A stretch of DNA of 64,000 nt from Meiothermus sp. (GCF_026004115.1 NZ_BPIM01000001.1:682001-746000); one strand, 5' to 3'; numbered from the stretch's first letter, positions 1 to 64,000 are shown. The notes: a model not told the origin generated them from the letters alone. Translations and numbers: made by a program.

Positions 1-1014
1 GTGCTGGACATGCTCGAGGCGGAAAATACGCCGGGCCTGGAGCTTCAAGCGGTGAAAAACCTTCAGCGCCCCCTGTACCGCCCGCGTGCCGATGGCATGC
101 ACCACCAGGCCAAACCCAGCCTGCAAGGCTGCTTGTCCCTCACTTTCGATGAACTCGAGCGGGTCGAGCGCGAGGCCATGCGAGCCATCGGGATAGGGCT
201 CGATCATCCAGGCGGTACGGCTACCCAGGGCCCCATCGGCAAAGAACTTGACCGCCGCTACTTCCAGGCGGTCGCCCCGCCAGCCGGGCCGGGTTTCGCG
301 CCAGTGGTCTTTGTCCAGCGCCCACCACAGCCGCACCGGCAGCCGTCCCGATTGGGCCAGTTGCTCGGCCAGGCTGTAGTGGCACCAGCCCATGTGATGA
401 ACGGCGGTGTAGCCCCGGCAGGCCAGGTCTTGCAGGCCACGCTCGAGCTCGGCCAGGCCGGGCCGGGGCAGCACCCGGTTGACCAGCTCCTGGGCGTTCT
501 CGAGCAGATATCCGGTGGGCCTGCCCTGTGCATCCCGCACCAGGGCCCCCCCCGGAGGGTCGGGGGTTTCGGGGGTTATGCCCGCTTGCTCCAGGGCCTG
601 GCTATTGGCCCAGGCCGAGTGGCGGTCGCGGCTCTGCAAAAACACCGGGTGATGCGGGGCAGCGGCGTCCAGCAGTTCGCGGGTAGGGTAGGCCCGAAAC
701 AAATAGCCCCCGCCGCGAATCCAGGCGCCGGGGGACAGAGTGCGGGCCTTCTCGGCCACCCTTCGCGCCACGGCCTGGGGCTCGGTCAGGCCGTCCAGAT
801 CCAGGCTCTCCAGTTGCAGGCCCCACATCTGCGGATGGGCATGGGCTTCGTGCAGGCCGGGGGTAAGCTGCTCAAAAGACTTCTTTTTAGCGCCGGGGTA
901 ACGGGCGCTCAGGTCTTCCAGGCGGCCCACATCGGCAATACGCTCGCCCTCGAGATAGACCGCTTCGGCCTGATCCATTTCGCTCATGGTTTCTACGCGC
1001 CCATATAGCAGCAT
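1..1014 (-). CDS. Amidohydrolase family 3 (YtcJ-like), partial
   Basis: Metal-dependent amidohydrolase of the YtcJ/amidohydrolase-3 type; these hydrolyse amide or related bonds on unknown small substrates in the cytoplasm. The N-terminal 338 codons are visible and the C-terminus lies beyond the left edge. The ATG at 1012-1014 gives a normal start. The metal-binding HxH lies at residues 58-60 in the context LHEAHAHP, followed by the typical Trp/Gly-rich stretch (WIRGGGY) and SRDRHSAWANS, both characteristic of this subfamily. The opposite strand is also open over most of this length but encodes nothing recognisable. Substrate cannot be deduced. Confidence 0.85.
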   Translation of the reverse strand, partial: MLLYGRVETMSEMDQAEAVYLEGERIADVGRLEDLSARYPGAKKKSFEQLTPGLHEAHAHPQMWGLQLESLDLDGLTEPQAVARRVAEKARTLSPGAWIRGGGYLFRAYPTRELLDAAAPHHPVFLQSRDRHSAWANSQALEQAGITPETPDPPGGALVRDAQGRPTGYLLENAQELVNRVLPRPGLAELERGLQDLACRGYTAVHHMGWCHYSLAEQLAQSGRLPVRLWWALDKDHWRETRPGWRGDRLEVAAVKFFADGALGSRTAWMIEPYPDGSHGLALDPLEFIESEGQAALQAGFGLVVHAIGTRAVQGALKVFHRLKLQARRIFRLEHVQH

Positions 1015-1163
1015 GGGGGCATCCTATCCCGCCCACCGCCAGCGCTCAAGTTGGGGGTCTTTTGCCCTGACGCTTTTGTCTTGCGACCTGAGACCCTCAA
1101 GAACTTGATTGGGTGATTACCTTCACACCTGGCCCATACCCAGCCGCTATACTCAGAAGCCGA

Positions 1164-2900
1164 ATGAAACGGAGCTTGCTGATTAGTTTGGGAGTTTTCA
1201 CCGGCCTGGTACTGGGCTGGGCTGTATTCGAGCGCTACCACCACCAGCGGGTGTTTGCAGGCGTAGAGGCCGCCGGGGTCGCGGTGGGCGGCCTGACCCT
1301 GGACGAGGCTGCCGCCAAAATTAGCGCCGCCACACAAAACATTACACCACCCCGCCTCACCCTCAAGGCAGGCGGACAAACCCTCGAGGTCTCTGCTGCC
1401 GAGCTTGGCTGGAGGCCGGATGCGCGCGCCACCGCCGAGCGGGCCTTCGCCGTGGGCCGTACCCGCTTTACCGAGCGCATAGCAGCTCTGTTGGGGCAGG
1501 TCAAGGTACCCCTCGTGCCCAGCGTGGACGCTGGCGCTCTGGAAAAGCGCCTGCAAGCAATTGCCCAGTCCCTCGAGTCCCCCCCCCAGAACGCCAAGGT
1601 CGTGTTTAAGGACGGTCAGTACCTGGTGACCCCAGAAAAAGCAGGGCTAAAGCTGGACATTCAGAGCGCGATTGAAACCTATGTGCTGCATCCTGAGCAG
1701 ACCGTGCTCGAGTTCTTCCCCAAAACCCTCACCCCCCGCCTCACGGCCCCCATGCTGGAGCCTGTGGCCCGGCGGGCCAACGAGCTCCTGCGGCCCGTCA
1801 CCCTGGTGTATGTCGAACCCAGGCCGGCCGGGGGTAGGAATGTACATAAACGCACCCTGAACAGCCGTGAGGTGGCCGCGCTTTTGAGCGTGCAGGAGGA
1901 CGTCAAGGTTAATGTCCCGGCCCTGAATAAAATCCTGGCCCAGATGGCCCGCTTTGACCGGCTGCCGGTGGATGCGCGCTACGTCCTGAGCCCTGAGGGG
2001 CAACTGGTGGTGCGCCCGGAGGTGGAGGGCTGGAAGATGAACCAGCCCGAAACCCGCAAGCGACTGGAACTTGCCCTGCTGCGCCCCGATATCAGCGAGT
2101 TTGCCTTGACCGTGGTTCCCAAAGCTGCCCAGGTACGGGCCGCCGACCTCCCCAGGGCCGAAGACCTTCAGTTGCTGGCCGAAGCCACCACCTACTACGG
2201 CGGCTCGGCAGCCGAACGCATCGCCAACGTCCACGCCGCCGCCCGCAATCTGGATGGCTACATCGTGCCAGCAGGTGGGGTCTTCAATTTCAACGACGCC
2301 ATCGGCAACATTAGCCCCGAGAACGGTTTCATGGAAGCCCTGGTCATCTCCGGAGGGCGCACCATCAAGGGCGTGGGGGGCGGGGTCTGTCAGGTCTCCA
2401 CCACCGCCTTTCGGGCCTTGTACCAGGCCGGGCTGCCCATCCTCGAGCGCAACCAGCACGCCTACCGGGTGCGCTGGTATGACCCCATCGTGGGCTACGA
2501 CGCGGCGGTGTACCAGCCCTACCTCAACCTGCGGGCCACCAACGACACCCCTGGCCCCCTGGTCGTGCGCACCGCCTTCACCCGCTCCACTCTCACGGTG
2601 CGGCTCTACGGCATCCCCGACGGACGGCAGGTTTCGGTTTCCAAACCCACCATCCTTTCCCGCACCCCCCACCCGCCGCCGCAGTACATCGTGGACAACA
2701 GCCTGCGCCCCGGCCAGGTCAAGCAGGTCGACTGGGCGGTGGATGGCTACCGCACCCGCATCACCCGCACCATCACCCACCCCGACGGAAAAGTGGAGGT
2801 GGACGTGCTCACCTCCAACTTCCGCCCCTGGCGGGCGGTCTACCAGGTGGGACCCCAGACGCCTACACCAGGGGATGAAGTGGCCTCGAGGTTGCCCTAG
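1164..2900 (+). CDS. VanW family protein, membrane-anchored
   Basis: 578-residue protein with an N-terminal membrane anchor (about residues 1-20), a region resembling the YoaR-type putative peptidoglycan-binding domains (GGLTLDEAAAKI and later repeats), then a VanW domain at roughly residues 350-490 carrying GGGVCQVSTT and the NVHAAARNLDG/VFNFNDAIG motifs. VanW proteins are linked to the cell envelope and vancomycin-resistance loci, but their activity is not known. An upstream in-frame start exists at 1113, but ATG 1164 follows a TATACT box (1148-1153) by 10 bases and begins a clean signal anchor. The stop codon overlaps that of the convergent GGDEF gene within the palindrome CTAG. Confidence 0.85.
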   Translation: MKRSLLISLGVFTGLVLGWAVFERYHHQRVFAGVEAAGVAVGGLTLDEAAAKISAATQNITPPRLTLKAGGQTLEVSAAELGWRPDARATAERAFAVGRTRFTERIAALLGQVKVPLVPSVDAGALEKRLQAIAQSLESPPQNAKVVFKDGQYLVTPEKAGLKLDIQSAIETYVLHPEQTVLEFFPKTLTPRLTAPMLEPVARRANELLRPVTLVYVEPRPAGGRNVHKRTLNSREVAALLSVQEDVKVNVPALNKILAQMARFDRLPVDARYVLSPEGQLVVRPEVEGWKMNQPETRKRLELALLRPDISEFALTVVPKAAQVRAADLPRAEDLQLLAEATTYYGGSAAERIANVHAAARNLDGYIVPAGGVFNFNDAIGNISPENGFMEALVISGGRTIKGVGGGVCQVSTTAFRALYQAGLPILERNQHAYRVRWYDPIVGYDAAVYQPYLNLRATNDTPGPLVVRTAFTRSTLTVRLYGIPDGRQVSVSKPTILSRTPHPPPQYIVDNSLRPGQVKQVDWAVDGYRTRITRTITHPDGKVEVDVLTSNFRPWRAVYQVGPQTPTPGDEVASRLP

Positions 2901-3943
2901 GCCGGACTCAGCTCCACCCGGTTGCGGCCCAGGTGTTTAGCCTGGTACAGCGCTTTGTCGGCCCGCTCGAGCAAATTGTGGATACTGTCGCCCATGTGCC
3001 CTTCGGCCACGCCAAAGCTGGCCGAGACGGCCCCCACCTCATCGAAGGGCCAGAAGGCGATGTCCTCGCGCAAACGTTCCACTGCAGCCAGTACATCGTG
3101 CTGGCTTTCGCCACGCATAACAATCATGAATTCTTCGCCGCCCCAGCGCCCCAGCATGTCGCCCTTTCGCAATGAAGACCGCAGGCGTCGGCCCACCTCT
3201 TTGAGCACCTGATCACCTACGTCATGTCCGTAGCGGTCGTTAATTTGCTTGAAGTGGTCAATATCCAGTAGAACCACATACAAACCGAACATATGTTGCG
3301 ATGCCTCTTCCAGCACCTCACTCAGGGCCAGGCGATTGGGCAGCCCGGTTAGGGGGTCGGTGCGGGCCAGGGCGTGCATTTGCAGTACCTGCCGGTGCGC
3401 ATCGGCCAGCTGATCCTTGATGCTGGCCAGCGCGTAGAGCAAGCCAGCCATGGCAAACAAGCGCATCTCATTCCGCACAAAAGCCAGGAACTCGTCGCGG
3501 TGGCTTCCCAGCGCCACCCCTCCCCCCAGGCGGAATAGGCCCAAGGCCAGGGTCATCACAAACAAGGCCAGGCTGTACATCAAGCCCCTGCGGGCATCAA
3601 AAACGATGTAGAGCAAAATCATCAAAAAAGCCATGACCCAGTAGGTGCTCTCGATCTCGACCCAGTTTTTTGTGAGATCGCCCCAGAAGAAGTAGTAGCC
3701 CAGCTTGATGGTAAAAAAGGCTGCCGTGATGGCAACAACTTCCCGTTCGATAGACTCCAGTTTAGCTTTGTGAAACAGCCGCCAGGCCCAGCTCACACAC
3801 AGCAGAATGAACGCTGGATACAGCCAGTGAATGAACCCTTCCTCGGGACGAAATATCCAGATCAGTACCAAAACGGGGATGGCCAGCACTACGCCCCAAA
3901 AGTAGACCGTTCGCTTTCTGTTACTTGTCCAGTCCAAATGCAC
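2897..3943 (-). CDS. Membrane-bound diguanylate cyclase (GGDEF)
   Basis: 348-residue protein with about six predicted membrane segments (residues 13-175) followed by a GGDEF domain (about 190-345). The active-site loop is GGEEF at 268-272, so synthesis of cyclic di-GMP from two GTP is expected. An RxxD motif (259-262) lies exactly five residues before it, matching the inhibitory product-binding I-site. DIDHFKQINDRYGHDVGD is the usual metal/nucleotide segment. Start is GTG at 3941-3943, preceded on the minus strand by an AAGGGGG ribosome-binding site and a TAGACT box. The membrane part is not a recognised sensor, so the signal is unknown. Confidence 0.92.
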   Translation of the reverse strand: MHLDWTSNRKRTVYFWGVVLAIPVLVLIWIFRPEEGFIHWLYPAFILLCVSWAWRLFHKAKLESIEREVVAITAAFFTIKLGYYFFWGDLTKNWVEIESTYWVMAFLMILLYIVFDARRGLMYSLALFVMTLALGLFRLGGGVALGSHRDEFLAFVRNEMRLFAMAGLLYALASIKDQLADAHRQVLQMHALARTDPLTGLPNRLALSEVLEEASQHMFGLYVVLLDIDHFKQINDRYGHDVGDQVLKEVGRRLRSSLRKGDMLGRWGGEEFMIVMRGESQHDVLAAVERLREDIAFWPFDEVGAVSASFGVAEGHMGDSIHNLLERADKALYQAKHLGRNRVELSPA

Positions 3944-4031
3944 CCCCCTTGCACGCCATCAGTCTAAGGGGTTTGGCGGGGAATCTTTACTGCAAATGGG
4001 CACACCCATGCCATTGGGGCGTAACGGTAGT

Positions 4032-4646
4032 CTATTTAGCCACCTCCGAGTTAGACGCTTTATCGCCCAAGCGACGCTCATTTCCAGCCTGTAGGCGCTT
4101 AATGTTTTCACGGTGCGTCCAGAAAATAAGGCCAGCCAGCACCAGCAGGGTCAGGATTTCCCACAAAGGTCGTCCCAGTGCAATGGTAACAATCACAGCG
4201 GCCAGACCTCCAATCATACTTCCGGCGGATACAAACCGGGTAAGCCACATGGTGAGCACGCCCACCGGAAAAGCCAGCAGGGCCACCAGGGGGTCGAGGA
4301 ACAACAGGGTACCAAAACTGGTCGCTACCCCCTTTCCTCCTGTAAAGCGCAGAAAAACCGAATAGTTGTGACCGAGCACCGCAGCCAACGCTACCCCCCC
4401 CAGCAAGGGCCCTTCGATGCCAAACAAGCGGGCCAGCAAAACCGCGATACCTCCCTTGAACACATCGAACACAGCCACCAGTGCTGCCGGGCCCGCCCCC
4501 AGGGTACGCAGGATGTTGGTAGCCCCAGTATTGCCCGAGCCCACTTTCTGGATGTCTACGCCATAGTAGCGGGCCACCCAAGCGCCCGCAGGAATCGCGC
4601 CAAACAAATAGGCCAGCAGCAAGATGAGCCAGGTTGTCCACTCCAC
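4032..4646 (-). CDS. plsY: Acyl-phosphate glycerol-3-phosphate acyltransferase PlsY
   Basis: 204-residue integral membrane enzyme that transfers the acyl group from acyl-phosphate to glycerol-3-phosphate, the first step of phosphatidic acid synthesis. All three PlsY motifs are visible: [12 protein letters not shown] near residue 37, GGKGVAT near 104, and HRENIKRL near 182. Start is GTG 4644-4646 with TATAAA eight bases upstream on the minus strand. A second, more divergent PlsY homologue lies at 39556-40134; this copy matches the family consensus better and is probably the main enzyme. Confidence 0.95.
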
Positions 4647-4831
4647 ACAAGCATTTTATATGACCTTACCGGGGCGCTACGTACGCATAGCTCAGGGACT
4701 GCCCTGAAAGTCGCCTGGTTGCTCTTCGTGTGCCATGCAAAGGGTTTGGAGGGTGTGCGTGAAGGCCATCCTCGGTACGGTTGCAGCATTCGGATTTTGG
4801 ACGCCATAAAACATATCTAAGTACACAGGTA

Positions 4832-4959
4832 ATACCAGATTCGGTTAGTTTGTCACTGAACAGTGACGTACTAACCCGACTGAAAGGAGTGCTCTAGGAT
4901 TCAAAAAGATAGCCTCTGGGGATCTTTGGTTTGAATGACTATCTTTTTGAATCCGGTAT
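4832..4959 (+). mobile_element. MITE-like two-hairpin repeat, copy A
   Basis: About 128 bp element bounded by near-identical inverted ends, ATACCAGATTC on the left and GAATCCGGTAT on the right. Inside are two stem-loops: GGTTAG...CTAACC, whose inner stem TGTCACT/AGTGACG closes on a GAAC loop, and GATTCAAAAAGATAG/CTATCTTTTTGAATC, which contains the right end. A constant linker GGAGTGCTCTAGGATTC joins them. No coding capacity. Related copies lie at 17305-17431 (opposite orientation) and 18208-18336. The rest of the 4647-5117 gap holds nothing I recognise. Confidence 0.75.
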
Positions 4960-5117
4960 AACTTGTTTTACGGCACGTATTGAAGCACGTTGATTGCCCC
5001 AAATTGCGATGTGCGGCTCATGGAGAGGGACTATAGTGTTTACCGAGTTCCTGTTTACCAGACCACTAAGCACATAGAAGCGTCCAGAAGCTATCTTTTT
5101 CGACTATCGGCCAAAGA

Positions 5118-5717
5118 CTATCCGCTATCGCTAAAGCGCTCCTCTTTCCAGGGATCGCCCCGGCGGTGGTAGCCGTTCACTTCCCAAAAGCCCAGCTCTT
5201 CCTTATCCAGAAATTCCAAAGCGCGCACCCACTTGGCGCTTTTCCAGGCGTACAGGTGGGGCACCACCAGGCGCAAAGGGCCACCGTGGTCGCGGGGAAT
5301 GGGCTGGCCAAAAAGGGTGTGGGCCAGCAGGTTTTGCTCGAGCAAAAAATCGTCCAGGCTCAGGTTGGTGGTATAGCCCCCGTAGCAGTGCACCAGCACA
5401 GCCCTGGCCTGCGGCTTGAGTTTGACCTGCTGCATCAGGTCCGGCACACGAATACCGCTCCACTGCACGTCCAGCTTGCTCCAGCGGGTCACGCAGTGGA
5501 AGTCGGCGGTCAGGTCGGACTGTGGGAGGGCCATCAAGTCTGGCCAGCTAAATGTTTTGGCCTCTTCCACCTGCCCCTTGATTTCAAAGCGCACCTCCTC
5601 GGGGCGCACGGTGGGGGTGGGGCCGTAGGTGAGCACGGGGAACTTCTCGGTGAGTACCTGGCCGGGGGGTACCCGGTTGGTGTCCAAGTTTTTGGGCTTA
5701 AAAAAGTTGCCAAACAT
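5118..5717 (-). CDS. Sulfite oxidase-like molybdopterin oxidoreductase
   Basis: 199-residue protein matching the oxidoreductase molybdopterin-binding domain (Pfam Oxidored_molyb; SUOX/MsrP fold). The Cys that would coordinate molybdenum is in FHCVTRWSKLD, and GYTTNLSLDD and the basic PRDHGGPLRLVVPHLYAWKSAKW segment are typical. Unlike MsrP it has no twin-arginine signal or membrane segment, so it should be cytoplasmic; substrate unknown. The frame is open far upstream (to 6020), but ATG 5715-5717 gives the family's usual short N-terminus (MFGNFF...). It follows the crcB-DUF190 pair on the same strand. Confidence 0.88.
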   Translation of the reverse strand: MFGNFFKPKNLDTNRVPPGQVLTEKFPVLTYGPTPTVRPEEVRFEIKGQVEEAKTFSWPDLMALPQSDLTADFHCVTRWSKLDVQWSGIRVPDLMQQVKLKPQARAVLVHCYGGYTTNLSLDDFLLEQNLLAHTLFGQPIPRDHGGPLRLVVPHLYAWKSAKWVRALEFLDKEELGFWEVNGYHRRGDPWKEERFSDSG

Positions 5718-5772
5718 ACCCGAAGAATAGCCGCGGGGCCGTGGCGCTCGGGTAAGCGGGGGCACAAAACCC

Positions 5773-6111
5773 CTAGCGCGAACGGTACTGGATGACCTCC
5801 ACTTTTTCCATGGTGATAAGCCCCTCCCGCACCATTTGATCCAGGGTGGGCAGGAAGGCCTGAATCTTTTCCTCGCTGTCCACAATCTCAATGCAGATGG
5901 GCAGGTCTTCGGAAAGCTGGAGAATTTTGGCGGTGTGAATGCGGGAATGGGCACCAAAGCCCATGAATCCCTTGAAGACCGTGGCTCCGGCCAGGCCCGA
6001 TTTTTTGGCCTCGAGCACAATGGCCTCGTACAGCGGTTGACCCTGCCACTTGTCCGACTCCCCCAAAAAAATCCGCACCAGTTTGGCTTCCCCTTGCAGC
6101 TTCATACCCAC
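5773..6111 (-). CDS. DUF190 family protein (CrcB-associated)
   Basis: 112-residue protein of the DUF190 family, a PII-like ferredoxin-fold family (GATVFKGFMGFG, ICIEIVDSEEKI). Members are often encoded next to crcB fluoride channels, as here, where its start overlaps the crcB end by ten bases, implying translational coupling. Function is not established; a regulatory or nucleotide-binding role is only inferred from the fold. No unusual features. Confidence 0.9.
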   Translation of the reverse strand: MGMKLQGEAKLVRIFLGESDKWQGQPLYEAIVLEAKKSGLAGATVFKGFMGFGAHSRIHTAKILQLSEDLPICIEIVDSEEKIQAFLPTLDQMVREGLITMEKVEVIQYRSR

Positions 6112-6476
6112 CTCCCGGCCCAGCGGTAGGCCAGCCAGACCACCCCAAAGCCCAGCAGCACGCTACCTGCGACATACAAAAAGGCTTTGGGCCACTCCCC
6201 CTGCTGCACCAGGGTGAGGGTCTCCCAGCTAAAGGTGGAAAAGGTAGTGTAGCCCCCCAACACCCCCACCGCCAGAAACAGCCGCCACTCTGGGCTCAGG
6301 GCCCCGTCCAGGCTCAGGCGCAGCACCAGGCCAATCAAAAAGCTGCCGGAGAGGTTAATCAGAAAGGTGCTCCAGGGGAACCCCGGCCCGCTGAGGCCCT
6401 GCACCCAAGCCCCCAGCCCATAGCGCAGCGCGGCGCCTATGGCGCCCCCCAGCATGACCAGCAGATAGCGCTCCAC
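6102..6476 (-). CDS. crcB: Fluoride ion channel CrcB/FluC
   Basis: 124-residue four-helix membrane protein that forms dual-topology dimers exporting fluoride. Family motifs are present: GGAIGAALRYGLG at the N-terminus, TFLINLSGSFLIG in helix 2 and GVLGGYTTFSTFSWE in helix 3 (the pore Phe/Thr/Ser segment). Only one crcB copy occurs in the window, consistent with a homodimer. No fluoride riboswitch could be seen upstream. It leads a short operon with the DUF190 gene and possibly the sulfite-oxidase-like gene. Confidence 0.95.
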   Translation of the reverse strand: MERYLLVMLGGAIGAALRYGLGAWVQGLSGPGFPWSTFLINLSGSFLIGLVLRLSLDGALSPEWRLFLAVGVLGGYTTFSTFSWETLTLVQQGEWPKAFLYVAGSVLLGFGVVWLAYRWAGRWV

Positions 6477-6556
6477 GCTGCACAGTATCTTCCCTAAAGC
6501 CCACTTTAATCCAGCCCTCTACCGTGCTCTCAGGAAAAGCAGGTTAGACTTTTGGG

Positions 6557-7066
6557 ATGAGATTTTGGAGCGTTGCAATTTTAATGCTGCTATTGGGAGC
6601 TTGCGCCCCCCAGCCGGGGATTAGCGATAACCAAAGGCGGGAATGGGGTTTACAGCCCATCATTGGCAACTTTGCACCCGACCGGGGCGAGGGCGGCAAG
6701 TACAAGCTGCGCGAACGGGTGTTTTTCAGCTTCACCCTGAGCCAGCCCGGCTACGTGACGCTGGTGACCATGGACTCCGACTCCACCACGGTGGTGCTCG
6801 AGCGCAACGTGCAACTGCCCGCCGGACGCCACACCTTCCCCCTGGCCACCGACCGCAACGCCCAGGGCCAGGCCACCTATCTGGTGGTGCCCCCCCTGGG
6901 GCCTTCGCGCTTTAGGCTCCTGTACACCAGTACCCCGGCCACCAACCGCGAGCTATTCCGGGGCAAGCTAAGCAACGAGGAGTTCAACCGCCATACCCAG
7001 GCCTACCTGAGCGAGGCCCCGGTGCGCGATGTGGCCGAGACCTGGATGGAGGCAGGACCCCAATGA
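6557..7066 (+). CDS. DUF4384 domain lipoprotein
   Basis: 169-residue predicted lipoprotein: signal peptide with lipobox LLGAC (Cys16) followed by a region like DUF4384, a small beta-rich domain with the phrase VFFSFTLSQPGYVTLVTMDSDS. In related Thermus/Deinococcus genomes such proteins are surface-associated; function unknown. TAGACT (6545-6550) lies six bases before the ATG, so the mRNA is probably leaderless. Its stop overlaps the next gene's start (ATGA), indicating a two-gene operon of lipoproteins. Confidence 0.82.
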   Translation: MRFWSVAILMLLLGACAPQPGISDNQRREWGLQPIIGNFAPDRGEGGKYKLRERVFFSFTLSQPGYVTLVTMDSDSTTVVLERNVQLPAGRHTFPLATDRNAQGQATYLVVPPLGPSRFRLLYTSTPATNRELFRGKLSNEEFNRHTQAYLSEAPVRDVAETWMEAGPQ

Positions 7067-8229
7067 GGACTTTATTATTGCTGTTCCTGACCCTTGTGCT
7101 GTTGGTAGCGTGTGGCCCCACCCCACCCCAAAACAGCCTGGATTTGAAGCCCAATGCGGTGGTGCTGCCCGACGACGAGGTCGATTCGGCTACCGCCACC
7201 GATATGAACGTGCAAACCGACAAAGACCTGACCGCAGGCCAGATTGTGATCAGCGATGAGGGCGAGGGTCTGGTACGCCGCATTACCGAGGTCACCCAGA
7301 CCGGCGCGGGAATGGTGGGGGGTCAGGCGGTACGAAAGTTCTACCTCAAGACCGAAGATGCTGCCCTCGAGGACGCCATAGCCTCGGGCGAGGTGAGCCT
7401 CGAGACCGACCTGACCATCGGCGAGGCCAACATGGTGCAGGCCCTGGACGGGGTGAGCGTGCAAGACTTCACCGGAAAAATCAACCTGACCAACGTCAAG
7501 TTCGATATTCCAGGGGTTCCTGGCGCTTCCATCACCCTGAATGGCTTTATCGAACAAACCCTCAAGCCCAGCTTCAACCTCAAGTTCAGCAGCGGCAGCA
7601 TCGAGGTGTTCAAGGCCGGTATGAGCGGTGCTCTAAAGGCGCAGGTGACCGCCACCATCCAGGCCAACGCCAGCTATAACCCCTTTAGTCTCAACAAAGA
7701 ACTGGCCTCCTGGAACATCAAGCGGACCTTTTTGGTGGGCAGCGTGCCGGTGGTGGTGGTGTTGCAGCCCAAGCTGATTGCCGGGGTGAGCAGCAAGGCC
7801 AGCGGCAAGGTGACGGTAACGGTGGGCATCGCCCCTACCTTCAACACCAACGTCCAGCTCGACTATAATCGCAGCCGCACCACCAACGGCGGCTGGAACA
7901 ACACCTTTACGGCCAGCTTTGCCCTCAACCCCACCTTTAACTACTCGGTGCCGGTGCAGGGCGCGGGAAGCGCTTTTGCGGGGCTGGCCATGGACATCAA
8001 GTTTTATGGCCTGGCGGGGCCCAGCCTCGAGGCCAAACCCTTCATCAACCTGACCCTCTCCGGCAACAATGGCTCGGCCACGCTCAAAAGCGGCATCAAC
8101 GGTAGCAGCAAGGTCGAGGCCGGCTTTAAGGTGCTGGGCAAGGGCCTGGAAACCAGCTACAACGGCCCCAGCATCGAGCAGGCCCGCACCTTTAGCTGCC
8201 AGGCCCCCAGTACCTGTACGGCCAACTAG
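7063..8229 (+). CDS. Predicted lipoprotein, unknown function
   Basis: 388-residue protein not assigned to a family. It has a signal peptide and lipobox LLVAC (Cys17), then a long soluble region rich in Thr, Ser, Gly and Asn with alternating hydrophobic residues, suggesting beta-sheet structure; two Cys near the end (SCQAPSTC) could form a disulfide. The start overlaps the preceding DUF4384 gene by four bases, so the two are co-translated and probably both sit on the cell envelope. Confidence 0.8.
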   Translation: MRTLLLLFLTLVLLVACGPTPPQNSLDLKPNAVVLPDDEVDSATATDMNVQTDKDLTAGQIVISDEGEGLVRRITEVTQTGAGMVGGQAVRKFYLKTEDAALEDAIASGEVSLETDLTIGEANMVQALDGVSVQDFTGKINLTNVKFDIPGVPGASITLNGFIEQTLKPSFNLKFSSGSIEVFKAGMSGALKAQVTATIQANASYNPFSLNKELASWNIKRTFLVGSVPVVVVLQPKLIAGVSSKASGKVTVTVGIAPTFNTNVQLDYNRSRTTNGGWNNTFTASFALNPTFNYSVPVQGAGSAFAGLAMDIKFYGLAGPSLEAKPFINLTLSGNNGSATLKSGINGSSKVEAGFKVLGKGLETSYNGPSIEQARTFSCQAPSTCTAN

Positions 8230-8373
8230 ACTGCCGAAAGCTCAAGACTGCAGGCTAAAAAGAAAAAAAGCGAACAGTCGCCCTAGCCAAAGCGTGGGTG
8301 GGGGAGGCAGGTTGGCTTGCGGCTGCGGGTTGCTGGCCTTGCACATCAGCTCAACAACCCCGAAAATACCCAG

Positions 8374-9528
8374 GTGTTCAAGTTTTCCATCACCGCCCAG
8401 TCCGGCAGGGCCCGCACCGGGCTTTTTAGCACCCCCCACGGCGAGGTGCAAACCCCGCTCTTCATGCCGGTGGGCACCCAGGGCAGTGTGAAGGGGATTT
8501 CACCCAGGGAACTTAAAGAAATTGGCTCGCAGATTATCCTGGGCAACACCTACCATCTGCTCCTGCGTCCCGGCCCCGAGCGGGTGCGGGCCTTGGGCGG
8601 GCTGCACAAGTTTGCTGCCTACGATGGCCCCTGGCTCACCGACTCGGGCGGCTTTCAGGTGATGAGCCTGGGCGACCTGCGCAAAATTAGCGAGCAGGGC
8701 GTGACTTTTCGCAGCCACCTGAATGGCGACCTGATTGCACTGACCCCGGAATACAGCATCCAGGTACAAGAGGCCCTGGGGGCCGATATCATCATGGCCT
8801 TTGACGAGTGTCCCCCCTATCCGGCCACCCCCGACTACCTGAAGGCTTCGATTGAGCGCACCCTGCGCTGGCTCGAGCGCTGCCTGAAGGCCAAAACCCG
8901 CCCCGACCAGGCCCTTTTTGCCATTGCGCAGGGCGGTACCGACCTGGCCCTTCGTAAGGCCAGCGCCGAGGCCACCGTGGCTTTCGACACCCCGGGCCTG
9001 GCCATTGGGGGGCTGGCGGTGGGCGAGCCCAAGGAAGGCATGTACCCGGCGGTTGCGCTCTCCACGCAGCTTTTACCCGAGCATAAGCCCCGCTACCTGA
9101 TGGGGGTAGGCCACCCCGAAGACCTGGTGGCCTCGGTGGCCCTGGGGGTGGATATGTTCGATTGTGTATACCCCACCCGCACCGGGCGCTTTGGCTATGC
9201 CCTGGTGCCCGAGGGCCGCCTGAACCTGAAGCTCACCCGCTACCTCGACGACCCCCGCCCCATCGACCCCGAGTGCGACTGCTACGCCTGCACGCACTTC
9301 AGCCGGGCCTACCTCTCGCACCTGGTGCGGGCCGAGGAGATGCTGGCCCCCCGCATGATCTCGCTGCATAACCTGCGCTACCTGCACCGCCTGATGGAAA
9401 GCGCTCGATCTGCCATCCGGTCCGGCGATTATGGCGAGTTTGCCAAAGACTTTGCCGGTAAGCGCTTTGGACGCGCAATTCCCCCATGGTTTACCGGGGC
9501 TCTTCAGGAAGGGGGGCACTGGCCTTAG
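8374..9528 (+). CDS. tgt: Queuine/preQ1 tRNA-ribosyltransferase
   Basis: tRNA-guanine transglycosylase, which replaces guanine 34 of GUN-anticodon tRNAs with preQ1 in the queuosine pathway. Visible motifs: GNTYHLLLRPG, TDSGGFQVMSL (active-site Asp), AIAQGG, GGLAVGE, DMFDCVYPTRTGR and the zinc site CDCYAC...H near the C-terminus. GTG 8374 gives the usual start (MFKFSITA); the frame also stays open to TTG 8317, so the start is uncertain. No ribosome-binding site precedes either. The gap 8230-8373 shows no other feature. Confidence 0.95.
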   Translation: MFKFSITAQSGRARTGLFSTPHGEVQTPLFMPVGTQGSVKGISPRELKEIGSQIILGNTYHLLLRPGPERVRALGGLHKFAAYDGPWLTDSGGFQVMSLGDLRKISEQGVTFRSHLNGDLIALTPEYSIQVQEALGADIIMAFDECPPYPATPDYLKASIERTLRWLERCLKAKTRPDQALFAIAQGGTDLALRKASAEATVAFDTPGLAIGGLAVGEPKEGMYPAVALSTQLLPEHKPRYLMGVGHPEDLVASVALGVDMFDCVYPTRTGRFGYALVPEGRLNLKLTRYLDDPRPIDPECDCYACTHFSRAYLSHLVRAEEMLAPRMISLHNLRYLHRLMESARSAIRSGDYGEFAKDFAGKRFGRAIPPWFTGALQEGGHWP

Positions 9529-10661
9529 CCCTCCTGGTAGAAACGGCTATTCAGGTAGTAGTCGGTGTACAAGATTTTTATAAAGGCCATCAGAGGTACC
9601 GATAGCAAGGCCCCGCCCAGGCCAAAAAGCGAGGCGCCAATCAGCACCGCTGCAATGCCCGTGACCGGGTGCAGGCTGGTGGTACGGCCCATAATCACCG
9701 GCCATACCACCCCTTGAATCTGGTTACAGATCCACAGGGCCAGGGCCACCACCGCCAGGGCCAGCCAGCCCAGCGGCAAGGCCAGCACCAACGCGGGGAT
9801 GGCCGAGATAATCACGCCCAGCACGGGTACAAAGCTAAAGATAAAAGCCAAAAAGCCCAGCGAGATGGCCTGGGTCAGAACCTCGAGGCCAAACCCCTGA
9901 AAAAAGCCAAACGATACATACATCACTACGGTAATGAGCAGCCCATTGAACAAAGCGCCCAGAAGGGTGCCGCGCACGTAGCCCCCAAAGGCCATGTCGG
10001 CTTTCTGGGCCAGCTCGAGGGCCTGTGGCTGGTAGGGCTGGGGTATGGCCTTGAAGAGGGCCGAACCAATGCGGGGCAGGTCGTAGAGCAGGTATATCGA
10101 GATGGTAATCACGGTAAGAAGCTGAAAAGCACCGCCCAACAGCCCCGTGACAAAGCCCAGCAGGTTCCCTCCCTGGGCCAGCACCCCCTGGAGGGCCTGG
10201 AGCAAGGTCTGAATGAAAGCCTGGAGCAAGGTCTGTAGGTTGAGGGTGGCCTGATTGAGGGCCTCGAGCAGCACCGGCGGTAGCTCGAACCGGCCTATGT
10301 GTTCGGGCAGTTTTTGGGCCCAGTCGATGAGGGGCTGCAAAAGTACGGGTAAACCGGCAGCAAAGCGGGCCAGCTGGCCCACCATGCCGGCCAGCAACAC
10401 CGTAGCCAGGCCCATGAAAAAAAGCATGCCCACAAAAACAGTCACCACGCCCAAGGCCCGGGTCAGGCGGCGCACTTCAAACCAGCGCACCACCGGGTTG
10501 GCTATGTACGAAAACACAAAAGCCGCCAGCACAATCCCGATGGCCGTGCGCGCGCCGTTCAAAATCCAGCTTAGAAATAGCAGCCCCAACCCGGCCAGAG
10601 CTGCGTACACCGCCAAGCGAACCCAGGGGTTCTGCCAGGCCCAGTTCAACGTTGCGCCCAT
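9525..10661 (-). CDS. AI-2E family transporter, copy 1
   Basis: 378-residue membrane protein of the AI-2E transporter/UPF0118 family (Pfam AI-2E_transport). Members have about eight helices and include the AI-2 exporter TqsA and Na+/H+ antiporters, so the substrate here is open. Conserved tracts ISIYLLYDLPRI, GYVRGTLLGALFNG and GRTTSLHPVTGIAAVLIGASLFG are present. The central part (about residues 110-160) is rich in Leu and Gln. Six bases separate it from a clear tandem paralogue, so the pair arose by duplication and is probably co-transcribed. The stop overlaps the end of tgt. Confidence 0.9.
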   Translation of the reverse strand: MGATLNWAWQNPWVRLAVYAALAGLGLLFLSWILNGARTAIGIVLAAFVFSYIANPVVRWFEVRRLTRALGVVTVFVGMLFFMGLATVLLAGMVGQLARFAAGLPVLLQPLIDWAQKLPEHIGRFELPPVLLEALNQATLNLQTLLQAFIQTLLQALQGVLAQGGNLLGFVTGLLGGAFQLLTVITISIYLLYDLPRIGSALFKAIPQPYQPQALELAQKADMAFGGYVRGTLLGALFNGLLITVVMYVSFGFFQGFGLEVLTQAISLGFLAFIFSFVPVLGVIISAIPALVLALPLGWLALAVVALALWICNQIQGVVWPVIMGRTTSLHPVTGIAAVLIGASLFGLGGALLSVPLMAFIKILYTDYYLNSRFYQEG

Positions 10662-10667
10662 ACCACC

Positions 10668-11777
10668 TCAGCCCTCACGGTAGAACCGGCTGTTCAGGTA
10701 CAGCTCGGTGTAGAGAACCTTGAAGAAAGCCATCAGCGGCACGGCCACCAGTGCGCCGACCAGCCCGAAGAGGCTCGAGCCCACCAGTATGGCTCCAATC
10801 ACGCTCACCGGATGCAGGCTGGTGGTCTGGCCCAGAATGCGGGGGCTAAGGATGTGGGCTTCAATCTGATTGGCCGCGACCACTACCGCCAACACCGCGA
10901 CTACCTGGGGCCACCCCACCGTGAGGGCCAGCAGCAGTGCCGGAACGGTAGATATGATGACCCCCGCAAACGGAATCAGGTTGAATACCGCCGCCAGGAA
11001 TCCCAGCGACCCCGCCAGCGGAACCCCAGACACCCCCAGGCCCAGCGCCACAATCAAGCCCACCCCAATGGCCACCAGGAGCTGTCCCCGGATGTAGCCC
11101 CCTACTGCCCGGTCTAGCTTGGCTGCGATGTCGGCTGCCAGGGGTTGGTAGGGCAGGGGAATGGCCTGGAAAAGGTTTTTGGAAATTTGCGGCAGATCGT
11201 AGAGCAGATAAATGGAGATAATCAGCGCCGCAAAGAGTTGCAGCACCCCCCCTACCAGGGAAGCCAGGAACCCGATCAGGTTGCCCCCCTGGGCCAGCAG
11301 GGTGCGCAGCCCCTGCAATAGGGTCTGGGTAAAGCCCTGTAGCAGGGTTTGCAGGCTCTGGGCGGCCTGAGCAAAGGCCCCTTCCAGCGCAGGCGGCAGC
11401 TCAATCTGGCCAATACGCGAGGGCAGGTTTTCTATCCAGTTCAAAAGGGGGGCTAGAATGCGGGGAAGCTCTGTGGCAAAGCGGGCCAGCACATTGATCA
11501 TATCGGCCATCAGGAAGGAAGCCAGCCCCAAAAACAACCCAAGCCCCAGGTAGACCAGCAGCACCCCTACAAAACGGGGCACCCGGCGCTTTTCCAGGGC
11601 CCGCACAATGGGCGAGGTCAGATAGGCAAAAAGAAAGGCCAAAAAAAGCGTAACCAAAGCCCCTCTGGCCCCCCCCAGCACCATGCCCAAAAGCTGAAGG
11701 AGCAGGTAAGCCAGTACGGCATACGCTGCCACGCGCACCCACAACAGCTTCCAGATCTCGGTAAGGTCGCGGCGCAT
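10668..11777 (-). CDS. AI-2E family transporter, copy 2
   Basis: 369-residue paralogue of the downstream gene, with the same segments (ISIYLLYDLPQI, GYIRGQLLVAIGVG, GQTTSLHPVSVIGAILVGSSLFG) in the same order. It is first in the tandem pair. Both paralogues keep the full set of predicted helices, so neither looks degraded; they may form a hetero-oligomer or differ in substrate, but the sequence does not decide this. Confidence 0.9.
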   Translation of the reverse strand: MRRDLTEIWKLLWVRVAAYAVLAYLLLQLLGMVLGGARGALVTLFLAFLFAYLTSPIVRALEKRRVPRFVGVLLVYLGLGLFLGLASFLMADMINVLARFATELPRILAPLLNWIENLPSRIGQIELPPALEGAFAQAAQSLQTLLQGFTQTLLQGLRTLLAQGGNLIGFLASLVGGVLQLFAALIISIYLLYDLPQISKNLFQAIPLPYQPLAADIAAKLDRAVGGYIRGQLLVAIGVGLIVALGLGVSGVPLAGSLGFLAAVFNLIPFAGVIISTVPALLLALTVGWPQVVAVLAVVVAANQIEAHILSPRILGQTTSLHPVSVIGAILVGSSLFGLVGALVAVPLMAFFKVLYTELYLNSRFYREG

Positions 11778-11795
11778 GGGGACTACAATACCGCA

Positions 11796-12509
11796 TCAGG
11801 GCAGGCCAAACTCGAGCTTCCCCCGAGCCCGCACCGCCTCGGGTGCGAGGCCCTGACCAAAATACCGGTCTTTATCGGGCTCACCGTCCCACAGCTCAAA
11901 AAGCAGGCGCGCCCCCTCGCCCGTACCCCGCAGCGCTGCCTCGGTACCGCTGTTGCCTACCCGGCCAATCCACTGCCCCTTGTACACCTTGCTGCCCACC
12001 TTAAGCCCTGGGGCAACACCGGAAAGGTGGGCGTATACCGTGGTATAGCCCTCAGCGTGACGAATCCAGATCTCCCGCCCGCGCAGTTTGTCCATCTGTT
12101 CCGGGCTGGCCCCTCCCGCCACCGCCCGTATCAGGGCCTCGAATTCGGCCCGGGACATTTCCTTGTAGTTGGTTTCGGCCTTAACCACCTCGCCCCCGGC
12201 CGCGGCCACCACCCCCATACCGAAGCGCACCGGTACACAGGCATCGTCGCCGGTAAACACAAAGCCGGGGTTGGTGCCTTTGCGGTATTCGCGGGGGGCA
12301 CCGGGCAGGTTGGTGTCGGTTTTGGGCAGACAAGCCCCCGGCAAGGGCAGAGCAAATCCCTCGGGGCCTTTTTGCAGCTCTTGCTTGAGCCGGGTAACTT
12401 CTGACTGCAAACCCGCTATTTGCCGCCGGGCGCTGGAGAGCTGGCCGCTCTGCCACAGAGCCAGGAGCGTGACCAGTGCCAGGACAATCCAGCCGGGCTT
12501 GATCGGCAT
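11796..12509 (-). CDS. M23 (LytM) domain protein, likely catalytically dead
   Basis: 237 residues: N-terminal membrane anchor (about 5-22), a short coiled coil (LSSARRQIAGLQSEVTRL), then an M23-like domain. The family zinc ligands are largely missing: the HxxxD region reads VPVRFGMGVVAAAGG, and the usual HLHFE reads RLLFELWDG; only the YAHLSG histidine remains. This resembles EnvC/NlpD-type LytM proteins that activate amidases rather than cut peptidoglycan. An insertion of about 40 residues (NYKEMSRAEFEALIRAVAGG...) interrupts the domain. It lies downstream of rpmB behind a terminator. Confidence 0.8.
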   Translation of the reverse strand: MPIKPGWIVLALVTLLALWQSGQLSSARRQIAGLQSEVTRLKQELQKGPEGFALPLPGACLPKTDTNLPGAPREYRKGTNPGFVFTGDDACVPVRFGMGVVAAAGGEVVKAETNYKEMSRAEFEALIRAVAGGASPEQMDKLRGREIWIRHAEGYTTVYAHLSGVAPGLKVGSKVYKGQWIGRVGNSGTEAALRGTGEGARLLFELWDGEPDKDRYFGQGLAPEAVRARGKLEFGLP

Positions 12510-12524
12510 GCGTTTATTCTATGC

Positions 12525-12559
12525 GAAAGAAAAACAAGGGACACCATAGGAGGTGTCCC
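12525..12559 (-). terminator. Rho-independent terminator after rpmB
   Basis: On the minus strand GGGACACC and GGTGTCCC pair as an 8-bp perfect stem around a 6-base loop and are followed by a run rich in T (TTGTTTTTC). It lies 20 bases past the rpmB stop and ahead of the M23-like gene, so it should end most rpmB transcripts. Confidence 0.85.
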
Positions 12560-12578
12560 CGGCATTCGGCTTTAGGCC

Positions 12579-12875
12579 TTACAGCAGACTCAAAAGGCGG
12601 GCTTTAATCTGCTTGGCAGTAAGGCCCTCGAGCTTCATACCTTTGGATCGCTCGACGAGCTCGTAGACCTTGTGGGCGTGGCTGTTGGCCACCCGGAAGG
12701 TGATGTTCTGGCCCGCTACCGTAACCTTCACTTTGCGCAGGTTCGGTTCTTGCCAGTGCTTGGTGTAACCGGTAATCTTCTTACCCACCCCACCTTCACG
12801 CTTGGCCTTGCCGCGGGTAATGATGCTGTAGGCCACCGTGGGGCGCTTGCCGCTAATTTCGCAAATCTTCGACAT
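12579..12875 (-). CDS. rpmB: Large ribosomal subunit protein bL28
   Basis: 98-residue ribosomal protein bL28, a component of the 50S subunit. It starts MSKICEISGKRP and contains the SHAHKVYELVERSKGMKLEGLTAKQIKARL C-terminal region like the Thermus protein. ATG 12873-12875 is preceded by AGGAG at the right distance, so the longer in-frame start at 12899 is not used. Single-gene unit with its own promoter (TATACT, 12937-12942, minus strand), a leader hairpin and a terminator. Confidence 0.96.
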   Translation of the reverse strand: MSKICEISGKRPTVAYSIITRGKAKREGGVGKKITGYTKHWQEPNLRKVKVTVAGQNITFRVANSHAHKVYELVERSKGMKLEGLTAKQIKARLLSLL

Positions 12876-12897
12876 CGCAGAACTCCTAACTGCCAGC

Positions 12898-12942
12898 ACA
12901 AGGGAAGAAGTCCCTTGTTTCAGGGCAACGGCACCGAGTATA
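12898..12942 (-). promoter_or_regulatory. rpmB promoter and leader hairpin
   Basis: On the minus strand an extended -10 box TGCTATACT ends at 12937. The leader between it and the start codon contains the perfect inverted repeat ACAAGGGA / TCCCTTGT (12898-12918, 5-base loop). A structured leader ahead of a ribosomal protein gene could serve autoregulation, but no conserved leader motif is recognised. Confidence 0.5.
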
Positions 12943-12980
12943 GCATACCCTCACACAGCCGTGCTAGACTTCCCAGCGGT

Positions 12981-13469
12981 ATGAATATTGCCACCTGGCT
13001 GGTTCCTGCCCTGCTGGTCGCCGACCAGGCTATTAAGCTCATGGTGCTGTGGGCGGTTGGCCCCCGCATCTTCGACCCTGGGGTAGGCGCTATTTTCCTG
13101 ACCAACTTGTTCTGGATTGTAGACGCCACTTTCATCAAGAACACCGGCGCGGCCTTTGGCATTTTTCAGGGGGGTGCCCGCATTCTGGTCTGGGTAAGCC
13201 TGGCAGTAGGCCTTGGGATACTGGTTTACCTGAGCCTGAACCACCGCCGGGTCTCGCGGCTGGGCCAGGTGGCCTTCTCCCTGATTGCTGCAGGGGCACT
13301 GGGCAATGCTGTAGACCGGCTGGGCCACGGCTGGGTGGTGGACTATGTGGACATCAACCGCACCGGGCTGGCTATTTTGGACAACTTTCCCATCTGGAAT
13401 CTGGCCGATAGTTGTGTGGTCATCGGGGTTATTCTTTTACTACTGCCCCAGCGCAGGCGACGGTACTGA
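12981..13469 (+). CDS. lspA: Lipoprotein signal peptidase (signal peptidase II)
   Basis: 162-residue aspartyl membrane protease that cleaves prolipoproteins after diacylglyceryl modification. The conserved blocks are present: VADQAIKLMV, FIKNTGAAFGIF, GNAVDRLGHGWVVDYVDI and FPIWNLADSCVVIG, including the two catalytic Asp residues in the last two blocks. Four membrane helices are predicted. ATG 12981 is ten bases after TAGACT (12965-12970). Its substrates should include the many lipoproteins encoded in this window. Confidence 0.95.
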   Translation: MNIATWLVPALLVADQAIKLMVLWAVGPRIFDPGVGAIFLTNLFWIVDATFIKNTGAAFGIFQGGARILVWVSLAVGLGILVYLSLNHRRVSRLGQVAFSLIAAGALGNAVDRLGHGWVVDYVDINRTGLAILDNFPIWNLADSCVVIGVILLLLPQRRRRY

Positions 13470-13559
13470 TGGGCACGACTACAAACCCCCCTCCCGACGG
13501 GAGAGGGGCTGGGATAGGGGCTCGAATGTCGGCCCTGTATCTTTGATGGCGCACTAACC

Positions 13560-14606
13560 TTAGCCAATGCCCTCGGCCACTTCAATGCGTAGCAACGAAC
13601 GCACATGCTCGAAGTGGTTGACAATGGTGGCTAGCGAGGAACCAGCAAATAGCAGTCCCAGGGCCAGATTACCCCGCTCACTCAACACCAGCGAACCGGA
13701 GTCGCCGGGGGCCGAGATGTTGGTGGTAACAATCTGGTCAATGAAGCGGGCCACCCGCCCGCCTCCATAGTTCACGTCTATCGTGGCCCCCAGTACGGTA
13801 ATGCGGCCGGTGGTCATGTTGGTGGTACGCCCGGTTTTCTTGACCCGCTGCCCCACCAGTGTTTTGGAGCGGGGCTGCCAGCCCTGCACGTAGCCGTTCC
13901 AGTAAATCTCCCGGTCGAGGTCGTGGAACTGGCCCTCGGCAATGGCTGCGTCCACCAGGTTGCGGTGCTGGGCCCTTGGCACCGGCGGCTCGAAGGTAAT
14001 GGGCACAAAGCGGCTGAGCCGGGCAATCAAGTCGGCAGGGAGGGTACCCCCATCGAACACCCCCGGCTGCAGGATGGGGTCGCCCAGGCTGGCACCGTTG
14101 GAGTTGGCCAGCACATGGTTGTTGCTGAGAATGTAAAAACGCGGTGGGATGCCCAGCCCGTGCGCCGGGGGGCTCACGGTCGCGCCGGGCAGAAAGTCGT
14201 AGACGGCGGTAGCCATGGTACCTGCCGTAACCCTGAAGTGCCCCACGCTATAACCACCCTCGGCAGGCCGAATGCGCCGGGTAAGGGTCTGTACCCCTAT
14301 CTCCTCGGCGTTGCCGGCAAACACCTCGCCAATGGCCAGTACGTCGGTCTGCATATCGCCGAGCTTGGCCGGAATCAGGTCGGCCCGGCTGAGCTGGTTG
14401 CGCTCCAACTTCTGGCTGACCAAGACCACCAGGGCCGGTTCACCGGTCGGCTCGCCGTTCTTCCACTTGACCCCCACCCCCATGCCGCGCACATTCGGGC
14501 GCATGGCCTCGGGTGCTAGAAAATCATCTTGCGTGACCAGCTTGGCTTTTTCGGCCTCGGCCTGGGCACTGGCCGAAAGCATGGCTTTGGCTTCGTTAAT
14601 AGGCAT
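13560..14606 (-). CDS. Trypsin-like serine protease with N-terminal module
   Basis: 348-residue protein with no obvious signal peptide. A chymotrypsin-fold protease domain occupies about residues 115-345, with His164 (YILSNNHVLA), Asp219 (NLVDAAIAE) and Ser303 (SAPGDSGSLV) forming the triad. The N-terminal 100 residues contain a module (GVGVKWK...ALVVLVSQKL...DVLAIG) that recurs as a stand-alone protein encoded just upstream. ATG 14604-14606 follows a GGGGGA ribosome-binding site; a longer in-frame start at 14696 is less likely. Substrate unknown. Confidence 0.85.
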   Translation of the reverse strand: MPINEAKAMLSASAQAEAEKAKLVTQDDFLAPEAMRPNVRGMGVGVKWKNGEPTGEPALVVLVSQKLERNQLSRADLIPAKLGDMQTDVLAIGEVFAGNAEEIGVQTLTRRIRPAEGGYSVGHFRVTAGTMATAVYDFLPGATVSPPAHGLGIPPRFYILSNNHVLANSNGASLGDPILQPGVFDGGTLPADLIARLSRFVPITFEPPVPRAQHRNLVDAAIAEGQFHDLDREIYWNGYVQGWQPRSKTLVGQRVKKTGRTTNMTTGRITVLGATIDVNYGGGRVARFIDQIVTTNISAPGDSGSLVLSERGNLALGLLFAGSSLATIVNHFEHVRSLLRIEVAEGIG

Positions 14607-14721
14607 ATCGTCCCCCTGCAGTTTGGGTAATGGTCCCCTGCTAATGCCCACGTAATGCAGAATCAGAGGTGGCTTATAACCGAGTGGCCTCGACACTCTT
14701 CTGACCGGAAGAAAAACCCTT

Positions 14722-14952
14722 TCACTGGGCCTGCACCGAGCCCACTTCCCGCACCCGCACCGGCACCCCCTCGAGGTTCCTGGGAACCCGCTCGTGCGGT
14801 TGCAAGGCCGCCAGCGGCAGCTTACGGCTCACCAACACCACCACCACCGCGCGGCCCTGCTCCTCCCCCCGCCCCACCCCCACCACATTGGGTAGGGCCA
14901 TCAGGTGGGGGGTGTGTTTCTCGATGAGCGCTTGCAGGGTCTCCTCGGTCAT
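14722..14952 (-). CDS. Small protein resembling protease N-terminal module
   Basis: 76 residues, no signal peptide or membrane segment. MALPNVVGVGRGEEQGRAVV followed by VLVSRKLPLAAL, and later VPVRVREVG, parallels residues 40-95 of the trypsin-like protease encoded downstream on the same strand (GMGVGV...ALVVLVSQKLERNQL...TDVLAIGEV). It therefore looks like a free-standing copy of that module and may act as a partner, inhibitor or targeting factor for the protease; this is inference. Confidence 0.7.
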   Translation of the reverse strand: MTEETLQALIEKHTPHLMALPNVVGVGRGEEQGRAVVVVLVSRKLPLAALQPHERVPRNLEGVPVRVREVGSVQAQ

Positions 14953-15091
14953 ACACCCTCCGTTCTCCCCGGGCTTTTCCGCGTCAAGTACCGGGGCAGC
15001 AATTCGGTGCTACCGGAAACACCGTCTACACAGCGTAACCCCAGGAGCGTTACATCTGCGTTACGGTTAGGATTGGGGCTCCACACCCGTT

Positions 15092-16243
<1,152 letters not shown>

Positions 16244-16291
16244 ACCAGTAGATTGTCCTGGGTTGAGCGGATGGGGTCAAGAGCCGGCTTG

Positions 16292-16816
16292 CTAGAACCG
16301 CTCGAGCCAAGCTCCCCCCTGCCCCGGCGGGAGCACCGGCCACTGCCGACGGCGCATGTGCCGCTGCACCTGTTCGACTGCGCGGGTGGCCTGCTCTACC
16401 CACTCGGTGGGGTACAGCGGGGCTTTGGCGGCGAACTCCTCGAGGTCGAAGGTCTGGCAGCGGTGATCGGCCCGGCACTTGATGTCTATTTCCAGGTCGT
16501 ACTGCCAGATGCGGCCTGGCTCAAAGCGTGGTGGCGTCTGGATGTTCCAGTAGTATTCCAGCACCTTTCCCTCGGCGTCCAGGTCGGGCCCCCCCGAGTA
16601 CCAGCGCCCCACAAAAAAAGCCACATAGGCCTGGTGCTGTACCCGCAGCACCCGGTTTTTGCTGACGTGGTGAAAGGTAAAACCCAGCGGCATGTAGACC
16701 AGCACCCCTTCCTCGCGCAGTTCGTATACCTGGGCCTCCCACCAGTAATGCAGCTTCTCGGCAGGGTATTTCCAGAACTCAATGCGCACCGTCTGGCCTA
16801 TCTGGTAGTGCTCCAT
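16292..16816 (-). CDS. DUF402 family protein
   Basis: 174-residue protein resembling DUF402 (FomD/Ntdp-like) proteins, which are small beta-barrel phosphohydrolases acting on nucleoside diphosphates or related compounds. The segments YYWNIQTPPRFEPGRIWQYDLEIDIKC and the final acidic DLEEFA region fit that family. Aromatic residues are plentiful. Cytoplasmic, no signal peptide. Function here is not known beyond the family. Confidence 0.75.
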   Translation of the reverse strand: MEHYQIGQTVRIEFWKYPAEKLHYWWEAQVYELREEGVLVYMPLGFTFHHVSKNRVLRVQHQAYVAFFVGRWYSGGPDLDAEGKVLEYYWNIQTPPRFEPGRIWQYDLEIDIKCRADHRCQTFDLEEFAAKAPLYPTEWVEQATRAVEQVQRHMRRRQWPVLPPGQGGAWLERF

Positions 16817-16904
16817 AGAAATCGCTCTTCCATCCGTACACGAAGCGTAGCCGATTTTTTACGGGGGTTTCAGGCATGGCGCTCTCAGCGTATCGCAAAT
16901 GGGG

Positions 16905-17069
16905 TCAGTGCGGCTTATTCGCTTCAGCATCGTCGTCCCGGTCTTTGAAGCGCTCGAGCTCCTCGCGTTCCTCTTCCGGATTGGTAACACTCCAGATATA
17001 ACGAACCAACACCACCAGGCCCACCAGGGCCAATAGGGTGAACAAGATCAAAAGAGCCGAAGAGAACAC
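16905..17069 (-). CDS. Small single-helix membrane protein
   Basis: 54-residue ORF: GTG 17067-17069 with AAGGTGAGG as ribosome-binding site, one strongly hydrophobic helix (LLILFTLLALVGLVVLVRY) and a charged tail rich in Glu, Arg and Asp. No family recognised. The hydrophobic-then-charged layout, ribosome-binding site and codon usage like its neighbours support it as a real gene. Confidence 0.65.
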   Translation of the reverse strand: MFSSALLILFTLLALVGLVVLVRYIWSVTNPEEEREELERFKDRDDDAEANKPH

Positions 17070-17122
17070 GGGACGCCTCACCTTTGGGCCATAGCAAAAA
17101 TCGAACTGTACCGGGGAAGTAC

Positions 17123-17140
17123 GGATTCACGAGTGAATCC
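17123..17140. repeat. 18-bp perfect palindrome
   Basis: GGATTCAC-GA-GTGAATCC, a perfect inverted repeat in the gap between two small genes. It could be an operator or a small hairpin; no T-run follows. The rest of 17070-17629 holds the repeat element copy B and otherwise nothing I recognise. Confidence 0.4.
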
Positions 17141-17304
17141 AGATCGGTTGAAGCCTTATGAATAAGAGCATAACACACCCCTTGGCCCTGCCGTGACCAG
17201 AAACCTGCCCTGGCGAAGCGATGTTTTTTCGTTGCGAGTATAGCCAAACTACCTTGCTGTTAGAGAATTTCGAGCCGGATTTTGCTGCCGCCTTGCCAGA
17301 TTTT

Positions 17305-17431
17305 ATACCGGATTCAAAAAGACAGTTTACAAAACCAAAAACACCAGAGGCTGTCTTTTTGAATCCTAGAGCACTCCCTTCGGTCGGGTTAGTTCGTCAC
17401 CATTCGGTGACGAACTAACCGAATCTGGTAT
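17305..17431 (-). mobile_element. MITE-like two-hairpin repeat, copy B
   Basis: Inverted copy of the element at 4832-4959: ATACCGGATTC at the left and GAATCTGGTAT at the right. The first hairpin here is perfect (TTAGTTCGTCACC / GGTGACGAACTAA, ATTC loop), while copies A and C differ in the same stem. The second hairpin keeps AAAAAGACAG/CTGTCTTTTT, a paired change relative to AAAAAGATAG/CTATCTTTTT in copy A. Confidence 0.75.
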
Positions 17432-17629
17432 TCGCTCCTGGATTGAAGCCCACCAAACCCTGGGGGATCAGCAGGCAGTCAAATAGAAAAAGCGCGTTCA
17501 GCACTGAAAAATCTGCGATATTTCGTTACTTCCGCGGGAGATCGGATAAGAGGCATATGAGTTTCGGCTCTCGGGCCATTAACGCCTTCTTGTCCTGGCC
17601 TCAGAAGCGCCGGTGCTAGGCTAGCGGAC

Positions 17630-18100
17630 ATGAAGTGGTCATCCTTGGGCCTGTTGGTATCGGGAAGTGTATTGATCTTCGCGGCCTGCGCCCCCAGGGC
17701 CAGCAGCCCCTCCGAAAGCAGTGTGCCCATCAAGCCGGGCGAAACCTACGTGCTGGAGGTGCGGGGCCTCCAGATTGCCAGGGGCAATAGCTTCACCCTG
17801 ACGGTTGGAACCAACCTCGAGCGCCGCACCACCCTGGGGCGCGACTGGTTCTTCGTGACGGCCCGTCCCATCACGGCGGCGGCCCGTGGGGCCAACTTTA
17901 ACTATTACCCCGACCGCCAAACCCTGAGCGTGGTGGTCATGCTGGATGCAGCCGTTAACCGTAACCAGGCCAGCCGGTTGGAAGTGCTCTACTGCGACCT
18001 GAAGCCGGGCCAGGGCGGCTGGACGGGCTCGGCCAACTACGACGCCAGCCTTAAGGACAAAACGCTCAAGGATGGAACCTGCACGCTCCGGCGAACTTGA
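17630..18100 (+). CDS. Predicted lipoprotein, unknown function
   Basis: 156-residue protein with signal peptide and lipobox FAAC (Cys20). The mature part has no recognised domain; it is beta-rich with one further Cys pair (LYCDLK, GTCTLRR) that may be a disulfide. TAGGCT (17617-17622) sits seven bases before the ATG, indicating a leaderless mRNA. A strong terminator follows 60 bases later, so the gene is monocistronic. Confidence 0.78.
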   Translation: MKWSSLGLLVSGSVLIFAACAPRASSPSESSVPIKPGETYVLEVRGLQIARGNSFTLTVGTNLERRTTLGRDWFFVTARPITAAARGANFNYYPDRQTLSVVVMLDAAVNRNQASRLEVLYCDLKPGQGGWTGSANYDASLKDKTLKDGTCTLRRT

Positions 18101-18160
18101 GGGCACCCTAGAAGGCGCGCTAGCGTGCCACCCACTCAAGCTTCGCCACGCCTCCTCCGG

Positions 18161-18197
18161 ATCTCCCTACGATGCCAAAGCGTAGGGAGATTTTATT
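18161..18197 (+). terminator. Rho-independent terminator
   Basis: ATCTCCCTACG pairs perfectly with CGTAGGGAGAT around a 9-base loop and is followed by TTTTATT. It ends the lipoprotein transcript before repeat copy C. Confidence 0.85.
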
Positions 18198-18207
18198 GGT
18201 ATGACTA

Positions 18208-18336
18208 ATACCAGATTCGGTTAGTTCGGCGCCGGATGGCGGCGAACTAACCCGACCGAAGGGAGTGCTCTAGGATTCAAAAAGATAGCCTCTGGGGGTT
18301 CTTTGGTTTGGATGATTATCTTTTTGAATCCGGTAT
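18208..18336 (+). mobile_element. MITE-like two-hairpin repeat, copy C
   Basis: Same orientation and structure as copy A, with ends ATACCAGATTC and GAATCCGGTAT. The first stem reads TTAGTTCGGCGCC / GGCGGCGAACTAA with GGAT loop, so most of the inner stem sequence has changed relative to copies A and B while pairing is largely kept. Its right end reads GGTATAATG, supplying a consensus TATAAT pointing outward. The remainder of 18101-18502 shows only the terminator and no gene. Confidence 0.75.
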
Positions 18337-18502
18337 AATGTACACTGCCCCTGCCTCAGCTTAAGGCCTGATTTATCCAGTGACCCAAACCAGCTTCGAG
18401 AAGCACCGGGGGCTCGAGGCCCCACAGGCAAAGGACGCTTTAGCTACCTTGCCTGTACACAAAACCAGGCCCGAACAAGATATATGCGGTCATGGGCTTG
18501 CA

Positions 18503-19033
18503 TTAGACCCACCACTCGAGCCTGTCCTCCCCAAACGCCAGCGGCGCCACCGCCGTGCCTTTCTCGAAGTAGACGGGCTGGTAGTCCGGGGCGCGGTAGA
18601 CTTCTAGCTTTTCTTCCAGCAGGTTCACAATCCAGATTTCCGGGATGCCAGCGCGAATATACAGGGGAAGCTTCATGGTGCGGTCAAAAACCAGCGTTGC
18701 GTCACTCACCTCGATGATCAAAAGGATATCGGCAGGGCCGGGTGGGCGGTCGTCGTAGCGCGACCCAGGCGGCACTGTAAGGACAAAGTCCGGCTCGGGC
18801 TCCGACTTGTCGTCGAGCTGGATTGGAACCTGGCAGAACATGTAGGTCTTATCCTTCAGCTTAGTAACGATCTCGTAGTTCAGGGCTCCGATGTAGCGAC
18901 GGTGCTTGTTGCCCATTGGGGACATGATGTAAACCTCACCGTTAATTAGTTCTACGCGGCCCTGCCCCAAGGCTCCGGCAGCATAGGCTTTGTGGTAATC
19001 CTCGACGGTGAAACGGTGCTTCACCATGGCCAA
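18503..19033 (-). CDS. Uma2 family (DUF820) putative restriction endonuclease-fold protein
   Basis: 176-residue Uma2/DUF820 protein with the PD-(D/E)XK nuclease fold. Motifs seen: ELINGEVYIMSPMGNKH, SEPEPDFVL (acidic pair), ILLIIEVSD (E of ExK region) and IPEIWIVNL. Family members are abundant in cyanobacteria and Thermus relatives; their biological role is unclear, and some are linked to mobile DNA. Starts at 19033 or 19027 are both possible (MAMVKHRF). No partner gene. Confidence 0.85.
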   Translation of the reverse strand: MAMVKHRFTVEDYHKAYAAGALGQGRVELINGEVYIMSPMGNKHRRYIGALNYEIVTKLKDKTYMFCQVPIQLDDKSEPEPDFVLTVPPGSRYDDRPPGPADILLIIEVSDATLVFDRTMKLPLYIRAGIPEIWIVNLLEEKLEVYRAPDYQPVYFEKGTAVAPLAFGEDRLEWWV

Positions 19034-19060
19034 AGTATAGCAATCCTGGTTCGGGCCACT

Positions 19061-19131
19061 TTGAAATTTTGATTACCTCGAGCTAAACTAGCAAAAACTA
19101 ACAAGCGTTAGTTTGGTAAACGGGAGGAGAG
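19061..19131 (+). promoter_or_regulatory. paa promoter and PaaR-like operator
   Basis: TTGAAA (19061-19066) and TAAACT (19084-19089) are 17 bp apart. Just downstream, covering the expected transcription start, is CTAACAAGCGTTAG (19098-19111), which matches 13 of 14 positions of the operator published for the Thermus TetR-type regulator PaaR (CNAACGNNCGTTNG; recalled from the literature). A GGGAGGAGAG ribosome-binding site touches the ATG at 19132. No paaR gene is in the window, so regulation from elsewhere by phenylacetyl-CoA is inferred. Confidence 0.75.
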
Positions 19132-20103
19132 ATGCCAGTAAAGTACGGAGTGCCCAGCGACCCTGATTACAACGAGCGCCTGGCCGAGTTCGAGGCCCGC
19201 ATCAAGCGTGGCGAGAAAATCGAGCCTGGTGACTGGATGCCCGAGGAGTACCGCCGCCAGCTTATTCGCATGATCTCGCAGCACGCCCACTCCGAGGTGG
19301 TGGGCATGCTCCCCGAAGGGGCCTGGATTACCCGCGCCCCCACCCTCAAACGCAAGATGATCCTGGTGGCCAAGGTGCAGGACGAGGCCGGTCACGGCCA
19401 GTACCTCTACCACGCCGCCGAGACCCTGGGTGTGAGCCGCGAGGCCATGCTGGAAGCCTTGCTCGCAGGTAAAGCTAAGTACTCCTCCATCTTCAACTAC
19501 CCCACCCTGACCTGGGCCGACATCGGCACCATCGGCTGGCTGGTGGATGGGGCGGCCATCAAGAACCAGACCATGCTGGCGGCCTGCTCCTATGGCCCCT
19601 ACAGCCGGGCCATGGTGCGCATCTGCGCCGAGGAGACCTTCCACCACAAGCAGGGCAAGGAGATGGTGCTCTTGTATGCCAAAGGCACCCCCAAGCAGCG
19701 CCAGATGGCCCAGGACGCCATCAACCGCTGGTGGTGGCCGGCCCTGATGATGATGGGGCCCCACGACCAGGACAGCCCCAACACGGAAGTGCTGGTGCGC
19801 TGGGGCATCAAGACCAAAACCAACGACCAGGTGCGGCAGGAGTTCATCAACGAACACGCCCCCGAAATCCTGGAGGCGGGCCTCACCCTCCCCGACCCCG
19901 ACCTGCGCTACGACGAGAAAACCGGTAACTGGCTGCACGGCCCCATCAACTGGGACGAGTTCTGGCAGGTGGTAAATGGCAACGGCCCCATGAACAAAGA
20001 ACGCCTGGAAGCCCGGCGCCGCGCCCACGCCGAGGGGGCCTGGGTGCGCGAAGCCCTCGAGGCCTACGCGGCCAAACGGCAAAGATCCGCTGTTGCCGTT
20101 TAG
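19132..20103 (+). CDS. paaA: Phenylacetyl-CoA epoxidase catalytic subunit PaaA
   Basis: 323-residue diiron subunit of the ring-1,2-epoxidase that converts phenylacetyl-CoA to its epoxide, the key aerobic step of phenylacetate breakdown. Two diiron-type motifs are visible: [17 protein letters not shown] and [14 protein letters not shown]. First gene of a tight operon paaABCD with a promoter and operator immediately upstream. No paaE reductase or ligase gene is present in the window, so those functions must be elsewhere. Confidence 0.97.
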
Positions 20104-20135
20104 TGGGCTATCGACAAGGCGCTGCGGAGGACAGC

Positions 20136-20696
20136 ATGGATACACAGTGGCCCCGCTGGGAAGTCTTCAAGCAAGACAGCCCCAATAAGCCGCACCAGGC
20201 GGTGGGTTCGGTGCACGCCGCCGACCCCGAACACGCCCTCCTGACCGCCCGCAACATCTTTGCCCGGCGGCCTCAGGCGGTCAGTATGTGGGTGGTGCGG
20301 GCAGAAGACATTTACTCCTGGACCCAGGAAGAAGTTGCCGAAGGCCAAATGACGAAGGGGGAAAGCTACCAGGCCCAGGTCGGCCAGTATCTGGTTTTTC
20401 GCAAGACCAGCCACAAGCGCTCCATGACCTTTGTGGATTACGTGGGCGAAGTGCAGGCGGCCACCCCCGAGGAAGCCCTAAAGAAGGCCCAGGCAACCTT
20501 TACCGATGCCCTGGCCCTGGCCTGGTGGATTGTGCCCACCGACAGGGTGTACAAAAGCGACCCCAGCCCAGAAACCATCCAGAGCTGGTTCGCCCCAGCC
20601 AAGGACAAAACCTATAAGCAGCAGCAGTACTACGCCACGGTAGGCTCCCACATCAGCAAACACAAAGTGGGGCGGGGGGTGGAAGATGAGAAGTGA
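20136..20696 (+). CDS. paaB: Phenylacetyl-CoA epoxidase subunit PaaB, duplicated form
   Basis: 186 residues, about twice the length of the E. coli PaaB (95). Two similar segments follow each other: [20 protein letters not shown]...WVVRAEDIY and [20 protein letters not shown]...[10 protein letters not shown], showing a tandem PaaB domain. PaaB helps the PaaAC complex and its reductase interact. ATG 20136 follows GGAGG; an earlier in-frame start at 20103 would overlap paaA and lacks support. The gene overlaps paaC by 11 bases. Confidence 0.92.
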
Positions 20697-21444
20697 GGTT
20701 CGTGAGGCCCTGATTGCCAAACTGACCGCCCTGGCCGACGACGAGGTGATTCTGGCCCACCGGGGCAGCGAGTGGACCGGCCACGGGCCGATTCTAGAGG
20801 AGGACATTGCCCTGGCCAACATCGTGCAGGACGAACTGGGCCACGCCACCCTGTGGTACGGCCTGCGTCAGCAGCTCGATGGCTCCGACCCCGACCAGCT
20901 GGCTTTTTTCCGCGATGCCTACGGGTACCGCTGTTGTGAGCTGGTCGAGCTGCCCAAGGGCGACTGGGCCTTCACCATGCTCAGGCAGTACCTGTACGAC
21001 CTGTACGAAGCTCTCTGGCTCGAGGCCGCCCAGCACAGCACGTACAAGCCCCTGGCCGAAGCGGTACAAAAAATCATGCGCGAGGAGCGCTTCCACCTCC
21101 AGCACACCCAGGCCTGGGTGGAGCGGCTGGGCCAGGGCACCGACGAATCCAACCGCCGCTTGCAGCAGGCCCTGGACATGCAGTGGGGCTACGCCCAACA
21201 GCTTTTTGTGCCCATCCCCAGCGAAGAGCTGCTGGTAGCCGAGGGCATCGTACCCGACCTTTTGCCCCTTAAGGAGCGGTGGCTCGAGCACAGTACCCGC
21301 CACCTGCAAAACGCCGGCCTCGAGCTGCCCATCAACCCCGGCTACCAGCCCACCTCCCGCACCTACCACACCGAGCACCTGTGGAGCATCCTGGCCGAGA
21401 TGCAGTCCACTGCCCGCTGGGACACCGAAGCCAAGGTCTGGTGA
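20686..21444 (+). CDS. paaC: Phenylacetyl-CoA epoxidase structural subunit PaaC
   Basis: 252-residue ferritin-like subunit that pairs with PaaA in the epoxidase core. It retains [13 protein letters not shown] and [14 protein letters not shown], relics of the diiron fold; in characterised enzymes PaaC is structural, not catalytic. The start lies inside the end of paaB and the stop overlaps paaD, consistent with translational coupling. Confidence 0.95.
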
Positions 21445-21446
21445 TT

Positions 21447-21941
21447 ATGACCACCCTGCCCAGCACCAAGCAAGTCTGGGAGGCCCTGGCCCGGATTCCC
21501 GACCCCGAGATTCCGGTCATCAATATAGTCGAGATGGGCATTGTGCGGGAGGTGCATATTGAGGGCCCCAAGGCCATTATCAGCATGACCCCCACCTTCT
21601 CGGGCTGCCCGGCTTTGCACCTGATCCGGGAGCAGTTGGAGCAAACCGCCCGCTCGCTGGGCTTTGCGGAGGTCGAGGTGAAAACCGTGCTCTCGCCGCC
21701 CTGGAGCACCGACTGGATCACCCCCGAGGCCAAGGAGCGGCTGCGGCAGTACGGGATTGCGCCTCCCAAGCCGGCGCAGGAGCAGGGTTCGTTGATTGCG
21801 CTCGAGGCTGCCCCTACACGCTGCCCGCGCTGCGGCTCCTTCAACACTTCGGTCAAGAACACCTTTGGCCCCACCCTGTGCAAGGCTATTTATGTGTGCA
21901 ACAACTGCAAAGAACCCTTCGAGAGCTTCAAAACGGTCTGA
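21447..21941 (+). CDS. paaD: PaaD/MIP18-like Fe-S assembly protein
   Basis: 164-residue PaaD: N-terminal DUF59/MIP18 domain (IPDPEIPVINIVEMGIVREV, FSGCPALHLI) and a C-terminal zinc ribbon (CPRCG...LCKAIYVCNNC). PaaD is needed for maturation of the Fe-S-containing epoxidase reductase. Start is ATG 21447; GTG 21441 in the same frame would give a GTGA overlap with the paaC stop and cannot be excluded. Confidence 0.94.
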   Translation: MTTLPSTKQVWEALARIPDPEIPVINIVEMGIVREVHIEGPKAIISMTPTFSGCPALHLIREQLEQTARSLGFAEVEVKTVLSPPWSTDWITPEAKERLRQYGIAPPKPAQEQGSLIALEAAPTRCPRCGSFNTSVKNTFGPTLCKAIYVCNNCKEPFESFKTV

Positions 21942-22001
21942 TGTAACGCTGGCAAGCCCTTTGCAGGTCAAATGTAGCTACGTTCCTCCAATGCTTGGGT
22001 A

Positions 22002-22032
22002 TATAATTGCATCGCTATAAGCGGTCAGGAGG
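22002..22032 (+). promoter_or_regulatory. Promoter -10 and ribosome-binding site of lipoprotein gene
   Basis: TATAAT at 22002-22007 is preceded by TGGG as a partial extended -10; a -35 match is weak. AGGAGG (22027-22032) lies seven bases before the ATG at 22039, so this gene uses a normal leader, unlike many neighbours. Confidence 0.55.
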
Positions 22033-22038
22033 AATCCT

Positions 22039-22623
22039 ATGAAACGTTTAGCGCTACTCGGCAGCGTGCTGGCCCTAGCTTTTGCGGGTTGCGGGCTGAT
22101 CAGCAGCCCCCCCATCGATAACCCCTTCCAGCTAGGAGGTAAGAGCATCACCTTTAACCTGGTTTCGGCGTCCGCTACCGGTTCGGCCAATGTAACCGCT
22201 ACCTTCGAAGACCTCACCAACCTCAACCTTCCCGCCAACCCAAGCGGCTTCACTTATAACCTGGCCATCCAGAGCGTGAGCTTTGGTGCGGGCTGCCCTG
22301 CGACCATTCCCTCGCCCATCAACGTCACCCTGAACGCTACCCTGACCGTCTCAGATGGTAGCGGAGCTACTGCCCGCAGCAGCACTGCTTCTGCAAGCAA
22401 CGTACAATTCACCCTTACCAACAGCGGCAGTCAAATTACGGTGGGCAATCTAACGGGTGGTACCCTCAACCTCAACGTCGGCCAAATTCTACCCATCATC
22501 CAAAACGGTGGAACGAACACCGCTGTGCTCGCAGCCCAGATCACCACCGTGAGCACCCCCGACCTGGCGGGCTGCGCCATGACCATCACCTGGGGCGGTG
22601 GACAGGGCACACTCAAGTTTTAG
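22039..22623 (+). CDS. Predicted lipoprotein, Thr/Ser/Asn-rich
   Basis: 194-residue secreted protein with lipobox FAGC (Cys18) and a mature part dominated by Thr, Ser, Asn, Val and Gly in alternating patterns, suggesting a beta-sandwich. Two Cys (GAGCPAT, LAGCAMT) could pair. No family recognised. Own promoter and a strong terminator make it monocistronic. Confidence 0.78.
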   Translation: MKRLALLGSVLALAFAGCGLISSPPIDNPFQLGGKSITFNLVSASATGSANVTATFEDLTNLNLPANPSGFTYNLAIQSVSFGAGCPATIPSPINVTLNATLTVSDGSGATARSSTASASNVQFTLTNSGSQITVGNLTGGTLNLNVGQILPIIQNGGTNTAVLAAQITTVSTPDLAGCAMTITWGGGQGTLKF

Positions 22624-22644
22624 CGTTTCTCATCAACAAAACAG

Positions 22645-22670
22645 CCCACTCCTGGCGGAGTGGGTTTTTA
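22645..22670 (+). terminator. Rho-independent terminator
   Basis: CCCACTCC pairs with GGAGTGGG around TGGC and is followed by TTTTTAT, 22 bases after the lipoprotein stop. It also overlaps the very end of the convergent gene. Confidence 0.88.
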
Positions 22671-24047
22671 TCGCTGGGGTAGCTCGAAATAGCGACGCAC
22701 AATGTCGCGCACCTCGGGGGGCAAAGGTTCGGACTCGAGGTAGTTTTCGGCCTGGCGCTGCACGTTTTGCGGGGGCTGGCCCGACTGCCAGGGGCTGGGC
22801 AGGGGCTGGGGTCTTCCCTGCCGGTTTTCACCCCGGCTGAGGGGCGCTTCGCCCGCCGGACGCTGCGGGTTGGCTGGAGGGCTCAGGGGGGGCCGAATCT
22901 GCTGACCCTGGGCCCCAGTACCGCCCTGTTCACTGCCCCCGGGCCGGCCCTGGCCCTGGGCGTTCGGCGCTGGATTATCGCGGGAAGCCTGGCCCTGCCC
23001 GGGTTGCGGCTGCGCCTGCCCAGGTTGCTGAGGCTGCGCCTGCCCAGGTTGAGATGGCTGCGCCTGCCCAGGTTGAGATGGCTGCGCCTGCCCAGGTTGC
23101 GGGGAGGGCTGCCCGGACGGGTTGGGCTCGCTTCCCTGAACACCAGGTGCAGCTTGTCCCTGCGGGGCTTGTTCGGAGGGCGAACGGCCTGTTTGAGACG
23201 GCTGTGCTTGTCCAGGTTGAGAGGGCTGTGCTTGTCCAGGTTGCGATGGCTGCGCTTGTCCAGGTTGGGATGCGGGTGGATTTTGACCAGGCTGGCCGGT
23301 CTGCGGTTGCCCGGTCGGGTCGGATTGGGGCTGCCCCGTGGGTGTGTTTTGCGGTTGTGTGGAGCCCTGACCGTTTGGGCTGGATGCAGGCTGTTCACGG
23401 CTTTGAGGGCTCCCGCTGGGGCGGGCTGCATCTTGGGTGTCTTCCTGGCTCGAGGCCGCGCCCGTGCGATCCTGCGCCTCCTGGCTGCCTGAGCTTTCAG
23501 GCCTTTCCGCAGGCCTGGCTGCTTCCGGGCCTTGCTGCTGGCTTTGCGACGAACCTTCGGGCGACTGGGGTTGTCCGGTTTGTGGGCTGGTATTGGGTTG
23601 GGCCGGGCTGGTCGTGGGGGGCGAACTGGGGGAGGCCGGGCTGGAAGGGGTAGGAGCCCCTGCCGGCGACGGTCCAAAGGGCAGTTGTAATGGGGGCAAG
23701 ACCCACACCACACCCACCAGGGCCAGGTAGAGGGCCGCAAAAACCCAGGGCAAAGCCGGGGGTCGCGCCTCGCGCAAGCTGGCTTCCGCTTCGGTTTGGA
23801 GTTGGCCCCGCCAGGGGTGGTTGACGGGCGCCTCGAGCACACTGCGGTAGGCCAGGCCATAACGCCGGTCGAGTTCGGCTAGGGCTCTTGGCTCTTCCCA
23901 GCGCGTGGGATAGAGCAATCCTACCAGCGAAAACAAAACCCAGGCCGGATGCACCAACCAGGCCAGCGGAAGCAACAAAACAGCCAGCCCTACAGCCAAC
24001 AAGAGCCGCATCCGCCAGGCCCGCCTTGCCGCCCACACCCGGTGCAT
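22668..24047 (-). CDS. Membrane protein with Pro/Gln/Gly-rich repeat region
   Basis: 459 residues. Two membrane helix regions near the N-terminus (about 12-45 and 100-120) are followed by roughly 270 residues of low complexity, including about ten near-perfect copies of the heptapeptide QPGQAQP(S). A short ordered tail (VQRQAENYLESEPLPPEVRDIVRRYFELPQ) ends the protein. Such low-complexity linkers are flexible. It follows a MoxR ATPase and a VWA protein on the same strand, and may be their membrane partner, as in Bat-like modules; this is inference. Opposite-strand frames are open only because of the repeat composition. Confidence 0.8.
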   Translation of the reverse strand: MHRVWAARRAWRMRLLLAVGLAVLLLPLAWLVHPAWVLFSLVGLLYPTRWEEPRALAELDRRYGLAYRSVLEAPVNHPWRGQLQTEAEASLREARPPALPWVFAALYLALVGVVWVLPPLQLPFGPSPAGAPTPSSPASPSSPPTTSPAQPNTSPQTGQPQSPEGSSQSQQQGPEAARPAERPESSGSQEAQDRTGAASSQEDTQDAARPSGSPQSREQPASSPNGQGSTQPQNTPTGQPQSDPTGQPQTGQPGQNPPASQPGQAQPSQPGQAQPSQPGQAQPSQTGRSPSEQAPQGQAAPGVQGSEPNPSGQPSPQPGQAQPSQPGQAQPSQPGQAQPQQPGQAQPQPGQGQASRDNPAPNAQGQGRPGGSEQGGTGAQGQQIRPPLSPPANPQRPAGEAPLSRGENRQGRPQPLPSPWQSGQPPQNVQRQAENYLESEPLPPEVRDIVRRYFELPQR

Positions 24048-24102
24048 GGCCTCAGGGTAGCGGATGGAACCTGGCGTCGGTAGGGTTCAGTGCACGTTGC
24101 AG

Positions 24103-24291
24103 CTAACGCTGTACCAGCAGCGAGGTGTTGGTGTTGCTAAACAGTTTCAGGTAAATATGCTGGGCAACCGAATCGTAGAAGTAAGCGGGCTGGGTAGCGG
24201 CGTCGAGCCCGGCCAGGCTCGAGAGTGAAGTAAGCGCGGTTTTGCCGCGGTTGGTGCCAGACTGCAAGGTTTCCAGCGCACAGCGGTGCAC
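24103..24291 (-). pseudogene. Possible C-terminal fragment of a secreted protein gene
   Basis: A reading frame ending AYFYDSVAQHIYLKLF...SLLVQR looks like the last strand-rich part of a surface protein, but it has no plausible start or upstream domain and no ribosome-binding site. The rest of the 24048-24354 gap has no recognised feature. Best read as a decayed remnant; low confidence. Confidence 0.35.
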
Positions 24292-24354
24292 CGCTTAAGG
24301 TTACGTTGCACAACACGCAAAAACCGGGCTTTTGTCCCAAGCGCCCGGCTACAC

Positions 24355-24627
24355 CTAAAGCTGCTCCAGAACTTCCTCGGCCTGTTGAAAGTAGCCATCT
24401 TTGGGAATCAGCACATAGCCCTTGGCGCTCTGCGCAGGGTAATAGGGCATATCGAGGCGCAACTCCCGCGTTGCGCCCTCGAAGCGGCGGATTTGTGCCG
24501 GGTTGAAGGCGGGCCGGGGCCGAAACTGTACGGCCTGCGAGATGCGTTCAATAAGGAGAGCTAAATAAGCAGCAATTCCCCAGGTTCGGGCCGATTTCAC
24601 AAAGGGTAGTGTAGCCAGAAACAGCAA
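24355..24627 (-). CDS. Small hypothetical protein with N-terminal hydrophobic helix
   Basis: Up to 90 residues, starting TTG 24625-24627 or at an internal GTG near residue 10. The first 28 residues are hydrophobic (signal anchor); the remainder contains PAFNPAQIRRFEG and AQSAKGYVLIPKDGYFQQAEEVLEQL. No family recognised. It lies just downstream of the VWA gene on the same strand with a 135-base gap. Confidence 0.5.
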   Translation of the reverse strand: MLFLATLPFVKSARTWGIAAYLALLIERISQAVQFRPRPAFNPAQIRRFEGATRELRLDMPYYPAQSAKGYVLIPKDGYFQQAEEVLEQL

Positions 24628-24763
24628 AGGAAGGATGAGTCAAGTGCGCTCTTCACCTATTTTGAGCCATCCGACTTTAAGAAAGCTTTGTCCTGTACAA
24701 ACCAGCGGTCGCCTGGATGGGCGGCTATGTCTGTGAAAGGCGCGATATGACAGCCTCGAGATT

Positions 24764-25981
24764 TCAGTTCCGGCTTACCTTGCGGTTCAAAAAGTCCATC
24801 AGCACATATCGCCCAATGTTCCCCGGCGTGGTCATGTAGGCCTTGCCTTTGGTAATTTGCGTCAGCTTTTTAACAAAAGCCAGCAACTCGGGCTCGCGGG
24901 CCAGCATGAAGGTGTGGATGGGAATACCTTCCTTGCGGGCCAGGGTGGCCTCCTTAAGGGTCTCGGCCAGAATGACCGGGTCGAGACCCCAGGCGTTCTT
25001 GTAAATCTGGCCCGAGGGCAGGGTGAGCGCGGAGGGCTTGCCGTCGGTAATCATGATGATCTGTTTCATCTCGCCGCTCATTTTTTTGAGCATCTTGCGG
25101 GCCAGCTTAAGCCCTTCTGCGGTATTGGTGTGGTAAGGCCCGACCTGCACGGTGGGCAGCCGGCCCAGCGGTACCTCCTCGGCGCTGTCGTGGAACACAC
25201 CAAAGCGCACCTGGTCGCCCGGGTACTGGGTGCGAATCAGGTGGGCCAGGCCCAAGGCCACGCGCTTGGCAGGGGTGAAGCGGTCTTCACCATACAAAAT
25301 CATGGAGTGGGAACAGTCCAGCAGCACCACCGTGTTCATGGCAGCGGTGTACTCGGCCAGCTCGATGGTCAGGTCGCGCTCTTCGATGTTTTCCAGCCCC
25401 TTCATGATCACCTTTTTGAGGGTCTCGCCGATGTTGATGTTGGGCTGGTCACCAAACTCGTAGGGCTTGGTCTCGCCGCTCGACTCTACCCCCGAGGCAT
25501 AGTGCCTTGTAACGTGGGCGCCGGGGGCATTTTTGCCCAGCGAACCCAGCAGGGTACGCAGGCTTTTGAGGCCCAGAAAGTCTACCGATTTGTTGGTGAG
25601 CTCGAGGCGGGTGTCCTGGGCCTCGCCCTGAAAGCCCTGTCCTGACTCCGTGGGGTCGTTGCCGGGAAGTCGGATAAAGCCTTCGTCTTGCAGGCGCTGC
25701 ATCAGGCGCTGCAACTCCCGACCTAGTCGGGTTTCCTGAAAGTTCTGGGCATTGCGGGCCTCTTGCAGCCACTCCTCGGGAACGCGGTCTTGCTCCAGCA
25801 GGGCTTGCAGCAGAGCGTCCATCAGGTCTTCGGCGGTGGGGCCTCGGTTGGGGTCGGGCTGGTAGCGGTTGTAGGGGTCGGAAAAGCCCGAGTCCATCAG
25901 GAAGTCCTGAATCATGTCCATTAGGTCGGCGCCGCTGAGGTCGTCGAAGCCGGGCTCGTATTTGGAGTATCGGACAGGCAT
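24764..25981 (-). CDS. VWA domain protein (MoxR-partner type)
   Basis: 405 residues with a C-terminal von Willebrand A domain (about 215-400). The metal-dependent adhesion site is intact: DCSHS (DxSxS), Thr in HTNTAEGL, and Asp in ITDGKPSAL. The N-terminal half is alpha-helical and charged. VWA proteins of this type work with MoxR-family AAA+ ATPases, and the gene directly upstream encodes one, so a chaperone or metal-insertion-like module is likely. Target protein unknown. Confidence 0.9.
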
Positions 25982-26040
25982 ATTTCCTCGCTGATGGCTT
26001 TTTGGCTCTGCTATGAGCTACTGGCTATGTCCCAGGTACG

Positions 26041-27462
26041 TCAATTTCCACTCCCCCACCGCTCGCGCTCACGCTCGATAGGGGCGCTGTAGCTCTCCTC
26101 TCCCCGGGCAATCTTGCGGCGACCTGCCAGGCCCTCCAGGATAAACTCCCCGGCGGCCACCAGGGCTTCAGGGGTGTTCTGGGGTTCCAATTTTTTTGCA
26201 GCAGCCAGCAGGCCCGGCACTTTTTCCATTTCCTTCAGCACTGCTTTAGAGCTGCCCTCGGGCAGGGTCAGGAGGTTGCCGTCGGCAAAGTACTGCACGA
26301 TTTCGTCTACCTGCAGGCCCCGGGCCCGTTCGCCATAGGCCAGGCCAAACGCCTTAAGCAAGAGGTCGCGCGCTACCCGCTCGGCCCCCTGGAGTTCGCC
26401 TTCGTATTCCAGCTCGATCTTGCCGGTGATGGCCGGCAGGGCCGCATAGAGGTCGAGGGGACGGGCCACCGGATGCTCGCCCAGGAGCAACGCCCGGCGT
26501 TCGGCGTTGGAGGCTACGAGTTCCAGCAGGCTAATCGAGAGGCGCTGCGAAACCCCCGAGGTCTTGTCTACGCGTTTGTCTTCCCGGGCCACAAAGGCCA
26601 CCGCCTCCGAGGCCTCGGCCACATAGGGCGGTACGTACATGCCCTCTTCACGGGCAATCCAGGCTTCTTGGCGGGTGATGGAGAGGCCCTCCTCGAGGGT
26701 GCGGGGGTAGTGGGTGCGAATTTCCGAGCCGATGCGGTCTTTGAGGGGGGTGACAATCTTGCCCCGGGCGGTGTAGTCCTGGGGGTTGGCAGTGAAGGCA
26801 ATCCAGACATCTAGCTCGAGGCGCACCGGGTAGCCCCGGATCTGCACGTCACCTTCTTGCAGGATGTTGAAGAGGGCCACCTGCACCTTGGGGGCCAGGT
26901 CGGCCACCTCGTTGATGCCGAAGATGCCCCGGTTGGCTCTGGGCAACAGGCCGTAATGGACGGCCTCGAGGTCGCCCAGACCAGTGCCCCGCTTGGCGGC
27001 CTTGATGGGGTCGATATCGCCCAGGATGTCGGCCACGGTGGTGTCGGGGGTGGCCAGCTTTTCCACGTAGCGCTCGGAGCGGGGAATCCAGACGATGGGC
27101 GCCTCGTCGCCGGCTTCTTCCAGCAGGCGCTTGGCCTCGGCCGAGAGCGGGAACAGGGGGTTATCGCGGATCTCGGTGGGCAGGGCCGGCACTTCGTCGT
27201 CCAGGAGTTCGGTAAGCTGGCGCAAAATGCGGCTTTTGGCCTGACCGCGCAGGCCCAGCAAAATGAAGTTGTGCCGCGCCAGAATGGCGTTGACCAGGCT
27301 GGGAATTACCGAGTCGTCGTAGCTCTGGATACCAGGGAACAGCCTCTCCCCTGCCCGAAGCTTTCCAATCAGGTTTTCCCGCGCCTCGTCCTTGACGCTG
27401 CGGCGGAGCTTTTCCAGGGGGTAGGTGCGCTTGAGTTCGCCGAGGGTTCGGGCCTTGGTCAT
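26041..27462 (-). CDS. MoxR/Mg-chelatase-I-like AAA+ ATPase
   Basis: 473-residue AAA+ ATPase. The Walker A loop is [10 protein letters not shown], Walker B is [11 protein letters not shown] with the glutamate, and [15 protein letters not shown] carries sensor 1. Length and helical inserts resemble magnesium-chelatase ChlI and the MoxR branch. With the downstream VWA protein it forms a typical ATPase/VWA pair that remodels a client protein. The opposite strand is partly open but has no homology. Confidence 0.9.
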
Positions 27463-27517
27463 TGCTCAAGTGTAGTGCGGTATGGCCCAAGATTGTGTAA
27501 ATCAGATTGGGATTGAG

Positions 27518-27569
27518 CAGGTCGCAGGTTCCAGGTCACATATCGCAGGTCGCAAGCTCAATGCAGGTC
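27518..27569. repeat. Degenerate CAGGTC tandem repeats
   Basis: Five copies of CAGGTC or CAGGTT at 27518, 27525, 27532, 27546 and 27564 separated by 1-12 bases, in the gap between two minus-strand genes. Low-complexity sequence; no function seen. Confidence 0.4.
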
Positions 27570-27638
27570 AAGGGTCTAGCGCCCAGGAGCGCTGTATTAG
27601 CCTGTGGCTTGTGGAGGCTATCGCCTCCATGTTGGTTT

Positions 27639-28214
27639 TCATCTGCCAGATATTACAGCCACCACCAGCCGCCCCGGCCCGTGTACCCCCTTCACCATTA
27701 TCTGGCCAATGTCGGCGGACTTACTGGGGCCGGAGTGCAGCCCAATAGCCGATGGCAGCGAGGGCTTCAGGGCATTCAGGGCTTCAACAAGGGTGGGGTA
27801 AATGCGGGCTTCGGGCACAAAGACCAGGTGGACGGGGGGCAAAAGCTGGTTGCGGCGGCCTTCCTGGCTGCTCAGGACGACCGTACCGGTCTCGGCCACT
27901 GCCCCCAGCGCCCAGGAAATGCCCAGCGGAGCCTCCTCGGGGGGCAAAACTGGGAGTTTAGGATGAAGCACTGGAGGGACGGTCTGGCCTACTGCTACCC
28001 CGGCAAAGGTCTGAGCAAAGTGGCCCAGCCATTCCGCTGCGGCCTCCAGGTTCTCCAGCCGTACCATCTCGCCCCCATTCCCGCTCAGGCGCTCAGTAAA
28101 GAGGGTCAGGGGTTCTGCAGGAGGCAGGCTGCCCGCTGGCAGCGGCTCAGGTAGCAGGGTCTTGGGACGGTGCTCGAGGGCGCGGTGAATGCGGCCCAAA
28201 ATTCGCTCGCGCAT
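27639..28214 (-). CDS. LUD domain protein (LutC/YkgG-like)
   Basis: 191-residue LUD-domain protein like LutC, a subunit of the lactate-utilisation LutABC complex. Typical segments: ALGAVAETGTVVLSS, HLVFVPEARIYPTLVEAL and a C-terminal SKSADIGQIMVKGVHGPGRLVVAV. No lutA or lutB gene is adjacent, so membership of a Lut complex is uncertain. TATACT (28221-28226, minus strand) is six bases before the ATG, so the mRNA is probably leaderless. Confidence 0.85.
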   Translation of the reverse strand: MRERILGRIHRALEHRPKTLLPEPLPAGSLPPAEPLTLFTERLSGNGGEMVRLENLEAAAEWLGHFAQTFAGVAVGQTVPPVLHPKLPVLPPEEAPLGISWALGAVAETGTVVLSSQEGRRNQLLPPVHLVFVPEARIYPTLVEALNALKPSLPSAIGLHSGPSKSADIGQIMVKGVHGPGRLVVAVISGR

Positions 28215-28352
28215 ACAACAAGTATAACGGCCAGACCTTGCGCTCCCATTTTCTGATCACGGTTCTGGCTTCGACCTGCAACAGTCAAGCTCGGGGTATA
28301 CGTTTGTCCCGCAATTGCCCATTGCAATCCGGCCCCCTTAGCATAGAAACAA

Positions 28353-28793
28353 ATGATCCTGATTCTCAACGGCCCCAACCTGAACCTGCTGGGCAGGCGT
28401 GAACCCGAGATATACGGCCATACGACCCTCGAGGAGCTAGAAGAGCTGTGCGAGGCCTGGGGCGCCGAGCTGGGCCTGGGGGTGGCCTGCCGCCAGTCCA
28501 ACTTCGAGGGGCAATTGGTGGAGTGGATTCAGCAAGCCGCGGACGAGAGCTTCAAGGCCATCGTTCTGAACCCTGGGGCCCTCACCCATTACTCCCTGGC
28601 CCTGCTCGATGCCATCCGGGGGCAGCGACTGCCGGTGGTCGAGGTACACCTTTCCAACATCCATGCCCGCGAGGAGTACCGTAGCCGCTCGGTGACGGCA
28701 GCTGGGGCCAAAGGCTTGGTTTCAGGCTTTGGCCCCATGTCTTACAGAATGGCGCTGGTTTACTTGGCAGACCTGTTAGAGGCCCAGCCGTGA
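28353..28793 (+). CDS. aroQ: 3-Dehydroquinate dehydratase, type II
   Basis: 146-residue type II dehydroquinase, catalysing trans-dehydration of 3-dehydroquinate to 3-dehydroshikimate in aromatic amino acid synthesis. Motifs: LNGPNLNLLGRREPEIYGHTT with the catalytic Tyr, NPGALTHYS, and EVHLSNIHAREEYRS. A TAGCAT box lies eight bases before the ATG. It overlaps the following small membrane-protein gene (GTGA), so both share a transcript. Confidence 0.96.
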   Translation: MILILNGPNLNLLGRREPEIYGHTTLEELEELCEAWGAELGLGVACRQSNFEGQLVEWIQQAADESFKAIVLNPGALTHYSLALLDAIRGQRLPVVEVHLSNIHAREEYRSRSVTAAGAKGLVSGFGPMSYRMALVYLADLLEAQP

Positions 28794-29053
28794 AGGTACA
28801 CTGGCAGGAAGTGGCCATGGTAGCGGCCATCGCCTGGATTTTTGGAATCGTTTGGCAAATTCAGCATAGTGGCTTCTGGCCGTCCTTGCTGGCAGGGTTG
28901 CCACTGGGGCTGTTGGCGGGGGTGGCTTACTGGCTCCTGATGCCCTGGGTGATTCGCTGGGCAGCCAGGGGTCTCCCAAAAGAAAACCTCCCTCCCATCG
29001 GGAGGGAGGACGAAAATCCAGATCCTAGCGACGAACCAAGCGCCAGGCCATAG
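28790..29053 (+). CDS. Small two-helix membrane protein
   Basis: 87 residues with two predicted membrane helices (about 8-25 and 30-58) and a charged, Pro-rich C-terminal tail. GTG 28790 overlaps the aroQ stop. No family recognised. Its last 20 codons run through the hairpin that terminates the convergent bioY operon, and it overlaps the bioY end by 29 bases, so the tail is probably poorly constrained. Confidence 0.65.
   Translation: MKVHWQEVAMVAAIAWIFGIVWQIQHSGFWPSLLAGLPLGLLAGVAYWLLMPWVIRWAARGLPKENLPPIGREDENPDPSDEPSARP
28976..29009 (-). terminator. Rho-independent terminator of birA-bioY operon
   Basis: CCTCCCTCCC and GGGAGGGAGG pair around ATC; on the minus strand the stem is followed by TTTTCTTTT. 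It begins 16 bases past the bioY stop and lies inside the 3' end of the opposite gene. Confidence 0.85.
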
Positions 29054-29621
29054 GCAGCAGGGTTGCGGCGATGGCGGCCTTGACCAGGTCGCCCAACAGA
29101 AACTTGGTCATCCCGGCGTAGAGCAGCGCCGAAAGGCCCGAAAAACGCCCCGCGCTGCCCAGGGCAAAACCCAGCCAGGTCACGCCGATGGCGTAGATAA
29201 TCAGGCTGCCCAGCAGCATCGCGGAAAAGGTCTTGAGCGGGCTGCGGTCGGTGCCGTAGCGCTCGACCAGCCAACCGACCACAAAAGCCGCCAAGGGGTA
29301 GGAGATCAGGTAGCCCGCCGTGAACAGTTTGCCGGGATCGAACCAGGTGGTTCCACCTGCAAAAACCGGGAGCACCAGGCCCTGTGCCAGATAGGTCAGC
29401 ATCGCCCAAAAACCCAAACGGCTGCCCAGGGCCGCACCCACCAACAGCACCCCCAGGGTCTGCAGCGTGATGGGTACGGGCTGGGTTGGAATGGCTACCT
29501 GGGCGGCCAGAGCCATGATCAGGCTGCCCCCCAGCACCAGCAGCACGTCGCGGGTGAGGCTGCGGGCCGGGAAAAGGGACTTGGAAAGCGGTAGGTATGG
29601 CAAACTCTGGGTCGGATTCAT
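29025..29621 (-). CDS. bioY: Biotin transporter BioY
   Basis: 198-residue substrate-binding membrane subunit of the biotin ECF transporter. Family blocks are present: AQVAIPTQPVPITLQTLGVLLVGA, GSRLGFWAMLTYLAQG and GLPVFAGG-like LVLPVFAGGTTW, then GYLISYPLAAFVVGWL. ATG 29619-29621 with an AGGAG site 8 bases upstream sets the start, although the frame is open much further. It is 11 bases downstream of birA, giving a biotin uptake/ligation operon. Confidence 0.95.
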   Translation of the reverse strand: MNPTQSLPYLPLSKSLFPARSLTRDVLLVLGGSLIMALAAQVAIPTQPVPITLQTLGVLLVGAALGSRLGFWAMLTYLAQGLVLPVFAGGTTWFDPGKLFTAGYLISYPLAAFVVGWLVERYGTDRSPLKTFSAMLLGSLIIYAIGVTWLGFALGSAGRFSGLSALLYAGMTKFLLGDLVKAAIAATLLPMAWRLVRR

Positions 29622-29632
29622 CTCAAGCTCCT

Positions 29633-30550
29633 TTACAAAACCCCCACCAACTGTACATCGCCTGCACCGATGCGGTGCGTCTGACCTGAGCGTTCCACCA
29701 GCAGCGAGCCATCCGGGGCGATGTCGGTAGCAAGACCCCGGATTTCGCCCTGTGGGGTCTGAACCCTGATCTGGTGTCCCAGGGTGTGGCTCTTGGCCCG
29801 GTAGTCGCGTAAAAGCCCTTGAGCGTCGGCCTCGAGCCGGGCGTAGCAGAACTCTAACCGCTCCAGCAAACGGGCCAGCACCAAAACCCTGGAGACTGCC
29901 CCAAACTCCTCGAGGGCCGCAGCCTCGGGTGGAAACCCTGCCGCACGGTGCACATTGAGGCCAATGCCCAAAAGCACATAGGCCGCCTCTTCCCCGCTCA
30001 CCTGGGCTTCCAACAGCACCCCCGCCAGCTTGCGCCCATCGGGGGCCAGGAGGTCGTTGGGCCATTTGAGCCCGCCCACCCCGCAAGCCTCGCACAGGGC
30101 CAGACCCGCCGCCAGGGGCAAAAGCGGCAGGCTGGAAAGGGGTAGCCGGGGGCGCAGCAGCACCGAGAAGGTCAGGCTGTGGCCAGGTTCGCTGGCCCAG
30201 GCCCGCCCCCGCCGCCCTCGGCCTTTCTCCTGGCGTTCCGCCAGCACCACCGAGCCTTCCTCGGCCCCGTCCAGGGCCCAGTTTTTGAGCACATCCTGGG
30301 TACTGCTGACCGTCCCCAGGTAGGCGTAAAAGGCCCCGAAGCTACCCCTTCGCCGGGCTTCCAGGGCGGCTGGGGTGGGGGTGCCGGGGGCCAACCGATA
30401 CCCCAGGCCTCGCCGGGTCTCGACGGGGTATCCAGCCTGCCGGAGCACGGCCATTTGCTTCCACACCGCTGCACGGCTGACACCAAGCCGCCGGGCCAGG
30501 CTTTCACCGCTCTGGTGCTGGTCGGTGAGATAGGCTAGCAGTGGGGGCAC
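29633..30550 (-). CDS. birA: Bifunctional biotin protein ligase/repressor BirA
   Basis: 305-residue BirA with an N-terminal winged helix (SGESLARRLGVSRAAVWKQMAVLRQAGY), a catalytic domain with the biotinyl-AMP loop GRGRRGRAW, KWPNDLL and KLAGVLLE, and a C-terminal SH3-like domain. It attaches biotin to carboxylase carrier protein and, with the DNA-binding domain, should repress biotin genes. GTG 30550 is chosen because a promoter and inverted repeat end just before it; the frame is open to 30664. Confidence 0.92.
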   Translation of the reverse strand: MPPLLAYLTDQHQSGESLARRLGVSRAAVWKQMAVLRQAGYPVETRRGLGYRLAPGTPTPAALEARRRGSFGAFYAYLGTVSSTQDVLKNWALDGAEEGSVVLAERQEKGRGRRGRAWASEPGHSLTFSVLLRPRLPLSSLPLLPLAAGLALCEACGVGGLKWPNDLLAPDGRKLAGVLLEAQVSGEEAAYVLLGIGLNVHRAAGFPPEAAALEEFGAVSRVLVLARLLERLEFCYARLEADAQGLLRDYRAKSHTLGHQIRVQTPQGEIRGLATDIAPDGSLLVERSGQTHRIGAGDVQLVGVL

Positions 30551-30590
30551 GTCAACTAAAATACCTTTCACGGGTTGACAAGCGCAAGTG
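30549..30590 (-). promoter_or_regulatory. birA-bioY promoter with inverted-repeat operator
   Basis: GTCAAC (30551-30556) and GTTGAC (30574-30579) form an inverted repeat with 17 bp between arms, the layout of BirA operators. Between them on the minus strand is TATTTT, 7 bases before GTG 30550, with TTGCGC 18 bp further upstream as -35. The arms differ from the common TTGTAAAC-type box, so BirA binding is inferred from position and from the HTH in BirA. Confidence 0.55.
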
Positions 30591-30698
30591 GCGATTACCC
30601 CCGAAGACGTTCCCGACCAACCCTCCGTCCTTCGGAGGACTCGAGGCCACCCTCCTTCGTACACCCTGTTCTAACAGGCCTGTGAATAAGCTATAGGG

Positions 30699-32462
30699 GT
30701 GTGGAAATGGCTTGCTTGGATGGTGGTGGGCCTGACCTGTGCGCTGGCCCAGCAGCCCGTGCAGCTCCTGGCCGGGCATCGGGCCCCGGTGGGCGCTGTG
30801 GCTATAGGCCCGGGTGGCATTCTGGCGGTGGGGGCCGACGCCTATGTTCAGCTTTACCGGCCCGATGGGCGTTTGGTGCGCACCTTGAGCGGGCATGCCG
30901 ACACCGTGCATACATTAGATGTGGCCCCGGATGGAACCCTGTTGAGCGGTGCTGCCGACACCACCCTGCGGCTCTGGGATCCACTCAGCGGAGCGGCCAG
31001 GGGGGTGCTGCAAGGGCACCGCGATCAGGTCTGGTCGGCCCGCTTCAGCCCGGACGGCGGGCGCATTGTGAGCGGCAGCGCCGACGGGGAACTGTGGCTG
31101 TGGACCAGGCAAGGACAGGCGCAGCAACTGAGCCTGGGGCGCAACTGGATCTATGGGGTAGGGTTCTCGCCCGATGGCACGCTGCTGGCAGCAGGCGGGC
31201 TGGACGGGGCGCTTTTGTGGAATCCCCGCGATGGCAGCCGCCTTCCTCTCCTGGGGCGACTCTCGGTGCGGGCCCTGGCCTGGGGGCCGGATGGCCGCCT
31301 GGCTACCGCGGACCGCGATGGGCGAATTCAGCTCTGGGACGCCAGGGGTAGCTTTGTTCGGCAGTTTAGGGCCCACCGCCTTGCGGTTAGCGCCCTGGTC
31401 TGGAGTGGCAACGGGCAGCTCATTAGCGGCGGTCAGGACGGGCAGATTATCTTCTGGCGGGGCGAGCAGCCCCTACGAAGCCTTCAGACCGCCTCGGCGC
31501 TGAGCCTGGCGGTGTCCGGGAACCAGCTCTTGAGCGGGCACGACGATGGGCGAGCCCGGCTATGGAACCTGCAAGGGACACTGCTCCAGACCCAGGAGCC
31601 CCCCGCGGCCTCGGTAGCTGTGCTGACCTTCAGCCCGGATGGCAACCTCCTGGCCAGCGGAGGCTGGGAGGGCGAGGTCTGGCTGTGGAACCAAAGGGGC
31701 CAGCCCGTGCGAAGGCTCACCGGGGCCGAGCTAGAGATTACCGCGCTGACCTTTACACCGGACGGACAGTATCTGGCGGCGGGCAGCCGCGACGGCCAGA
31801 CCCGCATTTACCAGGTGGGCAGCGGGCGGCTGGTGCAGACCTTGGGGGCCCACGGGAACGGGGTGGGGGCCCTGGCTTTTGCCCCCAACGGGCGGGCCCT
31901 GGCCAGCGGGGGCCGCGACCGGCTGCTCTTTGTTTGGGACTGGCAAGCGGGAAAGAAGGTGCTCGAGTTTCGCGCCCATGAGTCGCACCTCACGGGCCTG
32001 GCCTGGAGCCGGGATGGCCGAACGCTTTATAGCAGCAGCAGCGACGAGAGCCTGGCCTGGTGGGCGCTTAGTCCCGAAGGGGCACGGCTCGAGCGCCGGA
32101 TTATGGCCCACCCCAGGGGCCTGTATGGCCTGGCCCTGAGCCCCGACGGACGCACCCTGGCCACCGCCAGCCAAGACCAAACCCTGAAGCTCTGGAATGC
32201 CCGCTCGGGTGCCCTGCTACGAACCCTGCAAGGCCACACCGAAGCCGTCCAGGCCCTGGCCTTCTCGCCCGATGGCAAGCGGCTCGCGAGCGTAGGCTGG
32301 GATAAAACCTTGCGGCTTTGGAGTGTGCAGGGCCAGCTACTGGAGACCATCCCCGGCTTCGTCCGCCCCCTCTACGCCGTGGCCTGGAGCAGAGACGGGC
32401 GCCTGGCTGCGGGCAGCGGGACACTGCGACAAGCCGGAACGGTCGCTTTGTTCAGGCGTTAA
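30699..32462 (+). CDS. Secreted WD40 repeat protein (about 14 repeats)
   Basis: 587 residues: signal peptide (MWKWLAWMVVGLTCALAQQ) and then WD40 repeats from about residue 20 to the end, each ending in variants of LRLWD or VWLWN and containing GH...V...FSPDG. About 14 repeats would make two seven-blade propellers. No enzymatic domain. It is probably a periplasmic or surface scaffold. GTG 30699 lies six bases after TAAGCT (30687-30692). The stop overlaps that of the convergent gene. Confidence 0.88.
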   Translation: MWKWLAWMVVGLTCALAQQPVQLLAGHRAPVGAVAIGPGGILAVGADAYVQLYRPDGRLVRTLSGHADTVHTLDVAPDGTLLSGAADTTLRLWDPLSGAARGVLQGHRDQVWSARFSPDGGRIVSGSADGELWLWTRQGQAQQLSLGRNWIYGVGFSPDGTLLAAGGLDGALLWNPRDGSRLPLLGRLSVRALAWGPDGRLATADRDGRIQLWDARGSFVRQFRAHRLAVSALVWSGNGQLISGGQDGQIIFWRGEQPLRSLQTASALSLAVSGNQLLSGHDDGRARLWNLQGTLLQTQEPPAASVAVLTFSPDGNLLASGGWEGEVWLWNQRGQPVRRLTGAELEITALTFTPDGQYLAAGSRDGQTRIYQVGSGRLVQTLGAHGNGVGALAFAPNGRALASGGRDRLLFVWDWQAGKKVLEFRAHESHLTGLAWSRDGRTLYSSSSDESLAWWALSPEGARLERRIMAHPRGLYGLALSPDGRTLATASQDQTLKLWNARSGALLRTLQGHTEAVQALAFSPDGKRLASVGWDKTLRLWSVQGQLLETIPGFVRPLYAVAWSRDGRLAAGSGTLRQAGTVALFRR

Positions 32463-32758
32463 TTCACCTCTTGCCAGAGCCGCCCATACGCCCGCACCTC
32501 CCCCTGAGGAAAGGCCTGCTGTAAAAGCCCCTGCAAAAACCGGCCAGCGCTGGGGAATAGACCTGAGCAACCCTGGCGCACATAGACGAACACATACCCG
32601 GGGGGGCGCATAGACTGGCTAAACACCAGCATCCCCCCGTATTCGGGAAAGGCCTCGTAAAAGGTCGCCAAAAGGCCCTCGAGCAAAGCCCGGGCCTCGG
32701 GCAAAGGGGCTTCGCCCCTGGGCCGCACCCAGAAGGTAACCACTTTCAGGGGGGTCAT
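32459..32758 (-). CDS. Hypothetical protein following BtuF-like gene
   Basis: 99-residue cytoplasmic protein without recognised family. It begins MTPLKVVTFWVRP and contains an aromatic stretch GYVFVYVRQGCSGLFPS. The ATG overlaps the stop of the upstream BtuF-like gene (ATGA), so it is translated from the same mRNA and may take part in corrinoid metabolism by context only. Confidence 0.7.
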   Translation of the reverse strand: MTPLKVVTFWVRPRGEAPLPEARALLEGLLATFYEAFPEYGGMLVFSQSMRPPGYVFVYVRQGCSGLFPSAGRFLQGLLQQAFPQGEVRAYGRLWQEVN

Positions 32759-33540
32759 GGCCTTGCTCCGTGCTGCCAGACCGGCACGTTTCGTAAGAGT
32801 TCGGCCAGCCTTTTCACGCCCTCGGCCAGGCGCGGCCCCGGCCGGCCCAGGTAGGCTTCCTCGAGGGCATAGACCTGCCGATTCTTGAGAGCGGGAATGT
32901 CCAGCTTCCGACCCAGCACCACCTCCAGGCGCAGTTTTTTGGCGCCGCACCACGAGACCGTAATCAGGTCGGGCTGGGCTTCCTCCACCTCGGCGGGGGT
33001 GAGGGGCTTGGAGCGCACCGGCAGGTGGGCAAAGGCGTTTTCTGCACCCAGCACTGCCAGCATCTGCGTGACCCAGCTATCCCGTCCGGCAGCAATCATG
33101 GGCCGGGGCCACCACTCCACCATCACCCTGGGGGGCCGCACCCAGTGCGGCAGGGTGCCACGGGCCTGGGCCATCTGCTGCTGCATGGCCCGCGCCACAA
33201 AGCGGCCCTGCTGCTCCAACCCCAGCCACCGGGCCACCCGCTCGATATCGGCGTACACGTCCTGCAAGGTCTGGGGGTCAAGCACCAGGTGAGGTATTTT
33301 TCGCTTTTCAAGACCCTCCACCACCCGCTCCATCCCCGGCACGCTCAGGCTGGCCAGCACCAGGTCGGGCCGCAGGGCTTCGACCTTGTCCAGGTCTATT
33401 TGCAAGTCGGGCCCGACCCGGGGCAGGCGGGCCACTTCGGGGGGAAAATCGGAGTTGCTATCCACCCCCACCAGCCAGTTCAAGCGGCCCAGGGCCCAGA
33501 TAATCTCGGTATTGGAGCAGGTCAGGCTTACGAGGCGCAT
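32755..33540 (-). CDS. BtuF-like corrinoid-binding protein, no signal peptide
   Basis: 261-residue protein of the periplasmic-binding-protein fold III family (BtuF/FecB, TroA superfamily): RLVSLTCSNTEIIWALG, LRPDLVLAS, EEAQPDLITVSWCG, VYALEEAYLGRPGPRLAEGVKRLAELL. It lacks a signal peptide or lipobox and has no ABC permease or ATPase beside it, so it may be a cytoplasmic corrinoid-binding protein, or its true export signal is missing. The upstream cobalamin adenosyltransferase supports a corrinoid role. Confidence 0.82.
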   Translation of the reverse strand: MRLVSLTCSNTEIIWALGRLNWLVGVDSNSDFPPEVARLPRVGPDLQIDLDKVEALRPDLVLASLSVPGMERVVEGLEKRKIPHLVLDPQTLQDVYADIERVARWLGLEQQGRFVARAMQQQMAQARGTLPHWVRPPRVMVEWWPRPMIAAGRDSWVTQMLAVLGAENAFAHLPVRSKPLTPAEVEEAQPDLITVSWCGAKKLRLEVVLGRKLDIPALKNRQVYALEEAYLGRPGPRLAEGVKRLAELLRNVPVWQHGARP

Positions 33541-33564
33541 AGCGTCATATCTGAAGGCTACCGT

Positions 33565-34128
33565 CTATCTGCGCTTTTTGACCAGCCACTTCTCTTCAGA
33601 GAAGCCTTCGCGCTTATTGACCACTCGAGCCAGCGTAAAGAGCAGGTCGGAGAGCCGGTTGAGGTAGCGCAGGGCCTGTGGGTTGACCTCCTCGGTGCGC
33701 ATCAGCTCGACCACCCGGCGCTCGGCCCTGCGGGCGATGGTGCGGGCCAGGTGCAAAGCCGCTGAGGCCGGGTGGCCGCCGGGGTGGATGAAACCGGTAA
33801 AGCGGGGGGCTTCTTCCTGGTAGCGGTCAATCAGGGCCTCGAGCTTCTCCACATCCGCGGCGTCCATGCGGGCCAGGTTGCGCTCGTAAGGGCCACCCTT
33901 GCGGGTAGCGAGGTCGGCCCCCAGGTCGAAAAGGGCGTTCTGGAGGTACTCGAGGTCGGCCTGGACATCGGCATGGGCGGCGGGCAGGGCCGCGCGGGCC
34001 AGCCCAATGGCGCTGTTGGCCTCGTCCACAGTGCCGTAGGCCTCTACCCGGGGGTGATCCTTGCCCACCCGGTCGGCCCCGTAGAGGCCGGTCTCGCCCG
34101 CGTCGCCGGTTTTGGTGTAAATTTTCAT
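33565..34128 (-). CDS. pduO: Cob(I)alamin adenosyltransferase, PduO type
   Basis: 187-residue PduO-type ATP:corrinoid adenosyltransferase, which makes adenosylcobalamin. Diagnostic motifs: KIYTKTGDAGETGLYG (ATP binding), RVEAYGTVDEANSAIG, and ARTIARRAERRVVEL followed by LRYLNRLSDLLFTLAR. ATG 34126-34128 gives the exact family start; the longer frame to 34179 is unneeded. Adjacent to the BtuF-like gene. No cobalamin riboswitch was seen upstream. Confidence 0.95.
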   Translation of the reverse strand: MKIYTKTGDAGETGLYGADRVGKDHPRVEAYGTVDEANSAIGLARAALPAAHADVQADLEYLQNALFDLGADLATRKGGPYERNLARMDAADVEKLEALIDRYQEEAPRFTGFIHPGGHPASAALHLARTIARRAERRVVELMRTEEVNPQALRYLNRLSDLLFTLARVVNKREGFSEEKWLVKKRR

Positions 34129-34222
34129 GCACTTATTTAACCCCAATTCGACGGGGCTCGAGTGGGTCTGGACTGACATACCCGCCTCGATGGTCGCCAG
34201 GGCCAGGCTGTACTATGGTCTC

Positions 34223-34513
34223 ATGCGCAGGGGAAGCGTGCTGGCCATTCTGGAAGAGCGCCTGCCAGGCCTGACCGAACGTTATCAGATCAAAAGCCTG
34301 TATTTGTTTGGCTCCACCGCCCGCGACGAAGCCAATGCCAGAAGCGACGTGGATTTTCTGGTGCGCCTGGAGCTTCCCACCTTCGAACACTACATCGGCC
34401 TTAAACACGAGCTAGAAGACCTGCTGGGCTGCAAGGTAGATCTGGTCAGCACCAAAAAGGTGCCCGCCGAGCTGCGCCCGCACATCGAGGCCGATGCGCT
34501 GCAACTGGTATAG
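34223..34513 (+). CDS. MNT nucleotidyltransferase (antitoxin type)
   Basis: 96-residue minimal nucleotidyltransferase with the GS...D-x-D signature: LFGSTARDE (Gly30-Ser31) and SDVDF (Asp42, Asp44). In MNT-HEPN toxin-antitoxin systems this protein neutralises the HEPN ribonuclease, in some cases by adenylylating it. TACTAT (34211-34216) lies six bases before the ATG, so a leaderless mRNA is likely; upstream in-frame starts are rejected. The HEPN partner follows eight bases later. Confidence 0.85.
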   Translation: MRRGSVLAILEERLPGLTERYQIKSLYLFGSTARDEANARSDVDFLVRLELPTFEHYIGLKHELEDLLGCKVDLVSTKKVPAELRPHIEADALQLV

Positions 34514-34520
34514 GGTACTT

Positions 34521-34886
34521 ATGCGCAACCCCGATCTCCCCAACCCCCACCTGCTCTTTCAGGTGCACCTGGGGCAGATGCAACAAGCCGCCCAGCGCAT
34601 CCTGGACTACACCGCCGGTATGGAGTTTGCCGAGTTTGCTGCCGATGGGCGCACCCAGGACGCCGTGCGATACAACCTGCAGCAGATCGGCGTAATTGCC
34701 GCCACCCTGCGCAAAAGCGAGCGAGAGGCGCTGGCCGAGCTCGACTGGCGCAGCATCCTGGACCTGCCCGACCTGGTGGGCCGTCTGCACTTTGGCATCC
34801 AGGACGAGATTCTCTGGGACCTGATCCAGCGCACCCTCCCCTACTGGCTGGTCATACTGGAGGAAAACCTACAGGAGACCACCTGA
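34521..34886 (+). CDS. HEPN/DUF86 family protein with degenerate RNase motif
   Basis: 121-residue helical protein of the DUF86/HEPN type, partner of the preceding MNT protein. The fold-defining segments (VRYNLQQIGVIAATL, IQDEILWDLIQRTLPYWLVIL) fit, but the catalytic Rx4-6H motif is compressed to VGRLHFG, lacking the spacer residues of RNxLVHxY. RNase activity is therefore doubtful. ATG 34521 is chosen over an upstream start that overlaps the MNT gene. Confidence 0.78.
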   Translation: MRNPDLPNPHLLFQVHLGQMQQAAQRILDYTAGMEFAEFAADGRTQDAVRYNLQQIGVIAATLRKSEREALAELDWRSILDLPDLVGRLHFGIQDEILWDLIQRTLPYWLVILEENLQETT

Positions 34887-34905
34887 CAAAATCGGTAGAA
34901 AGCAG

Positions 34906-36304
34906 ATGACACGCGCTCCCCAATGGCTCTTTGGCCTGACCCTTCTGGCGGGTTGGAGCCTGGCCCAGACCCTCTGCATACCCCCTGCGCCGACCTACCC
35001 CTCCGGTCGCCCCATCACCGGCTACAGCGCGGCAAGCCTCGAGCCCTATGACCGGGTGATGCAAAGACTCCTGGAGCGCTACCAGATTCCCGGTGCAGCC
35101 CTGGCCGTGGCCAAGGATGGGCGGCTGGTGCTTTCGCGGGGCTACGGGTTGGCCGATGTGCGAACCAAAGAACCGGTGCAACCCGACGCGCTTTTTCGGC
35201 TGGCCAGCCTCAGCAAGCCCATCACGGCCGTCGCGGTGCTCCACCTGGGTGAGAGCCTGGTCTCCCAGGGGGGTCTACCCCGACCTGAACAGCTTTTTGC
35301 ACGAAAAAGCCTTCGATCTGGTTAAGATGCCCCCCTTTGGCGGCCAGATAGCCGACCCCCGCCTGAAAAACATCACCCTGCGCGACCTCTCTGCAGCACT
35401 CCGGCGGGCTGGCATCGGGGCTGGGCCGGCGACCCCATGTTCCGCCCCACCCTGACCGATATCGCCCGGGCCATGCAGCGGCCCGAGCGCCTGAGCAGCC
35501 AGGAGTTAATCGCCTTCATGCTGAGCCGCACGCCTCCAGTTTGCCCCCGGCAGCCGCTCGGCCTATTCCAACCTGGGCTATGCCGTACTGGGGCAGGTTA
35601 TCGAGAAGCTCAGCGGCCAGTCATACGAAGCCTATGTGCAATCCATGCTGCAACCGCTGGGCATTTACAGCGTGCGCGCGGGCAAAACCCGTCTGCAAGA
35701 CCGCCTCAAAGGCGAGGTGCGCTACTACGATTTTCCGGGTGCTCCGCTGGTCAAGTCGGTGGTGGACGGTAGCCTGGTCAACCGGCCCTATGGCGAGTTC
35801 TACCTCGAGGCCCACACCGCCAACGGCGGCCTGGTGGCCTCGGCCCCCGACCTGGTGCGCCTGGTGGTGGCCCTGGAAGGCTGGCGTGGGCCGCCTCTTC
35901 TCTCCCACGAAGCTCTGCACGAGATGCTGCGCCGCCCCAAGCTGCCCCCGTACGAAAAGACCCCACGCTATTACGCCCTGGGCTGGGGGGTGCGGGTTCC
36001 CCAGCCCCAGGCCCAGGCCCTGCCACCCGGCAAAACCTCCGGCCAGGGCAGCAGCGACCCCCGCAACCCACCGGCCAAAATGTCCCCGGTACTCTCCCTG
36101 CCCCCCGAGCAGCTCGAGTGGAGCCACGACGGAGCTTTCGCCGGAAGCCGTACCCTGCTGCTGCGCCTACCGGAGGGGGTGGTCCTGGCAGCCCTCTTCA
36201 ACAGCCGCCCCTGGAACGACTGGAGCTTTATCGCGGAGTTGCGGCGGGGCCTGGAGAACGCCACCAAGGCCGTGCGGCACTGGCCCGAGTACGACTGCTT
36301 TTGA
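34906..36304 (+). pseudogene. Serine hydrolase (beta-lactamase/PBP-like), frameshifted
   Basis: A secreted class C beta-lactamase-like hydrolase broken into three frame changes. The signal peptide (MTRAPQWLFGLTLLAGWSLAQ) and SxxK (LASLSKPIT) are in the first frame; the YxN (AYSNLGY) and C-terminal domain are in the last. Apparent single-base insertions lie at the G-run 35268-35273, near 35390, near 35405 and near 35530, all within 270 bases. The rest of the coding sequence is well preserved, so the damage is recent or a sequencing artefact. Function, if intact, would be peptidoglycan or ester hydrolysis. Confidence 0.85.
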
Positions 36305-36406
36305 GGATTGCCGATAGCCCCTAACCAAAAATAGCCCAAACGGCTCCGCATTCGACCCTCGGCTGTTCCTGACCCCAAACCACCGCTTAGCCGCTAGACT
36401 GACCTT

Positions 36407-37402
36407 ATGCGTGGCTGGCTTTTTGCCCTCCTTACCCTGTATTCCCTGGCGTGGGCCCAGACCACCCATACCGTCAGGCCCGGCGAGACCCTCTACCGCA
36501 TTGCCAAGCAGTACGACACAACCGTGGAAGCTCTACAGGTGCTCAACAACCTCAGCGACCCCACCCAGCTTCGGGTGGGGCAGGTTTTGCGCATCAGCGG
36601 GCAGCCCAGTGTTAGCGTCTACCGGCTGACCCAGACCCCGGCTCCCATCGAGGCCCTCGAGTGGCCCCGCCAGACCGTTCAGGGCCATCTGGCCGTGGTC
36701 CGGATTATTGCCCCGGAGCCGGTACAGGGCGAGGTGCGCTTCCTGAACAGCACCTATCCCATTCAGCAAAACCGTGTTTTGCTCCCGGTTCCGGCCCTGC
36801 AAGCCCCTGGGGTCTACCCGGCCCTGCTGCGGGTGGGCAGCCAGGAGGTTCCGCTCGAGGTTCAGGTCGTGGCCGGAACCTTTGGACGCTTCATCCTGCA
36901 ACTGCCCCCGGAGCGCCGGGCCCTGCTGGTACCCGAAAAACTCCGGACCGAGCGGCTGCAGGTGGTCGGCTCGTGTGACTTCAACCGCCCCCAGCAGTGG
37001 CGTAGCCCCTTCCGAAAACCCATCCAGACCAACCGCATTACCGATCCCTTCGGCACCCGACGAAGCTACGACCAGGGGCGCACCTACTCCTACCACGAGG
37101 GGCTCGACTATGGCGTACCCGAGGGCACCCCGGTCTACGCCCCGGCCCCCGGCGTGGTGGGCCTGGCCGAAAAGCTCTTCGTACGGGGGGGCGCAGTCAC
37201 CCTCGACCACGGACTGGGGGTGTGCAGCGGCTTCTGGCATCTTTCGCGCATCGCCGTGCGGCCCGGCCAGACCATAAAGGCCGGCGACCTGATTGGCTAC
37301 TCCGGCAATACCGGCCTTTCCAACGGCCCCCACCTGCACTTTGAAATCCGCGTGCGCGGCATCCCCACCAACCCCGCGCCCTGGTATCTGGCGGTTCCTT
37401 GA
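36407..37402 (+). CDS. LysM-M23 peptidoglycan endopeptidase
   Basis: 331-residue exported cell-wall hydrolase. Signal peptide (residues 1-17), one LysM domain (HTVRPGETLYRIAKQYDTTV...LRVGQVLRI), a beta-rich linker and a C-terminal M23 domain with all zinc ligands: HEGLDYG and GPHLHFEIR. It should cut peptide cross-links in peptidoglycan. TAGACT (36395-36400) is six bases before the ATG. It contrasts with the degenerate M23 protein at 11796-12509. Confidence 0.93.
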   Translation: MRGWLFALLTLYSLAWAQTTHTVRPGETLYRIAKQYDTTVEALQVLNNLSDPTQLRVGQVLRISGQPSVSVYRLTQTPAPIEALEWPRQTVQGHLAVVRIIAPEPVQGEVRFLNSTYPIQQNRVLLPVPALQAPGVYPALLRVGSQEVPLEVQVVAGTFGRFILQLPPERRALLVPEKLRTERLQVVGSCDFNRPQQWRSPFRKPIQTNRITDPFGTRRSYDQGRTYSYHEGLDYGVPEGTPVYAPAPGVVGLAEKLFVRGGAVTLDHGLGVCSGFWHLSRIAVRPGQTIKAGDLIGYSGNTGLSNGPHLHFEIRVRGIPTNPAPWYLAVP

Positions 37403-37471
37403 ACGGGGCATCTTACGCACACAAGCGCATCTAACCTTCTGGCCTGCGACATTTTGCAACACTGCTCTGCA

Positions 37472-38017
37472 TTACGGCGCTTCCAACGCAGCCCGCACCC
37501 CCTGCTCGGTGGCCAGAAACTGTACCGGCACATCCCAGGGGTCGTGGGGCAGTTCAGGCACCACCAGCGCTTCGGCTACCAGGCCAACGGTCAGGGTTCT
37601 GGGCGGTAGCTGGGCCAGAAAACGGTCGTAGAAGCCCTGCCCATACCCCAGCCGGTGGCCCCAGGGGTCGAAGGCCAGCCCCGGCACCAGCACCGCATCC
37701 AGAATCTCGGGATCTACTTTAGGGGTCTCGGCAGCAGGCTCCCAGAAACCATATTTGTGTTTGACCAGCTTGCAGGGCAGGGGGTGCACCTCGAGCTGAT
37801 AGGTGCGGGCCCTGGGCAGGTAGTACGTAGCGGGGTAAAGCTTTTGCAGTTCGGCCGCGTCGAGTTCGGTGCCGAATGCGCTGTAGAGCAGGATATGCCG
37901 GGCCTGATGCGAGGCCAAAAAGCGGGCCAGGTGCCGCACAACCCGCGCGGATAACTGCGCTGTCGGCAACCCTTTGCGAACCTCCTTGGCCCAGCTTCGG
38001 TGTTCGGCCTTGTTCAT
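37472..38017 (-). CDS. 5-Formyltetrahydrofolate cyclo-ligase
   Basis: 181-residue enzyme converting 5-formyl-THF to 5,10-methenyl-THF with ATP. Family signatures: N-terminal KAEHRSWAKEVRKGL, then the nucleotide/folate site VLVPGLAFDPWGHRLGYGQGFYDRFL and a C-terminal DVPVQFLATEQGV. ATG 38015-38017 is taken as start; the open frame upstream is not conserved. Monocistronic between convergent and divergent neighbours. Confidence 0.92.
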   Translation of the reverse strand: MNKAEHRSWAKEVRKGLPTAQLSARVVRHLARFLASHQARHILLYSAFGTELDAAELQKLYPATYYLPRARTYQLEVHPLPCKLVKHKYGFWEPAAETPKVDPEILDAVLVPGLAFDPWGHRLGYGQGFYDRFLAQLPPRTLTVGLVAEALVVPELPHDPWDVPVQFLATEQGVRAALEAP

Positions 38018-38083
38018 GCCCACCAGTATTCCACGCGAGGGTGGTGCTAAAGAAAAGTTATGGCGGTTATAAAAAAACCCACG

Positions 38084-38113
38084 TTGACAGTCACAAGGGT
38101 TGTTTGTCAAAAT
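38084..38113 (+). promoter_or_regulatory. Promoter with inverted repeat upstream of FmdB-like gene
   Basis: TTGACA (38084-38089) is a consensus -35; CAAAAT at 38108-38113 is an acceptable -10 at 18 bp. TTGACA and TGTCAA (38105-38110) also form an inverted repeat with 15 bp between arms covering the whole promoter, so a repressor site is possible. Regulator unknown. Confidence 0.5.
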
Positions 38114-38167
38114 GCCAGGGTGAGGGAGGTGACCCCTCAAGACAAAATTGTCCCACAGGAGTCAGCT

Positions 38168-38419
38168 ATGCCCAGATACGTTTACCAGAACCTCGAGACC
38201 GGCGAACAGTACGAGTTCGAACAGCGCTTCCACGACCCCGCCTACACCCACCACCCCGAGACCGGCGCTCCCATCAAGCGCCTGATCTTTGCCCCGGCCG
38301 TGGTGTTCAAGGGCTCGGGTTGGTACGTCAAGGACTCCAAAGCCTCCTCCACTGCTTCCTCTTCAGCCAAGGAAACCTCGAGCTGCGCTACCGGCACCTG
38401 TTCGGCCGCAGCCGACTGA
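38168..38419 (+). CDS. FmdB-like protein lacking the zinc cysteines
   Basis: 83-residue protein matching the FmdB zinc-ribbon family in order and spacing (MPRYVYQNLETGEQYEFEQ...KRLIFAPAVVFKGSGWYVKDS), except that the two CxxC pairs are replaced by NLET and HPETG. Zinc binding by the usual site is therefore impossible. A Ser/Thr/Ala-rich tail with two Cys (SSCATGTC) follows. AGGAG precedes the ATG, and a strong terminator follows. Role unknown; FmdB itself was proposed as a regulator. Confidence 0.8.
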   Translation: MPRYVYQNLETGEQYEFEQRFHDPAYTHHPETGAPIKRLIFAPAVVFKGSGWYVKDSKASSTASSSAKETSSCATGTCSAAAD

Positions 38420-38444
38420 GCGGCATTTACCGCTTGATGTCTCT

Positions 38445-38473
38445 AGCCGCAAGCTCTGGCTTGCGGCTTTTAT
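38445..38473 (+). terminator. Rho-independent terminator
   Basis: AGCCGCAAG pairs with CTTGCGGCT around CTCTGG and is followed by TTTTAT, 26 bases after the FmdB-like stop. Confidence 0.88.
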
Positions 38474-38541
38474 CTGCTTCTTTTGCAGGAGGCGCTCTAT
38501 CCCGGATACTGGTAGCGTAAGCTGAAAGGGGTGAGGTGAAC

Positions 38542-39504
38542 ATGTTTTTACTCTTGGGCATCGTTGTGGCGGTCTTAGGCATCTTCTTGCTGGCTCAACC
38601 TGGAAGCCGGCGGGCTTTGGGGGTGCCGCTCTTGCTGGTCGGCCTAGCCATAGCAGCCATCTCGCAGAGCTTTGTGGTGGTTCCTGCAGGTAATGTGGGC
38701 GTGGTATTCAATGTGTTTGGCGGTGTACAGCCCACACCACTGGGGGAAGGTTTTCGCATTGTGATTCCGGGCATCCAAAGCGTGATTCTGTACGACGCCC
38801 GGTTGAAAGAAGTCACGCTCGCCAAGGGGCCCGCGCCATCCGGGGCCACTACCCCGGGGGAGGATGCCATCAATGCCCGCAGTAAAGAGGGTCTGGATAT
38901 CGGGGTAGATGTAACGGTGCAGTACCGCATTAAGCGGGACGAAGCGCCGCTACTCCACCGCAATCTGGGACCCAATTACCTCGAGACCCTCATCACCCCC
39001 CAAATCCGGAGCAAGGTGCGCGACGCGGTGGGCTTGTTCAACGCTGCTGAGCTGATTAGCACACAGCGAACCCAGCTTGAGGCCGCCGTAACCAAGGAAC
39101 TGCGCGAAGACCTGGGCGCCCAGCACATCGAACTGATTTCGGTACTCCTGCGCCGGATTGACATCCCACCCTCGGTCGCGAAAGTGATTGAGGAAAAGCA
39201 GACCGCCGAGCAACAGGTACAGGTCGAGGTCAACCGCCGCCAGCAGGCCGAGATTGCCGCCCAGCGGGCGGTCGTGCAGGCCAAGGGCGAACGCGATGCC
39301 GCCATTTTGCGGGCTGAAGGCGAGGCCCAGGCCATCCGGCTGCGCGGCGAAGCCCTGCGGCAAAGCCCCCAGGTCATACAGCTTACGGTGGCCGAAAAGC
39401 TGGCCCCCAATATCCAGACCATCATGGTGCCCACCACGGGCAACTTCCTGCTCGACTTGCGGAGCCTGCAAAGCCCCGCTCAGCCCGCCCAACCTGCACG
39501 CTAA
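38542..39504 (+). CDS. SPFH/band 7 (prohibitin-like) membrane protein
   Basis: 320 residues: two hydrophobic segments at the N-terminus (about 3-20 and 28-50), an SPFH domain (VVVPAGNVGVVFNVFGG through about 220) and a C-terminal coiled coil rich in Glu, Gln, Arg and Ala (VEVNRRQQAEIAAQRAVVQ and beyond). Prohibitin-like proteins form ring scaffolds in the membrane and modulate proteases such as FtsH. Start ATG 38542 follows GAGGTG; GTG 38536 in the same frame is an alternative. Confidence 0.9.
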   Translation: MFLLLGIVVAVLGIFLLAQPGSRRALGVPLLLVGLAIAAISQSFVVVPAGNVGVVFNVFGGVQPTPLGEGFRIVIPGIQSVILYDARLKEVTLAKGPAPSGATTPGEDAINARSKEGLDIGVDVTVQYRIKRDEAPLLHRNLGPNYLETLITPQIRSKVRDAVGLFNAAELISTQRTQLEAAVTKELREDLGAQHIELISVLLRRIDIPPSVAKVIEEKQTAEQQVQVEVNRRQQAEIAAQRAVVQAKGERDAAILRAEGEAQAIRLRGEALRQSPQVIQLTVAEKLAPNIQTIMVPTTGNFLLDLRSLQSPAQPAQPAR

Positions 39505-39555
39505 AAGCGGAGCTGGCCAGCGCGATGGGCCGAGCCATTTGGTAGCCTGTGCGGT

Positions 39556-40134
39556 ATGGAATGGGTGTATGCGGCCCTGGCGGGCTATCTGTTTGGCTCG
39601 TTGCCATTTGCTTACTGGTTTGGCGTCCTGCAAAACAAAAACCTCCTCGCCGAGGGCTCGGGCAACGTGGGGGGCACCAACGCCTGGCGGGTACTGGGCG
39701 CAGTACCCGGGCTAATGGTGATGAGCCTGGACGTGGCCAAGGGCCTTATGGCAGTTGCGCTGGGCGAATTTCTAGTGCGTGAACCGGGCGGCGGACTGCT
39801 GGCAGGTGCCCTGGCCGTGCTGGGGCACTGCTACTCGGTGTGGCTGCTGGGGCGCGGTGGCAAGGGCATTGCCCCGGCCCTGGGGGCCTTGTTTGCCATC
39901 AACCCCTGGCTTTTGGCGACGGCAAGCGGGGCCTTTGGGCTGGCCTACCTGATGACCCGCAACCCCTACCGGAGCGTGGTGCTGGCGGCGCTAACTTTTC
40001 CGCTCACCTCGAGCGCCATCGGGGGTAGCCTTAGCTATCTGTGGTTTGGCTTCGGCGTGGCGATTCCCATTCTGCTCAAGCATCTGGCCGAGTGGAACCG
40101 ACCAACCGGGCAGTTACCCAGCAAACCCAAATAA
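39556..40134 (+). CDS. PlsY-like acyltransferase, second copy
   Basis: 192-residue membrane protein of the PlsY family. Motif 1 is GSGNVGGTNAWR and motif 2 GGKGIAP, both altered compared with the copy at 4032-4646 ([19 protein letters not shown]), and the C-terminal HRxN motif is replaced by KHLAEWNR. It may use a different acyl donor or acceptor, or be inactive. TAGCCT (39543-39548) is seven bases before the ATG. Followed by the IS element after 90 bases. Confidence 0.85.
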   Translation: MEWVYAALAGYLFGSLPFAYWFGVLQNKNLLAEGSGNVGGTNAWRVLGAVPGLMVMSLDVAKGLMAVALGEFLVREPGGGLLAGALAVLGHCYSVWLLGRGGKGIAPALGALFAINPWLLATASGAFGLAYLMTRNPYRSVVLAALTFPLTSSAIGGSLSYLWFGFGVAIPILLKHLAEWNRPTGQLPSKPK

Positions 40135-40224
40135 GCTCAATCGAAATCGGGGGCACAGGGTGGTTCCAGGAATGATACCCGATCTGCATCCGCAAAAAAC
40201 GCTACCTACCCATGCGGGCATCTC

Positions 40225-41020
40225 AGAAACTGTTGTAAAAGTCTACTATGCTTGAAGGGTGGCTTCTACACGTAGATTTTACCCCAGCGACTTGAGCGAT
40301 AAGGAGTGGGCCATCCTGGAGCCCTTGATCCCTGCCCCTAAAACCGGCGGCCGACCCGCTAAGGTGCCCAGAAGGGAGATCGTCCATGCCATACGCTACG
40401 TCCTGGAAAACGGCATCAAATCGAAAGCGGGAGGGGCGGTACGCCTCTCCCAGCGCCCTGGTGATGGATAGCCAGTCGGTGAAGACGAGTGAAAAGGGGG
40501 GCCCCGGGGACACGACGGGGCGAAGAAGGTCAAGGGGAGAAAGCGGCAGATTCTGACGGTTACGGGGGGCCGATGGCTGAAGGTGTATGTGCACCCGGCC
40601 AACGAGCATGACAAGTGGGGTGGGCAGGCGTTGCTTTTGGGGATGGACCCCTCCATGTGGCCCCGGGTGCGCAAGCTCTTTGTGGACTGGGGGTACTGGG
40701 GCCTCAAGGGGCTGGCTTCCTCCCTGGGCTGGAGCTGGAGGGGGTGGCCCGTCCATATGCGGGGGTGCGGGGGGTCTGGGTGCGGGAGGGGGAGCCGCTT
40801 CCGGAGGTAGAGCGTGTGAAGGGGTTTAGGCCGTTGCCCAGGCGGTGGGTGGTGGAGCGGACCTTTGCCTGGATGGGGCGGAACCGACGGCTGGGAAAAG
40901 ATTACGAGTACCATCCTGAGGTAACGGAAGCCTGGATGTATTTAGGCATGATACGCTTGCTGGTGAAGCGGCTGGCAAAGGCCGCATAAGCTGGAGGAGG
41001 GAACTTTTACAACAGTTTCT
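40225..41020 (+). mobile_element. IS5-family-like insertion sequence, inactivated
   Basis: 796-bp element with 18-bp perfect terminal inverted repeats (AGAAACTGTTGTAAAAGT at 40225-40242 and its complement at 41003-41020). The interior encodes pieces of an IS5/IS427-type DDE transposase in several frames. No clear target duplication is visible. Right of it lies a truncated gene remnant. Confidence 0.85.
40259..40989 (+). pseudogene. IS5-like transposase, deleted and frameshifted
   Basis: The N-terminal helix region (MASTRRFYPSDLSDKEWAIL...LENGIK) is followed by an internal deletion, then MDSQSVKT with the first Asp, a one-base loss in the C-run near 40500 (GGP(R)GHDGAKKVKG), VDWGYWG with the second Asp, further frame changes, and [23 protein letters not shown] with the Glu and terminal domain. 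All three DDE positions are recognisable but not in one frame, so no active transposase is made from this copy. Confidence 0.88.
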
Positions 41021-41021
41021 T

Positions 41022-41132
41022 ACCTGGACGCCGCGGACCTCAGGGACGACCGAGTGGCTCTATGGCGCCACCTACGGCGGCGGCACCTTCGTGGCGGTGG
41101 GGAGTGGAGGCGCCATCCTCACCTCGCCCTGA
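41022..41132 (+). pseudogene. C-terminal remnant of a repeat protein
   Basis: An open frame directly abutting the IS right end reads TWTPRTSGTTEWLYGATYGGG and FVAVGSGGAILTSP before a stop. This pattern (W..G....LYG..YG.G.FVAVG..G.I..S) is the last blade-like repeat of secreted propeller proteins. The upstream part is absent on the other side of the IS, so the parent gene has been lost by deletion. 41133-41279 shows nothing else. Confidence 0.6.
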
Positions 41133-41279
41133 ACCCTCGGAGGCGGGCTTTGCGCGAAGAAAGTATTTCACGCAACACTCCCCCAGCCAGGAAGCATTTC
41201 GCAACATAGCGAATGCGCAGCAGAAACATATGGAGCAGGGAAAGTTTCGTACACGGGCCGCGCGGCTGCAAACCAAAAT

Positions 41280-42653
41280 TCACCACAACCGGGCCTTCTC
41301 GGTAAGTGGCTGGCTGCTAATCTTGCCGGGATTGAGGAGATTATGCGGGTTGTACCGGGCCCGGGCGGCCAGCACCACCTCACCGCTCCAGCGCGGGTCG
41401 GCGTCGAGGAGGAAGGTGTGCGGATCGGCCACCTGGATGCCCAGTTCTTCGCGCCGGGCAATTGCGGCGTAGATCGGCTCTTTGTCCTGGTAGTAGATGA
41501 GGTCGAGCGCAGCCAGCACCAGCTCGCCGCTCTGGCGGATGTATTCGTGGTGAAAGGCCACCTTGTCCCCGTGAAAGGCCCGGAGTGCAGAGATTTGTTC
41601 GAGCGCCTTTTCCGGCTCCGGGCTAAAACGCGATTGCAGATAAGTCCAGCCGGGGTCGGTTTTCATCGCCCAGAGCGTGGTGTGGTTCCAACTAAAGTCC
41701 GAGAGACAGAACTTGCCCTTGTGATAAGCTGAAGCCGGGGCAGTATAGGTGAGCTTTCCCCCGTAAGGGGCGGCTCTCTCCGCTACGGCAGTGGTACGAT
41801 CCTCGGCTAGCTCGAGCAGCACCGCCGCCTGTCCTTCTATGATCCCGCCTGCGTCCACCAGCGGCCTAAAAAAACTCGGGATGGGCCACTCGTTAAGCGA
41901 GATCAGGCGTTTGGCTTCGGATTCGTCGAGGGCGAGTTGGTGGGAAAACCTCAGCGCGTCGGCGTAGTCGGGGAAACAGATCACAGCTTCTTCCCAGGGT
42001 ACCGCGGGCACCAGGCTGACCTCGAGCCCCACCATGATCCCGCTCGTCCCATAGGCGTGGATGAAACCGAAAACGTCGTGACCCTCGAGCGTATGGGTTT
42101 TGGCTTCCTCGGTCATCTCGAGAACCGCGATGCTCTTAAGAAAGCCGTCCCACAAAACCCCGTTGCGGATCGAGCCCACCCCGCCGAAGCCCCCGCCCAC
42201 GAAACCCCCAATAGCCGCCGTAGCCCAGGTGCTGGGGTAGCAGCGAAGTTCCCAGCCGCGCTCGCGGGCGAAGCGCTCGATCTGGCCCATCCGTACCCCG
42301 GCCTCCACTCGGATCACCCCCGAAGCCCCGTCGAAGTCCAGGATGCGGTTCAGGCGGTGGGTCGAGACCACGATCCCGCCGTGAAGGGGCACGCACTGGC
42401 CGTAATTACCGGTTCCCGCCCCGCGCACCGTGACCGGGATGCCCTCACGGGCTGCGTGGCTCACCACTTTTTGCAGCTCCGCCACGCTCTGCGGGGCTAC
42501 GATCAGGTCGGCTAGCTTGTCCTCGAGCTGGGCTTTCAAAACCGGCGAATAATAAAAGGCGTCCCTGGAGAACACCGCGACGCTCCTGGCGTCGGTGAAA
42601 ACGCCCTTCTCCCCCACGATTTTCCGCATGACTTCAGCCAGATCCGTTGCCAT
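41280..42653 (-). CDS. FAD-linked oxidase (FAD_binding_4)
   Basis: 457-residue flavoprotein of the glycolate oxidase/D-lactate dehydrogenase GlcD-like group. The PCMH-type FAD domain spans about residues 30-210 (IVAPQSVAELQKVV, VRGAGTGNYGQ, STWATAAIGGFVGGGFGG). The C-terminal ARYNPHNLLNPGKI motif is typical. ATG 42651-42653 follows AAGGAG; the frame extends to 42701. Last gene of the leftward catabolic cluster, so it probably oxidises a hydroxy- or cyclic intermediate. Confidence 0.88.
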   Translation of the reverse strand: MATDLAEVMRKIVGEKGVFTDARSVAVFSRDAFYYSPVLKAQLEDKLADLIVAPQSVAELQKVVSHAAREGIPVTVRGAGTGNYGQCVPLHGGIVVSTHRLNRILDFDGASGVIRVEAGVRMGQIERFARERGWELRCYPSTWATAAIGGFVGGGFGGVGSIRNGVLWDGFLKSIAVLEMTEEAKTHTLEGHDVFGFIHAYGTSGIMVGLEVSLVPAVPWEEAVICFPDYADALRFSHQLALDESEAKRLISLNEWPIPSFFRPLVDAGGIIEGQAAVLLELAEDRTTAVAERAAPYGGKLTYTAPASAYHKGKFCLSDFSWNHTTLWAMKTDPGWTYLQSRFSPEPEKALEQISALRAFHGDKVAFHHEYIRQSGELVLAALDLIYYQDKEPIYAAIARREELGIQVADPHTFLLDADPRWSGEVVLAARARYNPHNLLNPGKISSQPLTEKARLW

Positions 42654-42816
42654 CCCAACTCGCTCCTTTATCTCATCCCGGTATTCGGAACCCTCCGGCA
42701 CAGCTCGGGGCAGGCTTCGTGAAGAACTCTCCCGCGGGGGGAGACCGCCGAATCATGTCTGTACGAAGACCGATCGCTATAACTGATCCATAGGTGGTTG
42801 ACGCGCGTATGGGATA

Positions 42817-42841
42817 TCCCGCTTCGCTCAACATGACAAAC
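42817..42841. repeat. Interspersed repeat fragment (GCTTCGCTCAACATGAC type)
   Basis: The gap 42654-42849 ends with CGCTTCGCTCAACATGACAA, the complement of the GTCATGTTGAGC motif found at 44094 in the next gap. Such GTCAT-nTGAGCGAAGCG sequences are common interspersed repeats in many bacteria. The rest of the gap has no gene. Confidence 0.5.
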
Positions 42842-42849
42842 CCTCGACT

Positions 42850-44076
42850 CTAAAAGTGGAAGTGGACTTCACGCCGCTCCTCCGCCCGAATCTGACCGCC
42901 CAGGATCACGTAACGCTTGGCGACCTGGAACTGGAGCGCTTCACGCCAGCTTTTGGCCTCTAGCACCACCAGATTCGCCTGGCAACCGGGCTCGAGCCCG
43001 TAGCCCGGCAGACCCAAAGCCTCCGCCGACCAATCGGTGACCATATGTCTGACGGTCTCGAGTTCCTCCCCCCAGGCCAGTTGCCCAACGTGAGCCATCC
43101 ATGAGGCCACGTCCAGCGGGTCGTTGCGCCCGAAGGGGTAGTAGGGGTTGTCCACATCGTCCTGGGCGGTGACGACCCGCACCCCGGCGGCGAGCAGCTC
43201 CTTGACCCGCGTATTTCCCCGTGGGATCGGCGGGCGGTTGACCCCGCAGGTCACGAGTTCGATGTGCCCGTTGCTGATGACGGTCGCCCCCGCCTGTCGG
43301 ATGAGCCGGATGGTCTCCTCTGCGGTCGCGTCGTCCTGAAAGCTCAGCGAGCCGAGCTGGGTGAGCAGGAGCGGCCAGCTATGCTCGATCGCGAGCTTCG
43401 CCAGGTAGGCCCCGGTCGTCGAGTCGGGGTTCTCGGTGTCGTCGGCGACGGCGTGCAGCGGCAGTTTATATTTTCGGGCCAGCTCGAGACAGAACTCGGC
43501 GTGTGCCTTCTGGTCGGTCTCGCTGGGCTCGAGCCAGGGAACTGCCCCCACCGCGTCACAGCCCATCTGAACGGCCTGCTCGAGTAAAGCCATGTTTTCG
43601 GGATGATGGGCGAAGCCGTTCTGCGGGAAGGGCACGAGCTGAATCGTGAGAAAGGAAAACCGGGCTTGCAACCGCTTCAAACCCTCGAAGGCCCGCAAAC
43701 CCGCCCCTTCGTCCACGTCAGCAAATAGGCGGATCGCGCACGTCCCGTTCTGGATCGCTAGTTTGATCAGTTCGAGGCCCCGCTCGTAGACGCTCTGCGG
43801 CGTGTAAGCCCGTTTTACGTAGGCGAGCGCCTGGAAACGGTGCAGGGCGCGGACTTCCGGTGGCTGGCGGTTGAGTTCCCAGGTCCAGAACGACTTGCAA
43901 GCGTGGAGGTGGGGGTTGACGAAAGCAGGCTGGGCATAGCGGCCCTCGAGGTCAATCTCCCGCCTAGCTCCTCCCGACAAACCCTCCCCCACCGCCGCGA
44001 TCACGCCGTCGGATACGGCAATATCCGCCCTTCGACCATCTGGGAGGATCGCATTTCGCAAAATCAGTTCCAGCAA
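42850..44076 (-). CDS. Cytosine-deaminase-like amidohydrolase, altered active site
   Basis: 408-residue amidohydrolase of the CodA/AtzC-like branch. It keeps NPHLHACKS (metal HxH) and TAQDDVDNPYYPFG (metal Asp). At the site where CodA has HxxE (and the sibling encoded at 44240-45433 has HMDE) it reads HAVADD, and where the sibling has SDHNCSL it reads LTQLGSL, losing the catalytic Glu and a His. It may be a hydrolase with shifted chemistry or a non-catalytic partner. No operon-internal promoter; separated from its sibling by a repeat-containing gap. Confidence 0.85.
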   Translation of the reverse strand: MLELILRNAILPDGRRADIAVSDGVIAAVGEGLSGGARREIDLEGRYAQPAFVNPHLHACKSFWTWELNRQPPEVRALHRFQALAYVKRAYTPQSVYERGLELIKLAIQNGTCAIRLFADVDEGAGLRAFEGLKRLQARFSFLTIQLVPFPQNGFAHHPENMALLEQAVQMGCDAVGAVPWLEPSETDQKAHAEFCLELARKYKLPLHAVADDTENPDSTTGAYLAKLAIEHSWPLLLTQLGSLSFQDDATAEETIRLIRQAGATVISNGHIELVTCGVNRPPIPRGNTRVKELLAAGVRVVTAQDDVDNPYYPFGRNDPLDVASWMAHVGQLAWGEELETVRHMVTDWSAEALGLPGYGLEPGCQANLVVLEAKSWREALQFQVAKRYVILGGQIRAEERREVHFHF

Positions 44077-44093
44077 AGCTCACCCCACCTGAT

Positions 44094-44234
44094 TCGTGTC
44101 ATGTTGAGCAAAGAAAAGCATCCCTGCCGAGCACCGCTCATCAACTGCTCGGGTGAAGTAACCGGCCTGTTTACGGGTATGGGTTTGGCCGTGTCCGTGC
44201 GCAGGAGAGATCCCTCCCTCCGTTCGGGATGACA
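44094..44234. repeat. Interspersed palindromic repeat unit
   Basis: The gap between the two amidohydrolase genes begins GTCATGTTGAGCAAAG and ends CGTTCGGGATGACAAC, opposite-facing versions of the same motif, so the unit can fold as a long hairpin. Contains no gene. Resembles widely spread GTCAT...GAGC repeats. Confidence 0.5.
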
Positions 44235-44239
44235 ACGTT

Positions 44240-45433
44240 TTAGAGCCAAGACTGACCGACCTCCTGTTTATAGATGAGCCTTCCAGCCTTGTACACCCGC
44301 AGCCGGGGTGAAACCTGGGCCAGGGCTTCGTCGGCAGTCAGGGCGTCCAGAATCACCAGGTCGGCGGCGCAGCCCACCTCGAGCCCGTACCCTCGCAACC
44401 CCAGAATCTTCGCGGGTGCGCGGGTGATCATCTCGAGCGCCGCCACCCGCTCCTCCGGCATGGTCAGGTGCGCGGCGTGGACGGCCACGTTGGCCTGCCA
44501 GAGCAGGTCGTAGTTGCCCATCGGCTGGAAGGGGTCGCGCACGTTATCCGAGCCGAGGGCCACGTTGATTCCGGCCTGACGCAGCGCCTTGATCGGCATG
44601 AGTCCCCTGGCGGGCGGGTGTCCCTTGCCCTGCAGCACTAAATTCACGGCGGGCAGGCTGACCATGTGAATTCCGGCCTCGGCGACCTTTTCGATGACAC
44701 GACTTTGCACCTCGAGCGTCTGGAAGGTGAGCGAACAGTTGTGATCGGAAGTCACTCGACCCTGCAAGCCTCGAGCCCGCACCATCTCGGCCAGGGTTTC
44801 TAGGTCCAGGTGCCGGGGATCTTCGTGCTCGTCCATGTGCAAATCCACCGGGCGGTCGTAACGCTCGGCCAGATCGAGGGCGGACTTCATGGAGGCCACG
44901 GGGTCGGGGGTGATGTGCGGGGCTCCACCCACCACGTCTATACCCATCTCCAGCGCCTGCTCCATCACCGCGTCTCCTTCAGGAGTTCCGGGCATCCCCA
45001 GCGCCACAAACTCGAGGTCAATCCTCCCGGCGAACTCGGCTCGCAGCTCGAGCATCCCTTCCAGCACCTCGAGGCCCTTGGGCGAGTCCATGTCGAGGTG
45101 GCTGCGCAGGCAGGTGGTTCCCCTCGAGATCGCCTGCCAGATTCCGGCTCGAGCCCTGGTTTTGTAGTCTTCCTTGGCCCGTTTTGTCTTGCTTTCGCGC
45201 CAGCGCTCGATGGCCTCGAGGAGCGTACCCGATTGGTTCTCAAGACCGTCTACCCCCAGCGACAGGGTTTTGTCGAGATGACAGTGCGACTCCACGAAGC
45301 CGGGAAACACCGCCCTCCCCCCGAAGTCCTCGCCTTTATCCTGCGCTGACCCTACGAAGACAATTTTTCCCTTATCCACAAGGATATCCACCGGCTCGCC
45401 CCGGCCCCACAACCGCAGGTTTTTGAGGATCAA
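44240..45433 (-). CDS. Cytosine-deaminase-like amidohydrolase
   Basis: 397-residue CodA-type amidohydrolase with a complete set of ligands: ESHCHLDKT (HxH), DLHMDEHED (His and catalytic Glu), SDHNCSL (His) and ALGSDNVRDPFQPMGNYD (Asp). Enzymes of this group deaminate or open cytosine, creatinine-derived or other cyclic amidines. Its start overlaps the stop of the creatininase-family gene, so both work in one pathway. Exact substrate unknown. Confidence 0.9.
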   Translation of the reverse strand: MILKNLRLWGRGEPVDILVDKGKIVFVGSAQDKGEDFGGRAVFPGFVESHCHLDKTLSLGVDGLENQSGTLLEAIERWRESKTKRAKEDYKTRARAGIWQAISRGTTCLRSHLDMDSPKGLEVLEGMLELRAEFAGRIDLEFVALGMPGTPEGDAVMEQALEMGIDVVGGAPHITPDPVASMKSALDLAERYDRPVDLHMDEHEDPRHLDLETLAEMVRARGLQGRVTSDHNCSLTFQTLEVQSRVIEKVAEAGIHMVSLPAVNLVLQGKGHPPARGLMPIKALRQAGINVALGSDNVRDPFQPMGNYDLLWQANVAVHAAHLTMPEERVAALEMITRAPAKILGLRGYGLEVGCAADLVILDALTADEALAQVSPRLRVYKAGRLIYKQEVGQSWL

Positions 45434-46212
45434 GACAGACCCCCAGGGTGGGCAACGTCGAAGTAAGCCACTTCAGCGATCAAATCCGCCAGCTTTTGCG
45501 CCGCCGAATCCATCCAGGCTTTGCCTTGTTCGGCGCTCGCTACGGTCGGGTCACCGAAGTGGCCCTCGGGGCTCCAGTCCCTCGTGAGCCAGCCCACCTG
45601 CGGCAGTATGGTGAGGTTGAGCGTTTCCGATTTGAAGTTGGGGTAGTGCGGCTCTGCCCGATCCAAGTGCACCAGGTCGGGTCGCCGGTGCAGCAGCAGC
45701 GCGGTCTCGACGGTTCCGGCGTGGATGCCAAAGCGTTGCTCCGGCGTGGGCAGGCTCGACCGGGCCGCCGAGTGATCGGGCTGGGTCACGAAACACAGCA
45801 GGCCGTACTCCGTCCGTAGGTCACGGGCCATCACCTGTAACAGGGCCAGGTTCCCGCCGTGGGCGTTGAACAAAAGCAGCCGCTTGAACCCGGCCCCGGC
45901 CACAGAAGCCGCGATGTCGCGCACTACTGCCATCAGCGTCGCGGCGGAGAGGGCAATCGTGCCGGGATAGCCGATGTGCTCGTTGCTTTTGCCGTAGGAG
46001 AGCACCGGCAAATACCAGGCCGGAACCCCGTCGGGGAGGCGGGCGAAGGCGGCCCGGACGGTATCCTCGGCCAGCAGAGCATCGGTCAGCAGGGGCAGGT
46101 GCGGTCCGTGCTGCTCTATGGCCCCGATGGGCAAAACCACCACGCCAGGGTCTTTGGGCAGGGCCTTTAGTTCCTTCCAGGTGTGTTCGGCGAAAGCACG
46201 TTTCATAGCCAA
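45430..46212 (-). CDS. Creatininase family amidohydrolase
   Basis: 260-residue member of the creatininase/FAPy-deformylase family. Metal-binding blocks are clear: LPIGAIEQHGPHLPLLTDA, GYPGTIALSAATL, LLFNAHGGNLALL and GIHAGTVETALLL. The family opens cyclic amides (creatinine, formamidopyrimidines, riboflavin precursors). The start may be Met3 (46206). Overlaps the following amidohydrolase gene by four bases. Confidence 0.92.
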   Translation of the reverse strand: MAMKRAFAEHTWKELKALPKDPGVVVLPIGAIEQHGPHLPLLTDALLAEDTVRAAFARLPDGVPAWYLPVLSYGKSNEHIGYPGTIALSAATLMAVVRDIAASVAGAGFKRLLLFNAHGGNLALLQVMARDLRTEYGLLCFVTQPDHSAARSSLPTPEQRFGIHAGTVETALLLHRRPDLVHLDRAEPHYPNFKSETLNLTILPQVGWLTRDWSPEGHFGDPTVASAEQGKAWMDSAAQKLADLIAEVAYFDVAHPGGLS

Positions 46213-46258
46213 CCTTAGCGTTTAGCCTTAGCCAAAATGCCTAGCGTATTGCCTCCTC

Positions 46259-46696
46259 TCACAACAGACGAATTGCCATCAGGGAAATCACGAACACCCC
46301 GAACAGGCTGCGGTGGGCCGCGACCAGGTTGGGGTCGGTAAGCCAGGCCATAAAGAACTGGTTGGCGAGGATAAAGCCGCCCCACAGCAGGATGCACCAA
46401 CCGAAGGCGGCGGTGGCGACCTCGAGGCTCCCCGTCACGAAGGCCCACCACAACAGCCCCGAAGCCACGGCCTCCCAGACGATCACCCCACCAAAGAGCA
46501 GCGCCACCAGCCAGACCGGGGGGTGATAGATACCGGTGGTGCGGAGCATCAGCGTCCAGTTGGAGGAGGTCTTCCAGTTTTGCGGCACCAGCCCCAGGGC
46601 TTTGAAGGCTTCTAGGATGTTCATCAAGGTGACCATGCTGAGCCAGACAGCCCACACAAGCACGATGCCCTGTTTGATCTCCGGGATCCCGATCAT
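46259..46696 (-). CDS. Small four-helix membrane protein, copy 2
   Basis: 145 residues, four predicted helices. MIGIPEIKQGIVLVWAVWLS, IVWEAVASGLLWWA and AAHRSLFGVFVISLMAIRLL parallel the upstream neighbour residue by residue, so the two arose by duplication. Layout resembles DUF2165 small membrane proteins, but that assignment is tentative. ATGA overlap with the preceding gene. Possibly a hetero-dimeric permease or accessory unit for the cluster's substrate. Confidence 0.75.
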   Translation of the reverse strand: MIGIPEIKQGIVLVWAVWLSMVTLMNILEAFKALGLVPQNWKTSSNWTLMLRTTGIYHPPVWLVALLFGGVIVWEAVASGLLWWAFVTGSLEVATAAFGWCILLWGGFILANQFFMAWLTDPNLVAAHRSLFGVFVISLMAIRLL

Positions 46697-47163
46697 GGCA
46701 GCAGGTGAACCGTCAGCAGCGAGACCAGAAACACGCCGAACAGGCTGCGGTGGGTGGCGGCGATGCTGTAGCCACCCTGCCCCTCGACCACGAAGGTCAG
46801 AAAGACCTCGTTCATCAGGATGAACGCCCCCCACATCGCCAGTGCAACGGCGAAAGCCAGATTGGCGGCAGGCAGAAAGGCTTCCTGGGCCGGGCTCATC
46901 AGACCCGCCCGCCACAAGAGCATCGCAGCTATGGCCTCCCAGGCGATGGCCCCGGCAAACAAGAGCCAGACCACCGACCGGGGGGTGTCGTAGATACGGG
47001 TAACCTGGAAAAGGGTCTCGAGGTTGTGCGAGTGCACCCGCCACCCCACGGGCAACAGCCGGGCTCCCTTCAGGGCGTCTAGTCCGTTCAGGATCACCAC
47101 CGTCGAGAGCCACAGCGCCCACAACAATACGATCCCCTGTTTGATTAAGTGGGTGGATTCCAT
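46693..47163 (-). CDS. Small four-helix membrane protein, copy 1
   Basis: 156 residues with four predicted helices (IKQGIVLLWALWLSTVVILNG, AIAWEAIAAMLLWRA, LAFAVALAMWGAFILMN, LFGVFLVSLLTVHLL). Paralogue of the next gene with which it overlaps. Resembles DUF2165-type proteins; function unknown. The 165-base gap upstream (47164-47328) contains no recognisable signal. Confidence 0.75.
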   Translation of the reverse strand: MESTHLIKQGIVLLWALWLSTVVILNGLDALKGARLLPVGWRVHSHNLETLFQVTRIYDTPRSVVWLLFAGAIAWEAIAAMLLWRAGLMSPAQEAFLPAANLAFAVALAMWGAFILMNEVFLTFVVEGQGGYSIAATHRSLFGVFLVSLLTVHLLP

Positions 47164-47328
47164 AGAGGGTAGTGGTGCATCTAATGCAAGGGGATGCGCC
47201 GGATAAGCATGAGAGACGTTTCTCGGCTACGTTTGCGACGCGGTTCCGGATAATAGTACTCCTCGAGTCTAAGCTGCTAGCGTAGCCGGGCGAGCAGAGG
47301 TAGTTTACCCTCCCCTACTGCCGTCTCC

Positions 47329-48285
47329 CTAGCGCGGTTTGGGCACGAACTGGTTGGTAAAGACTTTGCTCAGGTCAATCTCGCTCTTGAGCAGCTCGAG
47401 GTCTTTGAGCTGGTTGTAGAGGGTTTTCCAGCGCTCCGGGCTCATGTAGCCGATGCCGTTTTGCACCGCGTCGCCGCGCTGCACCAGGGGTTTTTGCTGC
47501 TCCGCCTGCCATACGATCCACTCCGGGGTCTGGCTCTGGTTGACCTCCTGGATGGCCGGGACGTAGCGCTGGGGATTGCCCATATAGCGATACCAGCCCA
47601 GCTGTGAGGCTTCCACGAAGGCTTTTACCGCCGCCGGGTTGTCGCGCAAAAACTGCTCGGTGGTAACGATCAGGTTCATGTAGGGGTTGAACCCCGAGTC
47701 GGCGATGAGCAAAGTGCCGGGGTTGGCTCCTTGCTGGCGGGCCGAGAACGGCTCGGAGATGACAAAGCACTGGGTAACCCGGCTTTTGTCGCGCAGCCAG
47801 TCGGCCAACTGCCCGTTATAGTTCACTACCTGCACCTTGCCGGAGAGGTTGTACTTCTTCTCGATAAAACGCCAGTACGCCGCCCCCGGCGAGACCGCCA
47901 CCGTGCGCCCGGCCAGGTCTTCAAACCGGCGCACCGGGTTTTCGGTGTGGAACATAAAACCCTGGGGGTTGGTCTGGAAGGGCGCGAAAATCGCCACCAC
48001 CGGGATTCCCTGGTCGCGGGCGAACATCACCGCCGCCGCGTCGGTCATGGCGAGCTGCACCCGTCCTGCCGCCAGCAAGGAGATCGAGGAAATGTTGGGG
48101 CCGCCCGGCTGAATGGTCAGGTCAATGCCCTTCTGCTTGTACAGCCCGTCTGCCAAAGCCGCGTAAAACCCGCCCTGCGAGGGCTGGGGGAACCAGTTGA
48201 GCACCATGCTCACCTTGGGCAGTTCCCGACCCTGCCCCAACGCCAACCCCAGGATCACCCAGATTGCCATCAACACTCTCTTCAT
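47329..48285 (-). CDS. NMT1/SsuA-type ABC substrate-binding protein
   Basis: 318-residue exported binding protein of the NMT1/THI5-like (ThiY, SsuA) family. Signal peptide (MKRVLMAIWVILGLALGQG), then LNWFPQPSQGGFYAALADGL, GGPNISSISLLAAGRVQLAM and the aromatic binding-site segments. Related proteins bind pyrimidines, taurine or aromatic sulfonates. ATG 48283-48285 follows AAGGAGAA; an upstream start overlapping the permease gene is less likely. Third structural gene of the importer. Confidence 0.9.
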   Translation of the reverse strand: MKRVLMAIWVILGLALGQGRELPKVSMVLNWFPQPSQGGFYAALADGLYKQKGIDLTIQPGGPNISSISLLAAGRVQLAMTDAAAVMFARDQGIPVVAIFAPFQTNPQGFMFHTENPVRRFEDLAGRTVAVSPGAAYWRFIEKKYNLSGKVQVVNYNGQLADWLRDKSRVTQCFVISEPFSARQQGANPGTLLIADSGFNPYMNLIVTTEQFLRDNPAAVKAFVEASQLGWYRYMGNPQRYVPAIQEVNQSQTPEWIVWQAEQQKPLVQRGDAVQNGIGYMSPERWKTLYNQLKDLELLKSEIDLSKVFTNQFVPKPR

Positions 48286-48299
48286 AGTTCTCCTTCCCC

Positions 48300-49073
48300 T
48301 CATTCTCGAGCCGACTCGTGCCAGCTTTGCAAAAAGTAGTTGCTGAGGCTGCTCACCACCGCGAAAAACACGATCCCCACCAACGCCGAGCAGATCGTCG
48401 CGGCGAAGAGGGTGGGCATCTGCAAACGGCTGGCCGCGTCCACCAGAACGAACCCCAAGCCCCCCCGGTTACCTCCGGCCCCTGCGAAATACTCGCCCAC
48501 GATGGCCCCGATCACCGCCAGCCCGCTGGCGATCCGCAATCCGGTAAAGAAGAAGGGCAACGAATACGGCAGCCGCAGCTTGAAGAGCGACTGGGCCGGG
48601 GTCGCGCCGTAGAGGGTGAAGAGCTGTTTGAGCGAGGCGTCGGTGGAGCGAAGCCCGGTGGTGGTGTTGGCGATCACCGGGAACACCGCGATCAGGATAC
48701 CGATGGCGATGATCGAGGGCAGACCGATGCCAAACCAGATGATGATGATCGGTGCGACCGCGATCACCGGGATGGTCTGGAGCACCACCGTGTAGGGGAA
48801 AAAAGCTTTGTAGAGAAAGGGGATGTTCGAGAGGAGCAAGGCCACCACCGCCCCGATCAGGGCCGCCAGCAAAAAGGCGAACACCGCCGCCCGCAGAGTG
48901 ATGAGGGTCGCGGTGGAAAGGATGGCCCAGTTCTCCTGAAAGGCCGCCACCACGTGGGCTGGGGCTGGAACCAGATAAGGCGGCGGCCCGAAAACCATCA
49001 CCCCGATCTGCCACAGGGCGATCAGCGCCAGCAGGGCCGAGGCGGGCCAGGCTAGGTTCTTGAGCGTGCTCAT
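48300..49073 (-). CDS. ABC transporter permease (SsuC/ThiX type)
   Basis: 257-residue permease with about six helices and the BPD_transp_1 EAA loop (LRSTDASLKQLFTLYGATPAQSLFKLRLPYSLPFFFTGLRIA). Works with the ATPase encoded upstream (four-base overlap) and the binding protein downstream. Conserved ATLITLRAAVFAFLLAALIG and PVIAVAPIIIIWFGIG place it in the taurine/nitrate/sulfonate/pyrimidine group. Confidence 0.92.
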   Translation of the reverse strand: MSTLKNLAWPASALLALIALWQIGVMVFGPPPYLVPAPAHVVAAFQENWAILSTATLITLRAAVFAFLLAALIGAVVALLLSNIPFLYKAFFPYTVVLQTIPVIAVAPIIIIWFGIGLPSIIAIGILIAVFPVIANTTTGLRSTDASLKQLFTLYGATPAQSLFKLRLPYSLPFFFTGLRIASGLAVIGAIVGEYFAGAGGNRGGLGFVLVDAASRLQMPTLFAATICSALVGIVFFAVVSSLSNYFLQSWHESARE

Positions 49074-49858
49074 GCCTTCACCGCCGGGGGCAGGGCCTCG
49101 TACCCCTCGAGCGCCCGCAACACCCCGTAAACCAGCTTGCCGTAGGTCTCGGAGGCGCGGAAGGAGGAGTCGCGTGGGTAGGGTACGGGAACCTCGATGG
49201 TCTCCGCGATCCGGCCAGGGTGTGGGGTCATCACCGCGATCCGCTGTGAGAGATAGACCGCCTCGAACATGTTGTGAGTGACAAAAACCACGGTGGCCCC
49301 GGTGGACTGTTTGAGCGAGAGCAGTTCGTCGTTGAGCCGCTGTCGGGTCATCTCGTCGAGCGCCCCGAAGGGTTCGTCCATCAGTATGATTTTGGGGCGT
49401 GTGATAAGGGCTCGAGCAATCGAGACCCGCATCTTCATCCCACCCGATAAAGTACGTGGAAAAGCACCGGCCCTTGGCCCCAAACCCACCAAGTCCAACA
49501 CCTCTTTGGCCCGCTCGGTGCGCTCCTTGATGCCCACACCGCGCAGCTCAAGCGGCAAGGCCACGTTGTGCAGCACCGTGCGCCAGGGCAGCAGCGTCGG
49601 CTCCTGAAAGACAAAGGACATGTCCGAACGCGCCTGGGCCGATTCGGGAGCATAACCCTCGACCTGCACCCTCCCGGCGGTGATGTCCTCGAGACCCGCC
49701 AGCATCCGCAACAGCGTACTCTTGCCACAACCCGAAGGCCCTACCAGCGAGACGAACTCCCCGGGGCGCACCTCGAGGTTCACCCCCTCCAGGGCCAGGG
49801 TGCCGTCGGGGTAGCGCTTATACACGTCTGAAACCGAAATCAAAGGCCTGCTATCCAC
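49070..49858 (-). CDS. ABC transporter ATPase (SsuB/ThiZ type)
   Basis: 262-residue ATPase with Walker A GPSGCGKST, Q-loop FVFQEPTLLPW, signature LSGGMKMRVSIARAL, Walker B IILMDEPFGALDE and H-loop VTHN. The start is GTG 49856-49858, placed by GGAGG six bases upstream; the apparent longer frame to 49933 has no support. It overlaps the end of a 40-codon leader ORF by eight bases, suggesting translational coupling. Confidence 0.92.
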   Translation of the reverse strand: MDSRPLISVSDVYKRYPDGTLALEGVNLEVRPGEFVSLVGPSGCGKSTLLRMLAGLEDITAGRVQVEGYAPESAQARSDMSFVFQEPTLLPWRTVLHNVALPLELRGVGIKERTERAKEVLDLVGLGPRAGAFPRTLSGGMKMRVSIARALITRPKIILMDEPFGALDEMTRQRLNDELLSLKQSTGATVVFVTHNMFEAVYLSQRIAVMTPHPGRIAETIEVPVPYPRDSSFRASETYGKLVYGVLRALEGYEALPPAVKA

Positions 49859-49973
49859 TACAAACCTCCAAGCGCAGAGGTGTCGGAGTAAAGGTTGGCA
49901 CACCGTATCGGGCACGCGGAACCTGGGACACACCTACGGTTGCTCTGTTTATGGAGAGAGCCTCGTGGCTCAT
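49851..49973 (-). CDS. Leaderless 40-residue leader ORF upstream of ABC operon
   Basis: ATG 49971-49973 starts seven bases after TATACT, so it would be the first codon of the transcript. It encodes 40 residues (MSHEALSINRATVG..., RLEVCSG at the end) with no known homology, and its stop (TAG 49851-49853) lies just past the GTG of the ATPase gene. It could be a regulatory leader peptide or a small protein. Supported by promoter geometry and overlap; no homology support. Confidence 0.5.
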   Translation of the reverse strand: MSHEALSINRATVGVSQVPRARYGVPTFTPTPLRLEVCSG

Positions 49974-49980
49974 GGGGGCA

Positions 49981-50009
49981 AGTATAAGTATGCAGTGCCT
50001 GAGTGTCAA
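49981..50009 (-). promoter_or_regulatory. Strong promoter of the catabolic ABC operon
   Basis: On the minus strand TTGACA (50004-50009) and TATACT (49981-49986) are separated by exactly 17 bp, a consensus housekeeping promoter. The transcript then covers about 115 bases before the ATPase start, including nested complementary segments (AGGTGT/ACACCT and AGGTT/AACCT) that could fold. Confidence 0.75.
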
Positions 50010-50226
50010 TGGTCTCGAGTTCCCATAGTTTGGCAAGCGCTATAACTGGTATCTTCTGCACAACTATCGGTAACGTCCCGACAGTCAGTTCAATGTATAA
50101 ATATAACTCAAGCTGCTACCCAACCAAATAGAGCAGGCCGGGAAAAACCAACCGCTGCATACCCCTGAGCCATCTAAAAGCGGTTCGCACAAATACTCAA
50201 TACAGCGGGGTTTGCTGGGCCAAGTA

Positions 50227-50255
50227 CATTACGCCTCACCGTAGGAGGCGTAATG
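50227..50255. repeat. Perfect 11-bp inverted repeat
   Basis: CATTACGCCTC and GAGGCGTAATG around a 7-base spacer. It lies at the border between the catabolic operon and decayed transporter fragments, so it may be the end of a lost mobile element. No T-run follows on either strand. The remainder of 50010-50257 shows no gene. Confidence 0.5.
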
Positions 50256-50257
50256 AC

Positions 50258-50704
50258 GGCAAACGTGAACCAACCCTCAAACTTAGACATCTTTCCCCTG
50301 CCTCCCGTGCGATGTCCTGAGTCTTTTGTCCCAGCGCCTCCACCATCACCTCCTTTAGTTCTCCTGGGCTTTTGGCACTGGCAAGCCCCGCAGCACCCCA
50401 GCGTAGACCAGCACCTCCGCGACGGTGTAGTTGCGCAAGATGGGGGCCCGCTGGCCATAAAAGCTGACGTAGCGCGGCACTGCCCCAGGGTAGCGCACCA
50501 CGTCCTGGCCCAGCAGCTCGATCTGCCCGGAGGTGGGCCTCAGGAGCCCGGTGATCTGGCGCACCAGGGTGGTCTTCCCGGCCCCATTGGGCCCGAAAAC
50601 CCCCAGGATCTCCCCTGGCGGATGTCGAGGGAGATCGCGTCGTTGGCCAGCACTCCTCGCGCCCCGTAGCGTTTGGTGAGCTTGCGGATGACGTAGAGGT
50701 TCAC
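50258..50704 (-). pseudogene. ABC transporter ATPase fragment, frameshifted and truncated
   Basis: Starts as a normal gene: GTG 50702-50704 after GGAGGG, then [15 protein letters not shown] base is missing near 50623 ([18 protein letters not shown]), and a second shift near 50357 breaks [19 protein letters not shown]. Homology ends near 50270, before the signature and Walker B motifs. It encoded a multidrug/peptide-type exporter ATPase; now non-functional. Confidence 0.8.
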
Positions 50705-50805
50705 AAGCTACCCTCCTGCTCCAAGACCGGCTGGGCCTTGGTGAAGCTAAGAAGCTAAATATATAGAACACGCTGGCGAACCACTGCACCTCGAGGCCAC
50801 CCGCA

Positions 50806-51040
50806 CCGCCCATACGCCAGCCAGCGAGGCCACCGACCCGGTGGCGGTGAAAACCACCACACTCAGGGCCAGTACCGTGAACTGACTGCCCAGGCTCGAG
50901 AAAGCGGTGGCCCAGAGCAGCCGGACGTACAGGGAATGCTCCAGCGCAGGGTAGTGTCGGTTTAACCAGGCACGGATGGGATTTGCTCTCAAGTTAGACC
51001 CCCGATTCGCTAAAAGGCTCTCTAACCGCAATACCGGCAT
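50806..51040 (-). pseudogene. MFS transporter N-terminal fragment
   Basis: About 78 codons reading [22 protein letters not shown] and [21 protein letters not shown], the first two helices of a drug-efflux-type MFS protein, then unrelated sequence and a stop. The rest of the transporter is missing. Remnant beside the broken ATPase. Confidence 0.65.
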
Positions 51041-51075
51041 ATTTCCAACGGATGTAGAGGTCTATGGTCGCCCTT

Positions 51076-51846
51076 TCAGTACGTTCCCAACGAACCCTGT
51101 TGTCGAGCCCTCCGGATGGCGCGTTGAAAGAGCCCGATCCCTAGCGCCAGATAGGCCAGGGCATTGACCCCGGCGAGGAGAAGAAGCTCCCAGCCAGGAT
51201 CTTGCCCTTGACCGAGCATAATTCGTAGCGCAGAAGCCGAAGGCACCAGCGGCAGGAGGGAGCCCAGAGCATTCCAAGGCAAGGTCAGCGCCTCAAAACG
51301 TACCAAGAAAAGACCCAATAAAACGTATTGTAGGACGCCCAGGAGTTGCCCTACCCGCTTGTAAACCAGGGCCAGCCCCCCCAACATAAGCCCCAGGCCC
51401 AGTGCACTGAAGGCCAGGGTAGCCAAGGGGAGAAGGGCCAAAGGTTGGAGATCCAGCCTTGCTCCAGAGGTAGCGAGAATAGATAGAAAAACCGGGATGT
51501 TCAACAAGCCAATATAGAGGATGGATAGGGCCGCACGAACCAGCACCAACCCCAACAGACCGGGGCGGGTGAGGGCCAGTTGCTCCATAAGACCCGTCAA
51601 TGCCTCCTCCGAAATGGTAGAGGCCGAAGTAGAGAGCAGGGAAAAGGCTAGGGTCCAGGCCAGGAGGCTGATCACCATAGCCTCCAGTCGCTCACCGAAG
51701 AGGGCCGAGCCGGCCAGGTAGCGCACCCCTATGAAGAAGAGGGCAAAGCCCACCGCCGCACCCATCACACCCCCAATGAGCTCCAGAGGATAACGGATAA
51801 TGGATCTCAAAAAGCGCCAGAACTCAATTTGGACAACCCGAATCAA
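51076..51846 (-). CDS. ABC-2 type permease
   Basis: 256-residue membrane protein with six predicted helices in ABC-2 exporter order (LIRVVQIEFWRFLRSIIRYPLE at the N-terminus; GLMEQLALTRPGLLGLVLVRA). TTG 51844-51846 overlaps the ATPase stop (TTGA) and is preceded by AGGAAGAG, so the long open frame to 52014 is not used. Forms an exporter with the upstream ATPase; the cargo may be the peptide encoded at 53864-54106, by context. Confidence 0.85.
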   Translation of the reverse strand: MIRVVQIEFWRFLRSIIRYPLELIGGVMGAAVGFALFFIGVRYLAGSALFGERLEAMVISLLAWTLAFSLLSTSASTISEEALTGLMEQLALTRPGLLGLVLVRAALSILYIGLLNIPVFLSILATSGARLDLQPLALLPLATLAFSALGLGLMLGGLALVYKRVGQLLGVLQYVLLGLFLVRFEALTLPWNALGSLLPLVPSASALRIMLGQGQDPGWELLLLAGVNALAYLALGIGLFQRAIRRARQQGSLGTY

Positions 51847-52790
51847 GGTCTCTTCCTTTCCCCTAGCATGCGCCAGAAAAGCCCCTCGAGGGAGAGGCTC
51901 TCCCGCTCCACCCGCTCGAGGGGTAGAGGATCCAAGATTCTGAGCACTTCCCACAGGACTTCCTCGCCCACCACCCGAACCGCTGCCCCCTCCACTTCCG
52001 CTCCACAGGCCCATAGTTTGGCAAGACGCGGATCCCCCTCTTCCAGGGGAGTCTGCAGCTCCAATCGGTAGGGATCGCCTGGAGAGCCTTGCAGCACCGC
52101 TTGTTTTTTCCCCTCCAGGGCCAACACCCCATCGAGAAGGATAGCCACCCGGTCGGCCAAGGCTTCGGCCAAGTCCATCTGGTGGGTAGTGAGGAGAATG
52201 GACTTGCCGTCATTCTTCAGCTGTAGGATCCATGTACTGATGGCTTCCTGGGCTTCAAGGTCTACCCCCAAGGTGGGCTCGTCCAGGAAAAGGATGGGGG
52301 GGTCGTGCACCAGCGCTACGACCAGGGCTGCCCTTTGTTGCTGTCCCCTGGAGAGGGTGCCCACAATTTGATTGGCCTTATCCAGAAGACCCACGGCCTC
52401 CAAGAACTCCAGTCCACGCTGCCGAGCCTGCTTGGGACTGAGTCCGCGTAGTACGCCAAAATAGACGAGATTCTCCAGGATGCTCAAGCGCCAGTAGAGG
52501 TTGCGGTTGCCCTCCAGCACCGCACCCAACCAGGTTCGTCGCTCTACCTGCGGTAGGCTTATCTGCCCACCATCCGGCTCTACCAGGCCAGCTAGTATCT
52601 TGACCAGGGTCGTCTTACCCGCGCCGTTGGGGCCCAAAAGGGTCAGGATCTCCCCCTGGAAGAGCTTTAGACTGATCCCCTTCAATGCCTCTTGCCAGCC
52701 CTTTCCCTTGGGATAGCGCTTGTGCAATTGATGGGCCTCCAGGACTGGGGCCGGGCTGGTGGAGTTGGCGCTCTTCATGCTTGGGTTCAT
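51843..52790 (-). CDS. ABC-2 exporter ATPase
   Basis: 315-residue ATPase with Walker [15 protein letters not shown], signature TLSRGQQQRAALVVAL (SRGQQ instead of SGGQ), Walker B ILFLDEPTLGVDLE and H-loop TTHQ. A C-terminal extension of about 70 residues follows. ATG 52788-52790 is the likely start, inside the preceding gene's last bases; ATG at codon 5 is possible. Pairs with the ABC-2 permease. Confidence 0.9.
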   Translation of the reverse strand: MNPSMKSANSTSPAPVLEAHQLHKRYPKGKGWQEALKGISLKLFQGEILTLLGPNGAGKTTLVKILAGLVEPDGGQISLPQVERRTWLGAVLEGNRNLYWRLSILENLVYFGVLRGLSPKQARQRGLEFLEAVGLLDKANQIVGTLSRGQQQRAALVVALVHDPPILFLDEPTLGVDLEAQEAISTWILQLKNDGKSILLTTHQMDLAEALADRVAILLDGVLALEGKKQAVLQGSPGDPYRLELQTPLEEGDPRLAKLWACGAEVEGAAVRVVGEEVLWEVLRILDPLPLERVERESLSLEGLFWRMLGERKRP

Positions 52791-52798
52791 GGTCGGCT

Positions 52799-53776
52799 CT
52801 AGAATATTCGGGCTTCCATGCCGGGGCATATGAAGTCAATGTGAGCGCCGGTGACCCCATCGCCAACGGCAAAATGGATACCACGCGCCCCCTCATTGAG
52901 CACCGAATTGACGCTCCAGTTGAGGTTGGAAGCCTCTAGACCCGGGTTATGGCTGATGGCCATTTCCACTAGCATGAGCTCGAGCCGAGGGTTCGAGAGC
53001 TCCCTTATTTCATCTGCGAAGTCTGCCCCGTCCACTGAACGCACCTCCTTCAGTTGTGAATTTTCTATAGTGACCCTCAGCGGGACTCTCCTTTGCTTGA
53101 CCAGGCCGCCTAACAGCTGCCATGCCCTAATAGGCAGTGAAGTCAGTTGAGCAGGCATTATTCTGTGATGAGCAACCGCTACCCCTGGAACTATAGCTTC
53201 GCCGTTAACAATGTATCCCGGGTGGAAAAGATCCTCGTTATCTGGAATCATAGCGATTTCAAAGAACATGCCTACTGCCTCCCACTCGCCTGGCAGTAAG
53301 CCTGCCTGAACGCGAGGGAGCATAAGATCTAGCCTCTCCTTCAGGACGATTTCTAGTTCGCCGTAGGCCCCCTTAAATTCGATGCGTTGAACATCACCCT
53401 TCTTTAGCAAGGAGATCCACTTCTCATTTTCCTTGGTAGCTTTAGTGAAGTCCGAGGAAGCAAGCAGCTCTACCGTATAGATGGCCGCCTCCAAAGAGGG
53501 GTCAAAAGCGACAAGGGGAATAATCAAAACCCGGCTGCCTTTGAAGTAGCGCTCGAGTTGAAAAAATGAGAATCCATCCGCTGTTGTAGGCAAAAGAATT
53601 ACATTTTTGTGCAGTTTCTTAGAGAGGTTTGATATCTCTTTCAACAAGGAAGATGCGATGCCTTGAGCTGTGAACCAATTAACCAAATCGAGATAATCCG
53701 TCACAAAAAGGGGCTTGGATTTTCCAAAAACAGGTGCCAAGGATAGTTCTAGCCTGTACTTCAAATCGCTCCCCAT
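52799..53776 (-). CDS. M29 aminopeptidase-like metalloprotein
   Basis: 325 residues; the C-terminal half resembles the M29 (AmpS/AmpT) aminopeptidase and NicX-type dioxygenase fold. Candidate ligands are Glu193 (NGEAIVPG), Glu271 (LVEMAIS), His301 (GIHFAVGD) and His312-x-Asp314 (GAHIDF). The N-terminal half is poorly conserved. Located between a small Cys-containing peptide gene and an ABC exporter, all on one strand, so peptide trimming or modification is plausible. AT content is higher than in neighbouring genes. Confidence 0.65.
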   Translation of the reverse strand: MGSDLKYRLELSLAPVFGKSKPLFVTDYLDLVNWFTAQGIASSLLKEISNLSKKLHKNVILLPTTADGFSFFQLERYFKGSRVLIIPLVAFDPSLEAAIYTVELLASSDFTKATKENEKWISLLKKGDVQRIEFKGAYGELEIVLKERLDLMLPRVQAGLLPGEWEAVGMFFEIAMIPDNEDLFHPGYIVNGEAIVPGVAVAHHRIMPAQLTSLPIRAWQLLGGLVKQRRVPLRVTIENSQLKEVRSVDGADFADEIRELSNPRLELMLVEMAISHNPGLEASNLNWSVNSVLNEGARGIHFAVGDGVTGAHIDFICPGMEARIF

Positions 53777-53863
53777 AATAACCCCCTAGAAATGCAGCCC
53801 CAGCTCAACCCTGGTAGCTTGGTCTCCTAAGCTAAAGGACTTGGTACCCTTGACTGGAACCGG

Positions 53864-54106
53864 CTAGATCCCCGCCGCACATGGGCAGGTTACTGAAGGG
53901 ATTTGTTCAGGGTTGTTGAGTTCTTTAGGAATCCAAGTGTATGCAACAGTATAACCGAAAAATCCAACGAAGGGCTTGTCAGCGCTGCTCCCTCCAAGGT
54001 TACACAGTGGGTTAGCAATAAGCACTGTAGCCTTCTTGTGGCGACCTTCCGACACAAAATTAAGCAACCTTGGTGCTTTTGACCTAAGCTGTACGGTTTT
54101 CTCCAC
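53864..54106 (-). CDS. Putative precursor peptide, 80 residues, Cys-rich tail
   Basis: 80 residues, GTG 54104-54106 with AGGTGG upstream. The N-terminal half is basic and hydrophilic (RSKAPRLLNFVSEGRHKK), the middle is Gly/aromatic-rich (FVGFFGYTVAYTWIP), and the C-terminus is SVTCPCAAGI with Cys74 and Cys76; another Cys is at 35. No known family. Position ahead of an M29-like enzyme and exporter makes a modified or secreted peptide plausible, but this is inference. Confidence 0.5.
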   Translation of the reverse strand: MEKTVQLRSKAPRLLNFVSEGRHKKATVLIANPLCNLGGSSADKPFVGFFGYTVAYTWIPKELNNPEQIPSVTCPCAAGI

Positions 54107-54179
54107 TCAGACCACCTCTCTGAGAAACCTTAAATCTGAGTTGGGGCTGCATTCCCAAATTTGTTGTAGCACCCCCCAC

Positions 54180-54288
54180 GTAACCAAACCCCCTCTCAGA
54201 ATGGTTACGTTCTTAACTCATTTTGGTTACCTTCCCTCTCATATTGGTTACCTTTTGACGGTTTTTGTCACCTTGCCCTTGCTAGGGT
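54180..54288 (+). promoter_or_regulatory. GGTTAC iterons and -10 box of small secreted peptide gene
   Basis: GGTTAC occurs at 54203, 54225 and 54246 (periods 22 and 21 bp), with a degenerate fourth unit GTCACC at 54267 and an inverted unit GTAACC at 54180. TAGGGT (54283-54288), ten bases past the last unit and six before the ATG, serves as -10; no -35 is evident. This is the arrangement expected for SARP-type activators, which bind repeats in place of a -35. Confidence 0.65.
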
Positions 54289-54294
54289 GAGGGT

Positions 54295-54435
54295 ATGCGC
54301 AGGGTGAGATGGTTTTTGTTGTCGCTGATTCTGCTGGCTTTGGGTTGGAAGGAATTGGGCTACGCCTGCACCCTCCCCGACTGTGTTCCACCGGGGGCGG
54401 TGCGCTCGGGGGGGCCTAGCGGTACTGGGCGCTGA
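54295..54435 (+). CDS. Small secreted Cys-pair peptide
   Basis: 46 residues: basic start (MRRVRW), hydrophobic signal segment (FLLSLILLALGW), then YACTLPDCVPPGAVRSGG with Cys25 and Cys30. No homology known. It begins six bases after a -10 box that lies behind activator-like iterons, and its 3' end overlaps that of the convergent TPR/SARP regulator by 20 bases. The layout recalls peptide-pheromone/TPR-receptor pairs; inferred only. Confidence 0.55.
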   Translation: MRRVRWFLLSLILLALGWKELGYACTLPDCVPPGAVRSGGPSGTGR

Positions 54436-56047
54436 GCCTCTTGACCCAGGATCGGGCCGCGGTGTAGCGGGGGTCTTGCGGGGGCAGGCGATGTAGGAGG
54501 GCCTCCCAGAGGGTGAGGTCGTCCGGGATTTGCTGGGCCAGGCAGTAGAGCAGCTCGAGGTCGGGCTGTTGCAGCACGGCTTCTTTGAGCTGCTCTTCGA
54601 TGCGGTGGCGCAGGAGCTCGATGCCCGGGGCCTGGCTTCTGGGCAGGAGGGGGCCCTGGTAGAGGGCCAGGGCTTGGTAAAGCTGGTTTCGTTCCAGGGC
54701 TTCTTGCAGTTGTAGAAAGTCGGCCTCGATGGGGCTAAGGAGCCGGTAGGGGCGGCTCTGGACTTCCAGGCCCTGCTGGCGCAGGCGGCAGAGCTCGCTC
54801 CGGAGGGCCTGGGGGTTGGGTGTGGGGTAGAGCTCTTGGGCCAGCTTCTCCCCTTCGATCCCCTCAGGATGAGCCAGCAGCAGAGTGAGGAGTTCTATGC
54901 TGCGGGGCCTCAGGTTGGGGAAGCCCTGGAGCTGGGCTTTTCCCAGGGTTTGCAGGTAGGGGGTGGCTTGGGTAAGCGGGGGAAGTTCCGCTGGCAGGAA
55001 GAGGGCTCTAGCCTCGGGGCGGAGGGCGTGGGCCATGCGGCGGTAGGGCTCGGGGAGGGGCTCACTGTTGAGTGCGCAGAGGTGGGCCACCGCCCGCAGC
55101 GCCTCCTCGGCCCACTCGGCTTCCAGGGTGGGCAGGCAGTCTTCCAAAAGAGGGCGGGCCTCGGGCTGAGGGTAGCGGTACAGTCCTTCGGCCAGCAGCA
55201 GCAGGGCCTGGGGCAGGGCTTGGTTAGAAGGTTGAGCTTTAGTCGCCCGCAGCAGGCGGGCAAGCTGCGGGTCTGCCGGGGGAGTCGGGCGTGAGGAGGA
55301 CGGGAAGCGGTCTTTGAACAGCAGCACCCAGAGGGGCAGGTCGTAGGGCAGCAGGTGGGGGCTATGGTAGCTACTTAGATAAGTTTGCAAGAGTTCCGGA
55401 TTGACCTGCCCCTGCATCCGCTGCAGCAGCAAGGCCAGCCACAGGGCGTAGTAGCGCACCGGGGGGGCCTCGTGGGCCAGCAAGGGGGGCAGGGATTCCT
55501 CGAGCGCAGCGAGGGGCTCCTCTCCGGCATAAGCCAGCAGGGTCAGCTCCTCCAGGCGGTAGTGGGGCTGCTCGGGGGCCTGCAGAGCGGCCAGGCTGGC
55601 GTAGGAAAGGGCTTCCCCCCACCGCCCCAGCCGCCTGAGGGTGCGGGCCAGGGCATGGGCCAGGCGGGCCTGCTCTCCGGCTGGGGCGCCCTGGGCTTGG
55701 AGCTGGTGAAAGGCTTCCTGCAGGGCCAGCAGGCCATCGGCGGGCGGGAGCGAGAGGCCCAGGTGGTAGAGGGTCAGGGGGGTCTGGGCCGCCTGGGCCG
55801 CGGCCAGGGCCAGGCGGCGGTAGGCGGCGTGGTCGCCCTGCCGGAAGGCGGCGAAGCCCAGGAGGGCCAGGCGTTCGGCGCTTTCTGTCTCCTCCCGCGG
55901 CTGCCAGGCCTCCAGCAGGGCTGCGGCCTCGGCAGGCTTTCCCAAGGACAGCAGGGCCAGCGCCACCGCTTTAGCATCCCCCTGCTGCTGGGCCAGCGCG
56001 AGGGCCTCCGCGTAGCGGCCCCGCCGGTAAAGGGCCAGGGCGTCCAT
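54416..56047 (-). CDS. TPR protein with SARP-like transcriptional activator domain
   Basis: 543 residues. The first about 380 are TPR-like helices rich in Leu and Ala (ALYRRGRYAEALALAQQQGD). A winged-helix region follows (LRPRSIELLTLLLAHPEGIEG...ALRSELCRLRQQGLEVQSRPYRL), then a BTAD-like helical tail (DFLQLQEALERNQLYQALALYQG). Domain order is reversed relative to Streptomyces SARPs. TATACT is six bases before ATG 56045-56047, so a leaderless mRNA is likely. A relative lies at 62787-64000. Confidence 0.82.
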   Translation of the reverse strand: MDALALYRRGRYAEALALAQQQGDAKAVALALLSLGKPAEAAALLEAWQPREETESAERLALLGFAAFRQGDHAAYRRLALAAAQAAQTPLTLYHLGLSLPPADGLLALQEAFHQLQAQGAPAGEQARLAHALARTLRRLGRWGEALSYASLAALQAPEQPHYRLEELTLLAYAGEEPLAALEESLPPLLAHEAPPVRYYALWLALLLQRMQGQVNPELLQTYLSSYHSPHLLPYDLPLWVLLFKDRFPSSSRPTPPADPQLARLLRATKAQPSNQALPQALLLLAEGLYRYPQPEARPLLEDCLPTLEAEWAEEALRAVAHLCALNSEPLPEPYRRMAHALRPEARALFLPAELPPLTQATPYLQTLGKAQLQGFPNLRPRSIELLTLLLAHPEGIEGEKLAQELYPTPNPQALRSELCRLRQQGLEVQSRPYRLLSPIEADFLQLQEALERNQLYQALALYQGPLLPRSQAPGIELLRHRIEEQLKEAVLQQPDLELLYCLAQQIPDDLTLWEALLHRLPPQDPRYTAARSWVKRLSAQYR

Positions 56048-56204
56048 GGGGGGAGTATAGCAAGCCGTGCCCCTCCCCACTTGAGGCTCGGGAACGAATG
56101 CCAAACTTTCGCCGGGTGCGGTTGTGGAGAGAACAGGAACAACCAGGTCTGCAAGGATCCGTATCGGCAATGTGGAGCATTCTAAAATGTGGTACGATTC
56201 AATT

Positions 56205-56474
56205 ATGAAACACCCCGTGGTGCAACAAGCCGTACAGCTAGGGGTCAAAGGGCGTCTGGTACTACCGGCTGGGGTGCGCCGGGTTTTGCGGCTGCGGGAG
56301 GGGGATCGCCTGCTGCTGCGGCTGCGGGACGATGGGGTAATCGAGTTGGTCAAGGCGGAGGAAGTTGTACTGGGGAGCAAGGGTCTGTTGCAGCGTCTCT
56401 ATCCGGCCCTGAAGGGGAAAACACTGGCTCAAGAACTGATCCAGGAACGGCGCAGGGAGGCCCTGCAGGAATGA
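56205..56474 (+). CDS. AbrB/SpoVT-type antitoxin
   Basis: 89-residue swapped-hairpin AbrB-domain protein (QLGVKGRLVLPAGVRRVLRLREGDRLLLRLRDDGVIEL) with a C-terminal helix that would bind the toxin. TACGAT lies six bases before the ATG. The following PIN gene overlaps by four bases. Together they form a type II toxin-antitoxin module autoregulated by the AbrB protein. Confidence 0.88.
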   Translation: MKHPVVQQAVQLGVKGRLVLPAGVRRVLRLREGDRLLLRLRDDGVIELVKAEEVVLGSKGLLQRLYPALKGKTLAQELIQERRREALQE

Positions 56475-56869
56475 GCGTGGTGCTGGATGCCTCGGCCTTG
56501 CTAGCCTACCTCAACCAGGAGGCGGGGGCTGAGGAAGTCGCTCGGCAGATGGTTGGGGGCGGTTTTATTAGCGCCGTGAATCTGGCCGAAGTCTACAGCA
56601 AGGTGGCCGAGTGGGGCCAGGACGTGCACCTGCTGGAGCAGGCCCTGGTGCGGCAGGGTTTGCTGGGGGGTGTATTGGAGGTGGTGCCCTTCGGCCCTGA
56701 AGACGTCCAGCTTGTAGCAACGCTGCGACCCTTGACCAAGGCCCAGGGGCTATCCCTGGGAGATCGGGTCTGTCTGGCGTTGGCTATGCGACTGAAATTG
56801 CCAGCCATCACCACCGACAGCGCCTGGAACAACCTGGAAGCAGGGGTTGAGGTGCGGGTGGTGCGTTAG
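56471..56869 (+). CDS. PIN domain toxin
   Basis: 132-residue PIN ribonuclease (VapC-like): [12 protein letters not shown] with the first Asp, [12 protein letters not shown] with Glu, [15 protein letters not shown] with Asp, and ITTDSAWN with Asp. Expected to cleave RNA unless bound by the AbrB-type partner. ATGA overlap with the antitoxin gene. Its stop overlaps the end of the comM fragment on the other strand. Confidence 0.9.
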
Positions 56870-57325
56870 GGCAGGCTCCGCCTATAGGTCAGCGCCTCGG
56901 CCAGGTGGGCTTCCTGGATGGGTTCTGAGTTCGAGAGGTCGGCGATGGTGCGGGCTGTCCGCAGGATGCGGTCGTAGCTGCGGGCGGTGAGGGCTAAGCG
57001 TTTAGTAGCCGCTTGCAAGAGGGCCTCACTGGAGGGGGAAAGCACCGTGTGCTGCCGTAGCGCTCTACCGAAGAGTTCGCTGTTGGGCTTTCCCTGGCGG
57101 GCCTTCATCTTTTCCCGAGCCAGGCGCACCCGTTCCCGCACTGCGGCGGTGGACTCCCCTTCCGGGGCGCGGGCGAGTTCGGCGGGGGTGAGGCGGGGGA
57201 CTTCCACCACCAGGTCGAAGCGGTCGAGCAAGGGGCCGGAGATGCGGTTCACGTACCGGGTGCGCTGGGTAGGGGTGCAGCTGCAGGGTCTTTCCGGGTC
57301 GCCGTGCCAGCCGCAGGGGCAGGCG
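56866..57325 (-). pseudogene. comM: comM (YifB/Mg-chelatase-like) C-terminal fragment, long copy
   Basis: Encodes the last about 153 residues of ComM, a helicase-like AAA+ protein used in natural transformation: [56 protein letters not shown]. Homology stops abruptly near 57325, where unrelated sequence encoding a small HTH protein begins on the other strand; the N-terminal two thirds with Walker motifs is absent from the window. comM is a known insertion hotspot for genomic elements. Confidence 0.8.
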
Positions 57326-57356
57326 TGTGCAGGGCAATCGGGGGATTCCCGTTCAG

Positions 57357-57536
57357 GTGGGGTACGTTCTTCCCCGCAAGAAGCCGGGGCCGGTGGGCAA
57401 GATAGAGCTACGAGCTTTGTTGGTAGACGAGCACCGCCGGACAGGAGCCGGTGCCCGCAGCCTGGCTCGGAAGTATGGGGTGAGCAGCGGGACGGCCTGG
57501 AGGTGGGTGAGTGGGAAAAGGGCTAAGCGCTTTTGA
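57357..57536 (+). CDS. Small helix-turn-helix protein, possible transposase fragment
   Basis: 59 residues from GTG 57357, ending [25 protein letters not shown], a clear helix-turn-helix like those at the N-terminus of many transposases. Short, without a catalytic domain, and placed exactly where comM is broken. Its end overlaps the convergent VapC gene by 14 bases. Could be a remnant of the element that disrupted comM. Confidence 0.5.
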
Positions 57537-57933
57537 GGTTGTGTTCCTGCAGGGGGCTATGGCCCGCGATGGTCGCAAAGTGGGCATCGCCAAAGTGCCA
57601 CAGTTCACAGCCATGCACCAAGGCCGCTCCGGCGATCAGCAAGTCCACCGTAGGTACCCGCTGGCCGGAACGGGCCAGTTCGTAGGCCAGCTGGCCAGCC
57701 ACCCCCGCCTCTTCGCTTCCCAAGGGTAGCCAGAGCAGGGCCTGCAGGTCAGCGGCGAGAAGACCGTAGTCTTTCTCGCTCTTTGCGCCGGACAGAAGTT
57801 CCACGGCAATCGGCGCTAGGACCGCGATCTCATGTACCTCCAAGGCGTTACCCAGGGCTTGCTTGACCTGGCGGGCACCCATGGGGTGATAAAACTCAAT
57901 CCAGGCCGATGTATCTACCAAGATGCGGGCCAC
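57523..57933 (-). CDS. VapC-type PIN toxin
   Basis: 136-residue PIN domain: MARILVDTSAWIEFYH, AVLAPIAVELLSGAK, PTVDLLIAGAALVHGC and GDAHFATIA carry the acidic residues. GTG 57931-57933 overlaps the antitoxin stop by one base (TAGTG), so the two are co-translated. Predicted to cleave structured RNA. Confidence 0.9.
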   Translation of the reverse strand: MARILVDTSAWIEFYHPMGARQVKQALGNALEVHEIAVLAPIAVELLSGAKSEKDYGLLAADLQALLWLPLGSEEAGVAGQLAYELARSGQRVPTVDLLIAGAALVHGCELWHFGDAHFATIAGHSPLQEHNLKSA

Positions 57934-58139
57934 TAGCGGGACTCCCGCAGCGCGCGCAGGGTTTCCTGGGTGAGCTCGAGCTCCACCCGCCCGGCGTGGG
58001 CCCGGATGCCCCGGCGGCGCTGCTGGCGCACCAGCTCCTGCAAGGCCCGCTCGATGGCTTCCCGTTTGGTGCGCACCCCCAGCACCCGGCGGGCCTCTTC
58101 CAGCAGGGCTTCGTCAATTTCGATGGTCATGCGGGGCAT
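57933..58139 (-). CDS. VapB-type antitoxin
   Basis: 68-residue ribbon-helix-helix antitoxin of the VapB type: MTIEIDEALLEEARRVLGVRTKREAIERALQELV is the DNA-binding core; the charged tail (ELTQETLRALRESR) should bind the PIN toxin. Start ATG 58137-58139, or codon 4 (58130). TATACT at 58149-58154 (minus strand) is nine bases upstream. Confidence 0.88.
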   Translation of the reverse strand: MPRMTIEIDEALLEEARRVLGVRTKREAIERALQELVRQQRRRGIRAHAGRVELELTQETLRALRESR

Positions 58140-58413
58140 GGTGTTTCGAGTATACACGCCCTCGCGTGCATTTAAGTGTGCTTCTAAGTCAGATGTAACA
58201 GTCAAGACCCCAACCACCCCGTGACCCGCTTATGGGCGGGCATCTACAGTAGGCTGGATGGCAGAGTCATGGCCGGGGTCAACGTCCTGGGGATTAACCT
58301 AAGTGGAGACATCATCTCCTAGGGCGCAATTGTCCCCGAAACCCCCCTGCTGCCCGAGTTTTCCAGGTGCTGGCGTGGAGTTGGGCTCACCCCTTGCCCC
58401 TGAAGGAGGCGAC

Positions 58414-58845
58414 ATGAGAGCTGCGACCTTGATATTGCTGACCCTTAGCCTGAGTGCCTGTAGCCTGCTCTACCCGGTGTATCCCATTGAGGCTAAGGTG
58501 GTAGAAGGCACTTACTCCCGCTCCATCTTGGAGAGTGACGGCTACTGGGTGGTCACCAAACATTTCGATAGCGATATCTTCTATTTCACCCTGCGCAAGA
58601 CCGACACCGCTGATCCTGCTCTGGACAACCAGTGGTTCTGGCTCACCGCTGAGTCCTCGGGGTATGACGTTAGCCTCTATCCACAGCAAGTGCAGCTAGG
58701 CCAGATGGTGTCGCTTAGGGTCCGTAACAAGCCCGGTCAGCCACCCCCTCCCGCAGATCGGCGGATCGTGGGGGTCTTGGTGAGTTGGCAAGAAAAAACC
58801 CGATCCATACGCTTCGTGGTGAACGACCTCAGCGCGAGAAGGTAA
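58414..58845 (+). CDS. Predicted lipoprotein, first gene of exported-protein operon
   Basis: 143 residues with lipobox LSAC (Cys16). The mature part contains many aromatic and polar residues (DGYWVVTKHFDSDIFYFTLRKT, DNQWFWLTAESSGYDVSLYP) and looks like a beta domain. No family recognised. AAGGAGG precedes the ATG. It opens a rightward operon of four exported proteins and an Lnt-like enzyme. The 58140-58413 gap shows no clear promoter. Confidence 0.8.
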   Translation: MRAATLILLTLSLSACSLLYPVYPIEAKVVEGTYSRSILESDGYWVVTKHFDSDIFYFTLRKTDTADPALDNQWFWLTAESSGYDVSLYPQQVQLGQMVSLRVRNKPGQPPPPADRRIVGVLVSWQEKTRSIRFVVNDLSARR

Positions 58846-58852
58846 GGTCGGC

Positions 58853-59485
58853 ATGTTTAGGAGGAGAACGGTGAAAGCAGTGGGTTTGGCGGTGTTGGCG
58901 GGCTTGGCCTTGTTGGTGGCCGGTTGTGGCACGCAAAAGGCCACGGACTCGGTGGGCAAACGGGTGATGACGGCCTCGGATTCCCTCGACTATTTCAACG
59001 TCAAAGACGTTGGAGAGGTAAAACCACTTCCTAAGGGCAAGCTTTACCTGACGGCACAGGACATCCGCGCCAGGGGCGATCTCAGCACCCAGTCGCTCCA
59101 AGTCCTCTCGACCAACCCGAACGAGGGATATATCGAGGTCGGAGACTGGTGCATACCGAGCGGTGTGTACCAAGGTTTGCAGGAGACCACCCCGTACAAC
59201 GTGAGCGTGGAGGCGATGAACGTGCTCGAGGGGTCGGAGCTCCAGTTCCTGTTCAACGCCACCCCCGACGAGATGCGATCGGAGCTGGAAAAGGTCGGGT
59301 TGAGCGTGCGCGACGTGCGTGAGCTATCGGTGGACGGCGAGTTGAGCATTGACGACTTGAGAACGCTCGCGAGTATGGCCGACCAAAGAAGCGCGCCTGC
59401 AAGGCTGGCTGTGATGAGCGGCCGTAGCTTCCGCACCATTCTCGAGAGCCGGATCGCTGCGCGTCAGGGGAGGAATGTACGATGA
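58853..59485 (+). CDS. Predicted lipoprotein, second gene of exported-protein operon
   Basis: 210 residues with lipobox VAGC (Cys25). The mature region includes a possible helical part with repeated acidic turns (ATPDEMRSELEKVGLSVRDV, VDGELSIDDLRTLASMAD) and one further Cys. No known family. Only seven bases after the previous gene and overlapping the next by four (ATGA), so all are co-transcribed. Confidence 0.8.
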   Translation: MFRRRTVKAVGLAVLAGLALLVAGCGTQKATDSVGKRVMTASDSLDYFNVKDVGEVKPLPKGKLYLTAQDIRARGDLSTQSLQVLSTNPNEGYIEVGDWCIPSGVYQGLQETTPYNVSVEAMNVLEGSELQFLFNATPDEMRSELEKVGLSVRDVRELSVDGELSIDDLRTLASMADQRSAPARLAVMSGRSFRTILESRIAARQGRNVR

Positions 59486-60009
59486 GCTGGAAAATCCTTT
59501 ACCCGCTGTTGTGCGGTTTGGTCTTGGCCTCGAGCCTGAGCCTGGTTTTGGCAAAACCCTCCCCCGGCCGCTCGACAAGCGACCCCTTTACCGTGCAGGG
59601 AGCTTCTCGCGCGTCGGATCCCAAAGCGGACTGCGTGGCCCAGATGGGCAGGGGATCAGCCACCGCTCGCAACACCGCCACCACCTCCAGCAACCGCCCC
59701 GTCGCCAACCTGTACTACCCCAGGTATCTCGCGGCCAAGGCGGTGCTGGTTTTCACAACCTTCGCAGGCGGTAGGCAACTCGTGGCTCAGTCGGACTATA
59801 AAGAGAGCTACAGCGGGAACATGGGTGCGCTCACTGCCGACACAACGTACACCTACAACTGCGCGGACTATGCCAACCTTTACTCCGGTATTCTCGGATA
59901 CGGCTTCCACAAAGCCCTTCCTGCGAACGACGACCCGACCCCCAACGGAGGCCGCACCGTCGTCTACTCGGATAACAACGGCGGTCAATACTCCTGGCAA
60001 CCCTGGTAA
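59482..60009 (+). CDS. Exported protein, third gene of operon
   Basis: 175 residues with a typical signal peptide (MSWKILYPLLCGLVLASSLSLVLAKP) and no lipobox at the cleavage site. The mature part is rich in Tyr, Asn, Gly and Ser (TYTYNCADYANLYSGILGYG; ending NNGGQYSWQPW). Two Cys in the mature part may pair. Not recognised. Overlaps the previous gene; function unknown. Confidence 0.75.
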   Translation: MSWKILYPLLCGLVLASSLSLVLAKPSPGRSTSDPFTVQGASRASDPKADCVAQMGRGSATARNTATTSSNRPVANLYYPRYLAAKAVLVFTTFAGGRQLVAQSDYKESYSGNMGALTADTTYTYNCADYANLYSGILGYGFHKALPANDDPTPNGGRTVVYSDNNGGQYSWQPW

Positions 60010-60084
60010 GCAGGCATGGGCTGAGGCAGGGAATTTCCGCCTTGGCCCGTCGCTTTGACTGGGCTAAAGCACGCAGGGAGAACC

Positions 60085-60969
60085 GTGAGGAAAGCTTTAC
60101 TGCCGCTAATAGCTCTCACCATACTGATCGCTCTGGGCCTTAGGTTTCTCGCCGTTGCCCCCCTTTCCGCTCAGCGGGCCGGGTGTTTTTCGGCGAACGA
60201 AGCTGGTTTCACTAACGGCGTGGCGCTCAGTCCTGCAGGGGACCGCTCCAGCCTCGACCTACGCCTCGCACTGACCAAAGCTCCGGTACCGACGATGAAT
60301 TTTGACGCCTTCGTGTTCGTGAACGGGCGCTTGCAGCACATCGAGTCCAACATCGCTGTGGCCTGCGACCGGCCCGTCACACGCTCGGTGCCCTTACGCA
60401 TCAGCCTACGGGATTCGGTGTCGGTGGTGTTCACCCGGCACATCGCGGACAAAACCGGTTCGGCCAGTGAGCTGGTACGTAAAGGGGATTTGTCCCAGCT
60501 TGAGCCAAGGCTTCTTTCCGACGCGGTCACGGTCGCTAACGGGGAGGGACTCGGCGAGTGGGCCAGCCCCGCCGACAGCACACCCGCACGCCCTGACAGG
60601 CCCACCCTCAGCCACATCTCAGCGGTAGGGGCAGCGATCAACACCTTCGGGGGGATCATCCGCATCAGTACCGAAAGGCAGCCGGTCGAGGTGCTGATCT
60701 ACAACGACACCGCCAGGGCCACGACGTACCATCTCGTCTGCTTGCATAACGACACACAGCTCGCCTTCGTGGGCGGTCAGTCTCTCATCACACTGCGGCT
60801 GCCAGCAAACCAATACGCAACCGTCAGGGCAATGCTCGAGGTGCCCGCCGAGGGTGAACTGGGCCTAGTCCACTGCTACTCGCTCTACTCCTACGGAGCT
60901 TCCGCCAAGCAGCCGGTAGAAGTGACCCCGATCTGGCCCGCCTTCACACTTCGTGGGGCGATACGGTGA
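60085..60969 (+). CDS. Exported or membrane-anchored protein, fourth gene of operon
   Basis: 294 residues from GTG 60085, preceded by AGGGAG; the longer frame to 60055 lacks a site. An N-terminal hydrophobic segment (LLPLIALTILIALGLRFLAVAPL) is followed by a large beta-rich domain with four Cys (RAGC, VACDRP, HLVCLHN, VHCYSLYS). No family recognised. Overlaps the following acyltransferase-like gene by four bases (GTGA). Confidence 0.75.
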   Translation: MRKALLPLIALTILIALGLRFLAVAPLSAQRAGCFSANEAGFTNGVALSPAGDRSSLDLRLALTKAPVPTMNFDAFVFVNGRLQHIESNIAVACDRPVTRSVPLRISLRDSVSVVFTRHIADKTGSASELVRKGDLSQLEPRLLSDAVTVANGEGLGEWASPADSTPARPDRPTLSHISAVGAAINTFGGIIRISTERQPVEVLIYNDTARATTYHLVCLHNDTQLAFVGGQSLITLRLPANQYATVRAMLEVPAEGELGLVHCYSLYSYGASAKQPVEVTPIWPAFTLRGAIR

Positions 60970-62435
60970 ATGGCACCAGCCTGCTTAGGCCGTTTATGAG
61001 GGTTAAGCTCACCATAGAGGCTCCGCTGCCCCTGGCCTTGTCCGCTGGTCTTGGTGGCCTGAGCTACCTCAGCGTCACCGGGCCACTGCCTGCTTGGGTT
61101 TCGCCGTTGGCCCTCCTGGCTGTCTTCGCCTTGGCCCACCGACAAGCCTCATGGCAGAACCGGGGCCTGGTTATGGCTAGCTACCTTTTCAGCATCAATC
61201 TGCTCGTTACCCGCTCCCTATTCGGCCTGTACAGCATAGAACCAGCGGCCATCGCCACGTTATACGCGCTGGTCATTCTATATATAACGATGCTTTCCGC
61301 CGTTGCCACCGCCACCTTCCCCAGTACGCTCACCCCGTCGCGTATCCTGCTGTTTGCATCTTCGATGAGCTTATTCGACCGAGTGTGCTCCGACCCCGAC
61401 CTGCTGCACAACCGCGCGGTTCCGTTCTCACATGGTTACTACCTCTTCTCTCCCGCGTTGTCTGGGCTTTACGCGCAACTAGGGATGTACGGGGCGAGCT
61501 TTGTAATCTATGCCGCCCTACTGCTGGGCCTGTGGGCCTTTTACCGCCACCGGGCTACCGGCGTGGCGGTGTTCGCTATCGGGGTAGCCCTCGCCATCGT
61601 GCTGAGCAACGCGTTACCGCAGCCGCGGCTTGAGGGCTACCTCGAGGTCAACTTGGTGCAGCCAGGCATCGTTGGGGACGGCAAGCATTTTGTCACACGC
61701 AGTGAGGACTACTTGCGCCGCGAACTCTCCCCGCAACTCAGGGGTGGGGCGCTAAATGTGTTGCCTGAGAGCAGCCTGTTCAACTATGACTTCGACACCG
61801 ACCGCCTAGGGCTGCTCGCCCACGACAACTTGCTTATTGGGGGTACGATCCGCAGCCAGTCCTTGGTTTACAACTCCGTCGTTCTGTTACAAAAAGGGCG
61901 GGTTACCGCCCGCTATAACAAGATCTTTCTGGTGCCGGTAGAGGAGGACGCCCGGCTTCAGGCGGGCAATGAGCGGCAAACCAACACCCTCCGCTTTGGT
62001 GATGTGATTCTGGGCGTGGGTATTTGCTACGAGTCTTCCTTTGAGCGGATCGGCCTGAAAGCCGTCCATAATGGAGCACAAGCCCTGCTGTTTCTTTCCA
62101 ACACCCAAAGCCTTTCAGCCACCGCTCTACAACTCAGGAGTGTGCAGGTTCGTTCGGCAGAGACCGGGAGAGTCGCGCTGTTTGTCGGGATGGCGGGGAA
62201 CACCTCGATGATAGATGCTAAAGGAAAAGTAGTGTGGCGAATGCCCTGGGCTAGCTCCGAACGCCGGGCAATATCCGTCCCGCTCTACTCCGGCCTCACC
62301 AACGCGGCGCACTTTTCAGCCCAATTGAGCTACATTTTGGTGGCAGTCACGTGCGCTACTTTGGTGAGCCTTCTGTGGAAAGGGCTGCACAGAAAAGCCG
62401 AGAGGGATCATCAAGGCAGGCGCGACTTTCTTTAA
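60966..62435 (+). CDS. Apolipoprotein N-acyltransferase (Lnt)-like
   Basis: 489 residues: about eight membrane helices (residues 15-215), then a nitrilase-fold domain. The Glu-Lys-Cys triad is in place: Glu268 (NVLPESSLF), Lys319 (RYNKIFLVPVEE) and Cys354 (GVGICYESSFE), with the family spacing of about 51 and 35. Lnt adds a third acyl chain to lipoprotein N-termini. Coupling to an exported-protein operon suggests a dedicated enzyme for those proteins. Sequence is otherwise divergent from housekeeping Lnt. Confidence 0.85.
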   Translation: MNGTSLLRPFMRVKLTIEAPLPLALSAGLGGLSYLSVTGPLPAWVSPLALLAVFALAHRQASWQNRGLVMASYLFSINLLVTRSLFGLYSIEPAAIATLYALVILYITMLSAVATATFPSTLTPSRILLFASSMSLFDRVCSDPDLLHNRAVPFSHGYYLFSPALSGLYAQLGMYGASFVIYAALLLGLWAFYRHRATGVAVFAIGVALAIVLSNALPQPRLEGYLEVNLVQPGIVGDGKHFVTRSEDYLRRELSPQLRGGALNVLPESSLFNYDFDTDRLGLLAHDNLLIGGTIRSQSLVYNSVVLLQKGRVTARYNKIFLVPVEEDARLQAGNERQTNTLRFGDVILGVGICYESSFERIGLKAVHNGAQALLFLSNTQSLSATALQLRSVQVRSAETGRVALFVGMAGNTSMIDAKGKVVWRMPWASSERRAISVPLYSGLTNAAHFSAQLSYILVAVTCATLVSLLWKGLHRKAERDHQGRRDFL

Positions 62436-62634
62436 AACTCAAAACTTGCATTACCCGAATATCCCGCATAAACACGCGCCACCTGCTCCTCCTAAGGCAC
62501 GAAGTTCCTACGAGAGCCTGCGCAAAGAAGTTCGGGGAAAGGAGGCCGAACCGCAGACCGCGCCGCAATAGCACGCCATACTGCTCCTATTCTAGTGAGG
62601 CAGGGATGCTCGTTTCATACGATCCTCACCCCAG

Positions 62635-62728
62635 ACTCCGCCTATAGGTCAACGCCTCCGCCAGGTGGGCTTCCTGGATGTGTTCTGAGCTCGAGAGGTC
62701 GGCGATGGTGCGGGCCGTCCGCAGGATG
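62635..62728 (-). pseudogene. comM: comM C-terminal fragment, short copy
   Basis: About 94 bp matching 56875-56968 with roughly five mismatches, same orientation. It encodes only [30 protein letters not shown] before a stop and has no upstream comM sequence. Together with the longer fragment it brackets 5.7 kb of accessory DNA. 62436-62634 contains no recognised gene. Confidence 0.75.
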
Positions 62729-62786
62729 GGGGTCGGTGTGTAAGTAGCCTGGCACCGAGCGCAAAGTCCACTTTAGAGAGCAGAAG

Positions 62787-64000
62787 TTACTCAGCAGACC
62801 AAAAGCGCTTCAAACGTGTTTGCAACAGGACTCGCCGCGGATCATCAGGGTGTAGTTGGTTCAAGAGGGCTTCCCAAAATTCTGGGTCTTCCTCCTGCAT
62901 TGCCAGCTCGAAAGCTGGCTGGATCGCGCTCTGAGAAAGCAGCGTTTTCTTCAGTAGCAACGAGAGCTCCTCACGAGCTTCTATCACGATTGGGGCCTCC
63001 GAGCCGGGCAAGAGCGGCCCGCCATACAGTGCCAGTGCGCCCTCTAGGTTACCTTGTAAGAGCCGCTCTCGCAGCGTGACAAAATCGGCCCAGACCCGGC
63101 CTGAAAGCCGGTAGGGACGGCTCACCAGGGGGAGCTGCTGCCGCAGTCGCCGAACCTCGGCTTTCGCTACTTCGGGCCTACTCCCCTCTCCCCAGACCCG
63201 GAGGGCCAACTGCTCTGCGCTCAGACCGGCGGGGTTGAGGACTAGGGCCACCAGAATCTCCCGATGCCGTAGGGTGAGCTGGAGCGGAGCACCCTCGAGC
63301 CAGACGGTCTCACCACCCAGAAAGTGCAACCGGAGCTTTGGGGCCGGCTCGAGCAAGGCCAAAACCTCTTGAAAAAAAGCCGCCGGACCGGCCAGAAAGG
63401 CTCGCCCCTCTGCGCTCAAACCTTCGAGAGCCCACAACGCCTCAGCCAGGGTTGTGCGGGCTTTGGCTTCCAAGCCCAGGCTGAGATAGGCCTTGGCTAG
63501 GTACAGGGCCGTCATAGCCGCACGGGGCGCGCTAGGTCGCCGCAGGAAACGCCCCAGAAGCTCTGCTAGGGGCTCCACGGCCTCCGAAGGGTTCAGCAGA
63601 GAAAACGGCAGCAGGTAGGCTAGCTCACCCCAGTCACCAAACGTGTCCAGGGTTTCCGCCCCCAGCACCTTGGCCTCGAGGCCCAGCACCAGGGCCTCTT
63701 CCAGCCTGCCCAGCCCCAAAAGCGCCCGCACCTCGCGGGCCAGGATGGGCAGCCGACGGGCCCGGATGGGAGGCAGTTGATCGTCCACAGTTGCGTAAGC
63801 CTCGAGGGCCGCCTCGGCCTGCCCCAGGGCCAGCAAAAAGTCCCCCTGCGCCAGCAGGGCGTCTGGATGCTTTATTTCCAGCGGCGGAAGCACCTCCAGC
63901 CGTCCCCCTAAAATCTGGGCGTAGCCCCACGCCATGTGCAAAGTGTTGCGCAGGGATGGATGCTTTAGCCCAATGGATTCGGCAACCCGCAGGCCCCAAG
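62787..64000 (-). CDS. TPR protein with SARP-like activator domain, partial
   Basis: About 404 codons visible; the frame runs through the right edge, so the N-terminus is missing. It has TPR-like helices, then a winged-helix region (GAPLQLTLRHREILVALVLNPAGLS...AEVRRLRQQLPLVSRPYRL) and a BTAD-like tail (ADFVTLRERLLQGNLEGALALYGGPLLPGSEAP). Same architecture as 54416-56047 with moderate similarity, so the two are paralogues regulating different targets, perhaps the exported-protein operon to the left. Confidence 0.8.
   Translation of the reverse strand, partial: WGLRVAESIGLKHPSLRNTLHMAWGYAQILGGRLEVLPPLEIKHPDALLAQGDFLLALGQAEAALEAYATVDDQLPPIRARRLPILAREVRALLGLGRLEEALVLGLEAKVLGAETLDTFGDWGELAYLLPFSLLNPSEAVEPLAELLGRFLRRPSAPRAAMTALYLAKAYLSLGLEAKARTTLAEALWALEGLSAEGRAFLAGPAAFFQEVLALLEPAPKLRLHFLGGETVWLEGAPLQLTLRHREILVALVLNPAGLSAEQLALRVWGEGSRPEVAKAEVRRLRQQLPLVSRPYRLSGRVWADFVTLRERLLQGNLEGALALYGGPLLPGSEAPIVIEAREELSLLLKKTLLSQSAIQPAFELAMQEEDPEFWEALLNQLHPDDPRRVLLQTRLKRFWSAE

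Follow-up and report, generated by a model that had tools for sequence, protein, structure and literature searches.

A conserved secreted-peptide and TPR-SARP head beside exchangeable RiPP-type clusters of Thermus and Meiothermus as a candidate chemical-signalling switch

We analyzed a locus within a 64,000-nt stretch of Meiothermus sp. DNA (GCF_026004115.1, NZ_BPIM01000001.1:682001-746000; hereafter the window) and found a compact control unit that stands beside many RiPP-type clusters of Thermus, Meiothermus and their relatives and that looks like an undescribed chemical-signalling switch of hot-spring bacteria. The unit consists of a repeat array, a small gene for a putatively secreted Cys peptide and a convergent gene for a regulator that joins a TPR domain to a predicted SARP domain (Table 1). 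Its best explanation, which we consider fairly probable, is a pheromone-responsive TPR-SARP activator circuit that controls exchangeable RiPP cassettes. A first-pass annotation of this DNA had described a regulator convergent with a repeat-controlled peptide; beyond that reading, the repeats would act as a bidirectional promoter whose chief target is the exchangeable RiPP payload lying on the other side.

Table 1. Features of the control unit and its payload, in window positions
Feature	Position	Strand	Details
Predicted ABC permease	51076-52014	-	by position; true start probably further in
ABC transporter ATPase	51843-52829	-	PF00005, E = 8.7e-28
CgnB homologue, 325 aa	52799-53776	-	profile match to 6zsv, E = 1.1e-8, profile positions 86-324
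Candidate RiPP precursor, 80 aa	53864-54106	-	leader MEKT..APRLL.FV.EG.H.K and C-terminal C-P-C-x-x-G-I conserved; role assigned from position and pattern
-10-like box of leftward payload promoter	54163-54168	-	TACAAC, 10 nt from core 1
Core 1	54179-54185	-	GGTTACG on minus strand (CGTAACC on plus); inverted; core of leftward promoter; 24 bp upstream of core 2
Core 2	54203-54209	+	GGTTACG
Core 3	54225-54231	+	GGTTACC; spacing from core 2, 22
Core 4	54246-54252	+	GGTTACC; spacing from core 3, 21
Core 5	54266-54272	+	TGTCACC; spacing from core 4, 20; exactly 10 nt before -10
-10 box of peptide gene	54283-54288	+	TAGGGT; ATG at 54295 after 6 nt
Peptide gene, 46 codons	54295-54435	+	MRRVRWFLLSLILLALGWKELGYA followed by CTLPDCVPPGAVRSGGPSGTGR; full sequence MRRVRWFLLSLILLALGWKELGYACTLPDCVPPGAVRSGGPSGTGR
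Predicted mature peptide	54367-54432	+	CTLPDCVPPGAVRSGGPSGTGR; begins at Cys25, putative cleavage site
Regulator, 543 aa	54416-56047	-	TPR superhelix about 1-345; SARP 364-542 (winged helix 364-436, helical BTAD-like 443-542)
Regulator -10 box	56054-56059	-	TATACT, 6 nt before ATG (leaderless type), without a GGTNACC core just upstream

The window sequence between 54179 and 54295 contains five near-palindromic heptamers, their core best written GGTNACC, with a period of 20-24 bp. The first-pass annotation had listed GGTTAC at 54203, 54225 and 54246 with a weaker fourth unit on a 20-22 bp period, all of which are present, and had missed the fifth, inverted unit at 54179. Its placement of a -10 box six bases before the peptide's ATG, without a -35, holds; the sequence 17 bp upstream of that box has no visible -35 hexamer. 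Leaderless genes of Deinococcus-Thermus normally have a promoter whose -10 box lies only a few bp ahead of the start codon (PMC12340547), and the peptide ORF therefore looks like a proper leaderless gene. In several relatives (for example the second copy in L034, and L044), the position of core 5 is occupied by GGTTACC. The arrangement core-N10-(-10)-N6-start is constant in the peptide-keeping Meiothermus-type modules and in ten Thermus loci, where the peptide start is intact, except that L064 lacks the core and L057 deviates by one base.

Several other readings of the repeats were considered. The single GGTTAC hexamer is only mildly above expectation in the window (25 observed, 19.2 expected). 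Chance repeats were rejected because a two-unit array pattern is limited to four places in the whole home genome and the reversed control gave 0, and CRISPR-like or replication iterons are disfavoured by the promoter geometry and the flanking genes. A plus-strand ORF that runs through the array (53976-54290) was taken as non-coding, having no Pfam match and overlapping the conserved cores.

The peptide carries Cys25 and Cys30, and its ORF overlaps the 3' end of the convergent regulator gene by 20 bp, both as annotated before. Judged by eye, its putative Sec export signal has a basic start and 12-16 hydrophobic residues, with Ala at -1 in 18 of 21 forms. Across nine copies of the Meiothermus type, the peptide frame has a pN/pS of 0.51 (0.60 in the signal part and 0.39 in the mature part), compared to 1.07-1.12 in the other two forward frames. 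The ratios show that selection acts at the protein level, most strongly on the mature part. The core C-x-x-P-x-C-x-P-P-G is common to 21 non-redundant homologues, among which Cys1, Cys6 and Pro9 are kept in 21/21, Pro8 in 20/21 and Pro4 in 19/21. Both this core and the promoter spacing hold across Meiothermus, Calidithermus-like and Thermus genomes. The shortest natural mature forms, all from Thermus, have 11-13 residues (CFRSECMPPGH, CLDLGCWPPRG and CLAPHCPPPGLGL), and this suggests that activity resides in the core alone. The mature peptide probably forms a ring between Cys1 and Cys6 followed by an xPPG tail; a ring with a short Pro/Gly tail would resemble vasopressin, in layout only. Pfam and NCBIfam profiles left the peptide, the regulator and the 325-aa payload protein unnamed, and only structure and profile searches made them interpretable.

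We then compared genomes. The regulator protein was searched for in 61 relatives, and the genus set comprised 18 genomes including the home genome. A full-length orthologue of the regulator occurs in 9 of these 18 (the home genome counted) and is also encoded, with 46-50% identity, by many Thermus genomes. The head, meaning the array with the peptide gene and the end of the regulator gene, is present in ten of the 18: the nine with a full-length regulator and G002, where the regulator is internally deleted. All eight genus genomes that lack the head also lack a full-length regulator. Next to the Meiothermus orthologues, the head is nearly letter-identical, with TAGCACCCCCC..GTAACCAAACCCCCTCTCAGAATGGTTAC.., three to five cores, the -10 box, the peptide and the regulator's end. 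Thermus heads have their own sequence and their own number and orientation of cores, yet keep core-N10-(-10)-N6-start and the peptide motif. Among the carriers are Meiothermus granaticius, M. luteus and M. sp. KatS3mg071, together with Thermus composti, T. caliditerrae, T. arciformis, T. igniterrae, T. scotoductus and T. parvatiensis; the regulator-peptide pair is also found on two T. thermophilus plasmids, and the JL-18 plasmid pTTJL1802 encodes a regulator as TTJL18_RS11855. Calidithermus roseus has a regulator fragment, and in G018, from another genus of the family, the head is present and the regulator is cut by the contig end. The first-pass annotation had staked its reading on finding the small ORF and the repeats beside orthologous regulators, and both are conserved there in Meiothermus and Thermus.

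A pattern that is independent of the regulator, combining the promoter geometry with C-x4-C-x-x-P, was run on 111 Deinococcota genomes and yielded 40 matches in 29 of them, compared to 0 for the reversed control. Among the 30 matches fetched, 27 are in-frame, putatively secreted peptides, and matches in L096, L120 and L121 were dismissed as out of frame and due to chance. A TPR-SARP gene lies convergent at or near the 3' end of 24 of the 27 peptides found in this way. The pattern also uncovered diverged forms, such as CLDLGCWPPRG in a Thermus genome (L107) and CKSPDCLPPS in L122; the latter genome belongs to another family, and the contig may be misplaced. Two different peptides accompany two regulators in T. 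parvatiensis and T. scotoductus (L063/L075, L074/L076), which is what parallel, insulated circuits would predict.

An AlphaFold2 model of the whole regulator (pLDDT 87) shows a TPR superhelix, followed by a winged helix and then a helical bundle. Compared to solved structures, modelled residues 19-341 are closest to the Rap protein of phage Phi3T with its pheromone (Z 21.4), with further matches to MalT domain III (20.7), Rap-CSF (20.1), NprR-NprX (18.8) and AimR (about 18); Pfam TPR matches are weak. The TPR fold is not proof of peptide binding, because of the tie with MalT and the general likeness among TPRs. The C-terminal 199 residues, folded alone (pLDDT 90), match AfsR in its transcription complex (Z 14.6 over 182 residues, and 14.1) and EmbR (12.6 and 12.2), the next fold reaching only 8.9, and all Foldseek matches below 1e-3 are AfsR. 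The BTAD profile scores 15.2 bits against a cut-off of 22.1, and the C-terminus shares about 39% identity with proteins of Streptomyces and Deinococcus (E of 7e-17 and 4e-22). By modelled fold, the C-terminal domain is a SARP, in support of the SARP-like winged helix first annotated. SARP folds were absent among the matches listed in a whole-regulator VIA-align comparison because the TPR domain filled the list; the C-terminus alone settled the fold. A second TPR-SARP gene lies 7 kb off (window 62787-63941 and beyond, G000:C1:744802), with a C-terminal domain about 39% identical; it has no such peptide and no GGTNACC array alongside, and its neighbours include a SagB-like dehydrogenase (L043 2692-3888); it may therefore control a different peptide cluster.

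The repeats broadly resemble those of SARP promoters, where direct repeats 11 or 22 bp apart are bound, the last of them 8 bp from the -10, replacing a poor -35 contact (PMC10936776). Here, the spacings are 22, 21 and 20 bp and the distance to the -10 is invariant, but it is 10 nt rather than 8 bp. The regulator resembles SARPs of the AfsR, EmbR and ActII-ORF4 type in predicted fold, with an OmpR-type winged helix and an all-helical BTAD fold, in heptamer repeats about 22 bp apart beside a -10 lacking a good -35, and in its putative natural-product targets, which favours the SARP-style repeat promoter proposed by the first-pass annotation. It departs from them in its inverted domain order, the SARP domain being C-terminal rather than N-terminal. 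It also has a TPR domain at the N-terminus and no NOD/ATPase domain, and is accompanied by a near-palindromic core and a linked, putatively secreted peptide.

On the other side, most copies of the head keep a leftward promoter of matching geometry, GGTNACC or CGTNACC-N10-TANNNT, whose box in relatives reads TATAAA or TAGGGT. Among Meiothermus copies, the leftmost 100 bp of the head are nearly identical; the homology stops sharply at TAGCACCCCCC, and the DNA beyond is wholly different. The payloads found there include a LanM-type protein with DUF4135 (L042), a StsB-like radical SAM protein with PqqD (L041), a WgkB-like radical SAM protein with a methyltransferase (L044 and L045), a radical SAM protein in Thermus (L046) and a FecR-like protein with an ABC exporter (L036, L037, L040 and L043), where FecR-like is a sequence reading and has no Pfam match. 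The FecR-like/ABC payload is possibly a further peptide-maturation system. A payload protein of 207-222 aa with a FecR-like start and a Cys-containing C-terminus recurs beside the ABC exporter (L036 7374-8042; L034, L037, L040 and L043).

The payload in the window resembles a crocagin cluster in that a homologue of CgnB, the crocagin peptide-binding protein whose structure is 6zsv (PMC10070186), lies beside a small precursor-like ORF and transporter genes. The 325-aa protein matches CgnE (6zsu) with an E-value of only 0.15. Unlike the 21-aa CgnA, the precursor-like ORF has 80 aa and a Cys-rich end, with relatives in L034, L035 and L039, and no CgnC, CgnD or CgnL was recognised among the ORFs listed. 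Homologues of the permease adjoin the ATPase in L034, L036, L038 and L039. CgnB homologues occur in 5 of the 61 genomes searched, with a second home-genome copy at G000:C1:765902, and the crocagin survey lists no Deinococcota (PMC10070186, Nat Chem). As an observation in its own right, window 52799-53776 with 53864-54106 reads as a crocagin-like RiPP cluster whose candidate precursor, ending in C-P-C-x-x-G-I, is of a new type. A 17-nt inverted repeat (94% complementary, 53791-53807 and 54137-54153, 329 nt apart) brackets the precursor ORF and may be a small mobile element or chance.

The home genome has four heads and an intact regulator at only one of them; therefore, one regulator probably serves several cassettes in trans. 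At the three further heads (L043 7610, G000:C1:753107; L043 13512, 759009; L044 13511, 2927464), the regulator is truncated or absent; one has a broken peptide frame, and another keeps the array and payload and has lost both peptide and regulator. These three are apparent satellites of the intact circuit, and satellite arrays stand at the head of payloads even where the local regulator is not intact.

We propose a mechanism whereby the TPR-SARP regulator acts as an activator, rather than a repressor. Dimers of its SARP domain would bind the GGTNACC heptamers on one DNA face, two turns apart, and would replace the missing -35 contact at two divergent promoters. The rightward promoter would express the leaderless peptide gene and the leftward promoter the payload operon, here the crocagin-like RiPP cluster with its exporter. 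The peptide would be exported through its signal sequence, accumulate outside the cell and be trimmed to a short, presumably disulfide-bonded product that starts at Cys25. The mature peptide would then be re-imported by an oligopeptide transporter and bound in the groove of the N-terminal TPR domain, switching on the SARP domain and closing a positive, density-dependent loop. Peptide import is possible, as 13 peptide-binding SBP_bac_5 proteins are present. Among the considerations that weigh against the pheromone reading, Thermaceae have an outer membrane that a re-imported peptide must cross, and the conservation of peptide and regulator is partly tied together by the gene overlap.

Alternatively, the TPR domain could sense a metabolite, a partner protein or the payload's product, and the Cys peptide could be a co-regulated antimicrobial, an immunity peptide or an envelope lipopeptide. 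This is rather unlikely, though it has evidence of its own. In the model comparison, the sugar-sensing MalT domain III lies within one Z unit of Rap, which leaves room for a different TPR ligand; such a peptide is absent from several distant TPR-SARP paralogues, among them the one starting at 62787, and thus TPR-SARP proteins do not need one; and the Cys that directly follows the signal segment in 21/21 forms is lipoprotein-like, though position -3 is rarely Leu. However, a product or immunity factor would be expected to travel with the payload, and here one peptide core motif is kept and always stays with the regulator while the payload chemistry changes completely between LanM DUF4135, StsB-like, WgkB-like, CgnB-like and FecR-like/ABC classes. 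Consequently, the peptide is more likely a signal than a product.

The convergence of the peptide gene with the regulator's 3' end, which it overlaps or faces in nearly all copies, would also suit a negative feedback in which the rightward promoter sends an antisense transcript into that end and the ORF is secondary. We consider this improbable, since the peptide is selected at the protein level, its motif is kept across genera, and in the short-peptide Thermus clade an equally conserved ORF ends about 100 bp before the regulator's stop. Still less probable is that the repeats and peptide mainly serve as a recombination platform for RiPP cassette exchange, their identity stemming from recent gene conversion. 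The sharp boundary at TAGCACCCCCC and the comM 3' fragments that recur at island borders both fit such a platform, but recombination alone does not explain why the diverged Thermus heads keep their promoter spacing and peptide motif.

Around the islands, fragments of the comM/yifB 3' end are found at window 56872-57321 and 62629-62727 and in L036, L037 (two), L038, L040 (two), L043, L045 and L052, many of them beginning at the same residue, 346; in L035 and L041, an intact comM lies beside the regulator. The recurrent fragments, set against the intact gene, suggest that comM is an integration or recombination hotspot of these islands. By sequence reading, VapBC-like toxin-antitoxin pairs lie directly upstream of the regulator (56209-56869 and 57523-58217), and similar pairs flank it in L034, L039, L040 and L041.

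The pheromone-responsive circuit is best compared with the RRNPP/RRNPPA systems of Bacillota (Rap-Phr, NprR-NprX, PlcR-PapR and AimR), where a small secreted-peptide gene likewise adjoins the TPR receptor gene and some known systems control antimicrobial production. The best structural match of the regulator's modelled TPR domain is peptide-bound Rap, with NprR and AimR not far behind, and the 46-aa peptide, with its 20-bp overlap, falls within the 10-100 aa expected of a propeptide adjoining its receptor gene. The receptor differs: its 543 aa exceed the usual 250-500 aa (Thermus orthologues have 487-499 aa), and its TPR domain precedes the effector instead of following it, with a C-terminal SARP domain as the putative DNA-binding part in place of an N-terminal HTH. 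The peptide, with two Cys and a conserved PPG, and its convergent, leaderless gene also differ, as does the host, which belongs to Deinococcota. Of the RRNPP hallmark that the first-pass annotation had seen here, the RRNPP-like TPR domain stands and the membership does not; the circuit would work like RRNPP, yet by domain order, DNA-binding fold and length the regulator is no member. RRNPP_detector scanned only Firmicutes and viruses, expects Shine-Dalgarno sites and discards N-terminal TPRs (PMC10075063).

A constant signalling head with variable antimicrobial payloads is also known from pheromone-controlled bacteriocin loci, such as blp of pneumococcus and nisin. Their heads are two-component or peptide-ABC systems, in contrast to the single TPR-SARP protein found here. 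In the openly accessible literature searched, we found no paper that treats SARP and RRNPP together and none that treats Thermus, Meiothermus and RiPPs together, which is weak evidence of novelty.

There is a real chance that this is a new signalling family. The full claim, on which we are evenly divided, is a Deinococcota family of peptide quorum sensing with a disulfide-ringed, Cys-first pheromone (C-x4-C-x-P-P-G, down to 11 aa), a TPR receptor fused to a SARP activator, a bidirectional promoter governing interchangeable RiPP clusters of unrelated chemistry, and several heads and pherotypes per genome. If true, peptide signalling through a cytoplasmic receptor would reach a deep-branching phylum for which none is described in the literature searched, and two separately known halves, a pheromone-type TPR domain and a SARP activator, would be joined in one protein. 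Such systems would have been missed as leaderless, convergent and tiny ORFs beside receptors whose domain order is rejected by current detectors. The candidate pheromones would be very short and chemically simple, in a genetically tractable host group. Silent RiPP clusters of Thermus and Meiothermus could then be located in raw sequence by their GGTNACC-N10-(-10) signature and switched on.
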